Positions 1-64,000 of a stretch of DNA of 64,000 nt are shown in pieces. This DNA comes from Trifolium pratense. Lineage: Eukaryota; Streptophyta; Magnoliopsida; Fabales; Fabaceae. A program made the translations under genes and the position numbers. The DNA lies in NCBI RefSeq assembly GCF_020283565.1, contig NC_060059.1, positions 1,247,501 to 1,311,500 of the forward strand, in the 5' to 3' direction. The first letter of the stretch is position 1, and the number at the start of each line of letters is the position of its first letter. Under the pieces are notes generated by a model that saw only the letters and a program-made list of their open reading frames with translations, ran no database searches and had not been told where the DNA came from.

Positions 1-353
1 ATAAAATGCCTCTCAAATATAATATATAAATTAGATAATATCAGAGTATTTATCTTCAACACAAGATCTTGATTTTTACAATAAAAAAGGAATTTTATCA
101 ATAGGCTTTTGGACGACAAAGGTCATTGTTTGATAGGTACATAGCCAAAGTTCAATAGAATGCACCTTGAAGGAGTCAAAAGTTCATAATGGTAACTATC
201 GTATAATTGCATATATGCTGTGTTGATATGCATTCCATAGCTGCTTCACTGTTTGGTTATGTATGATCCTAACTGTGTTATACTTTTAGGAGATTGTGTG
301 AGCTGCTTAATGCTTTTTTTTTATGTTGTAACCATTGTTGTGCTGATATGCAG

Positions 354-1330
354 GTCTCCAAACCCGGTTCTGTTCAAGTTGAAAAACTTATGAACATTGA
401 GCGGTATTCCCACGTTATGCATATAAGCTCTACCGTAAGTTCTTTAATGCAAATTATAATGATAATTTAGAATAAATAAATAGGTGTACGTGTATATATA
501 CTCTTTCCTTAAATTTTCATATTTTCAACTATATAAATTTTCATTTACCTTGCAATTTCCACTATTGCAGCCAGAAACTAGAATAATATGGAAGCTAGTG
601 AGCTCTAGTCCCTTCTAATTTTACTGGACTCCATTTAGTTCAAAAGCTTATCTTTGGATAATAAAAAATTGTGCCTGTCTTTGCAGGTCACTGGGGAGTT
701 ATTAGATGGCTTAACAAGCTGGGATGCATTGCGGGCTGCATTACCTGTCGGTACAGTTAGCGGAGCACCAAAGGTAAATTATAACCTACATTTTTTTATT
801 GGCTCTTCTTCCTTGTGTAGTTTCTGATATCATCAGCACTTCCCTTCAGTTCTGAAATCTATTGTGTTGGATAAATGGGGATTGTTAAGAAAAAAGGTGG
901 AGCTAGAGGTTATCAATTACACTTGTCCCTAAGCATTCTGCTAGATTCAGTCTTTGTTTGATTTCTTTGTTCATAAATAGTTCTCATCAGCTGTGCTGTA
1001 AAACAGGTGAAAGCCATGGAGTTGATTGATCAGTTGGAAGTTGCAAGACGTGGGCCATATAGTGGCGGTTTTGGAGGCATATCTTTTTCTGGTGATATGG
1101 ACATTGCCCTCGCGTTGAGGACAATAGTTTTCCCCACTGATACTCGCTTTGATACAATGTACTCCTATAAGGATGTGAACAAACGCAGAGAATGGATTGC
1201 CCATCTCCAGGCAGGAGCGGGAATTGTGGCTGACAGTGATCCAGCCGACGAGCAAAGAGAATGTGAGAACAAAGCTGCAGGACTTGCACGTGCCATTGAT
1301 CTTGCAGAATCTTCATTTGTTGACAAATGA
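354..1330 (+). CDS. ASA: Anthranilate synthase alpha subunit (component I), C-terminal exons, partial
   Basis: Anthranilate synthase alpha converts chorismate to anthranilate, the committed step of plastid tryptophan synthesis, using ammonia supplied by the beta subunit. Three exons are visible: 354-434, 687-773 and 1007-1330 (stop). Each is bounded by AG/GT and they join in frame to give the last 163 residues. Recognisable chorismate-binding motifs are [46 protein letters not shown] and [13 protein letters not shown]. The chain ends [20 protein letters not shown], typical of plant ASA. The N-terminal half, with the tryptophan feedback site and transit peptide, lies left of the window; bases 1-353 read as intron. 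Isochorismate synthase and aminodeoxychorismate synthase share the fold, but the [10 protein letters not shown] and ADSDP stretches fit anthranilate synthase best. The family call is secure; which paralogue it is cannot be told. Confidence 0.93.
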
Positions 1331-1377
1331 ATGATTTGGGTTTATCCATTATCCATGTTAATACTCTCTCTAGCTTT

Positions 1378-1453
1378 AAGTATAAGCAAAAAACTGCTTT
1401 TCAGATTCATTAATCATTCAATGAATATGAAAAGCGGTCTTTTGCTTATATTT
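1378..1453 (+). repeat. Foldback (33-nt arms, 10-nt loop) just after the ASA stop codon
   Basis: The left arm at 1378-1410 and right arm at 1421-1453 are imperfect reverse complements (about 28 of 33 pair), separated by a short AT-rich loop. A third direct copy of part of the left arm follows at about 1457-1490. The foldback begins 47 bp past the stop codon, so it probably lies in the ASA 3' UTR or terminator region. It could be a small MITE or an RNA hairpin. Confidence 0.6.
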
Positions 1454-4213
1454 GAAACTGCTTTTCAAAAAACTGCTTTTCAGATTCATCGATTAACAAA
1501 GTGATAAAGGTAAATTATGTTGTTGATGGACTTCATGGTTAATGGTGGTTTACTACTGTACACGTAATAATTGTACAATATCAATATCAATTTTTTTTTA
1601 AAACAATACAATATCATTATCATTGATGCTGAGCAAGAGTGGGATAGGAGCTAGGAAGAGGAAGATTAGGAAGTCGGCTAAAGTTTGAATAATGGATGGT
1701 AACTGTGGTATCATTCTCCATAAATAATAATAGGGTTAAATAAATGTTTGAGACCCTTACAAATATGTGACTTTTCAATATTGATCTCTATTATTATATT
1801 CTTTTTTTCTCCCCGGTGTTTTCACCCTTTGCCAGTTTGGTCCTTGTTATTAATTTTTTGTTGATTAGGAAGGATAACAGAAGTGCCATATAAATGCGCC
1901 ATTGTGATGTTTTATTCTTCAGCACCCTAATTATTCCATCTTCTCCAACACCTCAATCCAAAAATTTCACATTCATTCACACCAAGAATTCAAAAAATCA
2001 AAATCAAGAAACTTTTTCATAGTCAACATAAAAATCCTATTTCCCCCAAAATTCACTCATACTTTAAACCAAAGAACAAAAAAAGCTTCTTCCCCCACAA
2101 CAAAATCCATCTTCACCAGCAACAACCCCTTTCTAACAGTATCCCTCTCATCTTGTTAATCCCACAAGCCTAGCGCCACACCTCACTTCAAATGTTTTGT
2201 TTTTGTAGGCAACATTCTTGCAATAAAGCTCAAAGCAAACTATTTCTTCCTTCTATTTTCGGCTTTAAAATCCTTCCCTATATTTTTAATATTGTACTTT
2301 AAATACTTAAAGATTGAGTTTCATTCTTAGATCAGGATCAAACTCGGATATCATGATTTGCAGTGGATCGCATATGAATCAAACTCATCTATCGGAAATC
2401 AAACTTTATTCATACCATCACAACAACACAAAATTATCATCATCACACAGGATAATGCAAAAAAGACGTAGAATAATAAATCACTACTGGAAAGCGAGAA
2501 AAATTGCGTGCAATTTAGTAGTGAGACCGAGACGCATGAAGCACGAAGGTAAAACTGTGGGACTATTGCTCATTTTATAGTTACAAAGGTAGCATGAAAA
2601 TATTGTATGTGGCTTTTATTTTATTTTTTGGTATCAGTGGGAGTTTGAAAGGTAATAAATAGCCAGAATGCTCAAGCACAACTCTCATTTATACAAGTAA
2701 AAAGGATGATCTTGTGACCTGTTTTCCATGGTTTTAGAAAAATAAAAACAGAACTGTGGTTTAGCTCAAAATACCAGTGAAACCGGTACAAAAAGGAGAG
2801 AAAACCGATATCCACTTTGGCGTTGAGTTTGTCTGAGATCAAACGATGTCCATTACATTACTTAGTACTTGCATTATAACATTAGACAAATTATTCAACC
2901 ATATATGTTTGATAACTTGCTCCATGACCAAGACTTTTCCCTTTTCCATCCTGATACCTAATGTGCTTCACTGGATTCAATCAAGTGTCTTGTTTTTCGT
3001 TCTGTAATTTTAGCCAACATATAGAATAATAGAAACCTCTTTCCACTTGTTATTGATTGAGCTTTGTTTACTACCTTTGTGTTTTTTCTAAGCAAGCTAC
3101 CTAACTTATTTCAATTTTCCTTTTTTATTTTACACAAGAATCATGTATAATAACACTCTTTAGATCTTAACATTTTGTTTTAATTTACACAAGAATCATG
3201 TAAACAATCCTCTCTTATCAATAACAAGTAGTAGCTGTAGTAAAATTAAAAGTTATAGCAAAAATCTATTACATTTTAATCCTAGGCATTACTCATTAGC
3301 ATCCATTATACCCTCATGAACACCTTAATACCCTCTTGCATTATTCCAACCGACATAGAAAGGTGAGGGGGAGGATAATAAGTTACAAGAGCACCCTTCT
3401 CATGAGACTAACATCAAATGATGAAATGAGAACATGCCTAAAATATTATGCGGTAAACACCAATAAAGAGAGCTTCAAAAATGAATTCCATAACTTTAAA
3501 AAGAAAAAGACATGGTGACTTTGAGTGTGTAGTGCTCAACAATCATGTAAACAATCCTCTCTTATCAATAACAAGTAGTAGCTGTAGTAAAATTAAAAGT
3601 TATAGCAAAAATCTATTACATTTTAATCCTAGGCATTACTCATTAGCATCCATTATACCCTCATGAACACCTTAATACCCTCTTGCATTATTCCAACCGA
3701 CATAGAAAGGTGAGGGGGAGGATAATAAGTTACAAGAGCACCCTTCTCATGAGACTAACATCAAATGATGAAATGAGAACATGCCTAAAATATTATGCGG
3801 TAAACACCAATAAAGAGAGCTTCAAAAATGAATTCCATAACTTTAAAAAGAAAAAGACATGGTGACTTTGAGTGTGTAGTGCTCAACAATCAAAGGGTCC
3901 CTCCCTAAAGCCAGAAGGTGAGGATTGCTCAACAACCTGCTCTGATTAAAGACTTGTATAATCGAAAGACCACTGCCTATTTCTTCAGTAATCATTAAAT
4001 TTCAATTGGCATTGGTTGACTAGATTTCCTAAATACAGTTCCAAAAGTTTCAAACTAATGTTTCGAGGCATCACAACAAAAAAGGAGTTATTTTCAATAA
4101 AAGGTTTAAACAACATATAACATCACCAACTCTAACACCACTAGTAATGATTTCCTATGGTACAATGCATTGAAAGAAAACAATTGATTTCTATACCAGC
4201 TATGCAGCTACCA
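1454..4213. other. Intergenic region between ASA and prefoldin 5; no supported gene
   Basis: This AT-rich stretch holds the tandem duplication at 3194-3887 and a degraded repeat at about 1733-1880 resembling the ends of common legume repeats (GGGTTAAATAAATG...). An 88-codon open frame at 2314-2580 resembles nothing I know and lacks recognisable domains, so I do not call it a gene. Confidence 0.6.
3194..3887. repeat. Perfect-looking 347-bp tandem duplication (two copies)
   Basis: Copies occupy 3194-3540 and 3541-3887 and appear base-for-base identical where I compared them. The same 60-codon open frame occurs in both, offset by exactly 347 bp (3336 and 3683). No coding function is evident. 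Near identity suggests a very recent duplication, or an assembly artefact. Confidence 0.85.
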
Positions 4214-5391
4214 TTAGGATGAAGATGCTAATTGCTTCAACTTTGCCTGTAAAATAACTCCAGCTTCATCTGCAACATTTTTCTTTTTGGATGCAACCTG
4301 CATTTTTAATTAAAACATGAATTCTTCTTAATCACAGTTTCATTATAAAGCCAGTTTGGCTGAAAATAGAAGGCAGAAAACTGCTCAGCTAATTTCCTAC
4401 ACAGATTAACAATCAGAGTTTAAAATAAGTGTTATTTATTAGTATATGCACTCTCCACAATAGAATAACCACATTTGGTATAAAACTATCAAACTGTTTG
4501 AGAACAAACGACATTTAGGCCCTATTTTGGTCGTCTTATTTGAGTTTATCTACTGTTATAAGTTTGTGAGACTGTTTAGGAGAACTTATGAAAATAACTT
4601 ACGACAATTTTCATAAGTTTGTTTCAGCTTATTTTCATAAGTTCTCCTATATAGCTTATGATAAGCTTTTGTGCTATAAGCTGCAAATAAATAGTTTATC
4701 CAAACAGGCCATAGAGAATGGCATGACATAGAAAACAACGAGCGCAAATACATAGATCAAATTCAAATTTAGAACAAGAGGAGTATGTTAAAGTTAAGTT
4801 ACCTCAACAAGTTGATCGAAGTTAGATTTGAGTAAACTGATTTTGCGTTCACAATAATCTTTTCCTTCAGGCATCGTTTTCTGTATTCCAGCATGAAAAC
4901 ACAACAATTAAATCAAATTAAAAAAACGATAATATTTCTTAACCCTAACAAATCATTGCAGAATAATAATAATAATCACAATCTCACACGAAGAATCAGG
5001 CAAATGAAAAAGACGCATAGATAATCCAGATCTAATTAATTAATTAATCATAAATCATATAATTAACAGTATAAGAGGAAAGATCTCGAACCTCAACGAA
5101 ATAACCAGTTCCGATATCAACGAGAACATGATGAGGATCTTGAAGAGTAGCAGGAACGTAAAGAGAAGCGGTAAGAGGAACAAGAATTTTACTACCGAGA
5201 GAACGGAGAGAGAGATCGTTGAGAGCGGTGGTGGCGATTTCAAGACGAGTGGTGGCGGTGCCGATATTAGTGAGACTGTCTTGAAGAAGATTAACTTCCA
5301 TATCAGCTTGTTCTTTAACTGCTTTCAACTGTTCAACGCTCATCCTCTCAAGAGTCATTGCTGTTTCTCTTCCACTCTTCGATGAAGCCAT
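4214..5391 (-). CDS. PFD5: Prefoldin subunit 5 (alpha-class prefoldin)
   Basis: Prefoldin is a hexameric cytosolic chaperone that hands nascent actin and tubulin to the CCT chaperonin; subunit 5 is one of its two alpha-type subunits. Three exons on the minus strand (5391-5092, 4880-4803, 4297-4214) join in frame to 153 residues, the usual length. Markers are the N-terminal coiled coil (MSVEQLKAVKEQADMEVNLL), the beta-hairpin segment ILVPLTASLYVPATL with HHVLVDIGTGYFVE, and a C-terminal coiled coil (YCERKISLLKSNFDQLVE, VASKKKNVADEAGVILQAKL). I chose the ATG at 5391 (MASSKSG) over an upstream in-frame ATG at 5424 because MASS matches plant homologues and the extra 11 residues are lysine-rich and uncharacteristic. 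Confidence 0.93.
4518..4710. mobile_element. Small Tourist-like MITE (about 193 bp) in prefoldin intron 2
   Basis: Ends read GGCCCTATTTTGG on the left and, inverted, GGCCTGTTTGG on the right, with a long internal foldback around ACTTATGAAAAT / ATTTTCATAAGT. TTA precedes the left end, but the right flank is ATA, so the target duplication is imperfect. It lies in the intron between exons 2 and 3 of prefoldin 5. Confidence 0.55.
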
Positions 5392-5745
5392 TTTTTGATA
5401 TTTCTCTCTTTTCTCGCTTTTCACTCTGTTGTGTTAAACCCTTTAACTCCGATTCGCTTCGATTGCATTGCTACTACACCACCACCGTCAACCTACTCAA
5501 ATATATATTTATTTAATTAACAAGAATAAAAAAAAGAGTTATTAATTTTAAATTATTACAAAGTTTAAGAAAATAAAAAATTAAGTTTAAAAAACTAAAT
5601 TTTTTATTCATAATATTATTAATGAAAGTTGCTTTTATATTGCCCATCAATCATAAACTTCAAATTCATTAAAAGCTCTTGTGTTGAAATTATGGATAAA
5701 TTATAAAATTTAACGATAATTTTTTTTTATTCAAAATTTATTTAA

Positions 5746-5788
5746 AAATTATTGAATTATTTATTTTTTTGAAATCAAATTATTGAAT
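5746..5788 (-). mobile_element. Tail-only insertion (19 nt) with 12-bp direct repeats
   Basis: AAATTATTGAAT at 5746-5757 is repeated at 5777-5788. Between them lies a 19-nt insert with a T run near the left repeat and ending GAAATC. The T run places the tail on the minus strand. Confidence 0.5.
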
Positions 5789-5811
5789 AACTTGAGGGCC
5801 TCTACGGTAAT

Positions 5812-5852
5812 TAAACATAAAATTGCTGTTAAAAAAAATAAACATAAAATTA
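5812..5852 (+). mobile_element. Tail-only insertion (about 14 nt, poly-A) with ~13-bp direct repeats
   Basis: TAAACATAAAAATT at 5812-5825 and TAAACATAAAATT at 5840-5852 differ by one base and flank GCTGTT followed by an A8 run. The A run abuts the right-hand repeat, as for a retroposed tail. Confidence 0.5.
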
Positions 5853-6215
5853 TTAAATTATTAAATAAATTGAAGTAACAAGCAAAAATCACTAATAATT
5901 TTGTCAATGGTAAAACTTCAAAGTGGGTTTTCATTTGATTTTACAACTGCGATTTGTTTTTTTATAAAGACCGCAACTAGGATTATTATTACATCATATA
6001 TACTTTCATGATCAAAATGCAAGTTGAATTCTTACTATGATGTATTGAAATTGAACTATATTTGTACTTGCATGTGAGGTGAGCTGCATAAAAGTTAGAG
6101 TATATTGTTTTGTTTGTTTTGTCATTTTCTGTCTAAGCAAGTACTTTATGTTGCTAATCTAATCATTGTGTTCTTTGTTATTCAACATTCCCCCTGGTAT
6201 AGTTTAAGTCTTTAA

Positions 6216-7107
6216 GGGTCTGTTTGGTTCGGGGAATTTGAAGGGGAGGGGAGGTAATATTTTAATTTTTTTGTGTTTGGTTCAATTTTTAGGAGGGGAT
6301 ACGAGGGGAGGGGAGGTGAGTAGAATCCCTCATAACTCAATTTTTGCTTCCCCCTAAATTGGGGAGATTTGGAGGGGAGGGGAGGGAAGCTTTTTTAAAG
6401 TTTATTAAACTGACAAAATTATCCTTAATATATTTTAGAATTCCAATATTATTCTTATTACCATTTTTATTATTAGGTCTTTGTTGTCTGTATTTTGTAT
6501 TCTATGTACTCCTTGTCTACCTCTATTTCTATGTGGTGTCGTTGCTGCTCATCAAGTATGTATTTTTTTTTTATAATCACTTGCGTTTATATATCTATTT
6601 GTATATATGCATATATGTATCATGTTTTTTATAATCACTTGCGTTTATATATATGACGTTTTCCTGTACATACATATTACTCAAATTTGCGTTTATGTTA
6701 AAAAGATCCTGTACATACATAATCACTTGCGTTTATGTTAAAAAGAAAGAAGGGATTGGATGGAACGATGATAAGATCCTTGAGGCAAGGAGATAGCAAA
6801 TGGGAGGCTGTCTTCCTTAAGCAAGCAAATTACTAATAATATATATGTGTCTGTATTGATCAAAGAGATATTAGTTTTAAAAATATGAGTTTTATAAGAT
6901 TTTAAGGGTAAAAAAGTAAATTGCTTTTAAAATACCTCCCCTCCCCTTGTGAACCAAACATATATTTAATTAAAATACATCATCTCCCCTCCTCCCCTCT
7001 TTTGAACCAAACACATATGTAATTAAAAAATTTCCCTCCCCTACCCTTCCCTCCCCTCTATAAAAATACCTCACCTCCCCTCCCCCTATTTTGAACCAAA
7101 CAGACCC
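6216..7107. mobile_element. PIF/Harbinger (Tourist-like) non-autonomous element, 892 bp, TAA target duplication
   Basis: The left end reads GGGTCTGTTTGGTTC and the right end is its reverse complement. TAA directly flanks both sides (6213-6215 and 7108-7110). Subterminal GGGGAGGGGAGG on the left and CCTCCCCTCCCC on the right extend the inverted repeat. A GGG(T/C)CTGTTTGG terminus with a 3-bp TWA duplication is the hallmark of PIF/Harbinger and Tourist elements. No transposase is encoded. Confidence 0.85.
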
Positions 7108-7113
7108 TAAGAG

Positions 7114-7157
7114 ATGCTAATTCAAAATTCCTTTTCTTATAAAAAAATGCTAATTCA
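7114..7157 (+). mobile_element. Tail-only insertion (22 nt) with 11-bp direct repeats
   Basis: ATGCTAATTCA at 7114-7124 and 7147-7157 flank a 22-nt insert ending in a run of A that abuts the right copy. It lies between the PIF element and the neighbouring SINE. Confidence 0.5.
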
Positions 7158-7164
7158 GATAAAA

Positions 7165-7330
7165 TTTTTTTTTTTTTTTTTTTAGTTTTCATCACCACTA
7201 TCCGGTCAACTGGATCGTCTATGATTTAAGAGTCAGTTCTAATATGAAGTGGTTTCGGCCCTATTCCGATCACAGTTGCGGGGATCGAACCGTGGTCTTT
7301 CCTACCAAGTCTAACGTCAATCGTCACCAA
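7165..7330 (-). mobile_element. tRNA-derived SINE, minus strand
   Basis: A T run at 7165-7183 (the A tail read on the other strand) is followed at about 7270 by GGGGATCGAACCGTGG, the reverse of a pol III box B. The layout matches the better preserved SINE at 14784-14927. The exact right end and target duplication are unclear. Confidence 0.55.
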
Positions 7331-7384
7331 ACCAAATAAGAAATGGGTGATAAAAAATCATAGCAGGAGATAAAATATAGAAAC

Positions 7385-10300
7385 AGATGGGTTTTTATTC
7401 TGGCCCCCTAAAACAATCCACTAACATGCAATGCAAAAAAAACATTATTCTCAAAATATGTTGGAAAAGTAGCATACTCTAATCCAAGAAATTAGGAATG
7501 ACAGTGGAACTTGAGAAATGCAACAAGCTTTCAACCACTAATTACTTCTTCCACTGCAACAATAACTCACCAATTAAAACTCAAAACCAACTATGAAAGT
7601 GAAACAGAAGCAATCAATTCAAGATTCCATTAACATCCAAGCTTGGAGAGTTTCAACTCAACAATTAAAACAAATTCCACGGCACTTGTTGCACAACGAT
7701 CAAGGTTTTGAATACCTATTCCAGCCTAAATCCAATTTATCAGCAGCAACACCACTATCAAATAAATAAATATAATACTCTATCTCTTGTGCCTAAACCT
7801 AAATGAAAAAAGAGCTTCAATGCATGATAAGTAAATTTGTATACAAAACAGACTTCCCTGCTAGGTGTGATTTGAGGGAGGGAGGGAACACTCACTAGGA
7901 CAGGTCAGTCAAATAATTAAGATTGTAAATTTCTTGATGGAACTTTATGTATCATAATTTAAGTTTACTAGCAAAAACAGCAAAAATATATCCAAAATTC
8001 CATTTGACTAATAATATAAGGAGAAAACTTACATTTAAAACTATGTACAACATAAAATGTATCCAGAACCTTGCATTAAGGGAAATTGAGAGAGCATATC
8101 ATGCACGGCGTTTACTCAAACGCCATGAATTTGGCTCGTGGTATCTATCATAAAGTGGTTCAATACGCTCTTGACGCTTTCGTTTGCTCATCTTTGTAGG
8201 ATCTGCCACTTTGAAGAATTGTGGAGCCAATTCAACAAGCCATTTTGGGTCTATGACTGTGACCTCACGCATATATTCCTTAGTTGTCATTACAAGCTCG
8301 TGGTATATTACCCAGTCTGGCTGCCTCTGGAACAAAGCTGAACTTGGATGGATATATACAGGCTGATTCTCAACAAGGGTTCTGTAACCTTCCTGGGGGT
8401 CCTTTCTAGCTGCATGAAAAAAGAACCCAGCAGTGATAGCCTTCCTGGTCTTTGTGAAATTTTTTCAAGCACTCACAACATCCAATTTGTACCTGAATAT
8501 CAGTGTTGATGATCAGAGTACAATTTAATCTGAGTAAATGATACTTCACAAGACTAATGTCATCATAATAACTATATAAACCACACAATACAGCAAAATG
8601 TTAAAATAATGGCAACAAGAAGCCCAGAGTAAATAATACTCAGGTATCCTCAATATAAGGGAAAAAGATACTTCTCTTTCCATTATACAGTCTAACATTA
8701 AAAAACAAGTGCATCAGTAAAATCATTGAGAATCTAAAATAATAGTATTGTGCAAATTAAATATATAGAACTGAAGGGGACATTTTTTTTTTCTTTTGAC
8801 AATTACATTTAACATTTACTATAATAAGCTTTTCCTTTCAAGAGGCAAATTTCCTAACATGTTTTTTTTTTTTTTTTAATCATAATGTTATAAAAATTAC
8901 CTATGATTATAACCCCTTGCCACATATCTTCCATGCTTAGGAATTATGTAGGACAAGGTTTCCCATTGATGTACAAAACAAAGAAACAAAAGCAAGCAAA
9001 ATTTTATAAGATATATAAATAGATAGATAGATATCTTACTTATCCATGATGGTGAGAAGTTGTTTCCTTACATCCTGGGCTCTTCTCAAGGATCGAGATT
9101 GAACAAAGTTCTCAAAACACCAAGGTCCAGAAAAGTTTTTACTTTTCCAGGATTCATAAACAGCAAGTAGTGTAAGATGGTCACCCTCTGCCTGGAAAAA
9201 CCTTGCCTTTTTCTGATCTGCTTGAGCTTGTTTTTCCCTGGGCCTGTAAAAAATATTGCCAGTCTGGATCATGGCAATTATGGTCAAAATCTCATCACTG
9301 CATCCAAGGTCTACACTGGCAAGCAGCATCTTGGACAGTGGCGGATCCAAAGGAAATTCAGCCATTTTCCTACCCAATTTGGTTAGAAGACCCTCTTCAT
9401 CCAATGCTCCAAGACTGTAGAGCTGCTCCATGGCGGAAATAAGTGCTTGGGGTGAAGGTGGATCCATAAAATCAAATGATAGAAGATCATTTATACCCAT
9501 AGCTTTCATGCTAAGAGTAGTTGTGCCCAGATTTATCCTTTGAATCTCTGGAATTGAAGTAGGAGACATCTCATTCCTATATGCACTCTCGGTATAAAGA
9601 CGGTAACATTTTCCAGGTCCAGTACGCCCTGCACGTCCAGCTCTTTGTTTAGCAGACGCTTGTGATATTGGAGTTATCACCAAGGAATCAAGACCTAGTT
9701 TCGGGTTATAAACATTTTGCTTAGCAAACCCCGGATCAATGACATAAAATATCCCATCAATAGTCAAAGAAGCCTCAGCAATGTTTGTAGCCACAACCAC
9801 TTTCCTTTTCCCAGGAGGAGCAGGATCGAATATCCTAGATTGCATTTCACTAGGAAGGGCACTATAAACAGGTAAAATGATCAGCTCTGGGACATTCTTA
9901 CCTAATCCCTTCATTCTCTCATAGAGAGACTGGCAAGCAAAATCAATCTCCTCCTGACCAGTTAAGAAGAGAAGAATGTCTCCTTCAGGTTCTGTTAAAT
10001 GGATCTGTAGGACAGTGATCAAAGATGCATCCAAGTAATCACTTTCTGGCTGTTTAGTATAAAGTACCTCCACCGGAAAAGTTCTGCCAGGAATTGTGAA
10101 GATGTTACAGTTAAAGAAGTATCCTGAAAAATTTTCAGCATCAAGAGTAGCAGATGTGACAATCAATCGCAACTCAGGTCTACGCTTCACCAGCTGCTTC
10201 AGCAGTCCGAAGAGAACATCCGTATAAATAGTTCTCTCATGGGCTTCATCAAGCATGATAACAAAATACTGTGACAGGTTCTCATCAACCAATATTTCCC

Positions 10301-11357
10301 TAAGAAGCATACCATCGGTCATGTACTTGATTACGGTATCAGGTCCAGTGCAATCCTCAAACCGAATGGCATAACCTACTTCCTCCCCTAATCTACATCC
10401 AAACTCTTCTGCAACTCTCTTTGCAACTGACATTGCAGCCACCCTACGGGGTTGAGTACATCCAATTTTACCTCTTGTGGTGTAACCTGCTTCAGCAAGA
10501 TATTGTGTGACCTGAGTAGTCTTTCCCGAACCGGTTTCACCAATGACAACCAATACCTGATTATCATGGACAGCCTGAATCAATTCTTTTTTTAACTTGT
10601 AAATTGGCAAACTCTCCCTCTGTTCCTGAATAGACAGCTTTGACCTTTGCCCAAAAGTAATGGTTTTCCCATAGGCATCCTTCTTCCATTCTGGCATATC
10701 ATAGGCCGATAAGCCAACACCCTTCAACTCCTGAGCAAGATGCCTTTCACCTGACTCTGGCATAGGGTCTTCCCAAGGACGATTGAGATCCTTTGGAATT
10801 GAATCAATCATCGTTCGTTGTTGCTGTTCTCTTACTTCCCTTCGTTCCTTTATAAGCGCAGACTGAAGTGCAGCAGCACGACCCAGAGAACCTTCTGGAT
10901 TCTTAAATATCTTAACAGGAGACATATCTATTGACGATTTGGTCTGCCCTTGCAAGAAGGCAGGTTCATCGTCATTCATCTCAATCTCAAGCTCTTCCTC
11001 AGCACCTTCTTCTTGGTACATCACTCCATCTGCCTCATCATCATAAGACGGATACTCCGAAACACTCAAAACCCCCGAAGCAATCAACTGTTTCGCTTCC
11101 CATATCTCAGGAGAGCTCATTCTCTTCAACGGCCTGCGCGAAGAACCAACATCATCCTCTTCAACAATCCTGATCCCAGAAAGCCCTGTCCTAGCCACCG
11201 GACCATCTTTTGAATCTTGTGGATTAGTCCGAAAAGTCTCCTCCTCCGATCTCTTCTTCAACGGAAGAAGATCCTTCCCGGTATGTTGATCAACATCCCT
11301 CATGGAAAGACTCAACTTCGAACCAGAAACCGAAATCACCTTCACATAAACCTGTTG
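7385..11357 (-). repeat. Segmental duplicate A of the PRP22 locus (partner at 18178-22393)
   Basis: From about 7385 to 11357 this segment matches 18178-22393 nearly base for base in exons, and with small indels in the intron and 3' flank. The partner is longer because it has about 250 bp that copy A lacks in the 3' flank. Homology stops at 11357, where copy A breaks off inside the S1-domain coding region. Confidence 0.9.
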
Positions 11358-11375
11358 TTGCATTTGTAGATGCAT
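8099..11375 (-). pseudogene. PRP22/DHX8-type DEAH-box helicase, truncated copy with internal stop
   Basis: This copy keeps the long exon (open from 11375 to the AA|GTAAGA donor at 9040) and the last exon (about 8492-8099). It is almost identical to the intact gene at 19125-23278, but three faults make it a likely pseudogene. It lacks roughly the first 300 residues (N-terminal domain, RD/RE region, most of the S1 domain), beginning only at [12 protein letters not shown]. The ATG at 11375 lies in unrelated filler DNA (MHLQM). In the last exon the intact copy reads VSAGKNFTK, but here GGA has become TGA (8465-8467), removing about 120 C-terminal residues. The helicase core remains open: [50 protein letters not shown]. 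One change, K to N, follows the SAT motif. A truncated protein could still be made if a promoter lies upstream. Confidence 0.85.
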
Positions 11376-11413
11376 TTGTTGATCACCTTCCCGGTATGTT
11401 GATCAACATCCCT
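11358..11413. other. Filler DNA at the 5' breakpoint of the duplicated helicase
   Basis: Homology to the intact helicase ends at 11357. The next 56 bp contain a 16-bp block (11366-11381) identical to 11449-11464 and a 28-bp block (11386-11413) identical to 11273-11300. Both sources are within about 115 bp. This patchwork is what template-switching end repair leaves. Confidence 0.75.
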
Positions 11414-12282
11414 AAATTTCACAAACTTGCAATTTTGGCTAAAACGGTGTAGATGCATTTGTTGTTGAATTTCCATTCGAGCCTATCCTCCTCTTCCACA
11501 TCAATTGCCGTAAGTTTGTGAACTTCCTGCTCATCCCCTTCGTTCAACACACCCACTATGACATTCCAATTCCAAAATCCAGCCAAATTGCTATACAGGT
11601 GGTCTAAAATCTAAATAACATGTCCTTTTTTATATTTCAACAATTCATTAAAATATGGCATTCCAAAAACAACACTGCTGAAAATATCAACACCTCAATG
11701 CAACACAACCTCCTTCGCTGCCTTTTGTGCTCCGGTTAATCCTACTATAGGGATAATAATAACCTTGACAAATGTTGGGAATGGAATAGGACGGGTGTCA
11801 CCTGCGATTATGTGGAACATCATGTTCAGAATACAGAGATCAAAAAGGGAGGGAAACATATATCTCCACAAGCAAACCACCTTATTTCTATCTTCAAGTC
11901 TTAGCTATTTCCGAGTGAGAAGTGCAAAAAATTAACTTACAATACCCGGGAAAATGGACTACATATCATTTTTATATGCCAGTAATCTTCAACTTTGGTG
12001 CATCAAACTTTATGCTAAATATTCATTGTGATCACCTCATTGTCTCTCAAAGATCTCCCAAATATATGGTGCAAAATTTGAATCAATTATGCAGATGAAT
12101 AATCCGTGATTGTGAATGATATATAAAATGTAATGAACGATGATAGAACCAACAACTTTGACTAACATATAAATAAAAATAACATAGCAATTTCTCAAGT
12201 TGACCCATACATCAATAATAAACCATGAAATCAGCAGTGTCCAAAATAAGGATAAAATACATATAAATAACAAGATCATAAA
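11414..12282. other. Intergenic stretch between the helicase breakpoint and the F-box gene
   Basis: No gene is supported. Minus-strand frames give short runs such as GDTRPIPFPTFVKVIIIPIV (within 11695-11880) and LTAIDVEEEDRLEWKFNN (about 11450-11520). They read like worn coding remnants, but I cannot place them. The 80-codon frame at 12037-12279 is hydrophobic and unassigned. Confidence 0.4.
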
Positions 12283-13533
12283 TTAACGTAGCATGCTGCA
12301 GTTGAGTATCAAACTCTCAACGTAGATGTTTGGTATCATCAGACCAGCATCGATGTTTTCAATTTTAGGAATGTTAAAAGTACCATTTCTAAAATCATAG
12401 ATAACCAAACTAAATTTGCCCAACTTCTTCTTGAACTCCATCAGCACTTTGTCATCTTCTGAAACATATACTGCTTTGCTATATGCATAAAACCAACGAT
12501 CTGTCATGTAAGGAACACTAAACAATTTAGTCCAAGACTGCTCATTTCCATGTTCCTTCATAATCCAAACATCAGAAAAGTTGGGACGTTGAGAGACTAT
12601 GCAAAAGCAACCCTTCAACTCTTGGGAGACTACGACCTTGTTAAAGTTGTATGGCTCGTTAGAGAAAGGATGCAAAAACTTTTGATAGGAATCGTCTTCC
12701 AAATCAAGCGAAAGAATGACCCATAAACGATTACCGACATCATATACCAACCAATTAACGGTGTCACCCACAGATATTCCCATTCCATGAAAGCGGCATT
12801 TAAACGGGATGTTTTGGATCCTTGTCCAATAATTAGTACCAAAAGCATGACTATGAACGTCAATTGGTCGATTCCGACGAGAGGAAACAGCGACAATCTT
12901 ATAATTATTGGTGAAACGATGATACAGTAAGGTATACTTGGTGTGTACATAGTGATTTTGTTGTGGATTTTCCAAAGGAGGCAATAACTTAAACTTTCTA
13001 ATGGAAGGGTTAAATAAAAGAGCTGACAATTCATCAATTGCAAAACAGAAGATGCCGTCAAGGGAGGTAACTCCCCCAAAACTGCGTCGTCCCTCAAGTC
13101 TGGTTCCTAATGGAGGAGGCAGAGCGTACTTTATCTGCGTAGCAGTAATAGTGGACAGGTTGTTGTTGAAAATAGAAGACATCAAAAAATCAGATAGACG
13201 GATGTTACCAAACAAGTTGTAGGGCGAGGGCGGAGGAGTTAGGATGAGGTGGAGGCGGCCGTGACTCAACTGTTTCTTTTGAAATTTGGAATCTTGAGAG
13301 ATGAGATAATTCCATGACTTGCAGACGCAACAAAATTGGAGGAGGAATTTTACAGGGATCCAACATAGGATCTCTGTAACTAGATCGAATGGAAGAGTGG
13401 GCAGAGACGGCGCGTCAATTGAATTGTCTGCAGTTGTGGATGAGGAAGAGATTGGTGTCAGCGTTTCCTCCGTCGGTGACTGGTAAGAAGCGCCGTTGTT
13501 TTCGCCGTCGACGTTGCTACCTGCCGTCATCAT
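12283..13533 (-). CDS. F-box protein with F-box-associated (FBA) interaction domain
   Basis: This is a single-exon gene of 416 codons, the usual size for the large legume F-box/FBA family. F-box proteins are substrate receptors of SCF ubiquitin ligases; the F-box binds the Skp1/ASK subunit. The F-box spans about residues 46-88 (LPFDLVTEILCWIPVKFLLQ, FCCVCKSWNYLI). It is followed by an FBA-like beta-rich region containing LLFNPSIRKFKLLPP (about residue 170), GISVGDTVNWLVYD and VVVSQELKGCFCIV. The first 45 residues are Ser/Thr-rich and probably disordered. The start is the first of two tandem ATGs. The gene stands between the two PRP22 copies without a duplicate of its own. The target is unknown. 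The family is confident; a specific orthologue is not claimed. Confidence 0.88.
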   Translation of the reverse strand: MMTAGSNVDGENNGASYQSPTEETLTPISSSSTTADNSIDAPSLPTLPFDLVTEILCWIPVKFLLQFCCVCKSWNYLISQDSKFQKKQLSHGRLHLILTPPPSPYNLFGNIRLSDFLMSSIFNNNLSTITATQIKYALPPPLGTRLEGRRSFGGVTSLDGIFCFAIDELSALLFNPSIRKFKLLPPLENPQQNHYVHTKYTLLYHRFTNNYKIVAVSSRRNRPIDVHSHAFGTNYWTRIQNIPFKCRFHGMGISVGDTVNWLVYDVGNRLWVILSLDLEDDSYQKFLHPFSNEPYNFNKVVVSQELKGCFCIVSQRPNFSDVWIMKEHGNEQSWTKLFSVPYMTDRWFYAYSKAVYVSEDDKVLMEFKKKLGKFSLVIYDFRNGTFNIPKIENIDAGLMIPNIYVESLILNCSMLR

Positions 13534-13594
13534 TACTCTGAATCCAAAAGTACAATATATATTACTATTGGATTTTATACAGGTACACGTTAAT

Positions 13595-13850
13595 GGGCAG
13601 ATTTGTTTCAGATTTTTTTAAAAAATTTATTTGTGTTTGTTTTAAATTTTTTCAAAAATTATTTAGTAAAAAAATTATTTTTTCTTCAAAATGAAAAACT
13701 ATTTTTAAAATTTATTTTTTTGAAAACCATTTTCTAAAAAAATAAATTTTTGTGATTGTAAACAAACAGAAAATGGCTTTAGATTTTCTTAAAAATAATT
13801 TTTTTTAACAAAAAAAATTATTTTTCTTAAAATCTCAAACAAACAGGCTC
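13595..13850. mobile_element. Short inverted-repeat element (MITE-like, about 256 bp)
   Basis: The left end GGGCAGATTTGTTTCAGATT matches the inverted right end GAGCCTGTTTGTTTGAGATT, with A/T-rich arms folding throughout. It lies about 60 bp upstream of the F-box start codon, in its likely promoter. A clean target duplication is not visible, so family assignment is open. Confidence 0.55.
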
Positions 13851-13984
13851 ATTAATATTACACTCACTGTTTAATAACCTTTTAACCAAGATTGTCAGAA
13901 CCGGACCGGTCATCAAACCGGAGAGCTTACTGGTTTAAGGTTCAACTGATCGGACCGGGGTTCAACCGATCAGACCATTTTAAA

Positions 13985-14005
13985 AATATATATATATATA
14001 TATAT
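13985..14005. repeat. (TA)n microsatellite
   Basis: An uninterrupted alternating TA run of about 20 bp lies near the left end of the 4-kb TIR element. Confidence 0.8.
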
Positions 14006-14591
14006 AAATATTTAATGAAAAAATACATAAAATTCATAGTTTTATACTATTAAAATCATATTAATTTGAATTTCACATTATACTTACAAAAAAAATAATA
14101 CTGATAATTTCACATTATTAAATATTTGATACATTTTTTTTGTGACCGAAAAATATTTTAATTTTAATATGTTGTTTGGTATTTTAATATTTATTTAGAA
14201 CTAGAATAAATAAATAAAAAGTCACTATGGGCTTGTTTTATAGGCTGGCTCATGCTAGGGTGAGAGAGCCTATCATATCTCTCACCAATGGGCAGCTGTT
14301 AAGGGCCTTTAGATTAAAGGGTGTATAGAGTTTATTTTAAGCTTTCCTTATCATAACATTTTTCCTTTTGTCCTCTAACTTTTTCAACCTTGATTTTTTT
14401 ACTTTCTCCTTTTCAAGTAATTCTTTTAATTTTAAAATACTACTTCTATCTTTTAATATAAGATAATTTTTTAATTTTCAATCAATTTTATTTTTATCTA
14501 CATAATCCTAATTATTATAATTATTTTTCTAATTATTATAACTATTTTTTTTCTACTTTACAATAAATGCTTTGATAAACTTAAATAAATT

Positions 14592-14728
14592 TGTCCATAA
14601 CTCCTAACTCAACTAGTTAAAATGCCGAAATTATTAAGTCAGACGTCATGACCGTGGTTCGAATTCCGCCTCCTTTACTCGAGTGTGTGAGTTTATAATA
14701 GTTTTGTCATTTCGTCTATCTACAAAAA
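14592..14728 (+). mobile_element. tRNA-derived SINE with 17-bp target duplication
   Basis: The box A-like stretch AACTCAACTAGTTAAAATGC is followed by box B GGTTCGAATTCC and a tail ending TCTATCTAC plus A run. ATAAACTTAAATAAATT (14575-14591) is repeated with one mismatch at 14729-14745. Confidence 0.75.
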
Positions 14729-14783
14729 ATAAACATAAATAAATTCTCTCTCTAACAAGATAAATTTATAAAGTGTGCACATT

Positions 14784-14927
14784 TTTTTATTTTTTTCACC
14801 ACCAGTTTAATTTGGTTCGGGGGTCAGTTTTGACATCAAGTGATTGCAGCTCCCTCTTGATCGCAGCTGCGGGAGATCGAACCGTACCAAGTTCAATATC
14901 AATCATCACTTGATCAACTAACGATTG
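14784..14927 (-). mobile_element. tRNA-derived SINE, minus strand, 18-bp target duplication
   Basis: A T run marks the tail at the left end. GGGAGATCGAACCGTACC is the reverse of box B. The flanking duplication ATAAAGTGTGCACATTTT (about 14768-14785) recurs with one mismatch at 14928-14945. It resembles the SINE at 7165-7330. Confidence 0.7.
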
Positions 14928-15068
14928 ATAAAGGGTGCACATTTTAAAGCAAACAAAAGTAGTAACTTTTTATTAAAAAACAACAATTATTTATTCAAAA
15001 ATTATGCATTTAATATAAAATTATACATTGAACTTGGTAACGTGTGCAAAATTGCACATACTAGAAAG

Positions 15069-15742
15069 AGTCTGTTTGGTACGTCCAATAAACTAACTTA
15101 TATCTTACTGGACTAGCTTATAAGCTTGTTTGATAAAAATGAACAGTGATAATGAGCTTCTCTAACTAACTTATAGCATTTTTTGAGATACTATTTCAAA
15201 TAGCGTTTGAGTTTATAACTTATAGTTTTTTACATTTATTTCATTTTTACCCTTATCATATTAGTTTTAATAATGTTTATTCTTTTTAAAAAATTTAAAC
15301 TACCCACATTATTTCTTTTAGGAACTGAACAGTAATTGCACTTGCCTTGTTGATTTTTTTTGCAACGGACTCCTTGTTGATATTTATTGTTTTTCTTTTT
15401 ACATATTTACCATTTTAAATAAAACAAATATAATTCTCCATTAAAACATAAAATATAAAGATTTGATAATAAAGTTAAACAATATTAGTTAAACAAATCT
15501 CAATTAAATTCATATATCACATTTATAATTTTCAAACTATAATTTTAATTAAATTCAATATTTAAAATAAATTATAGTTAAAAATGTTTATAAATATAAT
15601 TTTTAAAAATTAAACATATATGTATTTTTATGTCATTTTATATTTATCAGTCACTTGAAAAATTAATTTTACCAAACAGTTCAATTTAAATCAACTAGCT
15701 TTTCAGCTAGCCTATAGTTTAATTTTACCAAACAGACATAAA
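15069..15742. mobile_element. Inverted-repeat element with TCTGTTTGGTA ends (674 bp)
   Basis: The left end reads GAGTCTGTTTGGTACGTCC; the right end, inverted, reads ATGTCTGTTTGGTAAAATT. Subterminal AGCTTATAAGCTTGTTTG and CTAGCTTTTCAGCTAGCC belong to the same style of repeat as the elements at 52541 and 57812. The target duplication is not clear. It is nested in the 4-kb TIR element. Confidence 0.55.
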
Positions 15743-16465
15743 AACTCATTTATAAAAATAACATCCATTATCAATAAATTTATTAGTACTATCACCAACT
15801 TTATTAATTCTCGTGATTTAATCAATAGAGTCATATTTACTCTACTTTATTTATTTATTGTGTTTCTATTATTTTTAAATATTATACTCTTTTATTATTA
15901 ATACTATTTTCATTAGTCAGTGATTTTTATTTTGCTTTATGATAATAATTAATAATGAACGACTAACATTAAAAATAAAAATGAAAAGGCAAAAAAAAAA
16001 TTATAATAATGAATGCGCAAAAACCTTTTAAAAAGAGAAAATTGAGGAAGAAGTTCAAAAATTAGCATACCTAGGATATTAAAATATTCATACGTGAATT
16101 TGTTTGGGCTTGTTTTGTTTTTTTTTTTTTTTTATATAATATATTAAATTTATTGAAAAACAAGTGCCTGCAAAAAAATAAAAATTTATTGTTGAATTAA
16201 AATTAGGGTATAATTGGAAGATAAGATGTAAAATTACACTTTTTTTAATTTGGTGTTACTATTCTAAATGGAAACTTATAAAAAACCAGAGAGAGTAGTA
16301 AAATATTTATAGGAAAAAATTGAAATATTTAAATTTTGGAATAAATTATTTTTATAATCATGCTAACTAATGTCTCCAGGACACTAGTTAAAGATACTTA
16401 AAAGGTATGTAGTTTTATTATATTGGGTACCCTTAACTAGTCTTCTAGTTAACATTTTCCTTTTT

Positions 16466-16602
16466 TTTGTTGATAGCCGACATGACAAAGTCATTGAAAA
16501 CTCACATACACAAAGTGGAGTGACCGGGGTTCGAACCCCGGGTACCAACGTTCGACACTAGCAATTTCGATATTTCTGTCATTTGAGTTAGGATTTGTGG
16601 AC
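16466..16602 (-). mobile_element. tRNA-derived SINE, minus strand, 14-bp target duplication
   Basis: ACATTTTCCTTTTT at 16452-16465 is repeated at 16603-16616. The T run on the left is the tail, and GGGGTTCGAACCCC is a palindromic box B region. The element is 137 bp. Confidence 0.75.
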
Positions 16603-16646
16603 ACATTTTCCTTTTTATAAAATTGAATCTCTAAAGAGTACTTCAA

Positions 16647-16777
16647 TTTTTTTTTTTTTTTGAACAAGCTAAATTAGTCCATCCAAATTGGCACCAGAGA
16701 GAATCGAACCTCATACCTCAAGAGGAGCACACTCTCAGGTCCCAAACCAATACCAATGCACCAACTCAAGTGAGTTT
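16647..16777 (-). mobile_element. tRNA-derived SINE, minus strand, 12-bp target duplication; tail ends CTTGTTC-poly(A)
   Basis: AGAGTACTTCAA at 16635-16646 recurs exactly at 16778-16789. Read on the minus strand the element runs from a box A-like TTGAGTTGGTGCATTGG through box B GAGGTTCGATTCTC to a 3' end GCTTGTTC followed by A residues. That 3' end is shared with several tail-only insertions elsewhere in the window. Confidence 0.8.
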
Positions 16778-17097
16778 AGAGTACTTCAAAATTTAACCAA
16801 ATCTTTGTTAACGTTTTTTTTCCGTCAAATTTATTGCTCAATTTATGTTGTAAAAAAAAAACTGTTGAATTATAAAAAAAAAAAAAAAAAATTATAGAAT
16901 GTTGAATTAGAGAATTTAAAATGCTGGTTTTGATATGACATGAGAATAGCATGAGCAATATTAAGGTGCTTTGTGTGTATCTTGTAACCATTTCAATAAA
17001 GGGTTAGGATTGATTATTAAATGGTGCACCAGTGAGCTATATGAATAGCTTGCTCACGGTAGAACCAGAAGGCGCCTGTTTTATAAGCTCAATCCAT

Positions 17098-17155
17098 AGT
17101 AAACCATAAATTCTTTTTTTTTTTTTTTTTTTTGATAAAGTAAACCATAAATTCT
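17098..17155 (-). mobile_element. Tail-only insertion (24 nt poly-T) with 17-bp direct repeats
   Basis: AGTAAACCATAAATTCT at 17098-17114 is repeated exactly at 17139-17155. The insert is only a T run plus GATAA. No body of an element is present. Confidence 0.75.
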
Positions 17156-17285
17156 AGTATTTATATCTCTCTCAAATCTTGATGAGATAAACATCAGCCT
17201 TTTTTTTGTCATCATCTCCAACAACAACTATTCTTCTCCCACCTTTTTATTTTTTATTTGTCTTTGTAATTTGTCAAAGGAACAA

Positions 17286-17338
17286 GAGATCTTGCTATTC
17301 TTTTTTTTTTTTTTGGTAGTGAGAGATCTTGCTATTCT
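17286..17338 (-). mobile_element. Tail-only insertion (21 nt poly-T) with 16-bp direct repeats
   Basis: GAGATCTTGCTATTCT at 17286-17301 is repeated exactly at 17323-17338. The insert is a T run plus GGTAGTGA. Confidence 0.75.
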
Positions 17339-17918
17339 ATCAGCCTTCATCTAGCATCAATATTCCACTCAAACCAACATTCACAACTTGTTTTTTAAGT
17401 TCAACAAAATATGTATTTCTGATCTATATCTCATGGCTGTGTTGATATATACTAAAAATAAAATGATAGAAGTGTTTTTGGAAGTGAATCAATTTCTAAC
17501 ATGGAAGATCTATGTGCTTAGTTTTCTCACAAAAGTGATTTTTGCAGTGAATCAATCTCCATCCACAATTCATGCTTGAAAAAATAAAATAGCAATTTGC
17601 AAAGATCACATCTAATTGTAGAGATTAAAAGTTAAAACCTTCATCAATTATGTTTGCTGTTTCTGATTAGGTGTCCTCTGAACTTTTTCAATTAAAAAAA
17701 AAAAAAAACTGAAATTGGATTTTGACCAGATATAAAAAAAAAAACTGTAAAAAAAAAAGTACATGCAGCTGAACCGGCCAGACTGGCCGGTTTTGTGCTG
17801 GTTTAAATGTTTTTTTTCCGGTTCAGTTGCTCAACGGTTTTTAGCACTAACTGGACCGAATACAAGTCTGGTTCCCAGTTCGACCGATCGGTCCGATTTT
17901 GACAATCTTGCTTTTAAC

Positions 17919-18177
17919 AATCTTGCTTCCCAGTTCGACCGATCACTCAATATTTTTAGTCCCTGCCATCCACATAAGATTAACGTAAGATGATGTGACG
18001 GTGACGTGGCACTGCCACGTGTATTTTTTTGGCTGTTTTTTTTTTAACAAAGAACACAATGATTAGCAACATAGACAGAAAATGACAAACATCACTCTTT
18101 AACTTTTATGCAGCTCACCTCACTGCAAGTACAAATATAGTTCATTACATCATAGTAAGAGTTCAACTTTCACTAAC
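17919..18177. other. Stray terminal repeat and inverted segment left of the intact helicase block
   Basis: Just beyond the right target duplication of the 4-kb element lies a second partial end, AATCTTGCTTCCCAGTTCG (from 17919), related to the element's own terminus. From 18045 to 18175 the sequence is the reverse complement of about 6020-6175. A TGACGTGGCACTGCCACGTG stretch at about 18003-18022 is typical of degraded TIR repeats. No gene is seen. Confidence 0.6.
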
Positions 18178-21100
18178 ATTATTCTGGTCCCCTAAAACAG
18201 TCCACTAACATGCAATGCAAAAAAACATTATTCTCAGTTCTCACGCTGATCAATCTAAGAAATGGCTAAGAATTGAAGATAAATAAAAATCTCAGAAACA
18301 AAGTTCATAACCAGAGCATTTATTTTTTACACACCAATCACCTCCAAAACAATTAATAACAACCCAACAAGGAGTGTCGAAGTGGAAAGGAGAAAGAAAC
18401 AGATCAAGACTCAACACCAGTGTCCACTCACCAACAGCAGCTGTGTCAAAATCAAAACATTCATTGCCACTTTGTACAAATATGTTGGAAAAGTAGCATA
18501 CTCTAATCCAAGAAATTGGGAATGACAGTGGAACTTGAGAAATGCAACAAGCTTTCAACCACTAATTACTTCTTCCACTGCAACAATAACTTACCAATTA
18601 AAACTCAAAACCAACTATGAAAGTGAAACAGAAGCAATTAATTCAACGTTCCATCAACATCCAAGCTTGGAGAGCTTTCAACTCAACAATTAAAACAAAT
18701 TCCACGGCACTTGTTGCACAACGATCAAGGTTTTGAATACCTATTCCAACCTAAATCCAATTTATCAGCACCAACACCACTATCGCATAAATAAATATAA
18801 TACTCTCTCTCTCTCTTGTGCCTAAACCTAAATGACAAAAAGCTTCAATGCATGATAAGTAAATTTGTATACGAAACAGACTTCCCTGCTAGGTGTGATT
18901 GGAGGGAGGGACGGGGCTTAACTAAAGGACAGGTCAGTCAAATAATTAAGATTGTATATTTTTTTATGGAACTTTATGTATCATAATTTAAGTTTACTAG
19001 CAAAACAACAAAAATATACCCAAAATTCCATTTAACTAATAATTTAAGGAGAAAATTTACATTTAAAACTAAATACAACATACTGTATCCAGAACCTTGC
19101 ATTAAGGGAAATTGAGAGAGCATATCATGCACGACGTTTACTCAAACGCCATGAATTTGGCTCGTGGTATCTATCATAAAGTGGTTCAATACGCTCTTGA
19201 CGCTTTCGTTTGCTCATCTTTGTAGGATCGGCCACTTTGAAGAATTGTGGAGCCAATTCAACAAGCCATTTGGGGTCTATGACTGTGACCTCGCGCATAT
19301 ATTCCTTAGTTGTCATTACAAGCTCGTGGTATATGACCCAGTCTGGCTGCCTCTGGAACAAAGCTGAACTTGGATGGATATATACAGGCTGATTCTCAAC
19401 AAGGGTTCTGTAACCTTCCTGGGGGTCCTTTCTAGCTGCATGAAAAAAGAACCCAGCAGTGATAGCCTTCCTGGTCTTTGTGAAGTTTTTTCCAGCACTC
19501 ACAACATCCAATTTGTACCTGAATATCAGTGTTGATGATCAGAGTACAGTTTAATCTGAGTAAATGATACTCACAAGACTAATGTCATCAAAATAACTAT
19601 ATAAACCACACAATACAGCAAAATGTTGGTTAAAATAATGGCAACAAGAAGGCCAGAGTAAATAATACTCGGGTATCCTCAATATAAGGGAAAAAGATAC
19701 TTCTCTTTCCATTATATACAGAGTATAACATTAAAAAAACAAGTGCATCAGTAAAATCATTGAGAATCTAAATAATATTGTGCAAATTAAATATATAGAA
19801 CTGAAGGGGACATTTTTTTTTTGTGTGACAATTACATTTAACATTTACTATAATAAGCTTTTCCTTTCAAGAGGCAAATGTCCTAACATGTTTTTTTTTT
19901 TAATTTTTTATCATAATCTTATAAAAATTACCTATGATTATAACACCTTGCCACATATCTTCCATGCTTAGGAATTATGTAGGACAAGGTTTCCCATTGA
20001 TGTCCAAAACAAAGAAACAAAAGCAAGCAAAATTTTATAAGATATATAAATAGATAGATAGATAGATAGATATCTTACTTATCCATGATGGTGAGAAGTT
20101 GTTTCCTTACATCCTGGGCTCTTCTCAAGGATCGAGATTGAACAAAGTTCTCAAAACACCAAGGTCCAGAAAAGTTTTTACTTTTCCAGGATTCATAAAC
20201 AGCAAGTAGTGTAAGATGGTCACCCTCTGCCTGGAAAAACCTTGCCTTTTTCTGATCTGCTTGAGCTTGTTTTTCCCTGGGCCTGTAAAAAATATTGCCA
20301 GTCTGGATCATGGCAATTATAGTCAAAATCTCATCACTGCATCCAAGGTCTACGCTGGCAAGCAGCATCTTGGACAGCGGCGGATCCAAAGGAAATTCAG
20401 CCATTTTCCTACCCAATTTGGTTAGAAGACCCTCTTCATCCAATGCTCCAAGACTGTAGAGCTGCTCCATGGCGGAAATAAGTGCTTGGGGTGACGGTGG
20501 ATCCATAAAATCAAATGATAGAAGATCATTTATGCCCATAGCTTTCATGCTAAGAGTAGTTGTGCCCAGATTTATCCTTTGAATCTCTGGAATTGAGGTA
20601 GGAGACATCTCATTCCTATATGCACTCTCGGTATAAAGACGGTAACACTTTCCAGGTCCAGTACGCCCTGCACGTCCAGCTCTTTGTTTAGCAGATGCTT
20701 GTGATATTGGTGTTATCACCAAGGAATCAAGACCTAGTTTCGGGTTATAAACATTTTGCTTAGCAAACCCCGGATCAATGACATAAAATATCCCATCAAT
20801 AGTCAAAGAAGCCTCAGCAATGTTTGTAGCCACAACCACTTTCCTTTTCCCAGGAGGAGCAGGATCGAATATCCTAGATTGCATTTCACTAGGAAGGGCA
20901 CTATAAACAGGTAAAATGATCAGCTCTGGGACATTCTTACCTAATCCCTTCATTCTCTCATAGAGAGACTGGCAAGCAAAATCAATCTCCTCCTGACCAG
21001 TTAAGAAGAGAAGAATGTCTCCTTCAGGTTCTGTTAAATGGATCTGTAGGACAGTGATCAAAGATGCATCCAAGTAATCACTTTCTGGCTGTTTAGTATA

Positions 21101-22393
21101 AAGTACCTCCACTGGAAAAGTTCTGCCAGGAATTGTGAAGATGTTACAGTTAAAGAAATATCCTGAAAATTTTTCAGCATCAAGAGTAGCAGATGTGACA
21201 ATCAATCGCAACTCAGGTCTGCGCTTCACCAGCTGCTTCAGCAGTCCGAAGAGAACATCCGTATAAATAGTTCTCTCATGGGCTTCATCAAGCATGATAA
21301 CAAAATACTGTGACAGGTTCTCATCAACCAATATTTCCCTAAGAAGCATACCATCGGTCATGTACTTGATTACGGTATCAGGTCCAGTGCAATCCTCAAA
21401 CCGAATGGCATAACCAACTTCCTCCCCTAATCTACATCCAAACTCTTCTGCAACTCTCTTTGCAACTGACATTGCAGCCACCCTACGGGGTTGAGTACAT
21501 CCAATTTTACCTCTTGTGGTGTAACCTGCTTCAGCAAGATATTGTGTGACCTGAGTAGTCTTTCCCGAACCGGTTTCACCAATCACAACCAATACCTGAT
21601 TATCATGGACAGCCTGAATCAATTCTTTTTTTAACTTGTAAATTGGCAAACTCTCCCTCTGTTCCTGAATAGAAAGCTTTGACCTTTGCCCAAAAGTAAT
21701 GGTTTTCCCATAGGCATCCTTCTTCCATTCTGGCATATCATAGGCCGATAAGCCAACACCCTTCAACTCCTGAGCAAGATGCCTTTCACCTGACTCTGGC
21801 ATAGGGTCTTCCCAAGGACGATTGAGATCCTTTGGAATTGAATCAATCATCGTTCTCTGTTGCTGTTCTCTTACTTCCCTTCGTTCCTTTATAAGCGCAG
21901 ACTGAAGTGCAGCAGCACGACCCAGAGAACCTTCTGGATTCTTAAATATCTTAACAGGAGACATATCTATTGATGATTTGGTCTGCCCTTGCAAGAAGGC
22001 AGGTTCATCGTCATTCATCTCAATCTCAAGCTCTTCCTCAGCACCTTCTTCTTGGTACATCACTCCATCTGCCTCATCATCATAAGACGGATACTCCGAA
22101 ACACTCAAAACCCCCGAAGCAATCAACTGTTTCGCTTCCCATATGTCAGGAGAGCTCATTCTCTTAAATGGCCTGCGCGAAGAACCAACATCATCCTCTT
22201 CAACAATCCTGATCCCAGAAAGCCCTGTCCTAGCCACCGGCCCATCTTTTGAATCTTGTGGATTAGTCCGAAAAGTCTCCTCCTCCGATCTCTTCTTCAA
22301 CGGAAGAAGATCCTTCCCGGTATGTTGATCAACATCCCTCATGGAAAGACTCAACTTCGAACCAGAAACCGAAATCACCTTCACATAAACCTG
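18178..22393 (-). repeat. Segmental duplicate B of the PRP22 locus (partner at 7385-11357)
   Basis: This is the intact member of the duplicated pair. The shared block covers the 3' flank, last exon, intron and most of the long exon; beyond 22393 only this copy continues into the N-terminal coding region. Its 3' flank (about 18180-18860) is also related to 28850-29616. Confidence 0.9.
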
Positions 22394-23278
22394 TTGATCC
22401 CTTTTAACAACCTCCTTAGCATTACCAATCTTCCTAGTAGCCATCTGAGAAACATGAACCAAACCCTCCTTCCCTCTAAAATCATCCAACTGAACAAAAC
22501 AACCAGTATCCATCACCCTAGACACTCTTCCTTTATAAACCATATACAACTCAAGTTCACCAGAACCACGCTTCGAATCTCTATCTTTATTACCTTTCTC
22601 ATGACCATTCTCCTCCCTTCCATGTTCATACCCTTCATACTCGTCTCTCCTCCGCCTCTCATATCGATCACTATCTCTATCTCTGTCTCTATCATTCCCC
22701 CTTCTATCGTCTCTTTCGCGCCTATCTCTTCCTCCGTCTCTATCTCTATCATTCCCTCTTCTGTAATCCCTTTTATCATCTCTTTCATACCTATCTCCAT
22801 GTCTATCTCTTCTATCCCTATCTTTGTAACTGTAACTATCATCATCATCCCTATCTTTCTCATACCTGTCAGTTGATTCCTTTTCCTTCATTTTCTCTCT
22901 AGCTTCAGTTTCGATCTCTTCACGAAGCTCCTTGGCACGATCCCTATCATCTGAAATTGCCAACGCCTTGAACTTGGTCTTCGAAGTAGCATTCTCTTTC
23001 TGAATCTCTTTCTCCTTCTTAGGTTTAGGAGGAAGAATAGCATGAATTATGGTGAGAAGAGTTCGAACAAAGTAATCCGGCATCTCAGCACCGTTTTCTT
23101 TGAGTTTAGCGTCGAATTCCTCGACGGAATCGGAGGAGTGACCTAAGTCGGTGATAAACTCAGCAAGAACCTTGTCGCCGGCTCCGGTGTGGGATTCTAA
23201 CTCGGTGCATACCTTGGAAACGAGTGAAAGGTACTCGAGTTTCTTCAATCCATCATCTTGCGGAATTTTTGCACCCAT
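19125..23278 (-). CDS. DEAH-box pre-mRNA splicing helicase, PRP22/DHX8 type
   Basis: PRP22/DHX8 helicases use ATP to release spliced mRNA from the spliceosome in the nucleus. Two exons, 23278-20079 and 19518-19125, join as AA|G to give about 1197 residues, the normal size. In order: an N-terminal segment shared with DHX8 ([16 protein letters not shown]), an RD/RE-rich low-complexity region (about residues 135-235), an S1 RNA-binding domain (about 242-312), then the helicase core with Walker [10 protein letters not shown] (about 567), DEAH in MLDEAHERT (about 664), [13 protein letters not shown], and [18 protein letters not shown]. The C-terminal OB-fold region runs through [18 protein letters not shown] and [21 protein letters not shown] prefer the ATG at 23278 (MGAKIPQ) over 23302 because LLLLSSI does not fit the family. 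A truncated relative lies 11 kb to the left. Confidence 0.95.
20047..20073. repeat. (GATA)n microsatellite in the PRP22 intron
   Basis: A short TAGA/GATA tandem run lies directly downstream of the splice donor. It is longer here than in the truncated copy (9018-9032), a small length difference between the duplicates. Confidence 0.7.
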
Positions 23279-23640
23279 GATTGAAGACAGTAGCAACAAC
23301 AATTTGGGGGAATAAACAGAGTGAAACGAACCAATTCGCCGCCGCCGACGCCGCCTTTTCTATGTTTTTGGGGCGGTTTTGTGAATTCTGAATGTGATGG
23401 AAAGGTTTGAAAATGAATTTGATTTGGGGATTGATTTTGTATGAGGTTGAGAGTTGAGAGAGTGTAAAAGTGCAAATCCTGAAGGAGCTAAACACCTTCG
23501 AGGAAATAGCTTATTAGTTTTTAGTTTTAGCTTATTTTTCATGCAAATAGCTTATTTAATATAAATTATGTTTTATGTTATTTTATAAGTTAATTTTAGT
23601 GAAAATTATAATTTTATAAGCTATTTTGTTATAAATTATA

Positions 23641-24626
23641 GGCTTAAATGCAGTTTTGTCCCCCCTATTTTGATTAAATCAGAATTTTACCCCCCGTTTT
23701 AAAACGCGGACTTTTACCCCTTGTTTTATAATTTTTTGGATTTTGCCCCCCTAAAATTCTGCTTTCGAGTCACAACTTTAAAGCTTCGCACACAACTCAA
23801 TTTTGATTAATAATTCACCAAAACGATACCGAAATGACCGTAATCGAGTTATCTTTCCACATAATCAAACCCCACTTAATTTGGAGTTACAAAGAGAGAT
23901 TAATTACCGTTTTAGTGAATGTATGTCCCCCAAAATTCTGCAAAAAATCTGCTTTCGAGTCACAACTTCAAAGCTTCGCATACAACCCAATTTAGATCCA
24001 TAATTCACCAAACGGCTACCGAAATTACCGTGATCGAGTTAGCTTTCCACAGAATCAAACCCCACGAAATTTGGAGTTACATAGAGAGATTAATTACCGT
24101 TTTAGTGAAGGTCTGTCCAATTACTAATTCTGCAGAAATCTACTTGTGATCTTTAAATTCAACATCGTCTACCGAACACATCGTAACTCCAAATTCGACG
24201 AAATTGAAATTCCAACAAGGTAATTTCGTTAGATTTCCATACATGTAAATAGTATTAAAAAATGAGCTACAGGGTGAGAGGAATGACGAAAATACCAGTA
24301 GTAGTTTCATACGATAATTAATTTGAACAGACCTTCACTAAAACGGTAATTAATCTCTCTCTGTAACTCTAAATTTAGTGGAGTTTGATTATGTGGAAAA
24401 CTAACTCGATTGCGGTCGTTTCGGTACCAGTTTGGTGAATTATTAATCCAAATTGAGTTATGTGCGAAGCTTTGAACTTGAGGCTCAGAAGTAGATTTTG
24501 TGCAAAATTTGGGGGGGGCAAAATCTAACAAATTATAAAATTGGGGGGGTAAAATTCCGCATTTTAAAATAGGCGGGTAAAATTCCGCATTTTTCAAAAT
24601 ACGGGGGGTAAAACTGCATTTAAGTC
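23641..24626. mobile_element. MULE-like non-autonomous element, 986 bp, 9-bp target duplication
   Basis: TAAATTATA flanks both ends exactly (23632-23640 and 24627-24635). Terminal repeats read GGCTTAAATGCAGTTTTGTC on the left and GACTTAAATGCAGTTTTACC on the inverted right, followed by C-rich runs. A 9-bp duplication points to Mutator-like elements. Inside are two direct copies (23760-23927 and 23950-24117) and one inverted copy (about 24328-24497) of a ~168-bp unit, so the element can fold back. No transposase is encoded. It sits about 360 bp upstream of the PRP22 start codon. Confidence 0.8.
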
Positions 24627-24792
24627 TAAATTATATTGACAAACTTATAATAATACATGAAAATTGCATAAGCTATTTACATAAACTCAAAAATAAGGTA
24701 ATTCAAACCGGACGATATTTTTTTTATTCTTCAAACTAAATCTTTTTGCTTTATTTGACCAAAGAGAAAAAATCTTTTTTCATTTTTTTGGT

Positions 24793-24836
24793 AAGATAAA
24801 CAAATTTATGCTTCAAAAAAAGATAAACAAATTTAT
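24793..24836 (+). mobile_element. Tail-only insertion (10 nt) with 17-bp direct repeats
   Basis: AAGATAAACAAATTTAT at 24793-24809 recurs exactly at 24820-24836, flanking GCTTC plus an A run that abuts the right copy. Confidence 0.65.
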
Positions 24837-24847
24837 TATACTCAATT

Positions 24848-24892
24848 AAAACTATTTTAAAAACATCTACGAAAAAAAACTATTTTAAAAAC
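24848..24892 (+). mobile_element. Tail-only insertion (11 nt) with 17-bp direct repeats
   Basis: AAAACTATTTTAAAAAC at 24848-24864 recurs exactly at 24876-24892, flanking ATCTACG plus A residues next to the right copy. It lies 11 bp from the preceding insertion of the same kind. Confidence 0.6.
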
Positions 24893-25249
24893 GATTTTAA
24901 AGTGTTTAATAAAAAAATAATTAAAGGTGTTGCGCACAAAAAACGATTTAAAAGTTATGTGTTCACCACATACCTACAGATTAGTATTATCATATACTAT
25001 CATCTAAAAGACAACTATTTAGTTCATTCACTATTTCTAAAAATTTAGCTTTGATTTTTTTATAAATACTAAATTTAGCTATTTAATATGTTCTCTTAGT
25101 GTACAAATATTATCCTTTTAAACAATTTTGCTTCATTATCAAACGTTAGGTCTAAAATATGACATATTTTAAATGGAGTTTTTAAGAGATTTTTTTAATA
25201 GTTTTATTGATGTTGATGTTTTATATTAAAAGATTATATGGTATACTAA

Positions 25250-25370
25250 GTCATTTGAAACACATTGCAGTCTCTTCAGTAGTTGATAAGAATATTGTAT
25301 AAAATTTGTAGGTCAGAGTTCGAATTCTGATACTTTCACATATTCATCTTAAAAAAGAAAAATTATACCA
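25250..25370 (+). mobile_element. Degraded tRNA-derived SINE
   Basis: AGTAGTTGATAAGAATATTG precedes the box B-like GAGTTCGAATTCTG and an A-rich tail. The ends are indistinct. Confidence 0.4.
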
Positions 25371-25408
25371 ACTAAACATGGAAAAAAAATACATTATAAA
25401 TTCTTTTG

Positions 25409-25750
25409 CCTTAACTACACATTTGATATCTTACGTTTATTTTAGATTTCAATTTGGTCTGTTACGTTTAAAAAATATCAATTTGGTCCCTTACGTTTAT
25501 TTTATGTTTCAAGTTAGTCCTTTCCGTCAATTTTGTCACATGTGGCAGCCAATTTGCATATGTGGACAGACATGTGACACTTGTACACACTGACACGTGT
25601 ATTGTTCAAACGCTATTAGTGACAAATCTAACGGAAATGACTAACTTGAAACCTAAAATAAATGTAAGGGACCAAATTAATACTTTTTAAACGTAAGAGA
25701 CCAAATTAAAACATAAAATAAACGTAAGGAACCAAATGTGTAGTTAAGCC
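25409..25750. mobile_element. Inverted-repeat element (about 342 bp), MULE-MITE-like
   Basis: The left GCCTTAACTACACATTTG and inverted right GGCTTAACTACACATTTG ends are near identical, with repeated CTTACGTTTATTTTA and CAATTTGGTC motifs in the arms. The flanks (AATTCTTTT / AATTTTTTT) may be an imperfect 9-bp duplication. No coding capacity is seen. Confidence 0.6.
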
Positions 25751-28700
25751 AAATTTTTTTAGTTCAAAAGTATAATGAAAAGATAAAAACTTTTACATTT
25801 TAAAATAAGGGAGTCAAATCCTCGAAGAAAATGGAAAAACCAAAATTTCAATTATGCCTTCAATTTTATATACAAGTCCTCTTAGAAATGAGTCAAACAA
25901 ACGTTTTTATATACTAGTACTTAACATAAATCAAAAGATATTTTCTTCTTGGATCTCTGTAAATCCTCATTTGTCCTCGAAAATTTTAAAAATGCTCCCC
26001 TCGTTACTTAAGTAGCGAATTCATGGGGGGTCAAATTGGGAAAAAACAGTTCGCGACTTAAAATGTGAACCTTATAAAATAGGAGGTGGAGGAAGGAAGT
26101 GAGATACAAAAATATTAGATTTTATAATATTCACATTCTAAGATATGAACTGTTTTTTCCTTAATTTTTGTTATTTACACACTCGTATCCTGCATTACGG
26201 GGTAGTATTAGAAAGGTCGAGGGATGCGTGTGAGATTCAGATTGCGCTAGAAGAAGGAATCAAGGGAGATTCAATTGCAGTCTTACAAAGAGATGGAGCA
26301 AAAACTACAGCTAAAATTGGTCAAGGATGGAAAAGAATTGTGCTAGCAATAATTTCAAGGCTGGATATAAGCTGGATGATTGACTAATATTGTGGGTTTT
26401 TCATTAAGAAATGCTGTTTTTGAGACATCATTGAGAAATGCTAGTGTACCGAAGATAAAAAAAATTGTATTATTTTTCAAAATATTAAAAAAAAAAATAT
26501 TTCAAAACATAATTACTACTTATAAAATCTCTAATTTTGGAGTGAGTGCAGTATTAGAATTTGTACAGTAAATGTTTGTAAAATATAAAAAGTATTATTT
26601 TCAATGAAAAATAAGTGTTCCGCTTCGAAACACTAGTTTTTTTTTTTGACAACTCATCAAAATACTAGTTAGTATGACTCATAAAAAAAAACTTTGAGTG
26701 TTAGATCATGATAAGAGATTCAAGTAGCTTAAATAAAGTGTCAACATGATTATCATAATTGTACACTACTAAAAACAACTTTTTAAGTGTCATTGTCATT
26801 GTGTAATTGTACACTAATAAAAACTTTATTATTTTATTGGTCTTTCTAATTTTTTTTGTCTAGTAGCCTAGTAACTAGGAATATTACTTTGTCGAGATAT
26901 TACTTCTTTGGTCTTTCTATTTCTATTTTGAGAAAAACACATAAAAACAAACAGAAAAGTAACATGGGTCCAGAATCAGTTTCCAAACAAGTACAAAATG
27001 TCTATCATACAAGAAAAGATTAAATTCTGCGAATCCATTGTTTATACGGCAGTGCGATGCTGCTGAAAAACGGAAGCCCTTAGGTATAGGTTGGGGAACT
27101 TGCTGTGAAGCTGGTCCATTGGTGGGGTTTGTTTGGAAAGCAGGGCTTTGTTGGCCGTTGGATGGTTGCCACCAGGAGAATAGAAAGATCTTAATTAAAC
27201 CTTGTTTCTGTTTATCTCTGAGTTCTCTCTACGCTACGGTCAAGATAATGTCTTAATAATAATATATAATAAACATTATAATAGGGTCTAGCTAACTTAA
27301 TCTATTATAGAATTTTAGGAGGTATTATGGTTTAAATACTTGAGTTACTAAATCATGACATGGGGAAATTTAACAATAACTTGTTCCCTCTAAAAGCACT
27401 AGCGAGACTCATCTCATACCTCTCAAATTCAAAATCTGTCTTTTTATCCCGAACTTGAACCAAACCTTTTGAGTTTTAACATAGTACTGTAACTTGTTTC
27501 ACCACAACACGTAACTCCATAGAGGGACCCAGCAATTATTGGGAGCCGACTCTTCTGTTTAGCAATAATTAAGAAAACATGTTGGCAATTACTAAAATTG
27601 AGTATGTTGGCATCACTAAATTTTTTAATTTAAAACCCCACCAACAATCTTTACACACAAAAATACAAAGATAAACAAATTCGATGAGTTGGTATACTCA
27701 ACCTCCTCCAGTTTCCATATCTTAGGCAATCTACAGATTCTTATCTACTTGGATAGCAACACCAATCCATTATTACTAACACATACACTAAATAATTCGT
27801 TTTCTCACTAGCTTTACTACCCAAAAAAATTATTATACTTCCAAATACTTAGGCCATGTAGAGTTGAAAGCAATACTATGTTTTTTACACAAATATTAGT
27901 TCATGTTTGGAATCACAGTTACTTAGATAAAATTAAAAGCTTCAAAGTATAACTTATACAAAATCACAGCGGCTCACCATGATTTTATCAAACTCAACGT
28001 GAATCAAAACATTAGTGTCTAATTATCGGGATGTCATCTACTCAATCAACCTACTACTAGTACCTTCTATAGTACTAGTATGCTGTTTAAATTACTATAT
28101 GCCTCTAAGATGCCAGGTATTTTACAGATGGAATTTAATTTATGCTTACAGACACCCCATTCATCCAATAGACCAATCCTTTTCTCACAACAACTCAGAG
28201 GTCAGGACAATGTTTAGTATGTTTTTTTGTGAGGAAAATGATGAAATGCATGGCATGGAGAAAGCCAGGTAGAAGATGCACATGGTAGTTTTCATGTGTG
28301 TTTGTGTGTGGCCTTAAAAGTCAAAGCCATAACAACCAGTTTAAATGTGCCATTATTGAGTTACAATAAATCAGACAAAATTGAATTTTTGTATCAGTAT
28401 TGTATCAACTACTAACAAGTAACAACCACATACTTACTGTTGAATCAAATGCACCAAACCAAACATATTTGTTTCAGGTTTTAACCTAAGGTGAAACATC
28501 AAAAATAGTAACTATACCATGTACTAGGGTGTAAGATCTTTATTATTTTAGTATATTTAAGACTTGAATACAACTTGTACCTAACCTTATCTTTCCTTAA
28601 ATACTGAAATTTCTAGCCAGAGGACAAGTTCCCAGAAGGAATACCCTGGAAATGACAAACTGCCAGAAAACTCAAGATACCCTCCAACAAAATCAAACAC

Positions 28701-28849
28701 GGTGGTGTGAACGTGGAGGTTCAAAAACCACCCAAATCAACCATACATAATATAGCCAGGTCACATCACAAAAGATCAATAATTCACCATAAAAAAACAG
28801 AAAGCAAAATGATGAAACAGTGGATAAAATAAAGAAACAGATAGGTTTT

Positions 28850-29616
28850 TATTCACATCACTGGCAACCCCAAAACAATCCACTTACATGCAATGCAAGA
28901 AAAAACATTATTCTCAAGCTTATTATCAAGCTAAGAAATGGCTAAGAATTTAAGATAAATTAAAATCTTAAAAACAAAAGGCCATAACCAGAGCATTTAT
29001 CTTTCACACACCAAAACAACATCTAATAATATCCAACAATGAATTTGAAAGTGGAAAGGAGAAAGAAACAGATCATGACTCACCAGTCACCACTCACCAA
29101 CAGCAGCTATGTCAAAATCAAAACATGCATTTGCCACTTTAAATGGACCCCAATTTCTCTTAATCTCAAACAACGCAGCTAAGATCAAGATACAAGTACA
29201 TATGTTGGAAAAGTAGGGTACTTCAATCCAACAATTTGGGAATGACAATTGAACTTGAGAAACACAACAATTGAATTGACACTCTCAGCTCAGAAACAAC
29301 AAGCTAAGCTTTCAACTACTAATTACTTCTTCATGAACTGCAACAATAACTTATCAATCAAAACTCAAAACCCGATATGAAACAAAGTGAAACAGAAGCA
29401 ATTAATTCAACATTCCATCAACATCCAAGCTTAGAGAATTCTCAACTCAACAATCAAAAGTAAATTCCACTGCACTTGTTGCACAATGATCAAGGTTCTG
29501 AAAACCTATTCCAGCCTCAATCCAATTTATGACCACCACCACTATCACATAAATAATAAATATCAAACTTTTCTCTCTTTCTGCAAAACCCCAAAGTCTA
29601 AAACAAATTTGAGCAT
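28850..29616. repeat. Third, diverged copy of the PRP22 3' flank, beside the TCP gene
   Basis: Blocks such as CAATCCACTTACATGCAATG, TTGGAAAAGTAGGGTACTTC and CACTTGTTGCACAATGATCA match, in the same order and orientation, the segments at 7385-7830 and 18180-18860. Identity is visibly lower than between those two. It lies just 3' of the TCP gene. Confidence 0.75.
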
Positions 29617-29871
29617 CAATAAAAAAAAAAAAAGACTAATTAATCAATCTTCCAAACCAAAGGAAGTAAAATCCCTAATTGAATTCCTTGATCAATGGAC
29701 TTTCTCCATTAAAAATCAAAGGAACAAAAAACCTAAACCCTAAAATTTTCTACTTTTCACACACATCAAAGGCAACATATCCATAATAACACAGAATAAT
29801 TATATATACCAAGAAAACACCACCACCACCACCACTGCAATTCAACCACAGAAACTAACTCACAAACAGAA

Positions 29872-30645
29872 TCAATGATGCTCGTCGTCTCCCCGACCAG
29901 AATTTCCATGTCCACCAGACAATGAAGCAAGCAAATTCAGATGACCAGGAAGATAATTCCCAACTCTAGCAGCTGAAGCTTCACCCATAGCTTGTTGCTG
30001 TTGATGATGATGATGAGAGAAGAAAGAAGCTTGATGTTGTTGCTGCTGCTGTTGAGACAAAGACTGAATCACCATTTCCGGCTGAGGAGCACCAGCAGCA
30101 GCGGCAGCGAAACTCCAAATTTGTCCAAAATCAGGCCGCGAAGGTAACGCCCAAAGCGCTGCAGGTGTTGAAAGAGAAGCAACAGAAAGAGCGTCTTCTT
30201 TAGCATGAGCAGAAGAAGATGAAGAATCATCGTCCGTACGAATACGTTTACCGAGAATGAACGGTGACGGAGAGAGAAGAGGTTTATGTTCTAACGAAGT
30301 TGAAGAAGGAGACGGAAGTGAATTATTAGAGCCACGAAGTGAAACAGAGAGAGATGAGAAACTCGCCGGAGTAGTTCCGGTACCGGTAGCGGCGATGATT
30401 GAAGGTTCAGCTTGACGGAGGAGCCATTCGATTGTTTGACCATCGGATTTGTGACCTAATTCGCGAGTTAGCTGGAAGACGCGAGCAGCGCATATGATTG
30501 GCATACGAATACGGCGTCCACGGCCGTCAACTTTACTGTGACGGTCTTTTGAAGGGGGTTTTTTAACGGCTAAGTGTTGACGGTTTTGGTCAATGATTGA
30601 GCCGTTAGTTGTGGTTGTAGTGGTTGTTCCGTCGGTGTTAGACAT
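29872..30645 (-). CDS. Class I TCP transcription factor (TCP7/TCP21-like)
   Basis: TCP proteins are plant transcription factors with a non-canonical bHLH that bind GC-rich GGNCCCAC-type sites and control cell proliferation and growth. This is a single exon of 257 codons. The TCP domain covers about residues 29-83: a basic region [17 protein letters not shown], then helix [20 protein letters not shown] and helix [21 protein letters not shown]. The short basic region lacking the class II insertion marks class I. The C-terminal half has [17 protein letters not shown], Gln/His tracts (about 195-215), and [19 protein letters not shown] before the end, as in TCP7/TCP21-type proteins. The N-terminus has a Thr run. 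A CT-rich leader precedes the start codon. It is intronless, as is common for the family. Confidence 0.93.
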
Positions 30646-31090
30646 GTTTTGATGGATGGATGGATGGAGAGAAGGGATTAGGGTTGTTGATGGATGGAGG
30701 GAGAAGGAGAGAGTGTGTGAGTGAGTGATAGAGAAAGAGGGAACAGAGCTCTAATGATTGAGCGGCAGGAGCTGGTGGAGACAGACAGGAAGAGGGCACA
30801 TGCTTGCTGGGCTCCACTTATTTCTCTCTTCACTTCTCTACTATCACAATTCCCACGCGCTTTCTCATTCACCTTCATTTTGGTAACATACTTTAACCTC
30901 GCTTCTGCTATAAATTAGTTTATCAGTTATTCACAATTTTTTATTGGCTTAGTAATTTATTAACACTAAATAGTTTTTGTAACAACTTTGTTAATTTTGG
31001 TTCAAGAACCAAGTGAGTACATGTGTAGTTCTTCTAGTATTTTCATGTTTTAGTCCGTTTCATTCCAATTATTAAATTGAATCTAATTTG

Positions 31091-31130
31091 AACTATAGAG
31101 TTAAATTTTTTGAACAAACTATAGAGTTAA
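31091..31130 (-). mobile_element. Tail-only insertion (12 nt) with 14-bp direct repeats
   Basis: AACTATAGAGTTAA at 31091-31104 recurs exactly at 31117-31130. The insert reads ATTTTTTGAACA; on the other strand this is TGTTC plus an A run, matching the 3' end of the SINE at 16647-16777. Confidence 0.65.
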
Positions 31131-31307
31131 TTTGAGTTGTTTATGAGCTTTAATCAAGTTAAATTCAAGTTAGAAAAAATATATGACAAATTCCATTTAA
31201 TTTTAAGTTGATTCAATTCATATTAAGTCAAGTTGAACTTAAGTTTGACTCTACTCAACTCATTTATAACATTATCCTTTACTATTTCATCAAATTTTAC
31301 TTGACTC

Positions 31308-31346
31308 AATTTAGCCTTTTTTTTAAGCAGATTAATTTAGCCTTTT
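31308..31346 (-). mobile_element. Tail-only insertion (13 nt) with 13-bp direct repeats
   Basis: AATTTAGCCTTTT at 31308-31320 recurs at 31334-31346. The insert begins with T residues and ends AAGCAGATT. Confidence 0.5.
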
Positions 31347-31719
31347 AAAATTATAAAAGTAAGAGTTTATACTATATGGAAGGCAAGCAATAAATTATTT
31401 AAAAAATTAAAATAGTTTTTGCATGTCAAAATATGATTTCTCTAAACTACAATATATTCCTATATTATCGTTAAAATTTTAAATATTTTTTAATAACTAA
31501 TCCATGATGGACCACTTATAGAAACAATCCATATTTAATATTTAAATTTTCCTCATTGTAGATTGCTGAATAAAAAGTACAAAATACTAGTATAACATAG
31601 AGTTGACCAAGTCATAATTATAACCACTTTCTTGTATATTTGGGATGAGGTGATAGTTGGTTATAGAGAAAACATGGTTAGATGGTGGGCATTAGTTGGT
31701 CTACAACTCAAGTACTCGT

Positions 31720-31766
31720 AAGGACAATACATTATTAGTTGCTTCAAAAAAAAGGACAATACATTA
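31720..31766 (+). mobile_element. Tail-only insertion (17 nt) with 15-bp direct repeats
   Basis: AAGGACAATACATTA at 31720-31734 recurs exactly at 31752-31766. The insert ends TTGCTTC plus an A run against the right copy, the same tail style as at 24810. Confidence 0.65.
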
Positions 31767-31989
31767 GTCAGTTGAGTTTAGATTGAGTTTATAACATGCA
31801 TACATATGAATGCCCTGTTTTCTTAGTCAGAGTGTTGTGAAGGATGCAATCGACTAATATGGAAGTTAAGAGCTTACTCGACCAAATAATTTTGGATTGT
31901 AACTCATCCCAGAATGTAGTTTATCTATAATAGGCAGTTATGTTCTATGAACTAGTTGGGTCAAGAGTGTGGCCAAAAAGGTTTGTGTA

Positions 31990-32130
31990 GGTTTCTTAGT
32001 GGTAAGAGCCACTTTGGTTTAAAAACAATATACATATTATTTTTTGCAGAGGTCGGAGTTCGAATCCCGAACACTTTATTTATTTATATTAAGAGTGAAA
32101 TTTCTAACTATTAGACTATTTGACAAAAAA
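31990..32130 (+). mobile_element. tRNA-derived SINE
   Basis: Box A-like TTAGTGGTAAGAGCC and box B GGAGTTCGAATCCC lie about 50 bp apart, followed by an A/T-rich tail ending in an A run. It could be mistaken for a tRNA, but no cloverleaf forms. Boundaries are approximate. Confidence 0.6.
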
Positions 32131-32600
32131 TAAAATAACTGTTTGCTTAATTGACTCGCACTTCTGGTCAAAATAACCAACGTAAGAATCATAATTTAGT
32201 AGTAGTAGATGAATCCCTTTGGTCCTCTCCTCGTGAAATCAAGTTTACTCAATAAGTGTGAGCAAGACAACAATCTATAAGATATTATCACAAACGTTTA
32301 GATCCAATATTAATGCAATTAACAAATTATCTAATGACTAATCCCCTTGAAAATTTTGCATTTGAAAATTTTAAATTAACAAATGTACACGATTATATGA
32401 TTATAGTTTTAATCTTTGATTTTATTTTATTTTTACTAAAAAATATGGATTTATTCATTCAAATTGAAAGTACATCGATCATTACAAATTCAAAATTGCT
32501 AAAAATTAAAAAAGGTGAATCTACAAACAATCTTGCAGCATCTAGGTTAATAACATACAACGGCATGCCTACAAATATGACAAAAATAAAAGTAACTGGC

Positions 32601-32650
32601 NNNNNNNNNNNNNNNNNNNNNNNNNNNNNNNNNNNNNNNNNNNNNNNNNN
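32601..32650. other. Assembly gap (50 N)
   Basis: Fifty unresolved bases. The gap lies about 800 bp left of the tandem foldback array, so the true length and local structure here are uncertain. Confidence 1.
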
Positions 32651-33177
32651 GCTTCATACTTTCGGATATGCAACGTTGACTTTCAAGTCTTCATCAGATA
32701 TGTAATGAGTTGAGGTAGATTTTGAATATGCCTTATATGATTAATTATTAAATTAATTCTAACATCTAACATACTTTTTCTAAATGTTTTGTGGACTGCA
32801 CAATTTTAAAAATAAATTCTACTATGTATTAAATCATGTGAATTATTAAGAAGTTTGATTTATGTTATGACACTAATAAAATTCATCAAATAATTAATTT
32901 TTTTTTACATAATAGAAGAGGGTATGTTAAAAAGAACATGATAGACTTCTTTTTTTGTAAATACCATGAAGACAATAGTTTATTATGCATTGTCATCCTT
33001 CTTATTTGTTCTTGTGTGAGAAAGAGGAAATTTCGTGCAATCTCCTGCAAGATGTGTTATCTTTCACTACCCAGTCTTATCTTGCCACGTCTTGTTCGTT
33101 CATAAATAAAATAACTTTTTCTTTATTTATTAATTAATTATCAATTCTATAATATATACAACGTGGATCATATGTTT

Positions 33178-33235
33178 ATTGATATTATATATGCATTATA
33201 TGTTTCCCAATTACTACGAATTTGGAGGATTTCTT
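33178..33235. repeat. Left copy of a direct repeat flanking the MYB array (partner near 38152-38240)
   Basis: TATGCATTATATGTTTCCCA followed by ATTACTACGAATTT here matches TATGCATTATATGTTTCCCA / CTACTACGAATTT at 38160-38200. The left copy lacks the poly-T insertion carried by the right copy. Confidence 0.7.
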
Positions 33236-33570
33236 GGTGAAAGCTGGAGTTGTTGGTGAATCTTTACATTACATAATAAGGAAGGTGAAAATGATACTTG
33301 AATATATACATTAAAATTTTCGTTCAAAAAATCCATTTGGGAATGGGAGCTTCAAAGCATCGTAACGATACCATCGCTACTATATATCTCATACTCTCCT
33401 ACTACATCTAGTTCAGTTCTGTTTGTTTGGCTGAATGATACTTAAAATTTAAATATGACTTGTTTCACTCAATTAAAAAAAAAAGGTTTTTAGTTTGTAA
33501 TAATTAATTTTAATAAATAAATGACATTTTATTATTATTTTTTGTTATTAGTTTTATTTTGGTTAATGAA

Positions 33571-33780
33571 GGTATTTGGACGGAGGAATAACACAAGATG
33601 TTTTCAACAAGGTTGATATTTATTGTTAAAGGTAAGTGGAAACAAATTTCTAAAGACTTTGTCAAAACTCACACACCAACTCAAGTTGCAAGTCATGCTC
33701 AGAGGCATTCTCTTCTCCGTTCGAACCAAAATCTCCGCCACGGCGGGAAACCCAGTGTCTTTGATCTTACCATCGATACG
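33571..33780 (+). pseudogene. MYB-related (SHAQKYF-type) exon, unit 1, stop-containing
   Basis: Reads IWTEE then TAA in place of the next Glu, then HKMFSTRLIFIVKGKWKQIS and TPTQVASHAQRHSL. The reverse-complement copy follows at about 33893-34100. The acceptor AATGAAG|GT and a following donor-like ACG|GTAATT are kept. Confidence 0.8.
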
Positions 33781-34373
33781 GTAATTTTTTTTCCTTGTTT
33801 TAATCTTAGTGTTTAACAACTTTCTTTTATTTGTAAGAAAAAAGTTGTTAGAAATTAAGATTAAAAAAATAATAAAAAAATACTGTATAGATGGTAAGAT
33901 CAAAGACACTAGGTTTTCCGCAGCGACGACGATTCTAATTCAGACGGAGGAGAGAATGGTTCTGAGCATGACTTGCAACCTAAGTTAGTGTGCGAGTTTT
34001 GACAAAATTTCTAAAAAATTGTTTCGAGTTATCTTTACAAATCTTTCAACCTCAATTATAAACACACTGTGTTCTTCCTCCCTCCAAATAACTTCATTAA
34101 CCAAAACAAAAATATTGATAAACTGTCTTTTATTTATTAAATTTAATTATTAAAAACTACGATACAAATTATTCTAGTGAAACAAGTCATATTTTAAATT
34201 TTAATTATATTTCGACCAAACAAACATCAAAACCGGTGGGTTAACACAATATAAATATGATTTGTTTCACTCAATTAAAAAAAAAAAGGTTTTTAGTTTG
34301 TAATAATTAATTTTAATAAATAAATGACATTTTATTATTATTTTTTGTTATTAGTTTTGTTTTGGTTAATGAA

Positions 34374-34583
34374 GGTATTTGGACGGAGGAAGAACACAAG
34401 ATGTTCTCAACCAGGTTGATATTTATTGTTAAAGGTAAGTGGAAACAAATTTCTAAAGACTTTGTCAAAACTCGCACACCAACTCAAGTTGCAAGTCATG
34501 CTCAGGGACATTCTCTTCCCCGTTCGAACCAAAATCTCCGCCACGGCGGGAAACCTAGTGTCTTTGATCTTACCATCCATACG
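34374..34583 (+). pseudogene. MYB-related (SHAQKYF-type) exon, unit 2, open
   Basis: This is an intact frame through the exon (open 34362-34619) with WTEEEHKMFSTRLIFIVKG and TRTPTQVASHAQGHSLPRSN. No upstream exon on this strand is visible, so it is a gene fragment, not a full gene. The family's QKYF reads QGHS here. Confidence 0.8.
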
Positions 34584-35168
34584 GTAATATTTTTTTCTTG
34601 TTTTAATCTCATTGTTTAACGACTTTCTTTTATTTGTAAGAAAAAAGTTGTTAGAAATTAAGATTAAAAAAATAAATTACTGTCTAGATGGTAAGATCAA
34701 AGACACTAGGTTTTCTGCAGCGACGACGATTCTAATTCAGACGGAGGAGAGAATGGTTCTGAGCATGACTTGCAACCTAAGTTAGTGTGCGAGTTTTGAC
34801 AAAATTTCTAAAAAATTGTTTCGAGTTATCTTTACAAATCTTTCAACCTCAATTAAAAACATATTGTGTTCTTCCTCCCTCCAAATAACTTCATTAACCA
34901 AAACAAAAATATTGATAAACTGTCTTTTATTTATTAAATTTAATTATTAAAAACTACAATAGAAATTATTCTAGTGAAACAAGTCATATTTTAAATTTTA
35001 ATTATATTTCGACCAAACAAACATCAAAACCGGTGGGTTAACACAATATAAATATGACTTGTTTCACCCAATTAAAAAAAAAGGTTTTTAATTTGTAATA
35101 ATTAATTTTAATAAATAAATGACATTTTATTATTATTTTTTGTTATTAGTTTTGTTTTGGTTAATGAA

Positions 35169-35380
35169 GGTATTTGGACGGAGGAAGAACACAAGATGTT
35201 TTCAACCAGGTTGATATTTATTGTTAAAGGTAAGTGGAAATAAATTTCTAAAGACTTTGTCAAAACTCGCACACCAACTCAAGTTGCAAGTCATGCTCAG
35301 GGACATTCTCTTCCCCGTTCGAACCAAAATCTCCGCCACGGTGGGAAACCTAGTGTCTTTGATCTTACCATCCATACGGT
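35169..35380 (+). pseudogene. MYB-related (SHAQKYF-type) exon, unit 3, stop-containing
   Basis: Same exon as unit 2, but GKWK is followed by TAA (CAA in the sister units), breaking the DNA-binding domain. Confidence 0.8.
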
Positions 35381-35964
35381 AATATTTTTTTTCTTGTTTT
35401 AATCTCAGTGTTTAACGACTTTCTTTTATTTGTAAGAAAAAAGTTGTTAGAAATTAAGATTAAAAAAATAAATTACTGTCTAGATGGTAAGATCAAAGAC
35501 ACTAGGTTTTCCGCAGCGACGACGATTCTAATTCAGACGGAGGAGAGAATGGTTCTGAGCATGACTTGCAACCTAAGTTAGTGTGCGAGTTTTGACAAAA
35601 TTTCTAAAAAATTGTTTCGAGTTATCTTTACAAATCTTTCAACCTCAATTTAAAACATATTGTGTTCTTCCTCCCTCCAAATAACTTCATTAACCAAAAC
35701 AAAAATATTGATAAACTGTCTTTTATTTATTAAATTTAATTATTAAAAACTACAATACAAATTATTCTAGTGAAACAAGTCATATTTTAAATTTTAATTA
35801 TATTTCGACCAAACAAACATCAAAACCGGTGGGTTAACACAATATAAATATGACTTGTTTCACCCAATTAAAAAAAAAGGCTTTTAATTTGTAATAATTA
35901 ATTTTAATAAATAAATGACATTTTATTATTATTTTTTGTTATTAGTTTTGTTTTGGTTAATGAA

Positions 35965-36176
35965 GGTATTTGGACGGAGGAAGAACACAAGATGTTTTCA
36001 ACCAGGTTGATATTTATTGTTAAAGGTAAGTGGAAACAAATTTCTAAAGACTTTGTCAAAACTCGCACACCAACTCAAGTTGCAAGTTATGCTCAGAGAC
36101 ATTATCTTCCCCGTTCGAACCAAAATCTCCGCCACGGCGGGAAACCTAGTGTCTTTGATCTTACCATCCATACGGT
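35965..36176 (+). pseudogene. MYB-related (SHAQKYF-type) exon, unit 4, open
   Basis: Open frame 35953-36231 containing WTEEEHKMFSTRLIFIVKG and TPTQVASYAQRHYLPRSN. The SHAQ motif has changed to SYAQ. No start codon of its own exon 1 lies upstream. Confidence 0.8.
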
Positions 36177-36759
36177 AATTTTTTTTTTCTTGTTTTATTC
36201 TCAGTGTTTAACGACTTTCTTTTATTTGTAAGAAAAAAGTTGTTAGAAATTAAGATTAAAAAAAAAATTACTGTCTAGATGGTAAGATCAAAGACACTAG
36301 GTTTTCCGCAGCGACGACGATTCTAATTCAGACGGAGGAGAGAATGGTTCTGAGCATGACTTGCAACCTAAGTTAGTGTGCGAGTTTTGACAAAATTTCT
36401 AAAAAATTGTTTCGAGTTATCTTTACAAATCTTTCAACCTCAATTAAAAACATATTGTGTTCTTCCTCCCTCCAAATAACTTCATTAACCAAAACAAAAA
36501 TATTGATAAAGTGTCTTTTATTTATTAAATTTAATTATTAAAAACTACAATACAAATTATTCTAGTGAAACAAGTCATATTTTAAATTTTAATTATATTT
36601 TGAGCAAACAAACTTCAAAACCGGTGGGTTAACACAATATAAATATGACTTGTTTCACCCAATTAAAAAAAAAGGTTTTTAGTTTGTAATAATTAATTTT
36701 AATAAATAAATGACATTTTATTATTATTTTTTGTTATTAGTTTTGTTTTGGTTAATGAA

Positions 36760-36971
36760 GGTATTTGGACGGAGGAAGAACACAAGATGTTTTCAACCAG
36801 GTTGATATTTATTGTTAAAGGTAAGTGGTAACAAATTTCTAAAGACTTTGTCAAAACTCGCACACCAACTCAAGTTGCAAGTCATGCTCAGAGACATTAT
36901 CTTCCCCGTTCGAACCAAAATCTCCGCCACGGCGGGAAACCTAGTGTCTTTGATCTTACCATCCATACGGT
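36760..36971 (+). pseudogene. MYB-related (SHAQKYF-type) exon, unit 5, stop-containing
   Basis: Same exon with TGGTAA in place of TGGAAA (GKW then stop). Otherwise it keeps TPTQVASHAQRHYLPRS. Confidence 0.8.
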
Positions 36972-37472
36972 AATTTTTTTTTTCTTTTTTTAATCTCAGT
37001 GTTTAACGACTTTCTTTTATTTGTAAGAAAAAAGTTGTTAGAAATTAAGATTAAAAAATTTATTGTATAGATGGTAAGATCAAAGACACTAGGTTTTCCG
37101 CAGCGACGACGATTCTAATTCAGACGAAGGAGATAATGGTTCTGAGCATGACTTGCAACATAAGTTAGTGTGCGACTTTTGACAAAATCTCTAAAAAATT
37201 TCTTCGACTTATCTTTACAAATCTTTCAACCTTAGTTAAAAACATATTGTGTTCTTCCTCCCTCCAAATAACTTCATTAACCAAAACAAATATAGTAACA
37301 AAAATATTGATAAACTGTCTTTTATTTATAAAATTTAATTATTAAAAACTACAATATAAATTCTTCTAGTGAATCAAGTCATATTTTAAATTTTAATTAT
37401 ATTTCGACCAAACAAACATCAAAACTGGAGGATTAACACAAAATAAATAGACTATTAATTTTAATTAAGTAC

Positions 37473-37596
37473 CTCGTTTGTATTTGTGGGATCCTGCGGA
37501 GTCATGAACGACGTTGTCGAAACTGGCATCGGTGGAAGCGGAAACTTTGAGACGGAGGTTGTGGATATTGAGAGAGGTTGTTGTTTTCTCCTCCAT
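37473..37596 (-). pseudogene. Orphan first exon of the MYB-related gene, minus strand
   Basis: The minus strand from ATG at 37596 reads MEEKTTTSLNIHNLRLKVSA and continues to HDSAGSHKYKRG, ending CGAG|GTACTT at 37473, a plausible donor with phase one. That phase fits the MYB exon beginning GT-ATT-TGG, giving KRGIWTEEEH, the usual order in SHAQKYF MYBs. But the exons following on this strand are the degenerate reverse arms (stop codons, for example after SKVAH), while the well-kept exons lie on the other strand. The parent gene is therefore broken. The match between this exon and the array is inferred from splice phase and family pattern. Confidence 0.55.
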
Positions 37597-39091
37597 CGTT
37601 GCATCTTTGAGAGATGTAACATGTTCGAGACATCTTCACTTTCTCACAAAGTATAAGAAAAATAATAATACACAATGAATTATTGTAAGGAACATAATAT
37701 AGAGAGACTATATATTTATATGTGCGGCAAACAGAAGAGATTGGATGGAAGATTTTTTTACAAAATATCCTATATTATTTTTAAAATTAATATACCAACG
37801 TACGAAAGAGAGAGAAAGATTATTTGGTGATTGACAAATTTTATTTGAAAAAAAAAAAAATAATGAGCAAATATTTGATTTTTTTTTATGAACATTCTAA
37901 TACACATCATATTTAGATATGCATGATATATTTGATAAGAAAATAATGATCAGATTTGATTTTTTTATTTATTTATAAACAATCTAATACATATCTAATA
38001 CACATCATATTTGGATATGTATGTTTATATTTTAAAAGAAAATAATGAGCATATTTGATTATTTTTGTTTTTTGTTATATAAAGAGGGCTTCTTGCTTAT
38101 TATTACTAGATAATAAATAGCTAATATATTATTTATAGAAAAACCAATTTGTTGATATATATGCATTATATGTTTCCCAACTACTACGAATTTTTTTTTT
38201 TTTTTTTGGTTACAACTACTACGAATTTTTTTATTAGTGAAAGCAAACAACATGAGCGATTGATGATTATGCAAGGATTTGATTCAACTTTTTATGATTT
38301 GCATACTCATATCTCTATGCATGAAATGATGCAACATTCCATATTAGCCCATAAAAATAATGGATCATGATACTTATTTTCTTTATTCTTTATTTATTTA
38401 TTTTAATTTAATAGGAGTCTATTCAAGTATATTTGAAACATTATTTAATTCCACTTTCTTCTTTTTCTTTATTTCTACTAATTTAATTCAACTTCTTTGT
38501 TCCCCAAAAAATTCACTTCTTTTTTTGTTTATTAAATTATAGTATTCACTTAATTATATTAAAAAAAGATAAACAAATAATTAATAGTATAAAAAACAAC
38601 AACTTAGGTCAAATATAGAAAGCATCTCATTAAAAAAAATCTAAAAAGGTAAAAAAACCTTACCAAAATATTTATTCTGCTGTAAAAAAATGAAGTATTT
38701 GTATTATTCTGTTCTATTCTAACATCCTTAGCCGTATAACCAGAAAAAAATAATTATGATCAAAATGAATCACCACTCCCAATTGAAGTGTTTTTTTTTT
38801 TTTTTTTTTTACAGTACAAACTCAAGAGTTATACCTACAAAAATGTCTAAAAATAATAATTTCATTCCAGCTTGAACTAATTTTCGAATTATGAAATTTA
38901 CTCAATTAGAATTTCTCCTGAAAAAGTCTTCATTGTGGTGGAATTGTGTTCTCTTTGATCTAAACAAAGACATTACAACAACTATTCAACTATTTCTGAA
39001 TGTAAATTTTACAAGGTAGGGAATCTCACATTCCAACAGAATGATTGAGTAACAAAATTTAACCAATGCTTAGCAGATACATTTGAATGAG
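37597..39091. other. Intergenic region between the MYB array and EAPP
   Basis: A/T-rich, with CATCATATTTAGATATGCAT-type short repeats (about 37905-38060) and the tail-only insertion at 38178. No gene is supported. Confidence 0.55.
38178..38232 (-). mobile_element. Tail-only insertion (15 nt poly-T) with ~20-bp direct repeats and an empty site at 33200
   Basis: CAACTACTACGAA plus T7 at 38178-38197 recurs at 38213-38232. The insert is a T run plus GGTTA. The related site near 33206-33220 lacks the insert and the second copy. Confidence 0.7.
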
Positions 39092-41099
39092 TCAGGATTC
39101 ACTAGGGAGAACATTGAAGAAATGATAAACCTCATCTTCATCAAAGACACCTACCTCTGTCGAACAAACAGCGCAACAGACTTGCTTTAATGTTTCATTA
39201 CTAGTTGAAATTGCATCACTCCCGTCAAATTCTTCGTTCCTTCTATTTCTTTTTCTTGATCTTGATTTTGAGCTACTTTGCATCGGAACTTGTTTATCCT
39301 CAATCTTGCAGTTTGTAACAAATATTGCTCTATACTGGGTCAAATATTTCTCATGCCTGCAAGACACTAATGAAGTCACAACCCACAACATGGTTACTAG
39401 TATGCTTATAAAATATGGTTATAGTAGTACAAATTCCCATGACCAAAATCAGCATTTATGTATTTTATGTGAAATTTTTGTTTTCTGACAAGGCTAAGAA
39501 CAAATAATACGACAAAAAAACCTATCATAGACTTCTAAAGTACTCGTGGAATATTAAAAACAAATTCAGTTGTTTCAACTCCAATTGTCAGATCTGTACT
39601 TTAGTTAGGAAAACTGTTTCTTTTAAAAAAAAGGTCGAACCGTTGTTTCATAATGCTAGGAAATGAATCTTTGATCAAAGGCTTTGCTCCCTGAGCAATG
39701 TTCACTCCTCGCAGATCTTATGTGATCTGGGAATGCACAATTTTTGTGTGTGCAAGTCTGGAGTATGACCTTAAAATTAAATGAAGTCGATCCTGAACAA
39801 CAGAATATGAAGTTGAGACACAATTTTCATTGACAATAGCCAAAATCTTTTCAGGAGGAACTTCCATTGTTTTAAAGATGGAAAATATTTAGTTTCTTTA
39901 ACAATACTTGGACAAAACAGATGGATATACGGAATCAGGAAACTTGAACAACAAGCAGTTAATAAGTTAGCCAGCAATTGGTACGCAAGTAGAATGGAAC
40001 TTAACAACACGTTTTGTTATGTTCTCTTTGTTCCAACTTTGATTCTTAAGGTACTCCAAGATATCAAGATACTATACTATAAGATATTTTCACATATAAT
40101 CTAATAACAAGCACAAGCGAAGCAACCTAATACTGTTCAGACCGAAAATAAAATAATTGGATTATTAAATCTACCAATTTAGAATTCCTACACAAAATAA
40201 AAATGTTAATTTCAAGTGTGTGCAATAGACATAAACATATCTAGCGATATTAGTTCTCGCGACTCATAAGAACAATTAATGTTGACCATAAAACCATATA
40301 TGGATGGTCAAGATTAATTGTCCTCGCGTTTTCATGTTTGCACTTAATATGCTCACTCTGTCCCGATACACACAGAGAGCGGGCTTAGCTAATCAATAAT
40401 ATGTGTGTATGAATGCATGCAAAATCGCACAAAATACATAAGTTTGCATATACCTTTGACATTCTAGGCAGAGCGTGGTGAAGCAAGCAGGGCAGCAAAG
40501 AACCGCATCAGAGTCACTTCCATGTCTTTTTTTATGAATCCATTTTTCATCCTTATCATCAAGTTCAGGATCATAAAACTCCGGTTTGGTTGAATAGTCA
40601 ATCTCCTCATCATCAGAAACTAATATTTATATCAAATAAACAAAAATTAGATGGTTAATACAATACAAGCAATGCTGGTAGCTTATAGAACATAATTTTA
40701 TAAGCTAATTTTGTAAAACCTAAGGGCTCGTTTGGATTAGCTTACTTTTGGAATTATGCAAAACAGCTTATGCAAATAAATAAGCTTTCAATGGCGAGAA
40801 CTTATGAATTAACATAAAAAATTATTTATTTGCATAGACTATTTTCATAAGCTCACAAATAAGTCAATCCAAACGGCCCGGCCCCAATGGCATTGAAATT
40901 GAGGGTTTGCACTAAACTAATAGAGAATTAAGCTAAACTATTGATTGCATTGCAGATTATAGGATTCCAAGTATCTTACATTTAACGATTTGTTACCACA
41001 AAAACTATTTATTTAACTACTAAAAAAAAAACGATGATGAGGTTGGTTACCAGTTTGTTGTGAATTGGTGGGTGATTTGGCCGCATCTCCTTCTTCCAT
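39092..41099 (-). CDS. E2F-associated phosphoprotein (EAPP) homologue
   Basis: EAPP is a small nuclear protein first described in animals as an E2F-binding factor; its plant role is not settled. Three exons, 41099-41051, 40619-40454 and 39356-39092, join in frame to 159 residues. The acidic N-terminal part (VSDDEEIDYSTKPEFYDPEL) leads to the core family signature KRHGSDSDAVLCCPACFTTL, CLECQRHEKYLTQYRAIFV, with CxxC pairs that probably bind zinc. After a Ser/Arg/Lys-rich linker (SSSKSRSRKRNRRNEEFDGS) comes a second CxxC, QVCCAVCSTEVGVFDEDEVY, and the end HFFNVLPSES. Splice phases agree throughout. The start is the first ATG of a short first exon, with a CT-rich leader upstream. The family match comes from memory of its cysteine pattern. 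Confidence 0.88.
40734..40879. mobile_element. Short Tourist-like inverted repeat in EAPP intron 1
   Basis: The left end GGGCTCGTTTGGATT, preceded by TAA, is matched by an inverted GGGCCGTTTGGATT on the right. Internal TATGCAAATAAATAAGC and TTATTTGCATAGACTATT fold together. The right-hand target duplication is not clear. Confidence 0.55.
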
Positions 41100-42933
41100 C
41101 TTTCTCTCTCGCAAGCTTTCTCTCTCTAACCTCTACACTAAAGAGAGAGAGAGAGAGTATAAAAAATTGAACCTTACACCAAAAAATAATTGAAAATTGA
41201 GAGAGTAGGGGATTTGTTTTAATTTTAAAAAATATTTTTGGTCGAAAAAGTAAAGGAATTTTTGAGTCGGTGATTTATGGAACCTTTGAGCTTTGTAGCA
41301 CAAATGTTATGGGCTGAAGAATTATTGGGCCTGCTATCAATAAGCACTTGGAAGATTTCTCTCTCCATCTCCGTGATTCTTTTTCACCTCTCACTTTTTC
41401 ATATTTACCCTTGAATAAAAACTTCGAAACGTGTTTTCCGAATTTTTTTCCGTTGACAAAAACTTTGGAATGTATTTTCCAAAATTTTCCCAAATTTAAA
41501 CTAGAAAAATTTTGGAAAACGCATTCCAAAGTTTTTAAATAAAGGAAAAAAAGAATCATTGGGGTAGAAAAGAAACACGAGGGTGGGAAGAGAAAAATTC
41601 AAGCGCACTTGTTTGAGAAAAAATATGTTTCGCGTCTCTGTAACTTTAACAACTATTTTAGTTAATTTTTCAATAGGTCATACGGTGAAACTCACAATGC
41701 AAAGAAGTGAAAAATTGCATGTTCAAACAAATGCCCTAGCATATTAGGGATCTAGTTCCTCTTCAGTCTATTCTCTCTCGGGATCTCAACTGTTTATCTT
41801 TATTTTCAAAACTGTTTCTTTTAATTAATTTATGATCCGGAGGCTTGGATACTTCGGTGACTTTAACTTTATCATATTATTTGTTGTAGGCATTTTGCCG
41901 TTGTATGCTATTAACTCGGATGCTGTGAGTTTTGTTTGCAGATTCATCATTTATGTTTTTAGCGATGTTGATTATGTGGTTGTATTTGATGTAATCTATC
42001 AATTTGAATGAATGAATATCATATTGTTATTGTCAAAAAAAACATAAGAGATGACTGAATACATTAGGCAGGAGAAGATCCAATTCCGCATATTAATTGT
42101 TGCTGCAACTTGTTACTATTCAATCTTCTATCTATTCGAAGTCACGTAATATTTCGAGGGTATAAGGTTGACTTGATAGCTGTATAGAGATACAAATAAG
42201 TTTTATTAAACTAACTAGCGAAACTCCGCATCCTTTTCATGTGAGTCCGATATCAAGTTTTGGTGGAACTCACTTTTTTTTAATACAAAAGTTTAAATAA
42301 GTTTCTTCACGAGACTCATCTCGTCATAAACAAAGCAGATCTCAAGACTCAATGAACACTAACAAAAGTACTTATATATCTCACCCACCAAAGTTGAACT
42401 CATAATCTTGCATGAGTCAACTTTCATTAGTGATTCACACAAAATTTTAATCATTGTGTCTGTTAATTTGTTGGTATTATATATGCATTTTATACATTGA
42501 TTTTGGAGATTAATAAATCGGAGTCTCTTTTTTATGTTTTAAAAATATTAGATTTAAAATCATGTAAAAAAAAATGATTTATTACTTGTTTAGAGTTTAT
42601 TTAAATCAGAAATTTATTATTATTAGCGGTCAACTTTAGCAATTAGGACAAAATCACAAGTATTATTGGTATTTGGTACATTAGCCTCATTTTAATTCAT
42701 TATAAAGTATTATCAACAAATTATTATTGGCAAGTCAACACTTAAATTTCCAACTACTTCTAAGTTCCATGTGGATCCAGGTTATAGATTAAAATCAAAT
42801 TTTAGGCACAGTTGTTTCCGAAAAATTATACTTGGAATTGGAATAGCAATTGTGATTCAAGTACAGCAATCTTCTAAATTCAAGAAAGCCACCCAATCTT
42901 CTATATAGTCTTCAATCTGTTTTACTCTTAATA
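41100..42933. other. Intergenic region upstream of EAPP
   Basis: Contains a GA microsatellite just upstream of the EAPP start (about 41141-41157), the foldback at 41457 and A/T-rich DNA. No gene is supported. Confidence 0.55.
41457..41541. repeat. Short foldback (about 33-nt arms)
   Basis: AAAAACTTTGGAATG...TTTTCC on the left pairs with GGAAAACGCATTCCAAAG on the right around a ~16-nt loop. It lies about 360 bp upstream of EAPP on its promoter side. Function unknown. Confidence 0.6.
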
Positions 42934-43400
42934 TCAAGTTAATGATAACTCTGACATATAGGAAACTGAGAGTGTAAAAGCCACCCAAAATGGCACAATC
43001 ATTGTATAAGTATAAGGTGCAGCTGATTTGTAACACCTTGAGAATAGGTAGTGGAGAAACTTTATTGCCAGAATGAGGAAGCCATTGAGAATTGTTTGTG
43101 GCATTATGCTGAGTGAATTTTCTGCACAATCAGACATAAAGATATAAGCATGGCATATTTGTTGAATAAAAGATGAGTAACTTCTTTTGCAGCTTATAGC
43201 ATAAGGGCTTATGTATAAGCTATTTCCATAACAAAAGATAAAATAAAGTCGAATTGTACAAGGTTAAACTCACCAATACTGTCAAAGAGATTGTAATCAT
43301 TCTCTGCTTTCAAATTCCTTGGAGTTCCACAAATGCATGAGCTGAAAATGGCACCTGTAAAAAGCCCTGAAAGGGCATAAAAGCAAACAACTTTGTTCAT
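42934..43400 (-). CDS. Possible small two-exon gene for a secreted or membrane peptide (uncertain)
   Basis: I do not recognise a family. On the minus strand a frame opens at 43400 with MNKVVCFYALSGLFTGAIFS, which looks like a signal peptide, and continues SCICGTPRNLKAENDYNLFD to a possible donor ATTG|GTGAG at 43274. A possible acceptor GTGCAG at 43132 leads to a second exon, ENSLSIMPQTILNGFLILAI onward, ending at 42934 (about 105 residues in all). A TATATATT box near 43488-43495 stands about 90 bp upstream of the ATG, a sensible distance. Against it, the second exon is hydrophobic in one frame and polar (NNSQWLPHSGNKVSPLP) in another, so the true reading is unclear. It may not be a gene. Confidence 0.25.
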
Positions 43401-45420
43401 GTTTAGTTTTAAGGTTTTTCCTATTCCTGTTGACTGTTTGTTTGTTCCTGGGACTGGGGTATTCTTGACCATACACTTACTGGGAAAATATATAAAAAGA
43501 GCACAACTCACTCACTTCTGTGCTTTCAAGGATTTGAGAATGCCCATTATATTGGATTCTCAAAGTCACAAACCTTGTAGAGCACTCTCAAAATTAGGAA
43601 TGGTTCGTTGATTATTTCAACCAAGCTTAAAATAAAAGTAGATCCACCTGTCCAATATTGTGGAACAAGTCAACTTGGGTATTGATGCGTTTGTTTCCCT
43701 ATTCCTTGCAGGGCACGGTATAACTCACAAGAATGCTGCAATAAAGTAGGCAACATTGTGTCAAACAAACCGCGATGAAGGATTTTCGAAGTGAGAGGAG
43801 GATTTTTCTTATATCTTTCTTTCTAAATTGATGAAAGCTATAAATTGTTTCTAAAAATAAATTAAGTGTGATTGAAATGTTAATTATGTACCATGTTATT
43901 CTCAATTGTATACTATCAAATTGACAAAATGAAAATCCTCCAATGTCCTCTAGCCAAACATCACACACCTCTTTTCTAGGTGTTATTCTTTCTTTGCTCT
44001 CCGCTCTACAAACCTTTCTCACATCCTTTCTTGCTCTTCTCCTCACCCCACGTATATAAGTTCAGGATAGTGGATGTAACATCCACAAGTGTGTCAAAAT
44101 GCCGAGCTCAAGTGTTGCAATATTTTCTCTAGGTACAAATTTCATTGAGTTTGTGCGAGGCTTATCGATATTGACTTCTCCTTTCACCATAACATTACAT
44201 AAAAGAGAATAAGTTTTTAAAGCTAAACACTATTATTGGTCTGAAAGGAAAGTATTAAGCCTCTTATATGTTATATATGAGGTGATTAAACTCAATTAAA
44301 GCGCAAGGAAATCAAAATAAAAAGGAAATCGAAATAGAACGAGGTAACATAAAAGCTTTGCTTCATTCATGTTCTTACAATTAAGATTGTGAAGTAACAA
44401 CAAATAACAAGTAACAAATGTAAATTGCAATTCCGTGCAATGAGCAATAATACTGTGACCTACTTTTGTTGTTAGAATTCCAAGTGATTTCTAAATATTG
44501 ATCTTCCATAGGTCATATAAAACACTTCCCCACCTTAGAAGTCACTTTTTGACATATCCCCTTGTCAATTTTTATTTTATAAGTCATACTCATCGTCCTG
44601 CAATGAAAGTGGTTGGAGCACTAGGGAGATGGGTCATTATAAGAATGGAACAGTAAATTTAAACCCATAAATCAAAAGAGGAAACTAAAACAAAGAAGCA
44701 TGCCCTTAATGTATGGCTCTTTGGTTGCATACACCAGTTTGCCGTCATACATGCTGCTCTCCATCCCCTGCTACAATTCCCATTTTCTTGATCCTTGCTG
44801 ACGAGATGCAGGTCTGCGCTATACCAATTTTTACTAGCCAAACAGAAACCAAGAAAGAAGAAAAATAATAATTAGATACATAGAAAAAGAGATTGAGAAA
44901 ACCGACACTTCCAATATCTTCCTTGCAGTGTAGTGTAGAGGTTCTGGCAGCATACCTCCAGAGTCACACCTCTTGAAATATAAACCCAAAACTGTCCAAG
45001 TTTCAGGTGATTAATCCCAACTGCGGATTCTTAATTACTATACTACCGATATTTCAACGTACAGATCATGACTAGTTCAACGTTGCAAAAAAAGAAGAGA
45101 GCAGATAAAGGATAACAAAATCAACATTGGACAATTGGCGAATATGATGATCTGTACACACAATAAAAAAAGCCAAAAGTTGCTATCAACACTGGATAGC
45201 AGCACCTAAAATCTCGATAATTGTATACTGCCACAAAATACCATACTCCAACTAATACTCCAACTAACAACTAAATGGTAAAAAAAGACCTTTGATTGAA
45301 CAAAGTAACTGGCCGCAGATGATAGTATCCTTACAAACTTCTATAAACATCAAAATTATAAAAATGCAAGTAATCTATTCACGAACACCCCGAGCTGCAA
45401 AAGATAGTCCCCAGTTTTAA
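43401..45420. other. Region between the candidate peptide gene and the RING gene; no supported gene
   Basis: A 115-codon frame at 43699-44046 (MRRRARKDVRKVCRAESKER at its start) has a TATATACG box upstream but no domain I recognise. The 60-codon frame at 44659-44841 is likewise unassigned. Both could be parts of untranslated transcripts. Confidence 0.4.
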
Positions 45421-45437
45421 ACACCAAATAATTCCTG

Positions 45438-46299
45438 CAGAGATACAAAGGACACACTGTTTATCAGCACTAATACCAACTCATGATATAACACTAATTA
45501 TTTGAATCTAATCAAATTCCATTCAATTCACTGACTGATGTGTTTTTTCTCTCATTTGCACTTCTTTCTATAAAGCAAAGCCTTAAATAAAACAAGGAAA
45601 GAATAATAATTACAAATAAAAGTTCTGGACTCCTAAAATATAATAAATATTCAGAACTGGATAACTATACATAGAAAGACCAATTTAAATCTCACAAGAT
45701 TATTAACACTTAGATAAAGATAACTATAAAACGAGAATATACAGAATAATCTTGAAAACTTATGACAAATAATCAATTCACTAATAATCTAGACAGCATG
45801 AGAACTAGTGGGTATGTTCATATGAGCATACAAAGCATTCTCAACGCATAAGAAAGCAAAAATTTAACTTTGACCGGGAGTATTAAGTAATAAAACAAAC
45901 AACAAATGATCAAAGAAAAAACACCTGGAAAGTCTATCAACTATAATACAATTACAAGGCTATACTTACAATATGATATGGTTTGCACAAACATCTTAAT
46001 TAATAAGAATGAATCCACATACTTTTTAACACCACTCAAGAAGACGATCAAATTAACAAATAAATGAAACCACATTATTTGTTTTTGGACTACACAAAAT
46101 GTTAATTTAAGACAATAAACAAACAAATGATTCAATACAAATCAGTGTTGAATCAAATTGCATCCATGGTGGATTCTAATGCCATCTTTTTCAGAGCCTA
46201 ATTCCTAAATTCTAATCAAAATATAATGTATCTGAAATGATAATGAATTAACAACGAAAATCATCATATAAAAGGAATAAAACACAGATTAAGATACTT
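45438..46299 (-). other. Probable intron in the 3' UTR of the RING gene
   Basis: Nine bases after the stop codon at 46307-46309 the minus strand reads CTT|GTAAGTAT, a strong donor. A strong acceptor CTCTGCAG|GAATT lies at about 45438. An intron within 55 bp of the stop would not be expected to trigger nonsense-mediated decay. This is inferred from splice consensus only. Confidence 0.5.
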
Positions 46300-46306
46300 A
46301 CAAGTT

Positions 46307-47257
46307 TCAATCCAAATCCTCTTGCCCATTTCCTAATCCCCTTTCACCAGAGTCCTGAGCAGAGTCACCGAAAGGATACCGCAGATATATTCTAAAAGTC
46401 CTGTGGACAGGTCTGTTCCCCCCTCCACCACCACCATTGCTGCCGGCACCACTACCAGTACTGCTACCATCAACAACAGACCTCAACCCATTGCCATCAT
46501 TATCACTACCACGATTCTCATAATCAGCATCATCAGTTGGCAGTTCATATCGACAAACAGGGCAAGAATTATGCAATTCAAGCCATGGAAGCAAGCAATC
46601 ATCATGATACACATGCTTGCAAGGCATTTGCTTCACCTGCAAACCCTTCTCAAACTCATCCTGACAAACAGCACATTGGTTCAATTCCGAGTTCAACAAT
46701 TCATCATCAACAGTTACCGTTGGAAGATTCTTAACCGCCTCTTTGGATGCCGGCGGTGTTCCGTAACGGTTAGGATCATTCTCAGCGAGTTGCTGAATCA
46801 ATTGTTCGAGGCCAGGACCGAGAAAGTAATCGCCAAAGCTAGAGGGAACGCGACCACCTGGTTCAGATTCAGAAGGATGATTGATTTCGAATTGAATGTT
46901 AGCACCATCGGCGTGAAGGCCGTTAAGGTGATTCTGAAGGAAAGTGAACGGGTCGAAACTCTCTGAATCGGGTCGGGTTCTGGAAATTGAGGCAGAAGAT
47001 AACAACAGAGGGAGAAGAGCGAATGGATGGAAAGGGAAATCGGAATCGGTATCGGAAGAATCGTCGTTGTTGAAGCTGAAGTGAAAGCTAGGGTTAGGGT
47101 TAGGTTCAGGAATTTGATTGCATTCTTCGAGAAAACCTTGGAAGCAGATTGGGCAGAAAGGTTCGGAATCATCGGAGCAGGTAACTCTCCGACTGCAAAC
47201 GTGGCAGAAGAAAAGCTTACCAACAGCGCCGCCGCCGCTATCGCCGCCAGAAGACAT
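46307..47257 (-). CDS. RING-H2 E3 ubiquitin ligase with N-terminal zinc ribbon (RING1/BCA2-like)
   Basis: This type of protein transfers ubiquitin from an E2 to target proteins and in plants is often tied to stress responses. It is a single coding exon of 316 residues. A small N-terminal zinc ribbon has C18, C21, C35 and C38 (FFCHVC ... EPFCPIC). The RING-H2 domain spans about residues 195-236 with all eight ligands visible: C195, C198, C213, H215, H218, C221, C232, C235 (CAVCQDEFEKG, PCKHVYHDDCLLPWLELHNS, CPVC). In between lies an acidic, Ser-rich segment and FGDYFLGPGLEQLIQQLAEN, common to this subfamily. The C-terminal part is Gly/Asn/Ser-rich, with HRTFRIYLRYPFGDS near the end. No membrane segment or signal peptide is seen. 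Confidence 0.93.
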   Translation of the reverse strand: MSSGGDSGGGAVGKLFFCHVCSRRVTCSDDSEPFCPICFQGFLEECNQIPEPNPNPSFHFSFNNDDSSDTDSDFPFHPFALLPLLLSSASISRTRPDSESFDPFTFLQNHLNGLHADGANIQFEINHPSESEPGGRVPSSFGDYFLGPGLEQLIQQLAENDPNRYGTPPASKEAVKNLPTVTVDDELLNSELNQCAVCQDEFEKGLQVKQMPCKHVYHDDCLLPWLELHNSCPVCRYELPTDDADYENRGSDNDGNGLRSVVDGSSTGSGAGSNGGGGGGNRPVHRTFRIYLRYPFGDSAQDSGERGLGNGQEDLD

Positions 47258-47842
47258 GACTCGTCGGAGTAAGAGAGAGACTCAAATCAACAATTACAGT
47301 AACGCGGCTAACGCCAGGTTTGATTGGTTTTCGTCATCAGAGATTTTTAAATATAAATGGGCCAAATATATTGGGTCTATCCCGAAAAGATTGGTAAAGC
47401 CCAAATGATGACTTCTTTTTACTAATCTAAGATTCTTTTCTATATTTCACCCCATGAACTTCTCGTTACATAATCTGTCTTGTTTAGACGAAAATACCCT
47501 TAATTTTTTCCTCTTCTATATCCATTTTCTCTTCTATATTATTCTTTCCTCGAATACTTTTGTGCCACTCTTTCATTTTCATTTTTATTTTTATTTGTTT
47601 TATCTCTCTCCCTCTCATTTTTAAAATCAAACTCATTTTTTCACTGTCTAAAAGATAATATCATAAGAGTTTTACTTTGTAATCTTAAAAAATATGATTT
47701 AAACTTTTTTTAATATAAATAAATAGATTTTTTTTTTGTAAAAAAAAAAAAAAACTAATAAAAAACACAATCCTCTTCTTCTGCTGAGATTTTGAGACAA
47801 CGCAGAAGCAGAAGAACTGAACGCATCCTTCTTCACTTCACT

Positions 47843-50800
47843 ATGTGTAGTCTCATTTCCAAGTCACACTGCCACTTAGGCCAACTCTCTTTGCTACCTC
47901 TTCAAACACGGTAACCTCTAATTCTATTTTCAAAAAGAAATTTCTTTCCTTTTTTCTTTTCCTGTTAGTTTCTAGCTGTAGTTGAATTTTTAAAGTGTTA
48001 GTTTTTCATGCGATTATTATTCACTCTGTGTTTGCAGTAATTCAGAATATGGAATTGTGAAGGTGAAGATGAATGGGAGATTGAAAGTGGTGTGTATGGG
48101 TATGTTGAAACCAAGAAAATTCATGCAAAGGAAAAGGAAAATGGTTGTTTTCAAGGATGCTGATGATGAAGCTGAACAGAAAAATTGGTGGAGACTCATG
48201 AATTTAATAACTGAGACTGGTTCTGCTGTTTCTGTTCTTTCTTCTGAGAAGAAGAAAAATCAAACTATCCCTAAAGACCTTCTTATTGGTACTTTGATTA
48301 GGTTTAAGCAACTCAAAAAGTGGAACCATGTTGTTGAGGTATATTGCAATGTAGTGCTCTTTGTATTTTTTGAATTTCATTTCAAATGTTTTGTGTATGA
48401 TTGTTTGGAGGATAATTTTGTTTAAATTGTTGGCTTTTCTAAATGTTGTGTGCTCTTAGTGTCCTATGATTTTGACATTAGCAATATCGACATGTCTGTG
48501 TTGTATCAGGTGTCTGTGTCGGAGTCTGTGCTTCATAGATTCTAATTGCTTGTGGGTTGTTATGTGTTGTTTTCTGTTTAGATTCTTGAATGGCTTAGGG
48601 CTCAAAACATGAACTGTATGAAGCACGAACATCTTTGCTCATATAAGTAATTATGTATTAGTATCAGTGTTCTATGTTTTTGACATTAGCAGTGTTGATG
48701 TGTCACTATCCATGTTGTGTTAGGTGTTTGTGTCATAGTTCATGTTTCATTAATTCTAACTGCTTGTGGGTTGTTGTATGTTCTGTTTAGATTCTTGAAT
48801 GGCTTAGGTCTCAAAAGTGGTGGGATTTTGGTACGACGGATTTCTTTATGCTTATTACGGCTTATGGAAAGCTTGGAGATTTCAATGGTGCTGAGAAGGT
48901 GTTGGGCTTGATGAATAAGAATGGTTATGCACCAAATGTAGTGTCTCAAACTGCACTTATGGAAGCATATGGAAGAGGAGGCAAATACAACAATGCTGAA
49001 GCGATTTTTCGTAGGATGCAGACATTTGGCCCTGAACCTTCTGCTTTCACATATCAGATAATCCTTAAAACATTTGTTCAGGTAATATACATATGTATTT
49101 CCCTTTATCATTGCATTAACAGGATCTCATTGTGTTCGTGGTTAATTTGTCGGTATATTTCTCCTTGCCAGGACTTGAACCCTGGACCTCCAACTCCTTA
49201 ACCTTTAGCTCAACTAGCTTAACCAGTTGAGCTACCCATCCCACCCTGAAGTAAACTATATTGATTGTCTGCCTTTTTAACTTTAGTTTATTCACGTAGC
49301 CTATGATATCTTTGGCCTTTTTCCCATGCATCCGGTTAAGTTCGGTTAAATTTGAAGCAAGCACCTTGAGCATATTCCCTCATGTGAATTTGAACACAGA
49401 GATATCATGGGCTACAAGAATAATTGTTCCAAGAATCGAAACTAATCGCGAATGTCCCAAGAATGATTTTTCAACTCCAACACATCTCTTCACGTTTCTT
49501 TGATAACTATGTTGAAGTCGATATATATATTTCTGAGATTGTGAATATTGCAGAGACTGCTATTGAGTGTTGGATTTTAAATTTTGTATCGATATAATTG
49601 ATTCACTCGCAGGCCAACAAGTTTAAGGAAGCTGAAGAATTACTTGACAAGCTACTGCATGATGAAAAGTTATCTTTTAAACCAGACCAGAAGATGTTTA
49701 ACATGATGATTTATATGTATAAGAAGGTTGGAAGTCATGCAAAGGCTCGCCAGACATTTGCACTGATGGCTGAACGGGGAATCGAAAGAAATACAGTAAC
49801 ATTTAATAGCCTGATGTCATATGAATCAAATTACAAGGAAGTTTCAAACATATATGATCAGGTAAAATAAAATATCCACCTATCTACTTTTGCAGTGTCC
49901 ATGATATATTCAGGATTCTTTCATTTCATCTGTGTTGTATCCTATTCCTATGCATTCTTACTAGACATTTTCCTGAAAATTGAGTATACAACATTTTAAC
50001 ATCATATTATTTATTTAATTACAAAATCAAAATCAAAATGGTCTTGTTATGCTATTGTTATGGCTGTCTTTATATTGTAGAGAATATAGATAAAGAACAA
50101 TCTTATCTAATTTCTAATTCCTACCATTAAATGATTTGAATTCTGTTTTTATGGTTTTGAAACCTTTCTCCATGCCAACTCAGTCAGAATTTTATCAAAA
50201 TATCAAAGCTCTTGAGTTATGAAATTAAGTCTTTATACACAAGAAGTACTGATATTCTCTAGAATTTGCCTGACAGATTATTTATTTAATCTGTGGTATT
50301 TTCAAGGCTTTCCATTCGTTTTCTTGTATATATGTTCCCCTTTAATTTATTGTCTATAATTAATCGATCAGATTTTGAAGTAAATGCCTAATTTTAGATG
50401 CAAAGAGCTGATCTCAGACCTGACGTGGTTAGCTATGCCTTACTCGTCAATGCTTATGGGAAAGCCAGGAGGGAGGACGAAGCATTAGCTGTATTTGAGG
50501 AAATGCTTGATGCTGGTGTCAGGTATGCCAGAGAATAAGAGAATAAAATTATTAAGGCCAAGAGTAATAGAAAGCTGGTTGGTTTAGCATATTAGTTTTT
50601 CAAAATTATTATCAGCACTATAAAATTAAGTTTACCATAATTTGATATTATTGTATCATTCTTGAAACCTAGTAATTTCAATTACATAATGCAACTCTTT
50701 TAAGTTTTAGCAGTCATGCATTCAATTTAATGATTTACTACTTGTTCAAAAAAAGTTAATGATTTACTATCTTTGGAAGCACCAATTTCAAGCGAAATAT

Positions 50801-51957
50801 TGATGCACTGTAACATCAGTATGCCTTAGTGCTATGTGAGTAAATCATAGAAATATTCAGATTCCTAGCTGTCGACCAAGCTCTGTTGTCCTCTGTGAAT
50901 AAACAATTAGTTTTCTTTGATAAATTTTGATTTTGTGGAACTTTTTAGTTAAATTATTGCCTATTTGTTTTGACAACTGTTATTTTCTGATTCTGTTGCA
51001 AAATAAATTTTATTTTATCTACCTTTTGAAAACTCACAGTATTCACTTCCTTCTCACAGACCAACTCGGAAGGCTTACAATATTTTACTTGATGCATTTT
51101 CCACATCGGGAATGGTAGAACAAGCTCGGACTGTGTTTAAGAGCATGAGAAGGGATAAGTAAGTTGTGTTCCTTTCTATCATTAGTTTACAGTTAATGTT
51201 AAATGAATCTACCATCATAAATTTTAAATTTGAAGACATCCATTCTTTAAGCTATTCAAAAGAACCTACATATAGAAAACCTGCTTCCGAGAGTGGTTTG
51301 CGTTTGGTCACAAGAAATGAACAACAAGCTTTTTCATAATTATTTTAAATTCCTTTATGTGTGTGTGTATATTGCTTTTAACATTTTCCCATATCATTTC
51401 ACTTTTTCTCGAGCAGGTACATGCCAGATCTTTGCTCATATACTACCATGTTATCAGCTTATGTCAATGCTTCTGACATGGATGGTGCAGAAAAGTTCTT
51501 CAAAAGATTGATACAAGATGGTTTTGAACCTAATGTTGTAACTTATGGAACCATAATAAAAGGGTATGCTGATGCAAATAATCTTGAGAAGGTAATGGAA
51601 AAGTATGAGGAAATGCTCGGGAGGGGTATCGAGGCCAATCAAACAATTATTACAACTATCATGGACGCACATGGTAAAAATGGAGATTTCGACAGTGCTG
51701 TTCACTGGTTTAAAGAAATGGAGTTGAGTGGCCTTGTTCCTGATCAGAAAGCTAAAAATGTCCTTCTATCTCTAGCAAAAACAGAGGAAGATAAACAAGA
51801 GGCTAATGAGCTAGTATCACTTTCCATTGAAATTAATAATTTACCTAATGTTAATGGCCTTGAAGAGGACGATGACGATGAAGATGAAGATGACGAAGAA
51901 GATTTTGACGCCGAGGTTGCAATAGCTTATGATGAACAACCGGAAGAGACTAGTTAA
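47843..51957 (+). CDS. Pentatricopeptide repeat protein, probably plastid-targeted, seven exons
   Basis: P-class PPR proteins bind specific organelle RNAs and promote their processing, stability or translation. Seven exons (47843-47910, 48038-48338, 48791-49081, 49613-49861, 50398-50522, 51060-51158, 51417-51957) join in frame to about 557 residues with consensus AG/GT borders throughout. At least nine PPR motifs are visible, for example FFMLITAYGKLGDFNGAEKV, VSYALLVNAYGKARREDEAL, CSYTTMLSAYVNASDMDGAE and VTYGTIIKGYADANNLEKVM. The C-terminus is strongly acidic (EEDDDDEDEDDEEDFDAEVA), seen in a known plant PPR (At3g59040-like); that orthology is a tentative suggestion. The short first exon (MCSLISKSHCHLGQLSLLPL) fits the start of a transit peptide. 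A SINE lies in intron 3 and a tail-only insertion in intron 5. Confidence 0.92.
49136..49250 (-). mobile_element. tRNA-derived SINE in PPR intron 3, minus strand
   Basis: On the minus strand GGTAGCTCAACTGGTTAAGC is a good box A and GGGTTCAAGTCCTGG a good box B, spaced as in a tRNA promoter. The usual tRNA stems do not form and an unrelated body follows, so it is a SINE and not a tRNA gene. Confidence 0.65.
50727..50769 (+). mobile_element. Tail-only insertion (15 nt) with 14-bp direct repeats, in PPR intron 5
   Basis: TTAATGATTTACTA at 50727-50740 recurs exactly at 50756-50769. The insert is CTTGTTC, an A run and one G. CTTGTTC-poly(A) is exactly the 3' end of the SINE at 16647-16777. Confidence 0.7.
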
Positions 51958-53263
51958 TCAATGTCAAGTCCTTTAAGATCTATAGACTAGACACCATAAA
52001 TTTTGTACACTTGCAAATTTAGGGTCCTAGTATTTTGGGATTGAAAGTTATTATTTACTTCAAATTGCTATTGTAATACAAAAAAATGCTAGAGGATTTT
52101 AGCCATCAAGAGTTGAGTTGGGAAATTGAAAAGGATTTTGTCCCATAAATAATCCATTTATGCTAAATGTATTACCAAATAGTAGCAACTCTCCTAAATC
52201 ATTAACCTCCTACTCCCACCGTCCCAATTTGATTGACACAGTTGACTGTTGTGCACTATTCACACATATTGCTTTGACCTTATTTTTCTACTAATAAACA
52301 AAAATAAATATTAGCATATAAGACGTTGTTTGATTCGTCTCGATGAATATTGTCAAAATATCCAATTTTTTTAATTTTTACTCTTATACAATTAAAAATA
52401 TTAATCGTCAAAGTTATGCATCAACATGCGTGAAACAGTCAAATGTGTTAATCAAATTGGAACGGAGGGAGTACTAACTACCAAGTAGTGTCTTTTTTTT
52501 CTTCTTAATTAATCCTTCTATTCTCACAAAATGATTCTTAGGGTTTGATTGGTAAAATTAAGCTCTTATAGTTAATAAGCTATAGTTGAAAAGCTAGCTA
52601 GCTGCAAAGCTACCTGGTTAAAATTAAAGTGTTTGGTAAAATTAACTTTTAAAATAATTGATAAATATAAAAAGACATGCATGTTAGTAGGTAGTTTTCC
52701 TCTTTAGTGAGCAGTTTTTTTTATTTTAAAAAAAATAATTAAATTAAAGGTTAGAAATAGAAAAAAACTGTGAAAAACTATAAGCTATAAGTTCAAACGC
52801 TACTTGAAATAAAATTTCAAAAAAAGCTATCAATGAGAAAAACTTTTTACCAAACATTTTTTTTTCCGAACAAGCTTATAAGCTAGTCCAATAAGCTATA
52901 AGCTAGCTTATTGGACTTACCAAACACACTCTTAGTAATCCGAAGTTTAATCAGAAAATAAAATAAAAATTGACCAATAATAGTTTCGTTTAAAATTTAA
53001 ACTCGAATATTTTCGAACGATCTATCTTCTAGAATTGATATACTTATTTTCTCTTTTTTTTACTTAATATTTTAATTTTTTACCTGTGTTATAAATAGAA
53101 CTAGAATATTATTTTGATTATTCCCATTTGTGGCCACAAATTAATTGTATGTGTGTAAATAATCGGTTCTGTATTTAAAAGTGATTATTATTCTCTTCAT
53201 TATCTATCATTCATATCCTACTTGTTAGATTGGTTCGGCTTCATTCAAATCGAAACTATTACA
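51958..53263. other. Intergenic region between PPR and thioredoxin x
   Basis: Contains the PPR 3' flank, a degraded small repeat (about 52200-52480, with the GGACGGAGGGAGTA-type edge common to plant Stowaway-like repeats) and the MITE at 52541. The last ~170 bp form the thioredoxin promoter and leader. No gene is seen. Confidence 0.6.
52541..52931. mobile_element. Tourist/PIF-type MITE, 391 bp, TTA target duplication
   Basis: TTA flanks both ends (52538-52540 and 52932-52934). The left end is GGGTTTGATTGGTAA; the inverted right end is GAGTGTGTTTGGTAA. Internal GCTTATAAGCTAGTCC and TAAGCTATAG repeats make extra foldbacks. It is closely related to the element at 57812-58207. Confidence 0.75.
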
Positions 53264-55047
53264 ATGGACACAATCACCTCAACTTCAGCTTCACTAACAC
53301 TATCTCTCCCTACGGTTCCGGTTCGTACAGTTGCTTCTTCCATCTCCATCTCTGTATCTTCTTCATCATCTCTTTCCCTCACTCGCTCTCACTGTTCCGC
53401 CAGACAGAGACGACTCTACTCTCAAAAAAGAAGGTTCTGGAATTCTTCTTGTTCTTCTGCGGTTTCAAAATTTACAGTGACTTGCGGTATCACGGAAATC
53501 AATGAGAGTCAGTTCAAGGAAACTGTATTGAAATCTGAGCGTCCGGTTCTAGTTGAATTCGTCGCTACTTGGTGTGGTCCTTGCCGTTTGATCACTCCAG
53601 CTATGGAATCCCTAGCTCAAGTATTTCTCTCTTTCTATATCTAACTAATTTTGTTTTTATTTTGCTTTTTCAGGTTTAAACTAATTTTAAATTAATTAAT
53701 TAATTATGCATGCAATGCAATGTGTAATTCGTGCTTAAGTTTACATAAACTGGATTCAGTTTAAATTAATTAGTACATAATTTGTGATTTTATTTGTTGG
53801 AGCATTTATGTGCATAGTTTTAAATTGCAGTTGCGGTTACGATGCAAGCTTTTAGTAATATTGTGGCAAAGTACAGTGAATTTGTAGTTGCCACGCAGTT
53901 GTAGAAACCTCAAAATCTTTTATATTGCGGTTGCGGACAACGATTTAAAACCAAATAAATCATCAATTTAGTCCTTAGACTATCGATCGCCCTTCAATTT
54001 AGTCTCTAAACTATATAAATATATTCAGAGTACCTTAAAGTATTGGTCAATTTAGTCTCTGCTATTATGATGTTTGGGACTTAATTGACGGGTTTTCATA
54101 TGTTTTAGGGACTAAATTGAAATATTTCATATATTTTAAGGGACTACTTATTATATTTATATAATTTAGGGTCTGAATTGGGGAGAGTAATAGCTTAGGA
54201 CTAAATTGATGCATGTTTTTGTGTACATTGACAATAGGTGTTGAACAATGTCAATTTTGTGTGTGTTCTCTTACTTTAGTTTTGGGGTTGTTTTGTGTGT
54301 TTCTGGTGATTGCTGTCAAATGTAGTAACTGTGAGTCTGTGACATTAGTAGAATGACTTTGAGGAAAAAACATTCTCTCTGTAATTTGTCTTCATTTTGT
54401 GCAAAACTTGTAGAAAGTTGATGGCCTGATTTAGGGTGTGTTAACATTCACAGTGGAATGCTGCGTCACCGTGCGTTGAGCTGAATCTATAATTTTGAGC
54501 ATCGTAAAAATGCTGGTTATTAGTAGAGTGCATTGTTAGTCGTTTGTCTTTTCTAGGTTAATGCATTATCATTCATACAAACACGGGACATGCAAGAGCA
54601 AAGAAATGACAAAAGTTAATAGATAGGTAGAGAGGGCGGGGAGAACCACCATGCACACAGGCACATACCTGAAGCTGAAGCTGACATTATTTGCAATTTA
54701 ATGCCGGCAAAAGTGTAAATTAGAATGCTTTATAATCTGTGAAATAATTGATATGATATTCCTAGCTTGGAGCTATTGTCAAGTGTCTTTTTGGGATCTT
54801 AGTGTTTCTTAACTGAATACTCTTATACATTAAATTGCAGGAATATGCAGACAGATTAACAGTTGTAAAGATTGATCATGATGCTAACCCGCAGCTAATT
54901 GAAGAGTATAAAGTTTATGGACTGCCACACCTGATTCTCTTCAAGGACGGGAAGGAAGTCCCAAAAAGCAGGCGGGAAGGTGCAATTACAAAGGTGAAAC
55001 TTAAAGAACATGTTGATGCTTTATTGGAATCAATATCAGTTACATAG
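53264..55047 (+). CDS. TRX-X: Thioredoxin x, plastid precursor
   Basis: Thioredoxin x is a plastid disulfide reductase best known for donating electrons to 2-Cys peroxiredoxin and so detoxifying peroxide. Two exons, 53264-53620 and 54841-55047, join in frame to 187 residues, the normal precursor length. The first ~72 residues are Ser/Thr/Arg-rich, without acidic residues after Met-Asp, typical of a transit peptide. The active site WCGPC is at residues 103-107 ([20 protein letters not shown]), followed by [20 protein letters not shown], the cis-Pro loop [14 protein letters not shown], and [20 protein letters not shown]. The ATG at 53264 is chosen because it begins the transit peptide; an in-frame ATG at 53222 would add 14 residues. 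The intron (1.2 kb) holds a MITE at 53960-54211. Confidence 0.93.
53960..54211. mobile_element. Inverted-repeat element in the thioredoxin x intron (about 252 bp)
   Basis: CATCAATTTAGTCCTTAGAC on the left matches the inverted CATCAATTTAGTCCTAAGCT on the right. TTTAGTCTCTAAACTAT and TTTTAGGGACTAAATTGA repeats lie inside. The target duplication is not clear. Confidence 0.65.
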
Positions 55048-55626
55048 TTGTTCGTATATATGATTCCAAATTGTGACCTTTTTTTGGGAAACTAGAAATA
55101 TGGGAGCAGATCTATTTCTGTTCCATAGCTGGTATGAGGGTTTAATAGGCTTTGACAATTTCCGTCTGTTGTATAATCTGTATCATTTATGAAGCTGCAA
55201 ATACAGCATATATTGTGGTAAAGGAAGGTTGTGTTGAAGCTCCTCTTTGATATATAATAAGTTTCTTTCCACATTTTATTATTGTTTTAAAGATATTATA
55301 CTTATTTACATTTTAATATAGACGGTTCAAACCAGTGAGTTGTGAATATTAATTATTGTTGGAATTCAAAATCTCTTGATACTATTTGCATTCATATATA
55401 AGTCTATGAAGATAGTTTGGTGGGTGAGCTAAGTGATATAGAAGGAGTTTTAAGAATGACAGAATCATGTAGATTGCTCAACTTAATTAAGCTAGTAAAG
55501 CACCATAATTTGCGAAGTGTTTGAAACTTAATGGCAAAAAACATAACAAGTCGGTAATTTTTCAAGTGATTCCACAATCTAGTTTGTTCTTTTCCATCAA
55601 TGTACATTGTTTATGGGAGCATTTCT
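55048..55626. other. Convergent 3' flanks of thioredoxin x and the sugar transporter
   Basis: The two genes end towards each other 579 bp apart. I see 3' UTR-like A/T-rich sequence and no additional gene. Confidence 0.6.
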
Positions 55627-57409
55627 TCAACTTTGAGCAGTGGCCCTACGATTATTATTGGTGACTGTGTCAACATCAGGAACAAATTTTGTCCAAAACC
55701 AATGTGATTTCCACACTTTATTCATTTCTTCAATTGGGACATTCTTTGTCTCAGGGAGGAACAATGCAATGAAGACGGTCATGATGAGAACAAAACCAGC
55801 AAAGAAGAAGAAAAGACCAAATTTCAAGTGACAAAGCATGTTGAGAAAAATTTGAGCAATGCCAAAAGTGAACAACATGTTCACGGCAACATTGATAGCT
55901 TGACCTGCCGATCGAACTTCAAGAGAGCAAATTTCACTCGGTACCAACCATCCTAGTGGCCCCCAAGACCAAGCAAATGCTGCAACATATGCACATATAA
56001 AGAACAAGAGAAGGTTGGCTTCTCCTCTGGTGAATGACCCTTCACCACTCACTCCAAATTTTAAGGCAATCATGGTTCCAACGGCAATCTACATAATAGT
56101 ATCTTTAAATTAGTCATGCATAACATTGCTAACTACTAAGAAATAGATTCATTTTAAAAGTACAGATGTAAAGTATATATAATTTGATTAATTAATAATT
56201 AAAGTTAAAAATTTCTTTCACCTGACAGATAAACATTTGGACGCCACCTTCAAGAAATAAAAACCTTCTTCCAAACTTGTCAACACTGAATATGGAAACA
56301 AAGGTGGCAAGCACATTGACACCTCCAGAGATAACTGCGGACATGAGGGCAGCATCATCACCAAAGCCTAGAGTCTTGAAAAGGACGGGTGCGTAAAACA
56401 TGATAACATTGATGCCAGTGAGTTGTTGGAAAAATGGAATGAAAGAGCAGAAAGTGAGTTGAGGCTTGTATCTTGGTTGTGTAATGTTCTTCCATGGGTG
56501 CTCCACATTCTTTGCCTCCTCACTAGCATTAATAAGATCCTGAAACTCCTCCTCAACATTGTCGATGCCACGAATCTTTTGTAACATTTTCCTGGCCGCG
56601 TCACTTTGGCCTCGTTCAATCATGGAATTGGGTGTATCACTTAAGAAAAGTGATCCCAAACACAACATGATTGCAGGAACAGCTCCGAGACCTAGAGAAA
56701 TTCTCCACCCGTTTTCAAGTTTGGAAGTCCCATAGTTGATAAGATTTGCAACTAAGATACCAATTGTGATCATCATCTGAAATCCAATGTTGAGAGCACC
56801 TCTAATTTTTGCGGGAGCAATTTCCGATAGATACACCGGAACAGACTGTTGGAAAATTAAAGCAATTAGTCAACATTATTCATAAATTAGGTTTCTTCTT
56901 TACACTTGAAATAAAAACATAACAATGAATATAATATTAATGATTCTTACTTGATTACAGTATCCAACACCAAAACCAAGCAATAAACGACCAACGATAA
57001 GCATTCCAATGTTCTGTGCAAAGCCATTCAACAATGCACCAATGAGGAAAAACAAACCACCTACAAACATCGAAGTCTTGCGCCCCATGACTCTTGTGGT
57101 TGTGGAAGCAAAGAAAGAAGCTACCAATGCAGCAAGATACAAGGAAGATGTGAATAAAGTGAGTAGCTCATTGTCATATTTACAGTATTGGCTTTCGCGA
57201 AGAGTTTCACCTTTCATTTGTTTATAAACACTTGGAAAGAATTTTATCAAAAATGGATCCATAGAAGTCACTCCTCCTGTAATTCCCAAGTCATAACCAA
57301 AGAGTAAACCTCCCATGGCTGCCACAAAAGATGTAACCAACACAAATGCTGTTACCTTGCCATCAAATTGCTTTGCATTTCCTGAATCTACAAAAGTTCC
57401 ACCTGCCAT
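55627..57409 (-). CDS. Sugar transport protein (STP-type hexose/H+ symporter)
   Basis: STP proteins import hexoses across the plasma membrane with protons and belong to the major facilitator superfamily. Three exons, 57409-56951, 56845-56222 and 56088-55627, join in frame to 514 residues, the family norm, with twelve expected membrane segments. Signatures in order: [25 protein letters not shown] (the R-G-R loop motif), [78 protein letters not shown], and [12 protein letters not shown]. The start MAGG is usual for STPs. No defect is seen, so the gene looks functional. The exact substrate (glucose, galactose, xylose) and member number cannot be told from sequence alone. The upstream region contains the duplicated block and MITE at 57717-58334. 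Confidence 0.95.
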
Positions 57410-57716
57410 CTTTTAACTTATATATATATAAATGATTTTACTACAAATCTCTGGATTTAAGAGTTGTGCTTCTTTCCTTGTTGATTGTGTTAGAAAGAAT
57501 TTGAGATTAATACAAAGCAAATGATAGACATTAGCCACTATAATAAGTTATTCTAACTACCACTGTTGAGCCAAGTTTGTGTCATACGTTCTTTTTTTAG
57601 GTCATAGAGGTTTTATCCACATGTATATTACAGATCATGTACGTTGTAGCTGAGTCAGAAAAGAAAATTATATCTTGTTGTTTGGATTGTTGGATAAAAT
57701 GTAGGGGTTTAAACAC

Positions 57717-57811
57717 TAATTTTGATTTTTGAGAGGAAAAACTATAACTAAAGGATAATATTTAGTTATCTTGAGTTGATTCTTGATTATATATGTGGTT
57801 GCGGATGCTTA
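57717..57811. repeat. Left copy of a ~95-bp direct duplication flanking a MITE
   Basis: This block, from CTAATTTTGATTTTTGAGAG to GTGGTTGCGGATGCTTA, recurs at 58207-58334. The second copy differs at a few bases and carries a short extra insertion. Confidence 0.8.
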
Positions 57812-58207
57812 GGCTATGTTTGGTAAAATTAAGCTAAAGCTAGCTGATAGCGAAAAAGCTAGCTTATAGCTGATAGCGAAAAAACTAGCTGATTGAAATT
57901 AAAGTGTTTGATAAAATTAGTTTTTTAAATGATTGATAAATATAAAAAGACATAAAAGGACATTTATATGTAGTGGGTAGTTTTTTATTTTATAAAAAAT
58001 AATAAAATTAAATTAAAGGTTAAAAATAAAAAAAAACCGTAAAAAGCTATAAGCTATAAGCTCAAACACTACTTGAAATAGCATCTCAATAAAAGCTATA
58101 AGCTCGTGAGAAAAGTTTTTTACCAAACACTTTTATTTTTTTCAAACAAGCTTATAAACTAATCCAATAAGCTATAAGCTAGCTTATTGGACTTACCAAA
58201 CACACCC
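57812..58207. mobile_element. Tourist/PIF-type MITE (396 bp) between the two ~95-bp direct repeats
   Basis: The left end GGCTATGTTTGGTAAAATT and inverted right end GGGTGTGTTTGGTAAGTCC match the sister element at 52541-52931. TTA precedes and TAA follows, so the 3-bp duplication has one mismatch. It sits exactly at the junction of the duplicated flanks. Confidence 0.7.
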
Positions 58208-58334
58208 TAATTTTGATTTTTGAGAGGAAAAACTATAACTAAAGGATAATATATATATTTTTTTTGATAATAACTAAAGGATAATATTTAGTTATCTTGA
58301 GTTGATTCTTGATTATATATGTTGTTGTGGATGC
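58208..58334. repeat. Right copy of the ~95-bp duplication, with a tail-only insertion
   Basis: It matches 57717-57811 but contains an extra 17-nt T-rich insert at 58253-58269, flanked by an 18-bp repeat ATAACTAAAGGATAATAT (58235-58252 and 58270-58287). The left copy shows the site without the insert. Confidence 0.8.
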
Positions 58335-58604
58335 TTAGATGTATTTTTCGTTGTACTGTGTAATTGAAACAAAATAATTTTATTTAATAAAATATATTAA
58401 AAGGAAGATTTATTAGGTGCTGTTTTTTTTTTCTCCCGTGTAATGCTTGTGTGTACTGTATACTCAAACACTTGTCTTGTGTTGTCTTTGGACTTGTTTT
58501 ATTTTTCATTCATAAAAGCACCGCAGAAGCACAACGTTGGAGGAAGCTGGAATCAGAGTAATTAACGTTGTTGGTGTCGAAATTCCAAGCTCTTATATTC
58601 ATTC

Positions 58605-61067
58605 ATGGCATTGAAACTCAACAACAAATTCAAATTCACTCACACATTCTTCTCCAAACTCCGTTATTCTTCTTCTTCTTCAACTCAATCCGCAGATACC
58701 ATTGTTTCCATCATCACCACCAAAGGACTCACCGCTCCTGAACTCAACAACTTCTCACCTTCACTAACCCCTCACCTCGTCGAGTCCGTCCTCACGCGCC
58801 TCCGCAGTTGGCGTATAGCTCAAACCTTCTTCCATTGGTCTTCCAATCAACCCCATTATCACCACACTCCCTTCACCTTCAATGCTATCGCTTCTATCTT
58901 CTCACGTTCCCATCAAACCCAACCTCTCATAGACCTTGCCAAACACCTTCCCAATTCCTCATGTTCATTCACACCTGGTGCTTTATCTTTCTTCCTTCGT
59001 TGCCTCGGTAATCTTCGCTTGGTTCATGAAGCCAACCACCTGTTCGATGAAATGTCGCTGAAGGGTCTTTGTGTTCCGGATCGTCATTGTTATAATATTT
59101 TGTTAGAGGTTATATCGAAATGTGGGTCGATTGATTTGATGGAGAAGAGGTTGAGTGAAATGAAGGGTTTTGGTTGGGAGTTTGATAAGTACACGCTTAT
59201 GCCGGTTATTGTTACTTATTGCAATGCTCGTAGAATTGATCAGGCTTTGGGTGTTTATAAGGAAATGGAAGAGAAAGGTTGGGTTGATGAAGGTCTTTGT
59301 TCTATGATGGCGTTGTATTTTTCTAAATGGGGTGAGGTTGATAAGGCTTTTGAGTTGGTGGAGAGGATGGGTGAAAATGGAATGAGACTCAGTGAGAAGA
59401 CTTTTTGTGTTTTGATTCATGGTTTTGTCAAGGGGTCGCGGGTTGATAAGGCTCTTCAGCTGTTTGATAAAATGCGCCGGGAGGATGGTTTCACTCCTGA
59501 TGTTTCCTTGTATGATGTTCTCATTGGAGGACTCTGCAAGAATAAGGACGCTGACAGGGCTTTGAGCTTGTTTTACGAGATGAAGGAATCCGGGGTTAGG
59601 CCGGATGCTGGAATATTAACTAAATTGATATCATGTTTTTCGGATAATAAAAGTATGGTTTCTAAGTTACTTGAAGAAATTCCTGAAGGGGAAGAAGACG
59701 AGATAACTCTTGTTTTGATCTACAATGCCCTTTTGACTTGTTATGTGAATGATGGGCTGATGGATGAAGCTTATCGCCTTATTCAAATGATGATTCAAAG
59801 CAAATCTAGTACTGATAATGACGCATCCCAGATGGATGCTTTCTTCAAGATCATCAAGAGATTGGTTTCCCCCAATATCACTTCCTTTGGCATTGTAATT
59901 GATGGCTTACTAAAACATGATCAGTTGGACCTTGCCCTGCGCCTCTTTAATGATATGCGACGATTTGTTGGTAAACCGACTATTTTGGTTTACAACAATC
60001 TGATTGATAGTCTCTGCAAATCCAATAGATTGGAGGAGAGCTATGAGCTCTTGAGAGAGATCAAAGAATTGGGAATTGAACCTACTCATTTCACTTATAA
60101 CTCCATTTATGGATGCATGTGTAAAAGAAAGGATGTCCCGGGGGCGAGCAATATGTTGAAGGAGATGGGTGCGTGTGGACATGGACCATGGATAAAACAT
60201 ACCACCCTTCTTGTGAAAGAGCTATGTGATCACGGGAGGGTGATAGAAGCATGCGAGTTTCTCGATAACATGGTTCAGCAAGGCTTCCTTCCTGATATAG
60301 TTTCGTATTCTGCAGCAATTGGCGGCTTGGTTAACATTCAAGAAGTTGATCATGCAATGAAAATATTCAGGGATTTATGTTCTCGTGGGCACTGTCCGGA
60401 TGTGGTTTGTTTTAATTTGTTGATAAGAGGGCTATGCAAAGCCAACAGATTCTCAGAGGCTGAAAATTTATTCAATGAGCTTGTTGAGAGGGGCCTTTCT
60501 CCCTCAGTTGTCACCTACAATCTGTTTATTGATTATTGGTGCAAAAATGGTTCTGTTGATAAGGCTATGGCGCTTCTTTTCAAAATGTCCAAAGAAGACA
60601 AGGAGCCTAGTATCATTACATACACAACTTTGGTGGATGGGTTATGCAAAGAAGAAAGGCCTGATGATGCTATCTTGCTCTGGAAGGAGATGGAAAGAAA
60701 AGGTTGCCCTCTGAATCGAATCGCTTTCATGGCAATTATTTATGGTCTTTGCAAATGCAATAGACCAACTGATGCGCTTTGTTATTTACGTGAGATGGAA
60801 CAGAAACAAATGAAACCGGCCTCCTTCATTTATATTGCATTGCTAAGTGCTTATGTGTCTGATCTGAATTTGACATCTGCATTTGAAATTTTCAAAGAGA
60901 TGGTTGATTTAGGATTTTTTCCTCACCCCCTTGATAAAAATTACCCCATTGCAGTAGATGCAATACTCAAGTTTTGTAAGGATCAGAGAACATCCTCTAG
61001 CATCCAAGTTCTAATGGAAGAAGGGAAGATTCCATCAGAGTGTGAACTGTTGGAAGTAAAAGGTTAG
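58605..61067 (+). CDS. P-class pentatricopeptide repeat protein, intronless, probably mitochondrial
   Basis: This is a single exon of 820 codons. The N-terminus (MALKLNNKFKFTHTFFSKLR, then a Ser run) is basic and lacks acidic residues, as expected of a mitochondrial presequence. About seventeen 35-residue PPR motifs follow from near residue 155 to 780, for example YNILLEVISKCGSIDLMEKR, FCVLIHGFVKGSRVDKALQL, YDVLIGGLCKNKDADRALSL, VYNNLIDSLCKSNRLEESYE and YTTLVDGLCKEERPDDAILL. No E, DYW or SMR domain follows the repeats, so it is P-class and likely stabilises or helps process organelle RNA and does not edit it. The overall plan resembles the Arabidopsis gene At5g08310, which I suggest without proof. 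The start is the first ATG after a leader with stops in all frames. Confidence 0.92.
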   Translation: MALKLNNKFKFTHTFFSKLRYSSSSSTQSADTIVSIITTKGLTAPELNNFSPSLTPHLVESVLTRLRSWRIAQTFFHWSSNQPHYHHTPFTFNAIASIFSRSHQTQPLIDLAKHLPNSSCSFTPGALSFFLRCLGNLRLVHEANHLFDEMSLKGLCVPDRHCYNILLEVISKCGSIDLMEKRLSEMKGFGWEFDKYTLMPVIVTYCNARRIDQALGVYKEMEEKGWVDEGLCSMMALYFSKWGEVDKAFELVERMGENGMRLSEKTFCVLIHGFVKGSRVDKALQLFDKMRREDGFTPDVSLYDVLIGGLCKNKDADRALSLFYEMKESGVRPDAGILTKLISCFSDNKSMVSKLLEEIPEGEEDEITLVLIYNALLTCYVNDGLMDEAYRLIQMMIQSKSSTDNDASQMDAFFKIIKRLVSPNITSFGIVIDGLLKHDQLDLALRLFNDMRRFVGKPTILVYNNLIDSLCKSNRLEESYELLREIKELGIEPTHFTYNSIYGCMCKRKDVPGASNMLKEMGACGHGPWIKHTTLLVKELCDHGRVIEACEFLDNMVQQGFLPDIVSYSAAIGGLVNIQEVDHAMKIFRDLCSRGHCPDVVCFNLLIRGLCKANRFSEAENLFNELVERGLSPSVVTYNLFIDYWCKNGSVDKAMALLFKMSKEDKEPSIITYTTLVDGLCKEERPDDAILLWKEMERKGCPLNRIAFMAIIYGLCKCNRPTDALCYLREMEQKQMKPASFIYIALLSAYVSDLNLTSAFEIFKEMVDLGFFPHPLDKNYPIAVDAILKFCKDQRTSSSIQVLMEEGKIPSECELLEVKG

Positions 61068-62361
61068 TCAAAGGGAGTCGGCCATTTTCTGCGATTGCTA
61101 GAGTAAGTAAATGTTACATATCAAATTGATGCGTTTAGCATAGAAACAAATGTACAGAAAAACACATTTGTTACACTCCACTGATATTTTGGCTACAAGG
61201 AGAATGTGAGCTCTGGAATTAATCAAGTTTTATATCACTTGTCAGTTGTCAAGTTGATAGTTGGAAGTAGTCAAAGGGGCAGGGGGAATAAGTGCATGGA
61301 TTGGTTTCAGAATACTAAAAAGGATCTGAAAAAATGGATACACAATTCGCGGCCACACACCCTCTTCATTCCATTCAAGTTTCACTCAAAATCAGTTGTT
61401 ATTTCATCATGGTTAGATCTTTGAAATTGCAACCTCAGGCTCTGCACATGGTCTGATCCCGAGTCACAAGTTTCCCCAAAGTTTGTTTCATAAGATAAAG
61501 AAGTAATCAGGTTTAATTGAATTGCTTTGTCCTTGTGAAAATAAGGTATGCAGATTCTGGATTTGACATGTTCTTTCTTTGTCATTGATATTTTTCCATG
61601 TGATTATTCTGTTGTCTGATTGGCATAGATGTTTAATCAGTCGCGAGTTTTCTTTTAAACATAGAAAAGCATAAAGAATTATAAATCTGATGCACGATTT
61701 GTAGCCAATGATAAAAAAGGATTTTTGATAGTTTGAAATTTTTTATCTTTCATTGTTTTATTTGTTAATCTTCTATTTCGGAGAAGACAGATACATTTTG
61801 TTGAATTTGAAAAGAAGATACTCTAATTAGTTTCTCCTATGATTGATGATAGAACCTTCTACTATATGTTTTGTATGTTTTCATTAAACAAGCTAAGGGC
61901 TAAGAAGATTTGATGTCTCTATGAACTGTGGTCATTGGAGACCATAGGTCTTGGAGTCAAGATTCTTAATTACTTGCTGACTCAATCGAGCTGTAAAATT
62001 GAGATCGAATTTCTGATAGCAGAATGTCTTGGTTTCAATGAAGTGGAAATTTATTATATTGGTATGGTTGGGACATCTAGTCCTTCTCACTGTATTCTTG
62101 TATCTGCGAACAATAAAAATAATGTTTTGCCTAGAATTTTGATGTATTCTGAATAACCTTTCCGCTACTTGATCTATATTCTAACTTAGATCCTCAATTA
62201 TAGTATGTGTCTAAATCTTGAGTATGATTTTATTTTTATATAAAATAAAATAGACTAGGATTCATATCAAGCCATATGAATAGTGACCATCTGCTGATGA
62301 AGTAAAAAATGTTTGGTTGTATATAAATGTTTGTATTTTCAGGGTGCCGGCCTATCGCCTT

Positions 62362-62530
62362 TGTTGGGTTCAAGTGTGAATGATTAAGTCTCACATCGAT
62401 TATGAATGAGTTCAATGTTGGATATACAAGAGAAGTAACCTATATGTTTTTTAGTGGAGATGTGACATCTCCCTCTCTTCTGGTCATGAAGCATTAACCC
62501 GTTGTTTCTCTGTGCGTTCCTCCAAACTCC
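62362..62530. mobile_element. LTR-like remnant
   Basis: TGTTGGGTTCAAGTGTGAAT followed by TAAGTCTCACATCGATTATG resembles the opening of common legume LTRs. No second LTR, primer site or coding region is seen, so a solo or truncated LTR is the best reading. Confidence 0.4.
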
Positions 62531-63240
62531 CCAACAACTATTCACAATGATTACAGAAAAGGGATTGTGCTTTTTACCACTCTTTTGATGTTTGGCTAAT
62601 GACTACCTCGAGAAATCCTCTCATATATTTTTGCAAAGAAATTGGTTATTAGTTTTGCTCTCTAGGTTCATTCAGTTTGAGACAAGCATTTTATTAATGT
62701 TGTAATCTTTTGAAAAATTCATATTTAGAGGGAGGTTGATATTTTTGGCACTGAAGCAATGTCCCTGCTTGCACGTTGTCACTGATATGTTCGAGTTATA
62801 TCATCTTTTGTGTATTGTAGCAAAATTTCTCCCTCAGATTATTCATGATGTTGAGCAAAATTAATTTTCCTTAAGATTATACATGGTGTGCGAGTTTTGA
62901 CTTAATTGAGGAAAAACCAAACACATACCAAGTGATCGAGTATTTCATCTTATCTATTTTAGGAATTTTCACTTAATTATAAACTCCTCCACAAAAAGAC
63001 AAGAGACAACCAAAAACCAGATCATTAAACAATAGTTGAATATTAAATGAAAAAGATAAAATGATTCCATCTATGTATGTCAATGTCAGAAAACCTAGTA
63101 TGTACTGTAACCAGGACATAATACAACAAGAGAGAGATGATAGGGAAATAAAATAAGAAGAAAAAAAATCAATACTTGCCATAAATATAAAAACAAATGG
63201 CAAAGATTATTAAAATATACTACCTTTTGAGGAGAAATTC

Positions 63241-63260
63241 TTAGGTGAGTCCTCACCTAA
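63241..63260. repeat. Short palindrome with 9-bp perfect arms
   Basis: TTAGGTGAG and CTCACCTAA surround a 2-bp centre. It may be one end of a small inverted-repeat element, as the tandem repeat follows directly. Confidence 0.5.
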
Positions 63261-63278
63261 GCATTAATGTTTAGATAC

Positions 63279-63346
63279 AACCAATCACATAATTACAACT
63301 CATTAATTAATTAACCAATCACATAATTACAACTCATTAATTAATT
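63279..63346. repeat. 34-bp tandem repeat, two copies
   Basis: AACCAATCACATAATTACAA and the following 14 bases occur at 63279-63312 and again at 63313-63346. Confidence 0.85.
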
Positions 63347-64000
63347 AAAAAATTACAAGTAATTAATAAAACAAAATCTCTTTAACCAAAGAAAGAAAAA
63401 AATTAACAAAACAAAATCTCTATAAATAAGGAAAGAAACAAAAAAACATACATCTTCACTTTATAATTTATATTTCCACGCTCATTTTTATTTCCTTTAC
63501 ATACCAAGCTTTCTTTTTATTTTTTTATTGATTGAAACCTTGTATTTATATTAATAAGCTAATTCAAATAGTTGATGGTTTATATTTTATTAGTTTTATC
63601 TCATTTTATCTCTGTTATATAATACTTGAAAATAATTACATATTAATTAAACATTTTTTATGACACTTTATATTAATAAGATAATTCAACCGTTAATTTT
63701 ACTAAATAATACAAATTGAATATCTAGCTTATCGACTATAAGTTACCTTATAATTTATACGATATAAGTTTGTTTATCAACTATTCGCTATTTTTTTATC
63801 CAACAAATTCATAATAATTTGGAGTTTTGGACGGTCTCTGAGTTTTCAAAAAGTACAAAAATAATAATGAATAAAAATAAGTTATATTCTTTGGTACCCA
63901 ACTTATATTATTGGTCGCACCACTATTCCATACACAAAATTCTTTGAAATATAAATTATGTAAATATAAGTTAGTATCAAAATATGATAAGACATTATAC

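Follow-up and report, generated by a model that had tools for sequence, protein, structure and literature searches.

A tandem array of five fold-backs, each made from one exon of a MYB1R1-type SHAQKYF MYB gene, was found on chromosome C1 of Trifolium pratense within the analysed window of 64,000 nt. The best overall explanation, to which we assign a probability of roughly 50%, is that a resident MYB gene folded back on itself and that a minus-strand hairpin transcript of the product would be diced and act on sister MYB genes. The first part, fold-back of the resident gene, very probably accounts for the origin of the array. The chances that the array is transcribed and diced in some tissue are about even, while measurable silencing of sister MYB genes by it would be rather unlikely.

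The anatomy is directly legible. Five units of about 796 bp start near 33446, 34248, 35045, 35841 and 36636, and the array ends at 37441. The units are 94-98% alike, with units 1, 2, 4 and 5 matching unit 3 at 94.4-98.4% identity along its length. When reverse-complemented, all five units also aligned to unit 3, at 75-76% over ~770 nt, and among the 105 inverted-repeat pairs of the region the 25 longest measured 170-205 nt at 77-81%. These unit alignments and repeat pairs bear out the initial annotation, which had described five tandem units, each with a fold-back of one MYB exon; its derivation of both arms from a single MYB gene was likewise confirmed. Several of its dimensions required correction. 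The fold extends over ~390 nt per arm instead of ~330 bp, and the separate palindromic spacer does not exist, as the arms continue into intron 2 as far as an 8-nt loop. The outer left edge lies at ~33413-33420, not at 33451. To the right of the proposed extent, 33451..37440, the feature continues on the minus strand with exon 1 and the promoter to ~37894. An assembly gap of 50 N is located at 32601-32650, outside the array and ~760 bp to its left.

Table 1. Features of the fold-back array and its flanks (positions in the window; F, forward arm; R, reverse arm).
Feature	Position	Strand	Remarks
71-nt bZIP gene fragment	33218..33288	+	other copy in C5 MYB cluster
Arm F1, left edge	33413..33831	+	starts ~43 nt into intron 1; includes 5' part of intron 2
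F1 exon 2	~33572-33780	+	
Fold-back centre, unit 1	33820..33844		CTTTCTT-TTATTTGT-AAGAAAAAAG
Fold-back core, other units	starts 34623, 35419, 36215, 37010		identical core
Arm R1	33832..34249	-	
Tandem junction AACACAATATAAATATGA	34243..34260; also 35040, 35836, 36631		R-arm end meets F-arm start
Arm F2	34250..34634	+	exon 2 ~34375-34583, open frame
Arm R2	34635..35046	-	
Arm F3	35047..35430	+	exon 2 ~35170-35378, one stop
Arm R3	35431..35842	-	
Arm F4	35843..36226	+	exon 2 ~35966-36174, open frame
Arm R4	36227..36637	-	
Arm F5	36638..37021	+	exon 2 ~36761-36969, one stop
Arm R5, right edge	37022..37441	-	exon 2 ~37274-37061; contiguous with exon 1
Decayed exon 1, MYB1R1-type gene	37476..37630	-	MSRTCYISQRCNDGGENNN..., frameshift, ...DNVVHDSAGSHKYKRG then GT
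Promoter and 5' leader of resident gene	37631..37894	-	TATA-like ATATAAATATATAG

Within each arm, exon 2 is flanked by the 3' part of intron 1 on one side and the 5' part of intron 2 on the other. In the forward direction the frame gives GIWTEEEHKMFSTRLIFIVKGKWKQISKDFVKTRTPTQVASHAQ...; units 2 and 4 keep it uninterrupted, and units 1, 3 and 5 each carry a single stop. All five reverse copies retain a MYB reading with stops, spread across frames. In unit 2 the forward frame scored above the cut-offs of Pfam PF00249 Myb_DNA-binding (1.8e-6) and TIGR01557 myb_SHAQKYF (2.4e-8) and carries the SHAQKYF-class MYB domain of the MYB1R1-type family. The locus is not an intact three-exon MYB gene: exon 1 is frameshifted, the reverse exon 2 is broken, and a tblastn search of the window with 14 family proteins (E 0.05) detected no exon 3.

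The last reverse arm continues into exon 1 and the promoter, which argues that a resident MYB pseudogene was made into a hairpin array in place. Exon 1 was matched weakly at the protein level (E 0.02-0.03), and at the DNA level positions 37023-37585, covering most of it, align to L009 (E 9e-97). The promoter shares 72.0-81.5% identity with the promoters of four paralogs. At columns equal in the paralogs G9, G10 and G11, the array promoter differed at 9/145, compared with 15/151 for G9, 14/150 for G10 and 10/146 for G11 when each was set against the rest; by this comparison it is decayed no faster than the paralog promoters. The same scheme applied to exon 2 gave 30/171 for the array versus 3/144, 5/146 and 11/152, respectively. 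In three alignments the array promoter had decayed more slowly than exon 2 (p = 0.002-0.003), whereas neither exon 1 nor intron 1 differed from it significantly (p = 0.14-0.22). A pooled comparison of the promoter with the R5 body (p = 0.0007; F1 0.06, F5 0.08) was set aside, as the by-region test puts the difference in exon 2. Promoter and exon 1 at the right end thus constitute a candidate minus-strand transcription unit with a defined direction, and from the promoter alone we infer a common transcript through the tandem hairpins.

The ability of each unit to fold, claimed in the initial annotation, was supported by strong predicted hairpins in 5/5 units. The minus-strand units, of 769-818 nt per foldback, gave -341 to -383 kcal/mol against shuffled means of -141 to -150, with MFE z-scores of -22 to -34 (25 dinucleotide shuffles per unit), far outside what chance would give. 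The minus strand folded better than the plus strand in all five units, which are not independent of one another. According to these models, any array transcript must fold. As expected of an inverted-duplication locus, a stable hairpin is predicted, and the likeness of both arms to one gene family extends well past a single 21-nt site. Canonical MIRNA annotation allows a foldback of at most ~300 nt and one precise duplex, a size that the array foldbacks exceed. No known MIRNA family was recognised, since 22/22 Rfam matches in 32700-38400 fell under the gathering score. The best, MIR7533, reached 81 of 230 bits, and the matches involved several families on both strands; MIR7533, MIR4208, MIR530 and the others were rejected as generic hairpin matches.

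The predicted correspondence to related MYB genes was also found, with 8-14 exact 21-mers shared between the array and each of four paralogs: 14/784 windows in G9, 10/836 in G10, 8/794 in G11 and 12/970 in G12. Two were shared with each of G13 (2/954) and G15b (2/241), and none with G14 (0/282), G15 (0/346) or G16 (0/264). A 4-kb control stretch gave no matches to G9-G12 at ≤3 mismatches. A shared block of 29 nt, ACACCAACTCAAGTTGCAAGTCATGCTCA, lies in exon 2 of G9 and G10.

Under the favoured reading, minus-strand transcription driven by the resident MYB promoter would yield an RNA with up to five imperfect hairpins; DICER-LIKE enzymes would process them into a mixture of 21-24 nt siRNAs, part of which would act on sister MYB genes. 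A tentative idea, which we hold to be improbable as a whole, is that fold-back synthesis in its own intron turned a resident transcription factor gene into an in-place multi-hairpin silencer; having kept the promoter of the gene, this silencer would fire where the sister MYBs fire and act as a self-tuning brake on one MYB subfamily of clover. In tobacco, a hairpin mismatched at one position in four silenced its target in 33/33 lines, strongly in 10, albeit with an antisense arm that was a perfect match to the target (PMC9263138).

A dead pseudogene array, that is, repair or recombination debris that is silent or methylated and has no consequential small-RNA output, is an alternative to which we give slightly less than an even chance; it concerns function and is compatible with any of the origins considered below. 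It accords with the broken frames in 5/5 reverse arms and exon 1, and a microhomology join with unequal crossing-over would explain the tandem spread. Arm-arm divergence is flat, as if the sequence were unconstrained: differences amounted to 44/207 in the exon and 27/136 in the intron (Fisher's test, p = 0.79), and to 11/67, 17/68 and 15/67 by codon position. Exon complementarity is therefore kept no better than that of the intron, and the arms show no sign of selection for pairing with MYB targets. CHG sites in exon 2 number 3-5 in the arms versus 6-10 in the four paralogs, which may reflect past methylation. However, the arms lack CpG depletion (observed/expected 0.68-1.07, compared with 0.71-1.03 in the four genes), the promoter has decayed no faster than its counterparts, and any transcript would by prediction be bound to fold.

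Consensus F-R differences that keep G-U pairing numbered 20 on the minus strand and 11 on the plus strand (p = 0.15), and the wobble asymmetry was not upheld as a signal; F1/R1 alone gave 25 versus 11 (p = 0.029), and the other five comparisons p = 0.23-0.39. Among changes polarised by the paralogs on the minus strand, 16 were C-to-T and 5 G-to-A (p = 0.027, 23 unresolved sites excluded), a hint only, because this excess was examined after the folds had been seen.

Regarding origin, the arms could instead descend from two independent MYB paralogs placed tail to tail and later recombined, which we consider improbable. Such an arrangement occurs in the family, as the C5 genes G9 and G10 are themselves tail to tail, ~10 kb apart, and by plain identity F is nearer to G9 (83%) than to R (76%). 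The tree, however, unites F and R as sisters with support of 92/89, a value under the tool's threshold for a branch to count as shown (F and R each 100/100), and a tree placing F with three C5 genes to the exclusion of R was worse (AU test, p = 0.021). F and R also share an insertion in intron 2 that is absent from G9, G10 and G11, and the two arms are likely kin.

The fold point itself gave mixed indications. At the corresponding place, with an 8-nt loop, intron 2 of the paralogs forms 10/12 (G10), 9/12 (G9) and 7/12 (G11) Watson-Crick pairs. In G11, the nearest paralog, 29/189 places in the intron piece pair as well as the fold place does, and an inverted repeat matching the quality of that in G10 appears somewhere in 68/200 shuffles. 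Once counted in this way, the native stem-loop is weaker than it looks by eye, which lowers the odds of a fold-back origin and raises those of a convergent duplicate. The orientation of the loop agrees with the sense of F, while the flanking bZIP fragment sets the gene in the R orientation; the two cues disagree as to which arm is the copy. This fragment, which we take from its sequence to be of a group-A (ABI5/AREB-type) bZIP gene, has one other copy among the 40 candidates scored of 111, located within the MYB cluster on C5. The possibility that the left flank holds promoter and exon 1 in inverted form was rejected: the match covers 63 nt at 71%, and its enclosing alignment was equalled in 31/300 shuffles.

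Multiplication or collapse of the array by the assembler is very improbable: the nearby gap would favour it, yet the units carry private differences, the edge arms differ most, and the array is gap-free and only 4 kb long. A foldback transposon or MITE that caught a MYB exon and multiplied locally would account for the similar TCTGTTTGTTTGG at both outer edges, but it is the least credible origin, as the arm ends correspond by alignment to intron 1 sequence in G10 and G11, the right arm passes into exon 1 and the promoter, no target-site duplication was seen by eye, and the own-genome search (at least 23 matches, at least 10 at the locus and at least 13 at eight MYB gene places) included no dispersed copies with shared ends among the matches listed.

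For fold-back of the resident gene, the following sequence of events is proposed. A MYB1R1-type SHAQKYF MYB gene would have reached C1 from, or with, the C5 cluster and suffered a break within intron 2. Fold-back synthesis, for which the weak inverted repeat of that intron may have served as the priming site, would then have produced a reverse copy running from intron 2 through exon 2 and across most of intron 1, with loss of exon 3. The product would consist, in order, of the promoter, exon 1, intron 1 and exon 2, then the loop, and then exon 2 and intron 1 in antisense. Once the arms differed by about one-fifth, a join at the shared TAAATA would have given a second, tandem copy of the hairpin, and the number would have risen to five by unequal crossing-over. 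The end of R and the start of F share this motif, matched in 4/4 inner junctions; the base directly after the junction motif is T in the first junction and C in the other three. F1 and R5 are the outliers of their respective clades, indicating old edges and a young interior, with the other arms amplified later. We infer both the fold-back and the amplification mechanisms. In PMC10622511, natural inverted repeats near a double-strand break yield inverted duplications in mutant yeast, whereas fold-back priming in clover is deduced from one locus and a weak repeat in paralogs.

A narrow literature search found no plant gene-derived foldback amplified in tandem among the matches listed, and no paper combining Trifolium pratense and MYB1R1. 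According to the Allen 2004 model, plant MIRNA and proto-miRNA loci such as MIR161 and MIR163 reportedly arise by inverted duplication of a protein gene. In PMC1790633 (Fahlgren 2007), the promoter of the donor gene is reported to have been carried along in MIR163, and a mixed siRNA stage is expected of long young foldbacks; the clover array is similar in that both arms resemble one gene family and the donor promoter is kept. Unlike those loci, it measures ~800 nt per foldback, occurs as five tandem copies and is joined to a recognisable exon 1.

The chalcone synthase (CHS) repeats of the soybean I locus are inverted. At this legume locus, likewise composed of repeated gene copies, chalcone synthase genes spawn endogenous RNAi and recombination alters copy number; according to PMC6710647, however, these are CHS segmental duplications with 138-kb deletions between them, and siRNAs and a seed-coat phenotype have been demonstrated. 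Arabidopsis IR71, a transcribed long inverted repeat cut by DCL2, DCL3 and DCL4, is described in PMC12825306 as forming dsRNA of ~3 kb, compared with five shorter gene-derived folds in clover.

The model in which plants gain small-RNA genes by inverted duplication calls for loci that still display the passage from gene to hairpin. Here the relatives of the donor can be seen, as can the promoter, the fold point, the tandem join and the order of events, which makes this passage and the role of the donor promoter directly testable; if silent, the array would be a clean plant-genome case of gene inverted duplication. Tandem amplification of such a unit, thought undescribed in the initial annotation, has precedents in Drosophila: for hp-CG4068, PMC10317233 reports 20 tandem hairpin copies in D. 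melanogaster against 9 in D. simulans, and for the hp-tHMG cluster 13. These too are gene-derived hairpins in tandem, with hp-CG4068 on a common transcript (PMC10317233), but they belong to a Dicer-2 pathway with demonstrated siRNAs, whereas the hairpins of the clover array are predicted from sequence. By analogy, and with considerable doubt, the array might be the plant equivalent of the tandem hpRNA clusters of flies, one whose origin is still legible and which, unlike them, is still attached to the 5' end of its donor gene.

Self-comparison of the window revealed a tandem array of fold-back units. Units 1, 2, 4 and 5 matched unit 3 at 94.4-98.4% identity over their full length, and unit 3 aligned at 75-76% over some 770 nt with all five units taken in reverse complement, bearing out the initial annotation, which had described five MYB units of ~796 bp with inverted, diverged copies. 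The forward copy (arms F1-F5) encodes the MYB domain of a MYB1R1-type protein, with the frame open in two of five units; the unit 2 frame exceeded the cut-offs in Pfam and NCBIfam. In the reverse copies (arms R1-R5), the reading is broken across frames and by stops in 5/5 units. A protein search gave 2523 matches with E no higher than 0.001; among the matches listed, 120 in number, all carry the PF00249 MYB domain, those named by organism are from plants, and several white clover proteins stand near the top. By comparison with paralog structure, each arm runs from the final part of intron 1 through exon 2 into the first part of intron 2; in the left arm, the starting point lies about 43 nt inside intron 1.

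Features of the array and of the remainder of the window (window coordinates)
Feature	Position	Strand	Remark
Tandem array	33446-37441		five units, each ~796 bp
Exon 1, same MYB family	37476-37630	minus	frameshifted
Promoter	37631-37894	minus	
bZIP piece	33218-33288		71 nt, left of array
Direct repeat	33179-33223, 38149-38193		45 bp, 91%, flanks array
Assembly gap	32601-32650		run of 50 N, near array
DEAH-box RNA helicase frames	9036-11402, 20075-23359	minus	near-identical; PRP22/DHX8-like by eye
Tandem repeat	3190-3892		347-bp unit, two copies, 99% matches
Intron-like segment	52212-52365		154 bp, 91% to intron of MYB gene at C5:52.72 Mb (L013 4276-4426)

Elsewhere in the window, the paired helicase frames are a segmental duplication, the left one apparently without its N-terminal part in that frame, and the 154-bp segment is probably a dispersed repeat.

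The own-genome search placed the window at C1:1247501-1311500. In it, the best non-array matches to a unit were three MYB genes on C5 (G9, G10 and G11), a C2 gene (G12) and remoter MYB genes. The three exons of 'transcription factor MYB1R1 [Trifolium pratense]' match C2 at 98.6-100%. Exons 1 and 2 are open in G9-G12; these are termed paralogs, not intact genes, because exon 3 of G11 has stops close to its end. The C5 cluster (C5:5895.3-5920.4 kb; L009, L010, L011) spans about 24-25 kb and comprises three MYB1R1-type genes belonging to a single clover subfamily; two of the three are arranged tail to tail on either side of a bZIP gene. At least seven close proteins occur in white clover.

The initial annotation recognized the MYB foldbacks but overlooked exon 1 and the promoter at the right end. 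The protein-level match of exon 1 is weak (E 0.02-0.03). At the DNA level, E was 9e-97 for the alignment of 37023-37585 to G9; on the promoter side, the E values were 6e-42 for G9, 3e-45 for G11 and 1e-50 for G10. The array promoter is 72.0-81.5% identical to the four paralog promoters, and its TATA-like ATATAAATATATAG is identical in G9 and G12 and changed in G10 and G11. Since these DNA matches continue from the right-edge arm R5, we infer that R5 is the resident gene and that the array is this gene folded back on itself.

Every unit has the fold centre CTTTCTT-TTATTTGT-AAGAAAAAAG. The corresponding place in G10 intron 2 reads AACAACTTTCTT-TTATTTGT-AAGGAAATTGTT, where 10 of 12 positions can form Watson-Crick pairs, as against 9/12 in G9 and 7/12 in G11. 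Equally good pairing occurs at 2/100 places in G10, 3/169 in G9 and 29/189 in G11, and a repeat matching G10's quality arises somewhere in 68 of 200 shuffles (loops 4-12). The first hairpin may have been generated by fold-back priming at this short inverted repeat, a process demonstrated in yeast (PMC10622511); the intron-2 pairing is compatible with it, not proof.

An intron-2 insertion is common to F and R and absent from G9, G10 and G11. The tree (14 rows) recovered F and R clades (100/100 each) as sisters (92/89), with G11 next (94/90), and grouping F with the three C5 genes to the exclusion of R was rejected (AU p = 0.021). By plain identity F is closer to G9 than to R; stem lengths are 0.17 for R and 0.12 for F. 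As the F+R support is below the tree tool's own threshold, kinship of the arms is graded likely rather than shown.

Within the clades, F1 differs from the other F arms at 18-20 positions (6-11 among themselves) and R5 from the other R arms at 18-21 (3-11 among themselves). Because F1 and R5 stand apart, the founding hairpin probably consisted of these two, with the eight inner arms added later. All four inner joins carry AACACAATATAAATATGA, in which the end of R (...AACACAAAATAAATAGAC) has TAAATA in common with the start of F (...AATTTAAATATGAC).

One other genome copy of the bZIP piece was found (90%; 40 of 111 candidates scored), within the bZIP-type gene between G9 and G10. Because this copy lies in the C5 cluster, the C1 locus probably derives from that cluster by transposition or template switching. 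The piece is placed relative to the resident gene as it is to G10, by which R would be the original orientation. The loop, by contrast, reads gene-wise along F, in conflict with this orientation; both observations would be accounted for if a flip between the arms had followed.

Folding of each unit, a check proposed initially, predicted strong hairpins: minus-strand units reached -341 to -383 kcal/mol versus shuffled means of -141 to -150, and plus-strand folds were weaker in 5/5 units. The entire minus strand (4015 nt) gave a predicted -1834 kcal/mol, mostly by pairing of neighbouring arms. As had been anticipated for related MYB genes, exact 21-mers are shared with G9 (14/784), G10 (10/836), G11 (8/794), G12 (12/970) and two further relatives, G13 (2/954) and G15b (2/241); none was found in G14 (0/282), G15 (0/346) or G16 (0/264). 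The longest exact match is 29 nt, in G9 and G10.

Signs of use point both ways. F-R differences are similar in exon (44/207) and intron (27/136; p = 0.79) and spread evenly across codon positions, exon 2 has 3-5 CHG sites in the arms versus 6-10 in the four paralogs, and CpG is undepleted in the arms. The flat divergence and low CHG count argue against use. Where three paralogs share the same base, the array differs at 9/145 promoter, 10/92 exon 1, 15/137 intron 1 and 30/171 exon 2 positions; when the promoter of each paralog was in turn compared with the remaining three rows, the differences numbered 15/151, 14/150 and 10/146. Relative-rate counts were 13 to 24, 16 to 24 and 9 to 15 for the array promoter to paralog promoters (not faster), and 54 to 17, 58 to 18 and 50 to 27 for the R5 body (faster). 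The array promoter has thus decayed no faster than its sisters, which was counted for use; its slower change than exon 1 or intron 1 was not significant, and parity means little if the sister promoters drift freely.

A canonical MIRNA was ruled out by size and by Rfam, and we call the locus a gene-derived hairpin array, known here from sequence and predicted folds. Inverted duplication of gene sequence, presumed initially to be the accepted route to new plant small-RNA loci, is indeed an established source, and long young foldbacks are expected to yield mixed siRNAs first (PMC1790633, PMC13128112). In tobacco, a hairpin with one mismatch per four bases silenced its target in 33/33 lines, strongly in 10; its antisense arm perfectly matched the target, whereas neither array arm does (PMC9263138). 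Tandem amplification, initially thought undescribed, has a precedent in flies, where multiplied gene-derived hairpins are known (PMC10317233).
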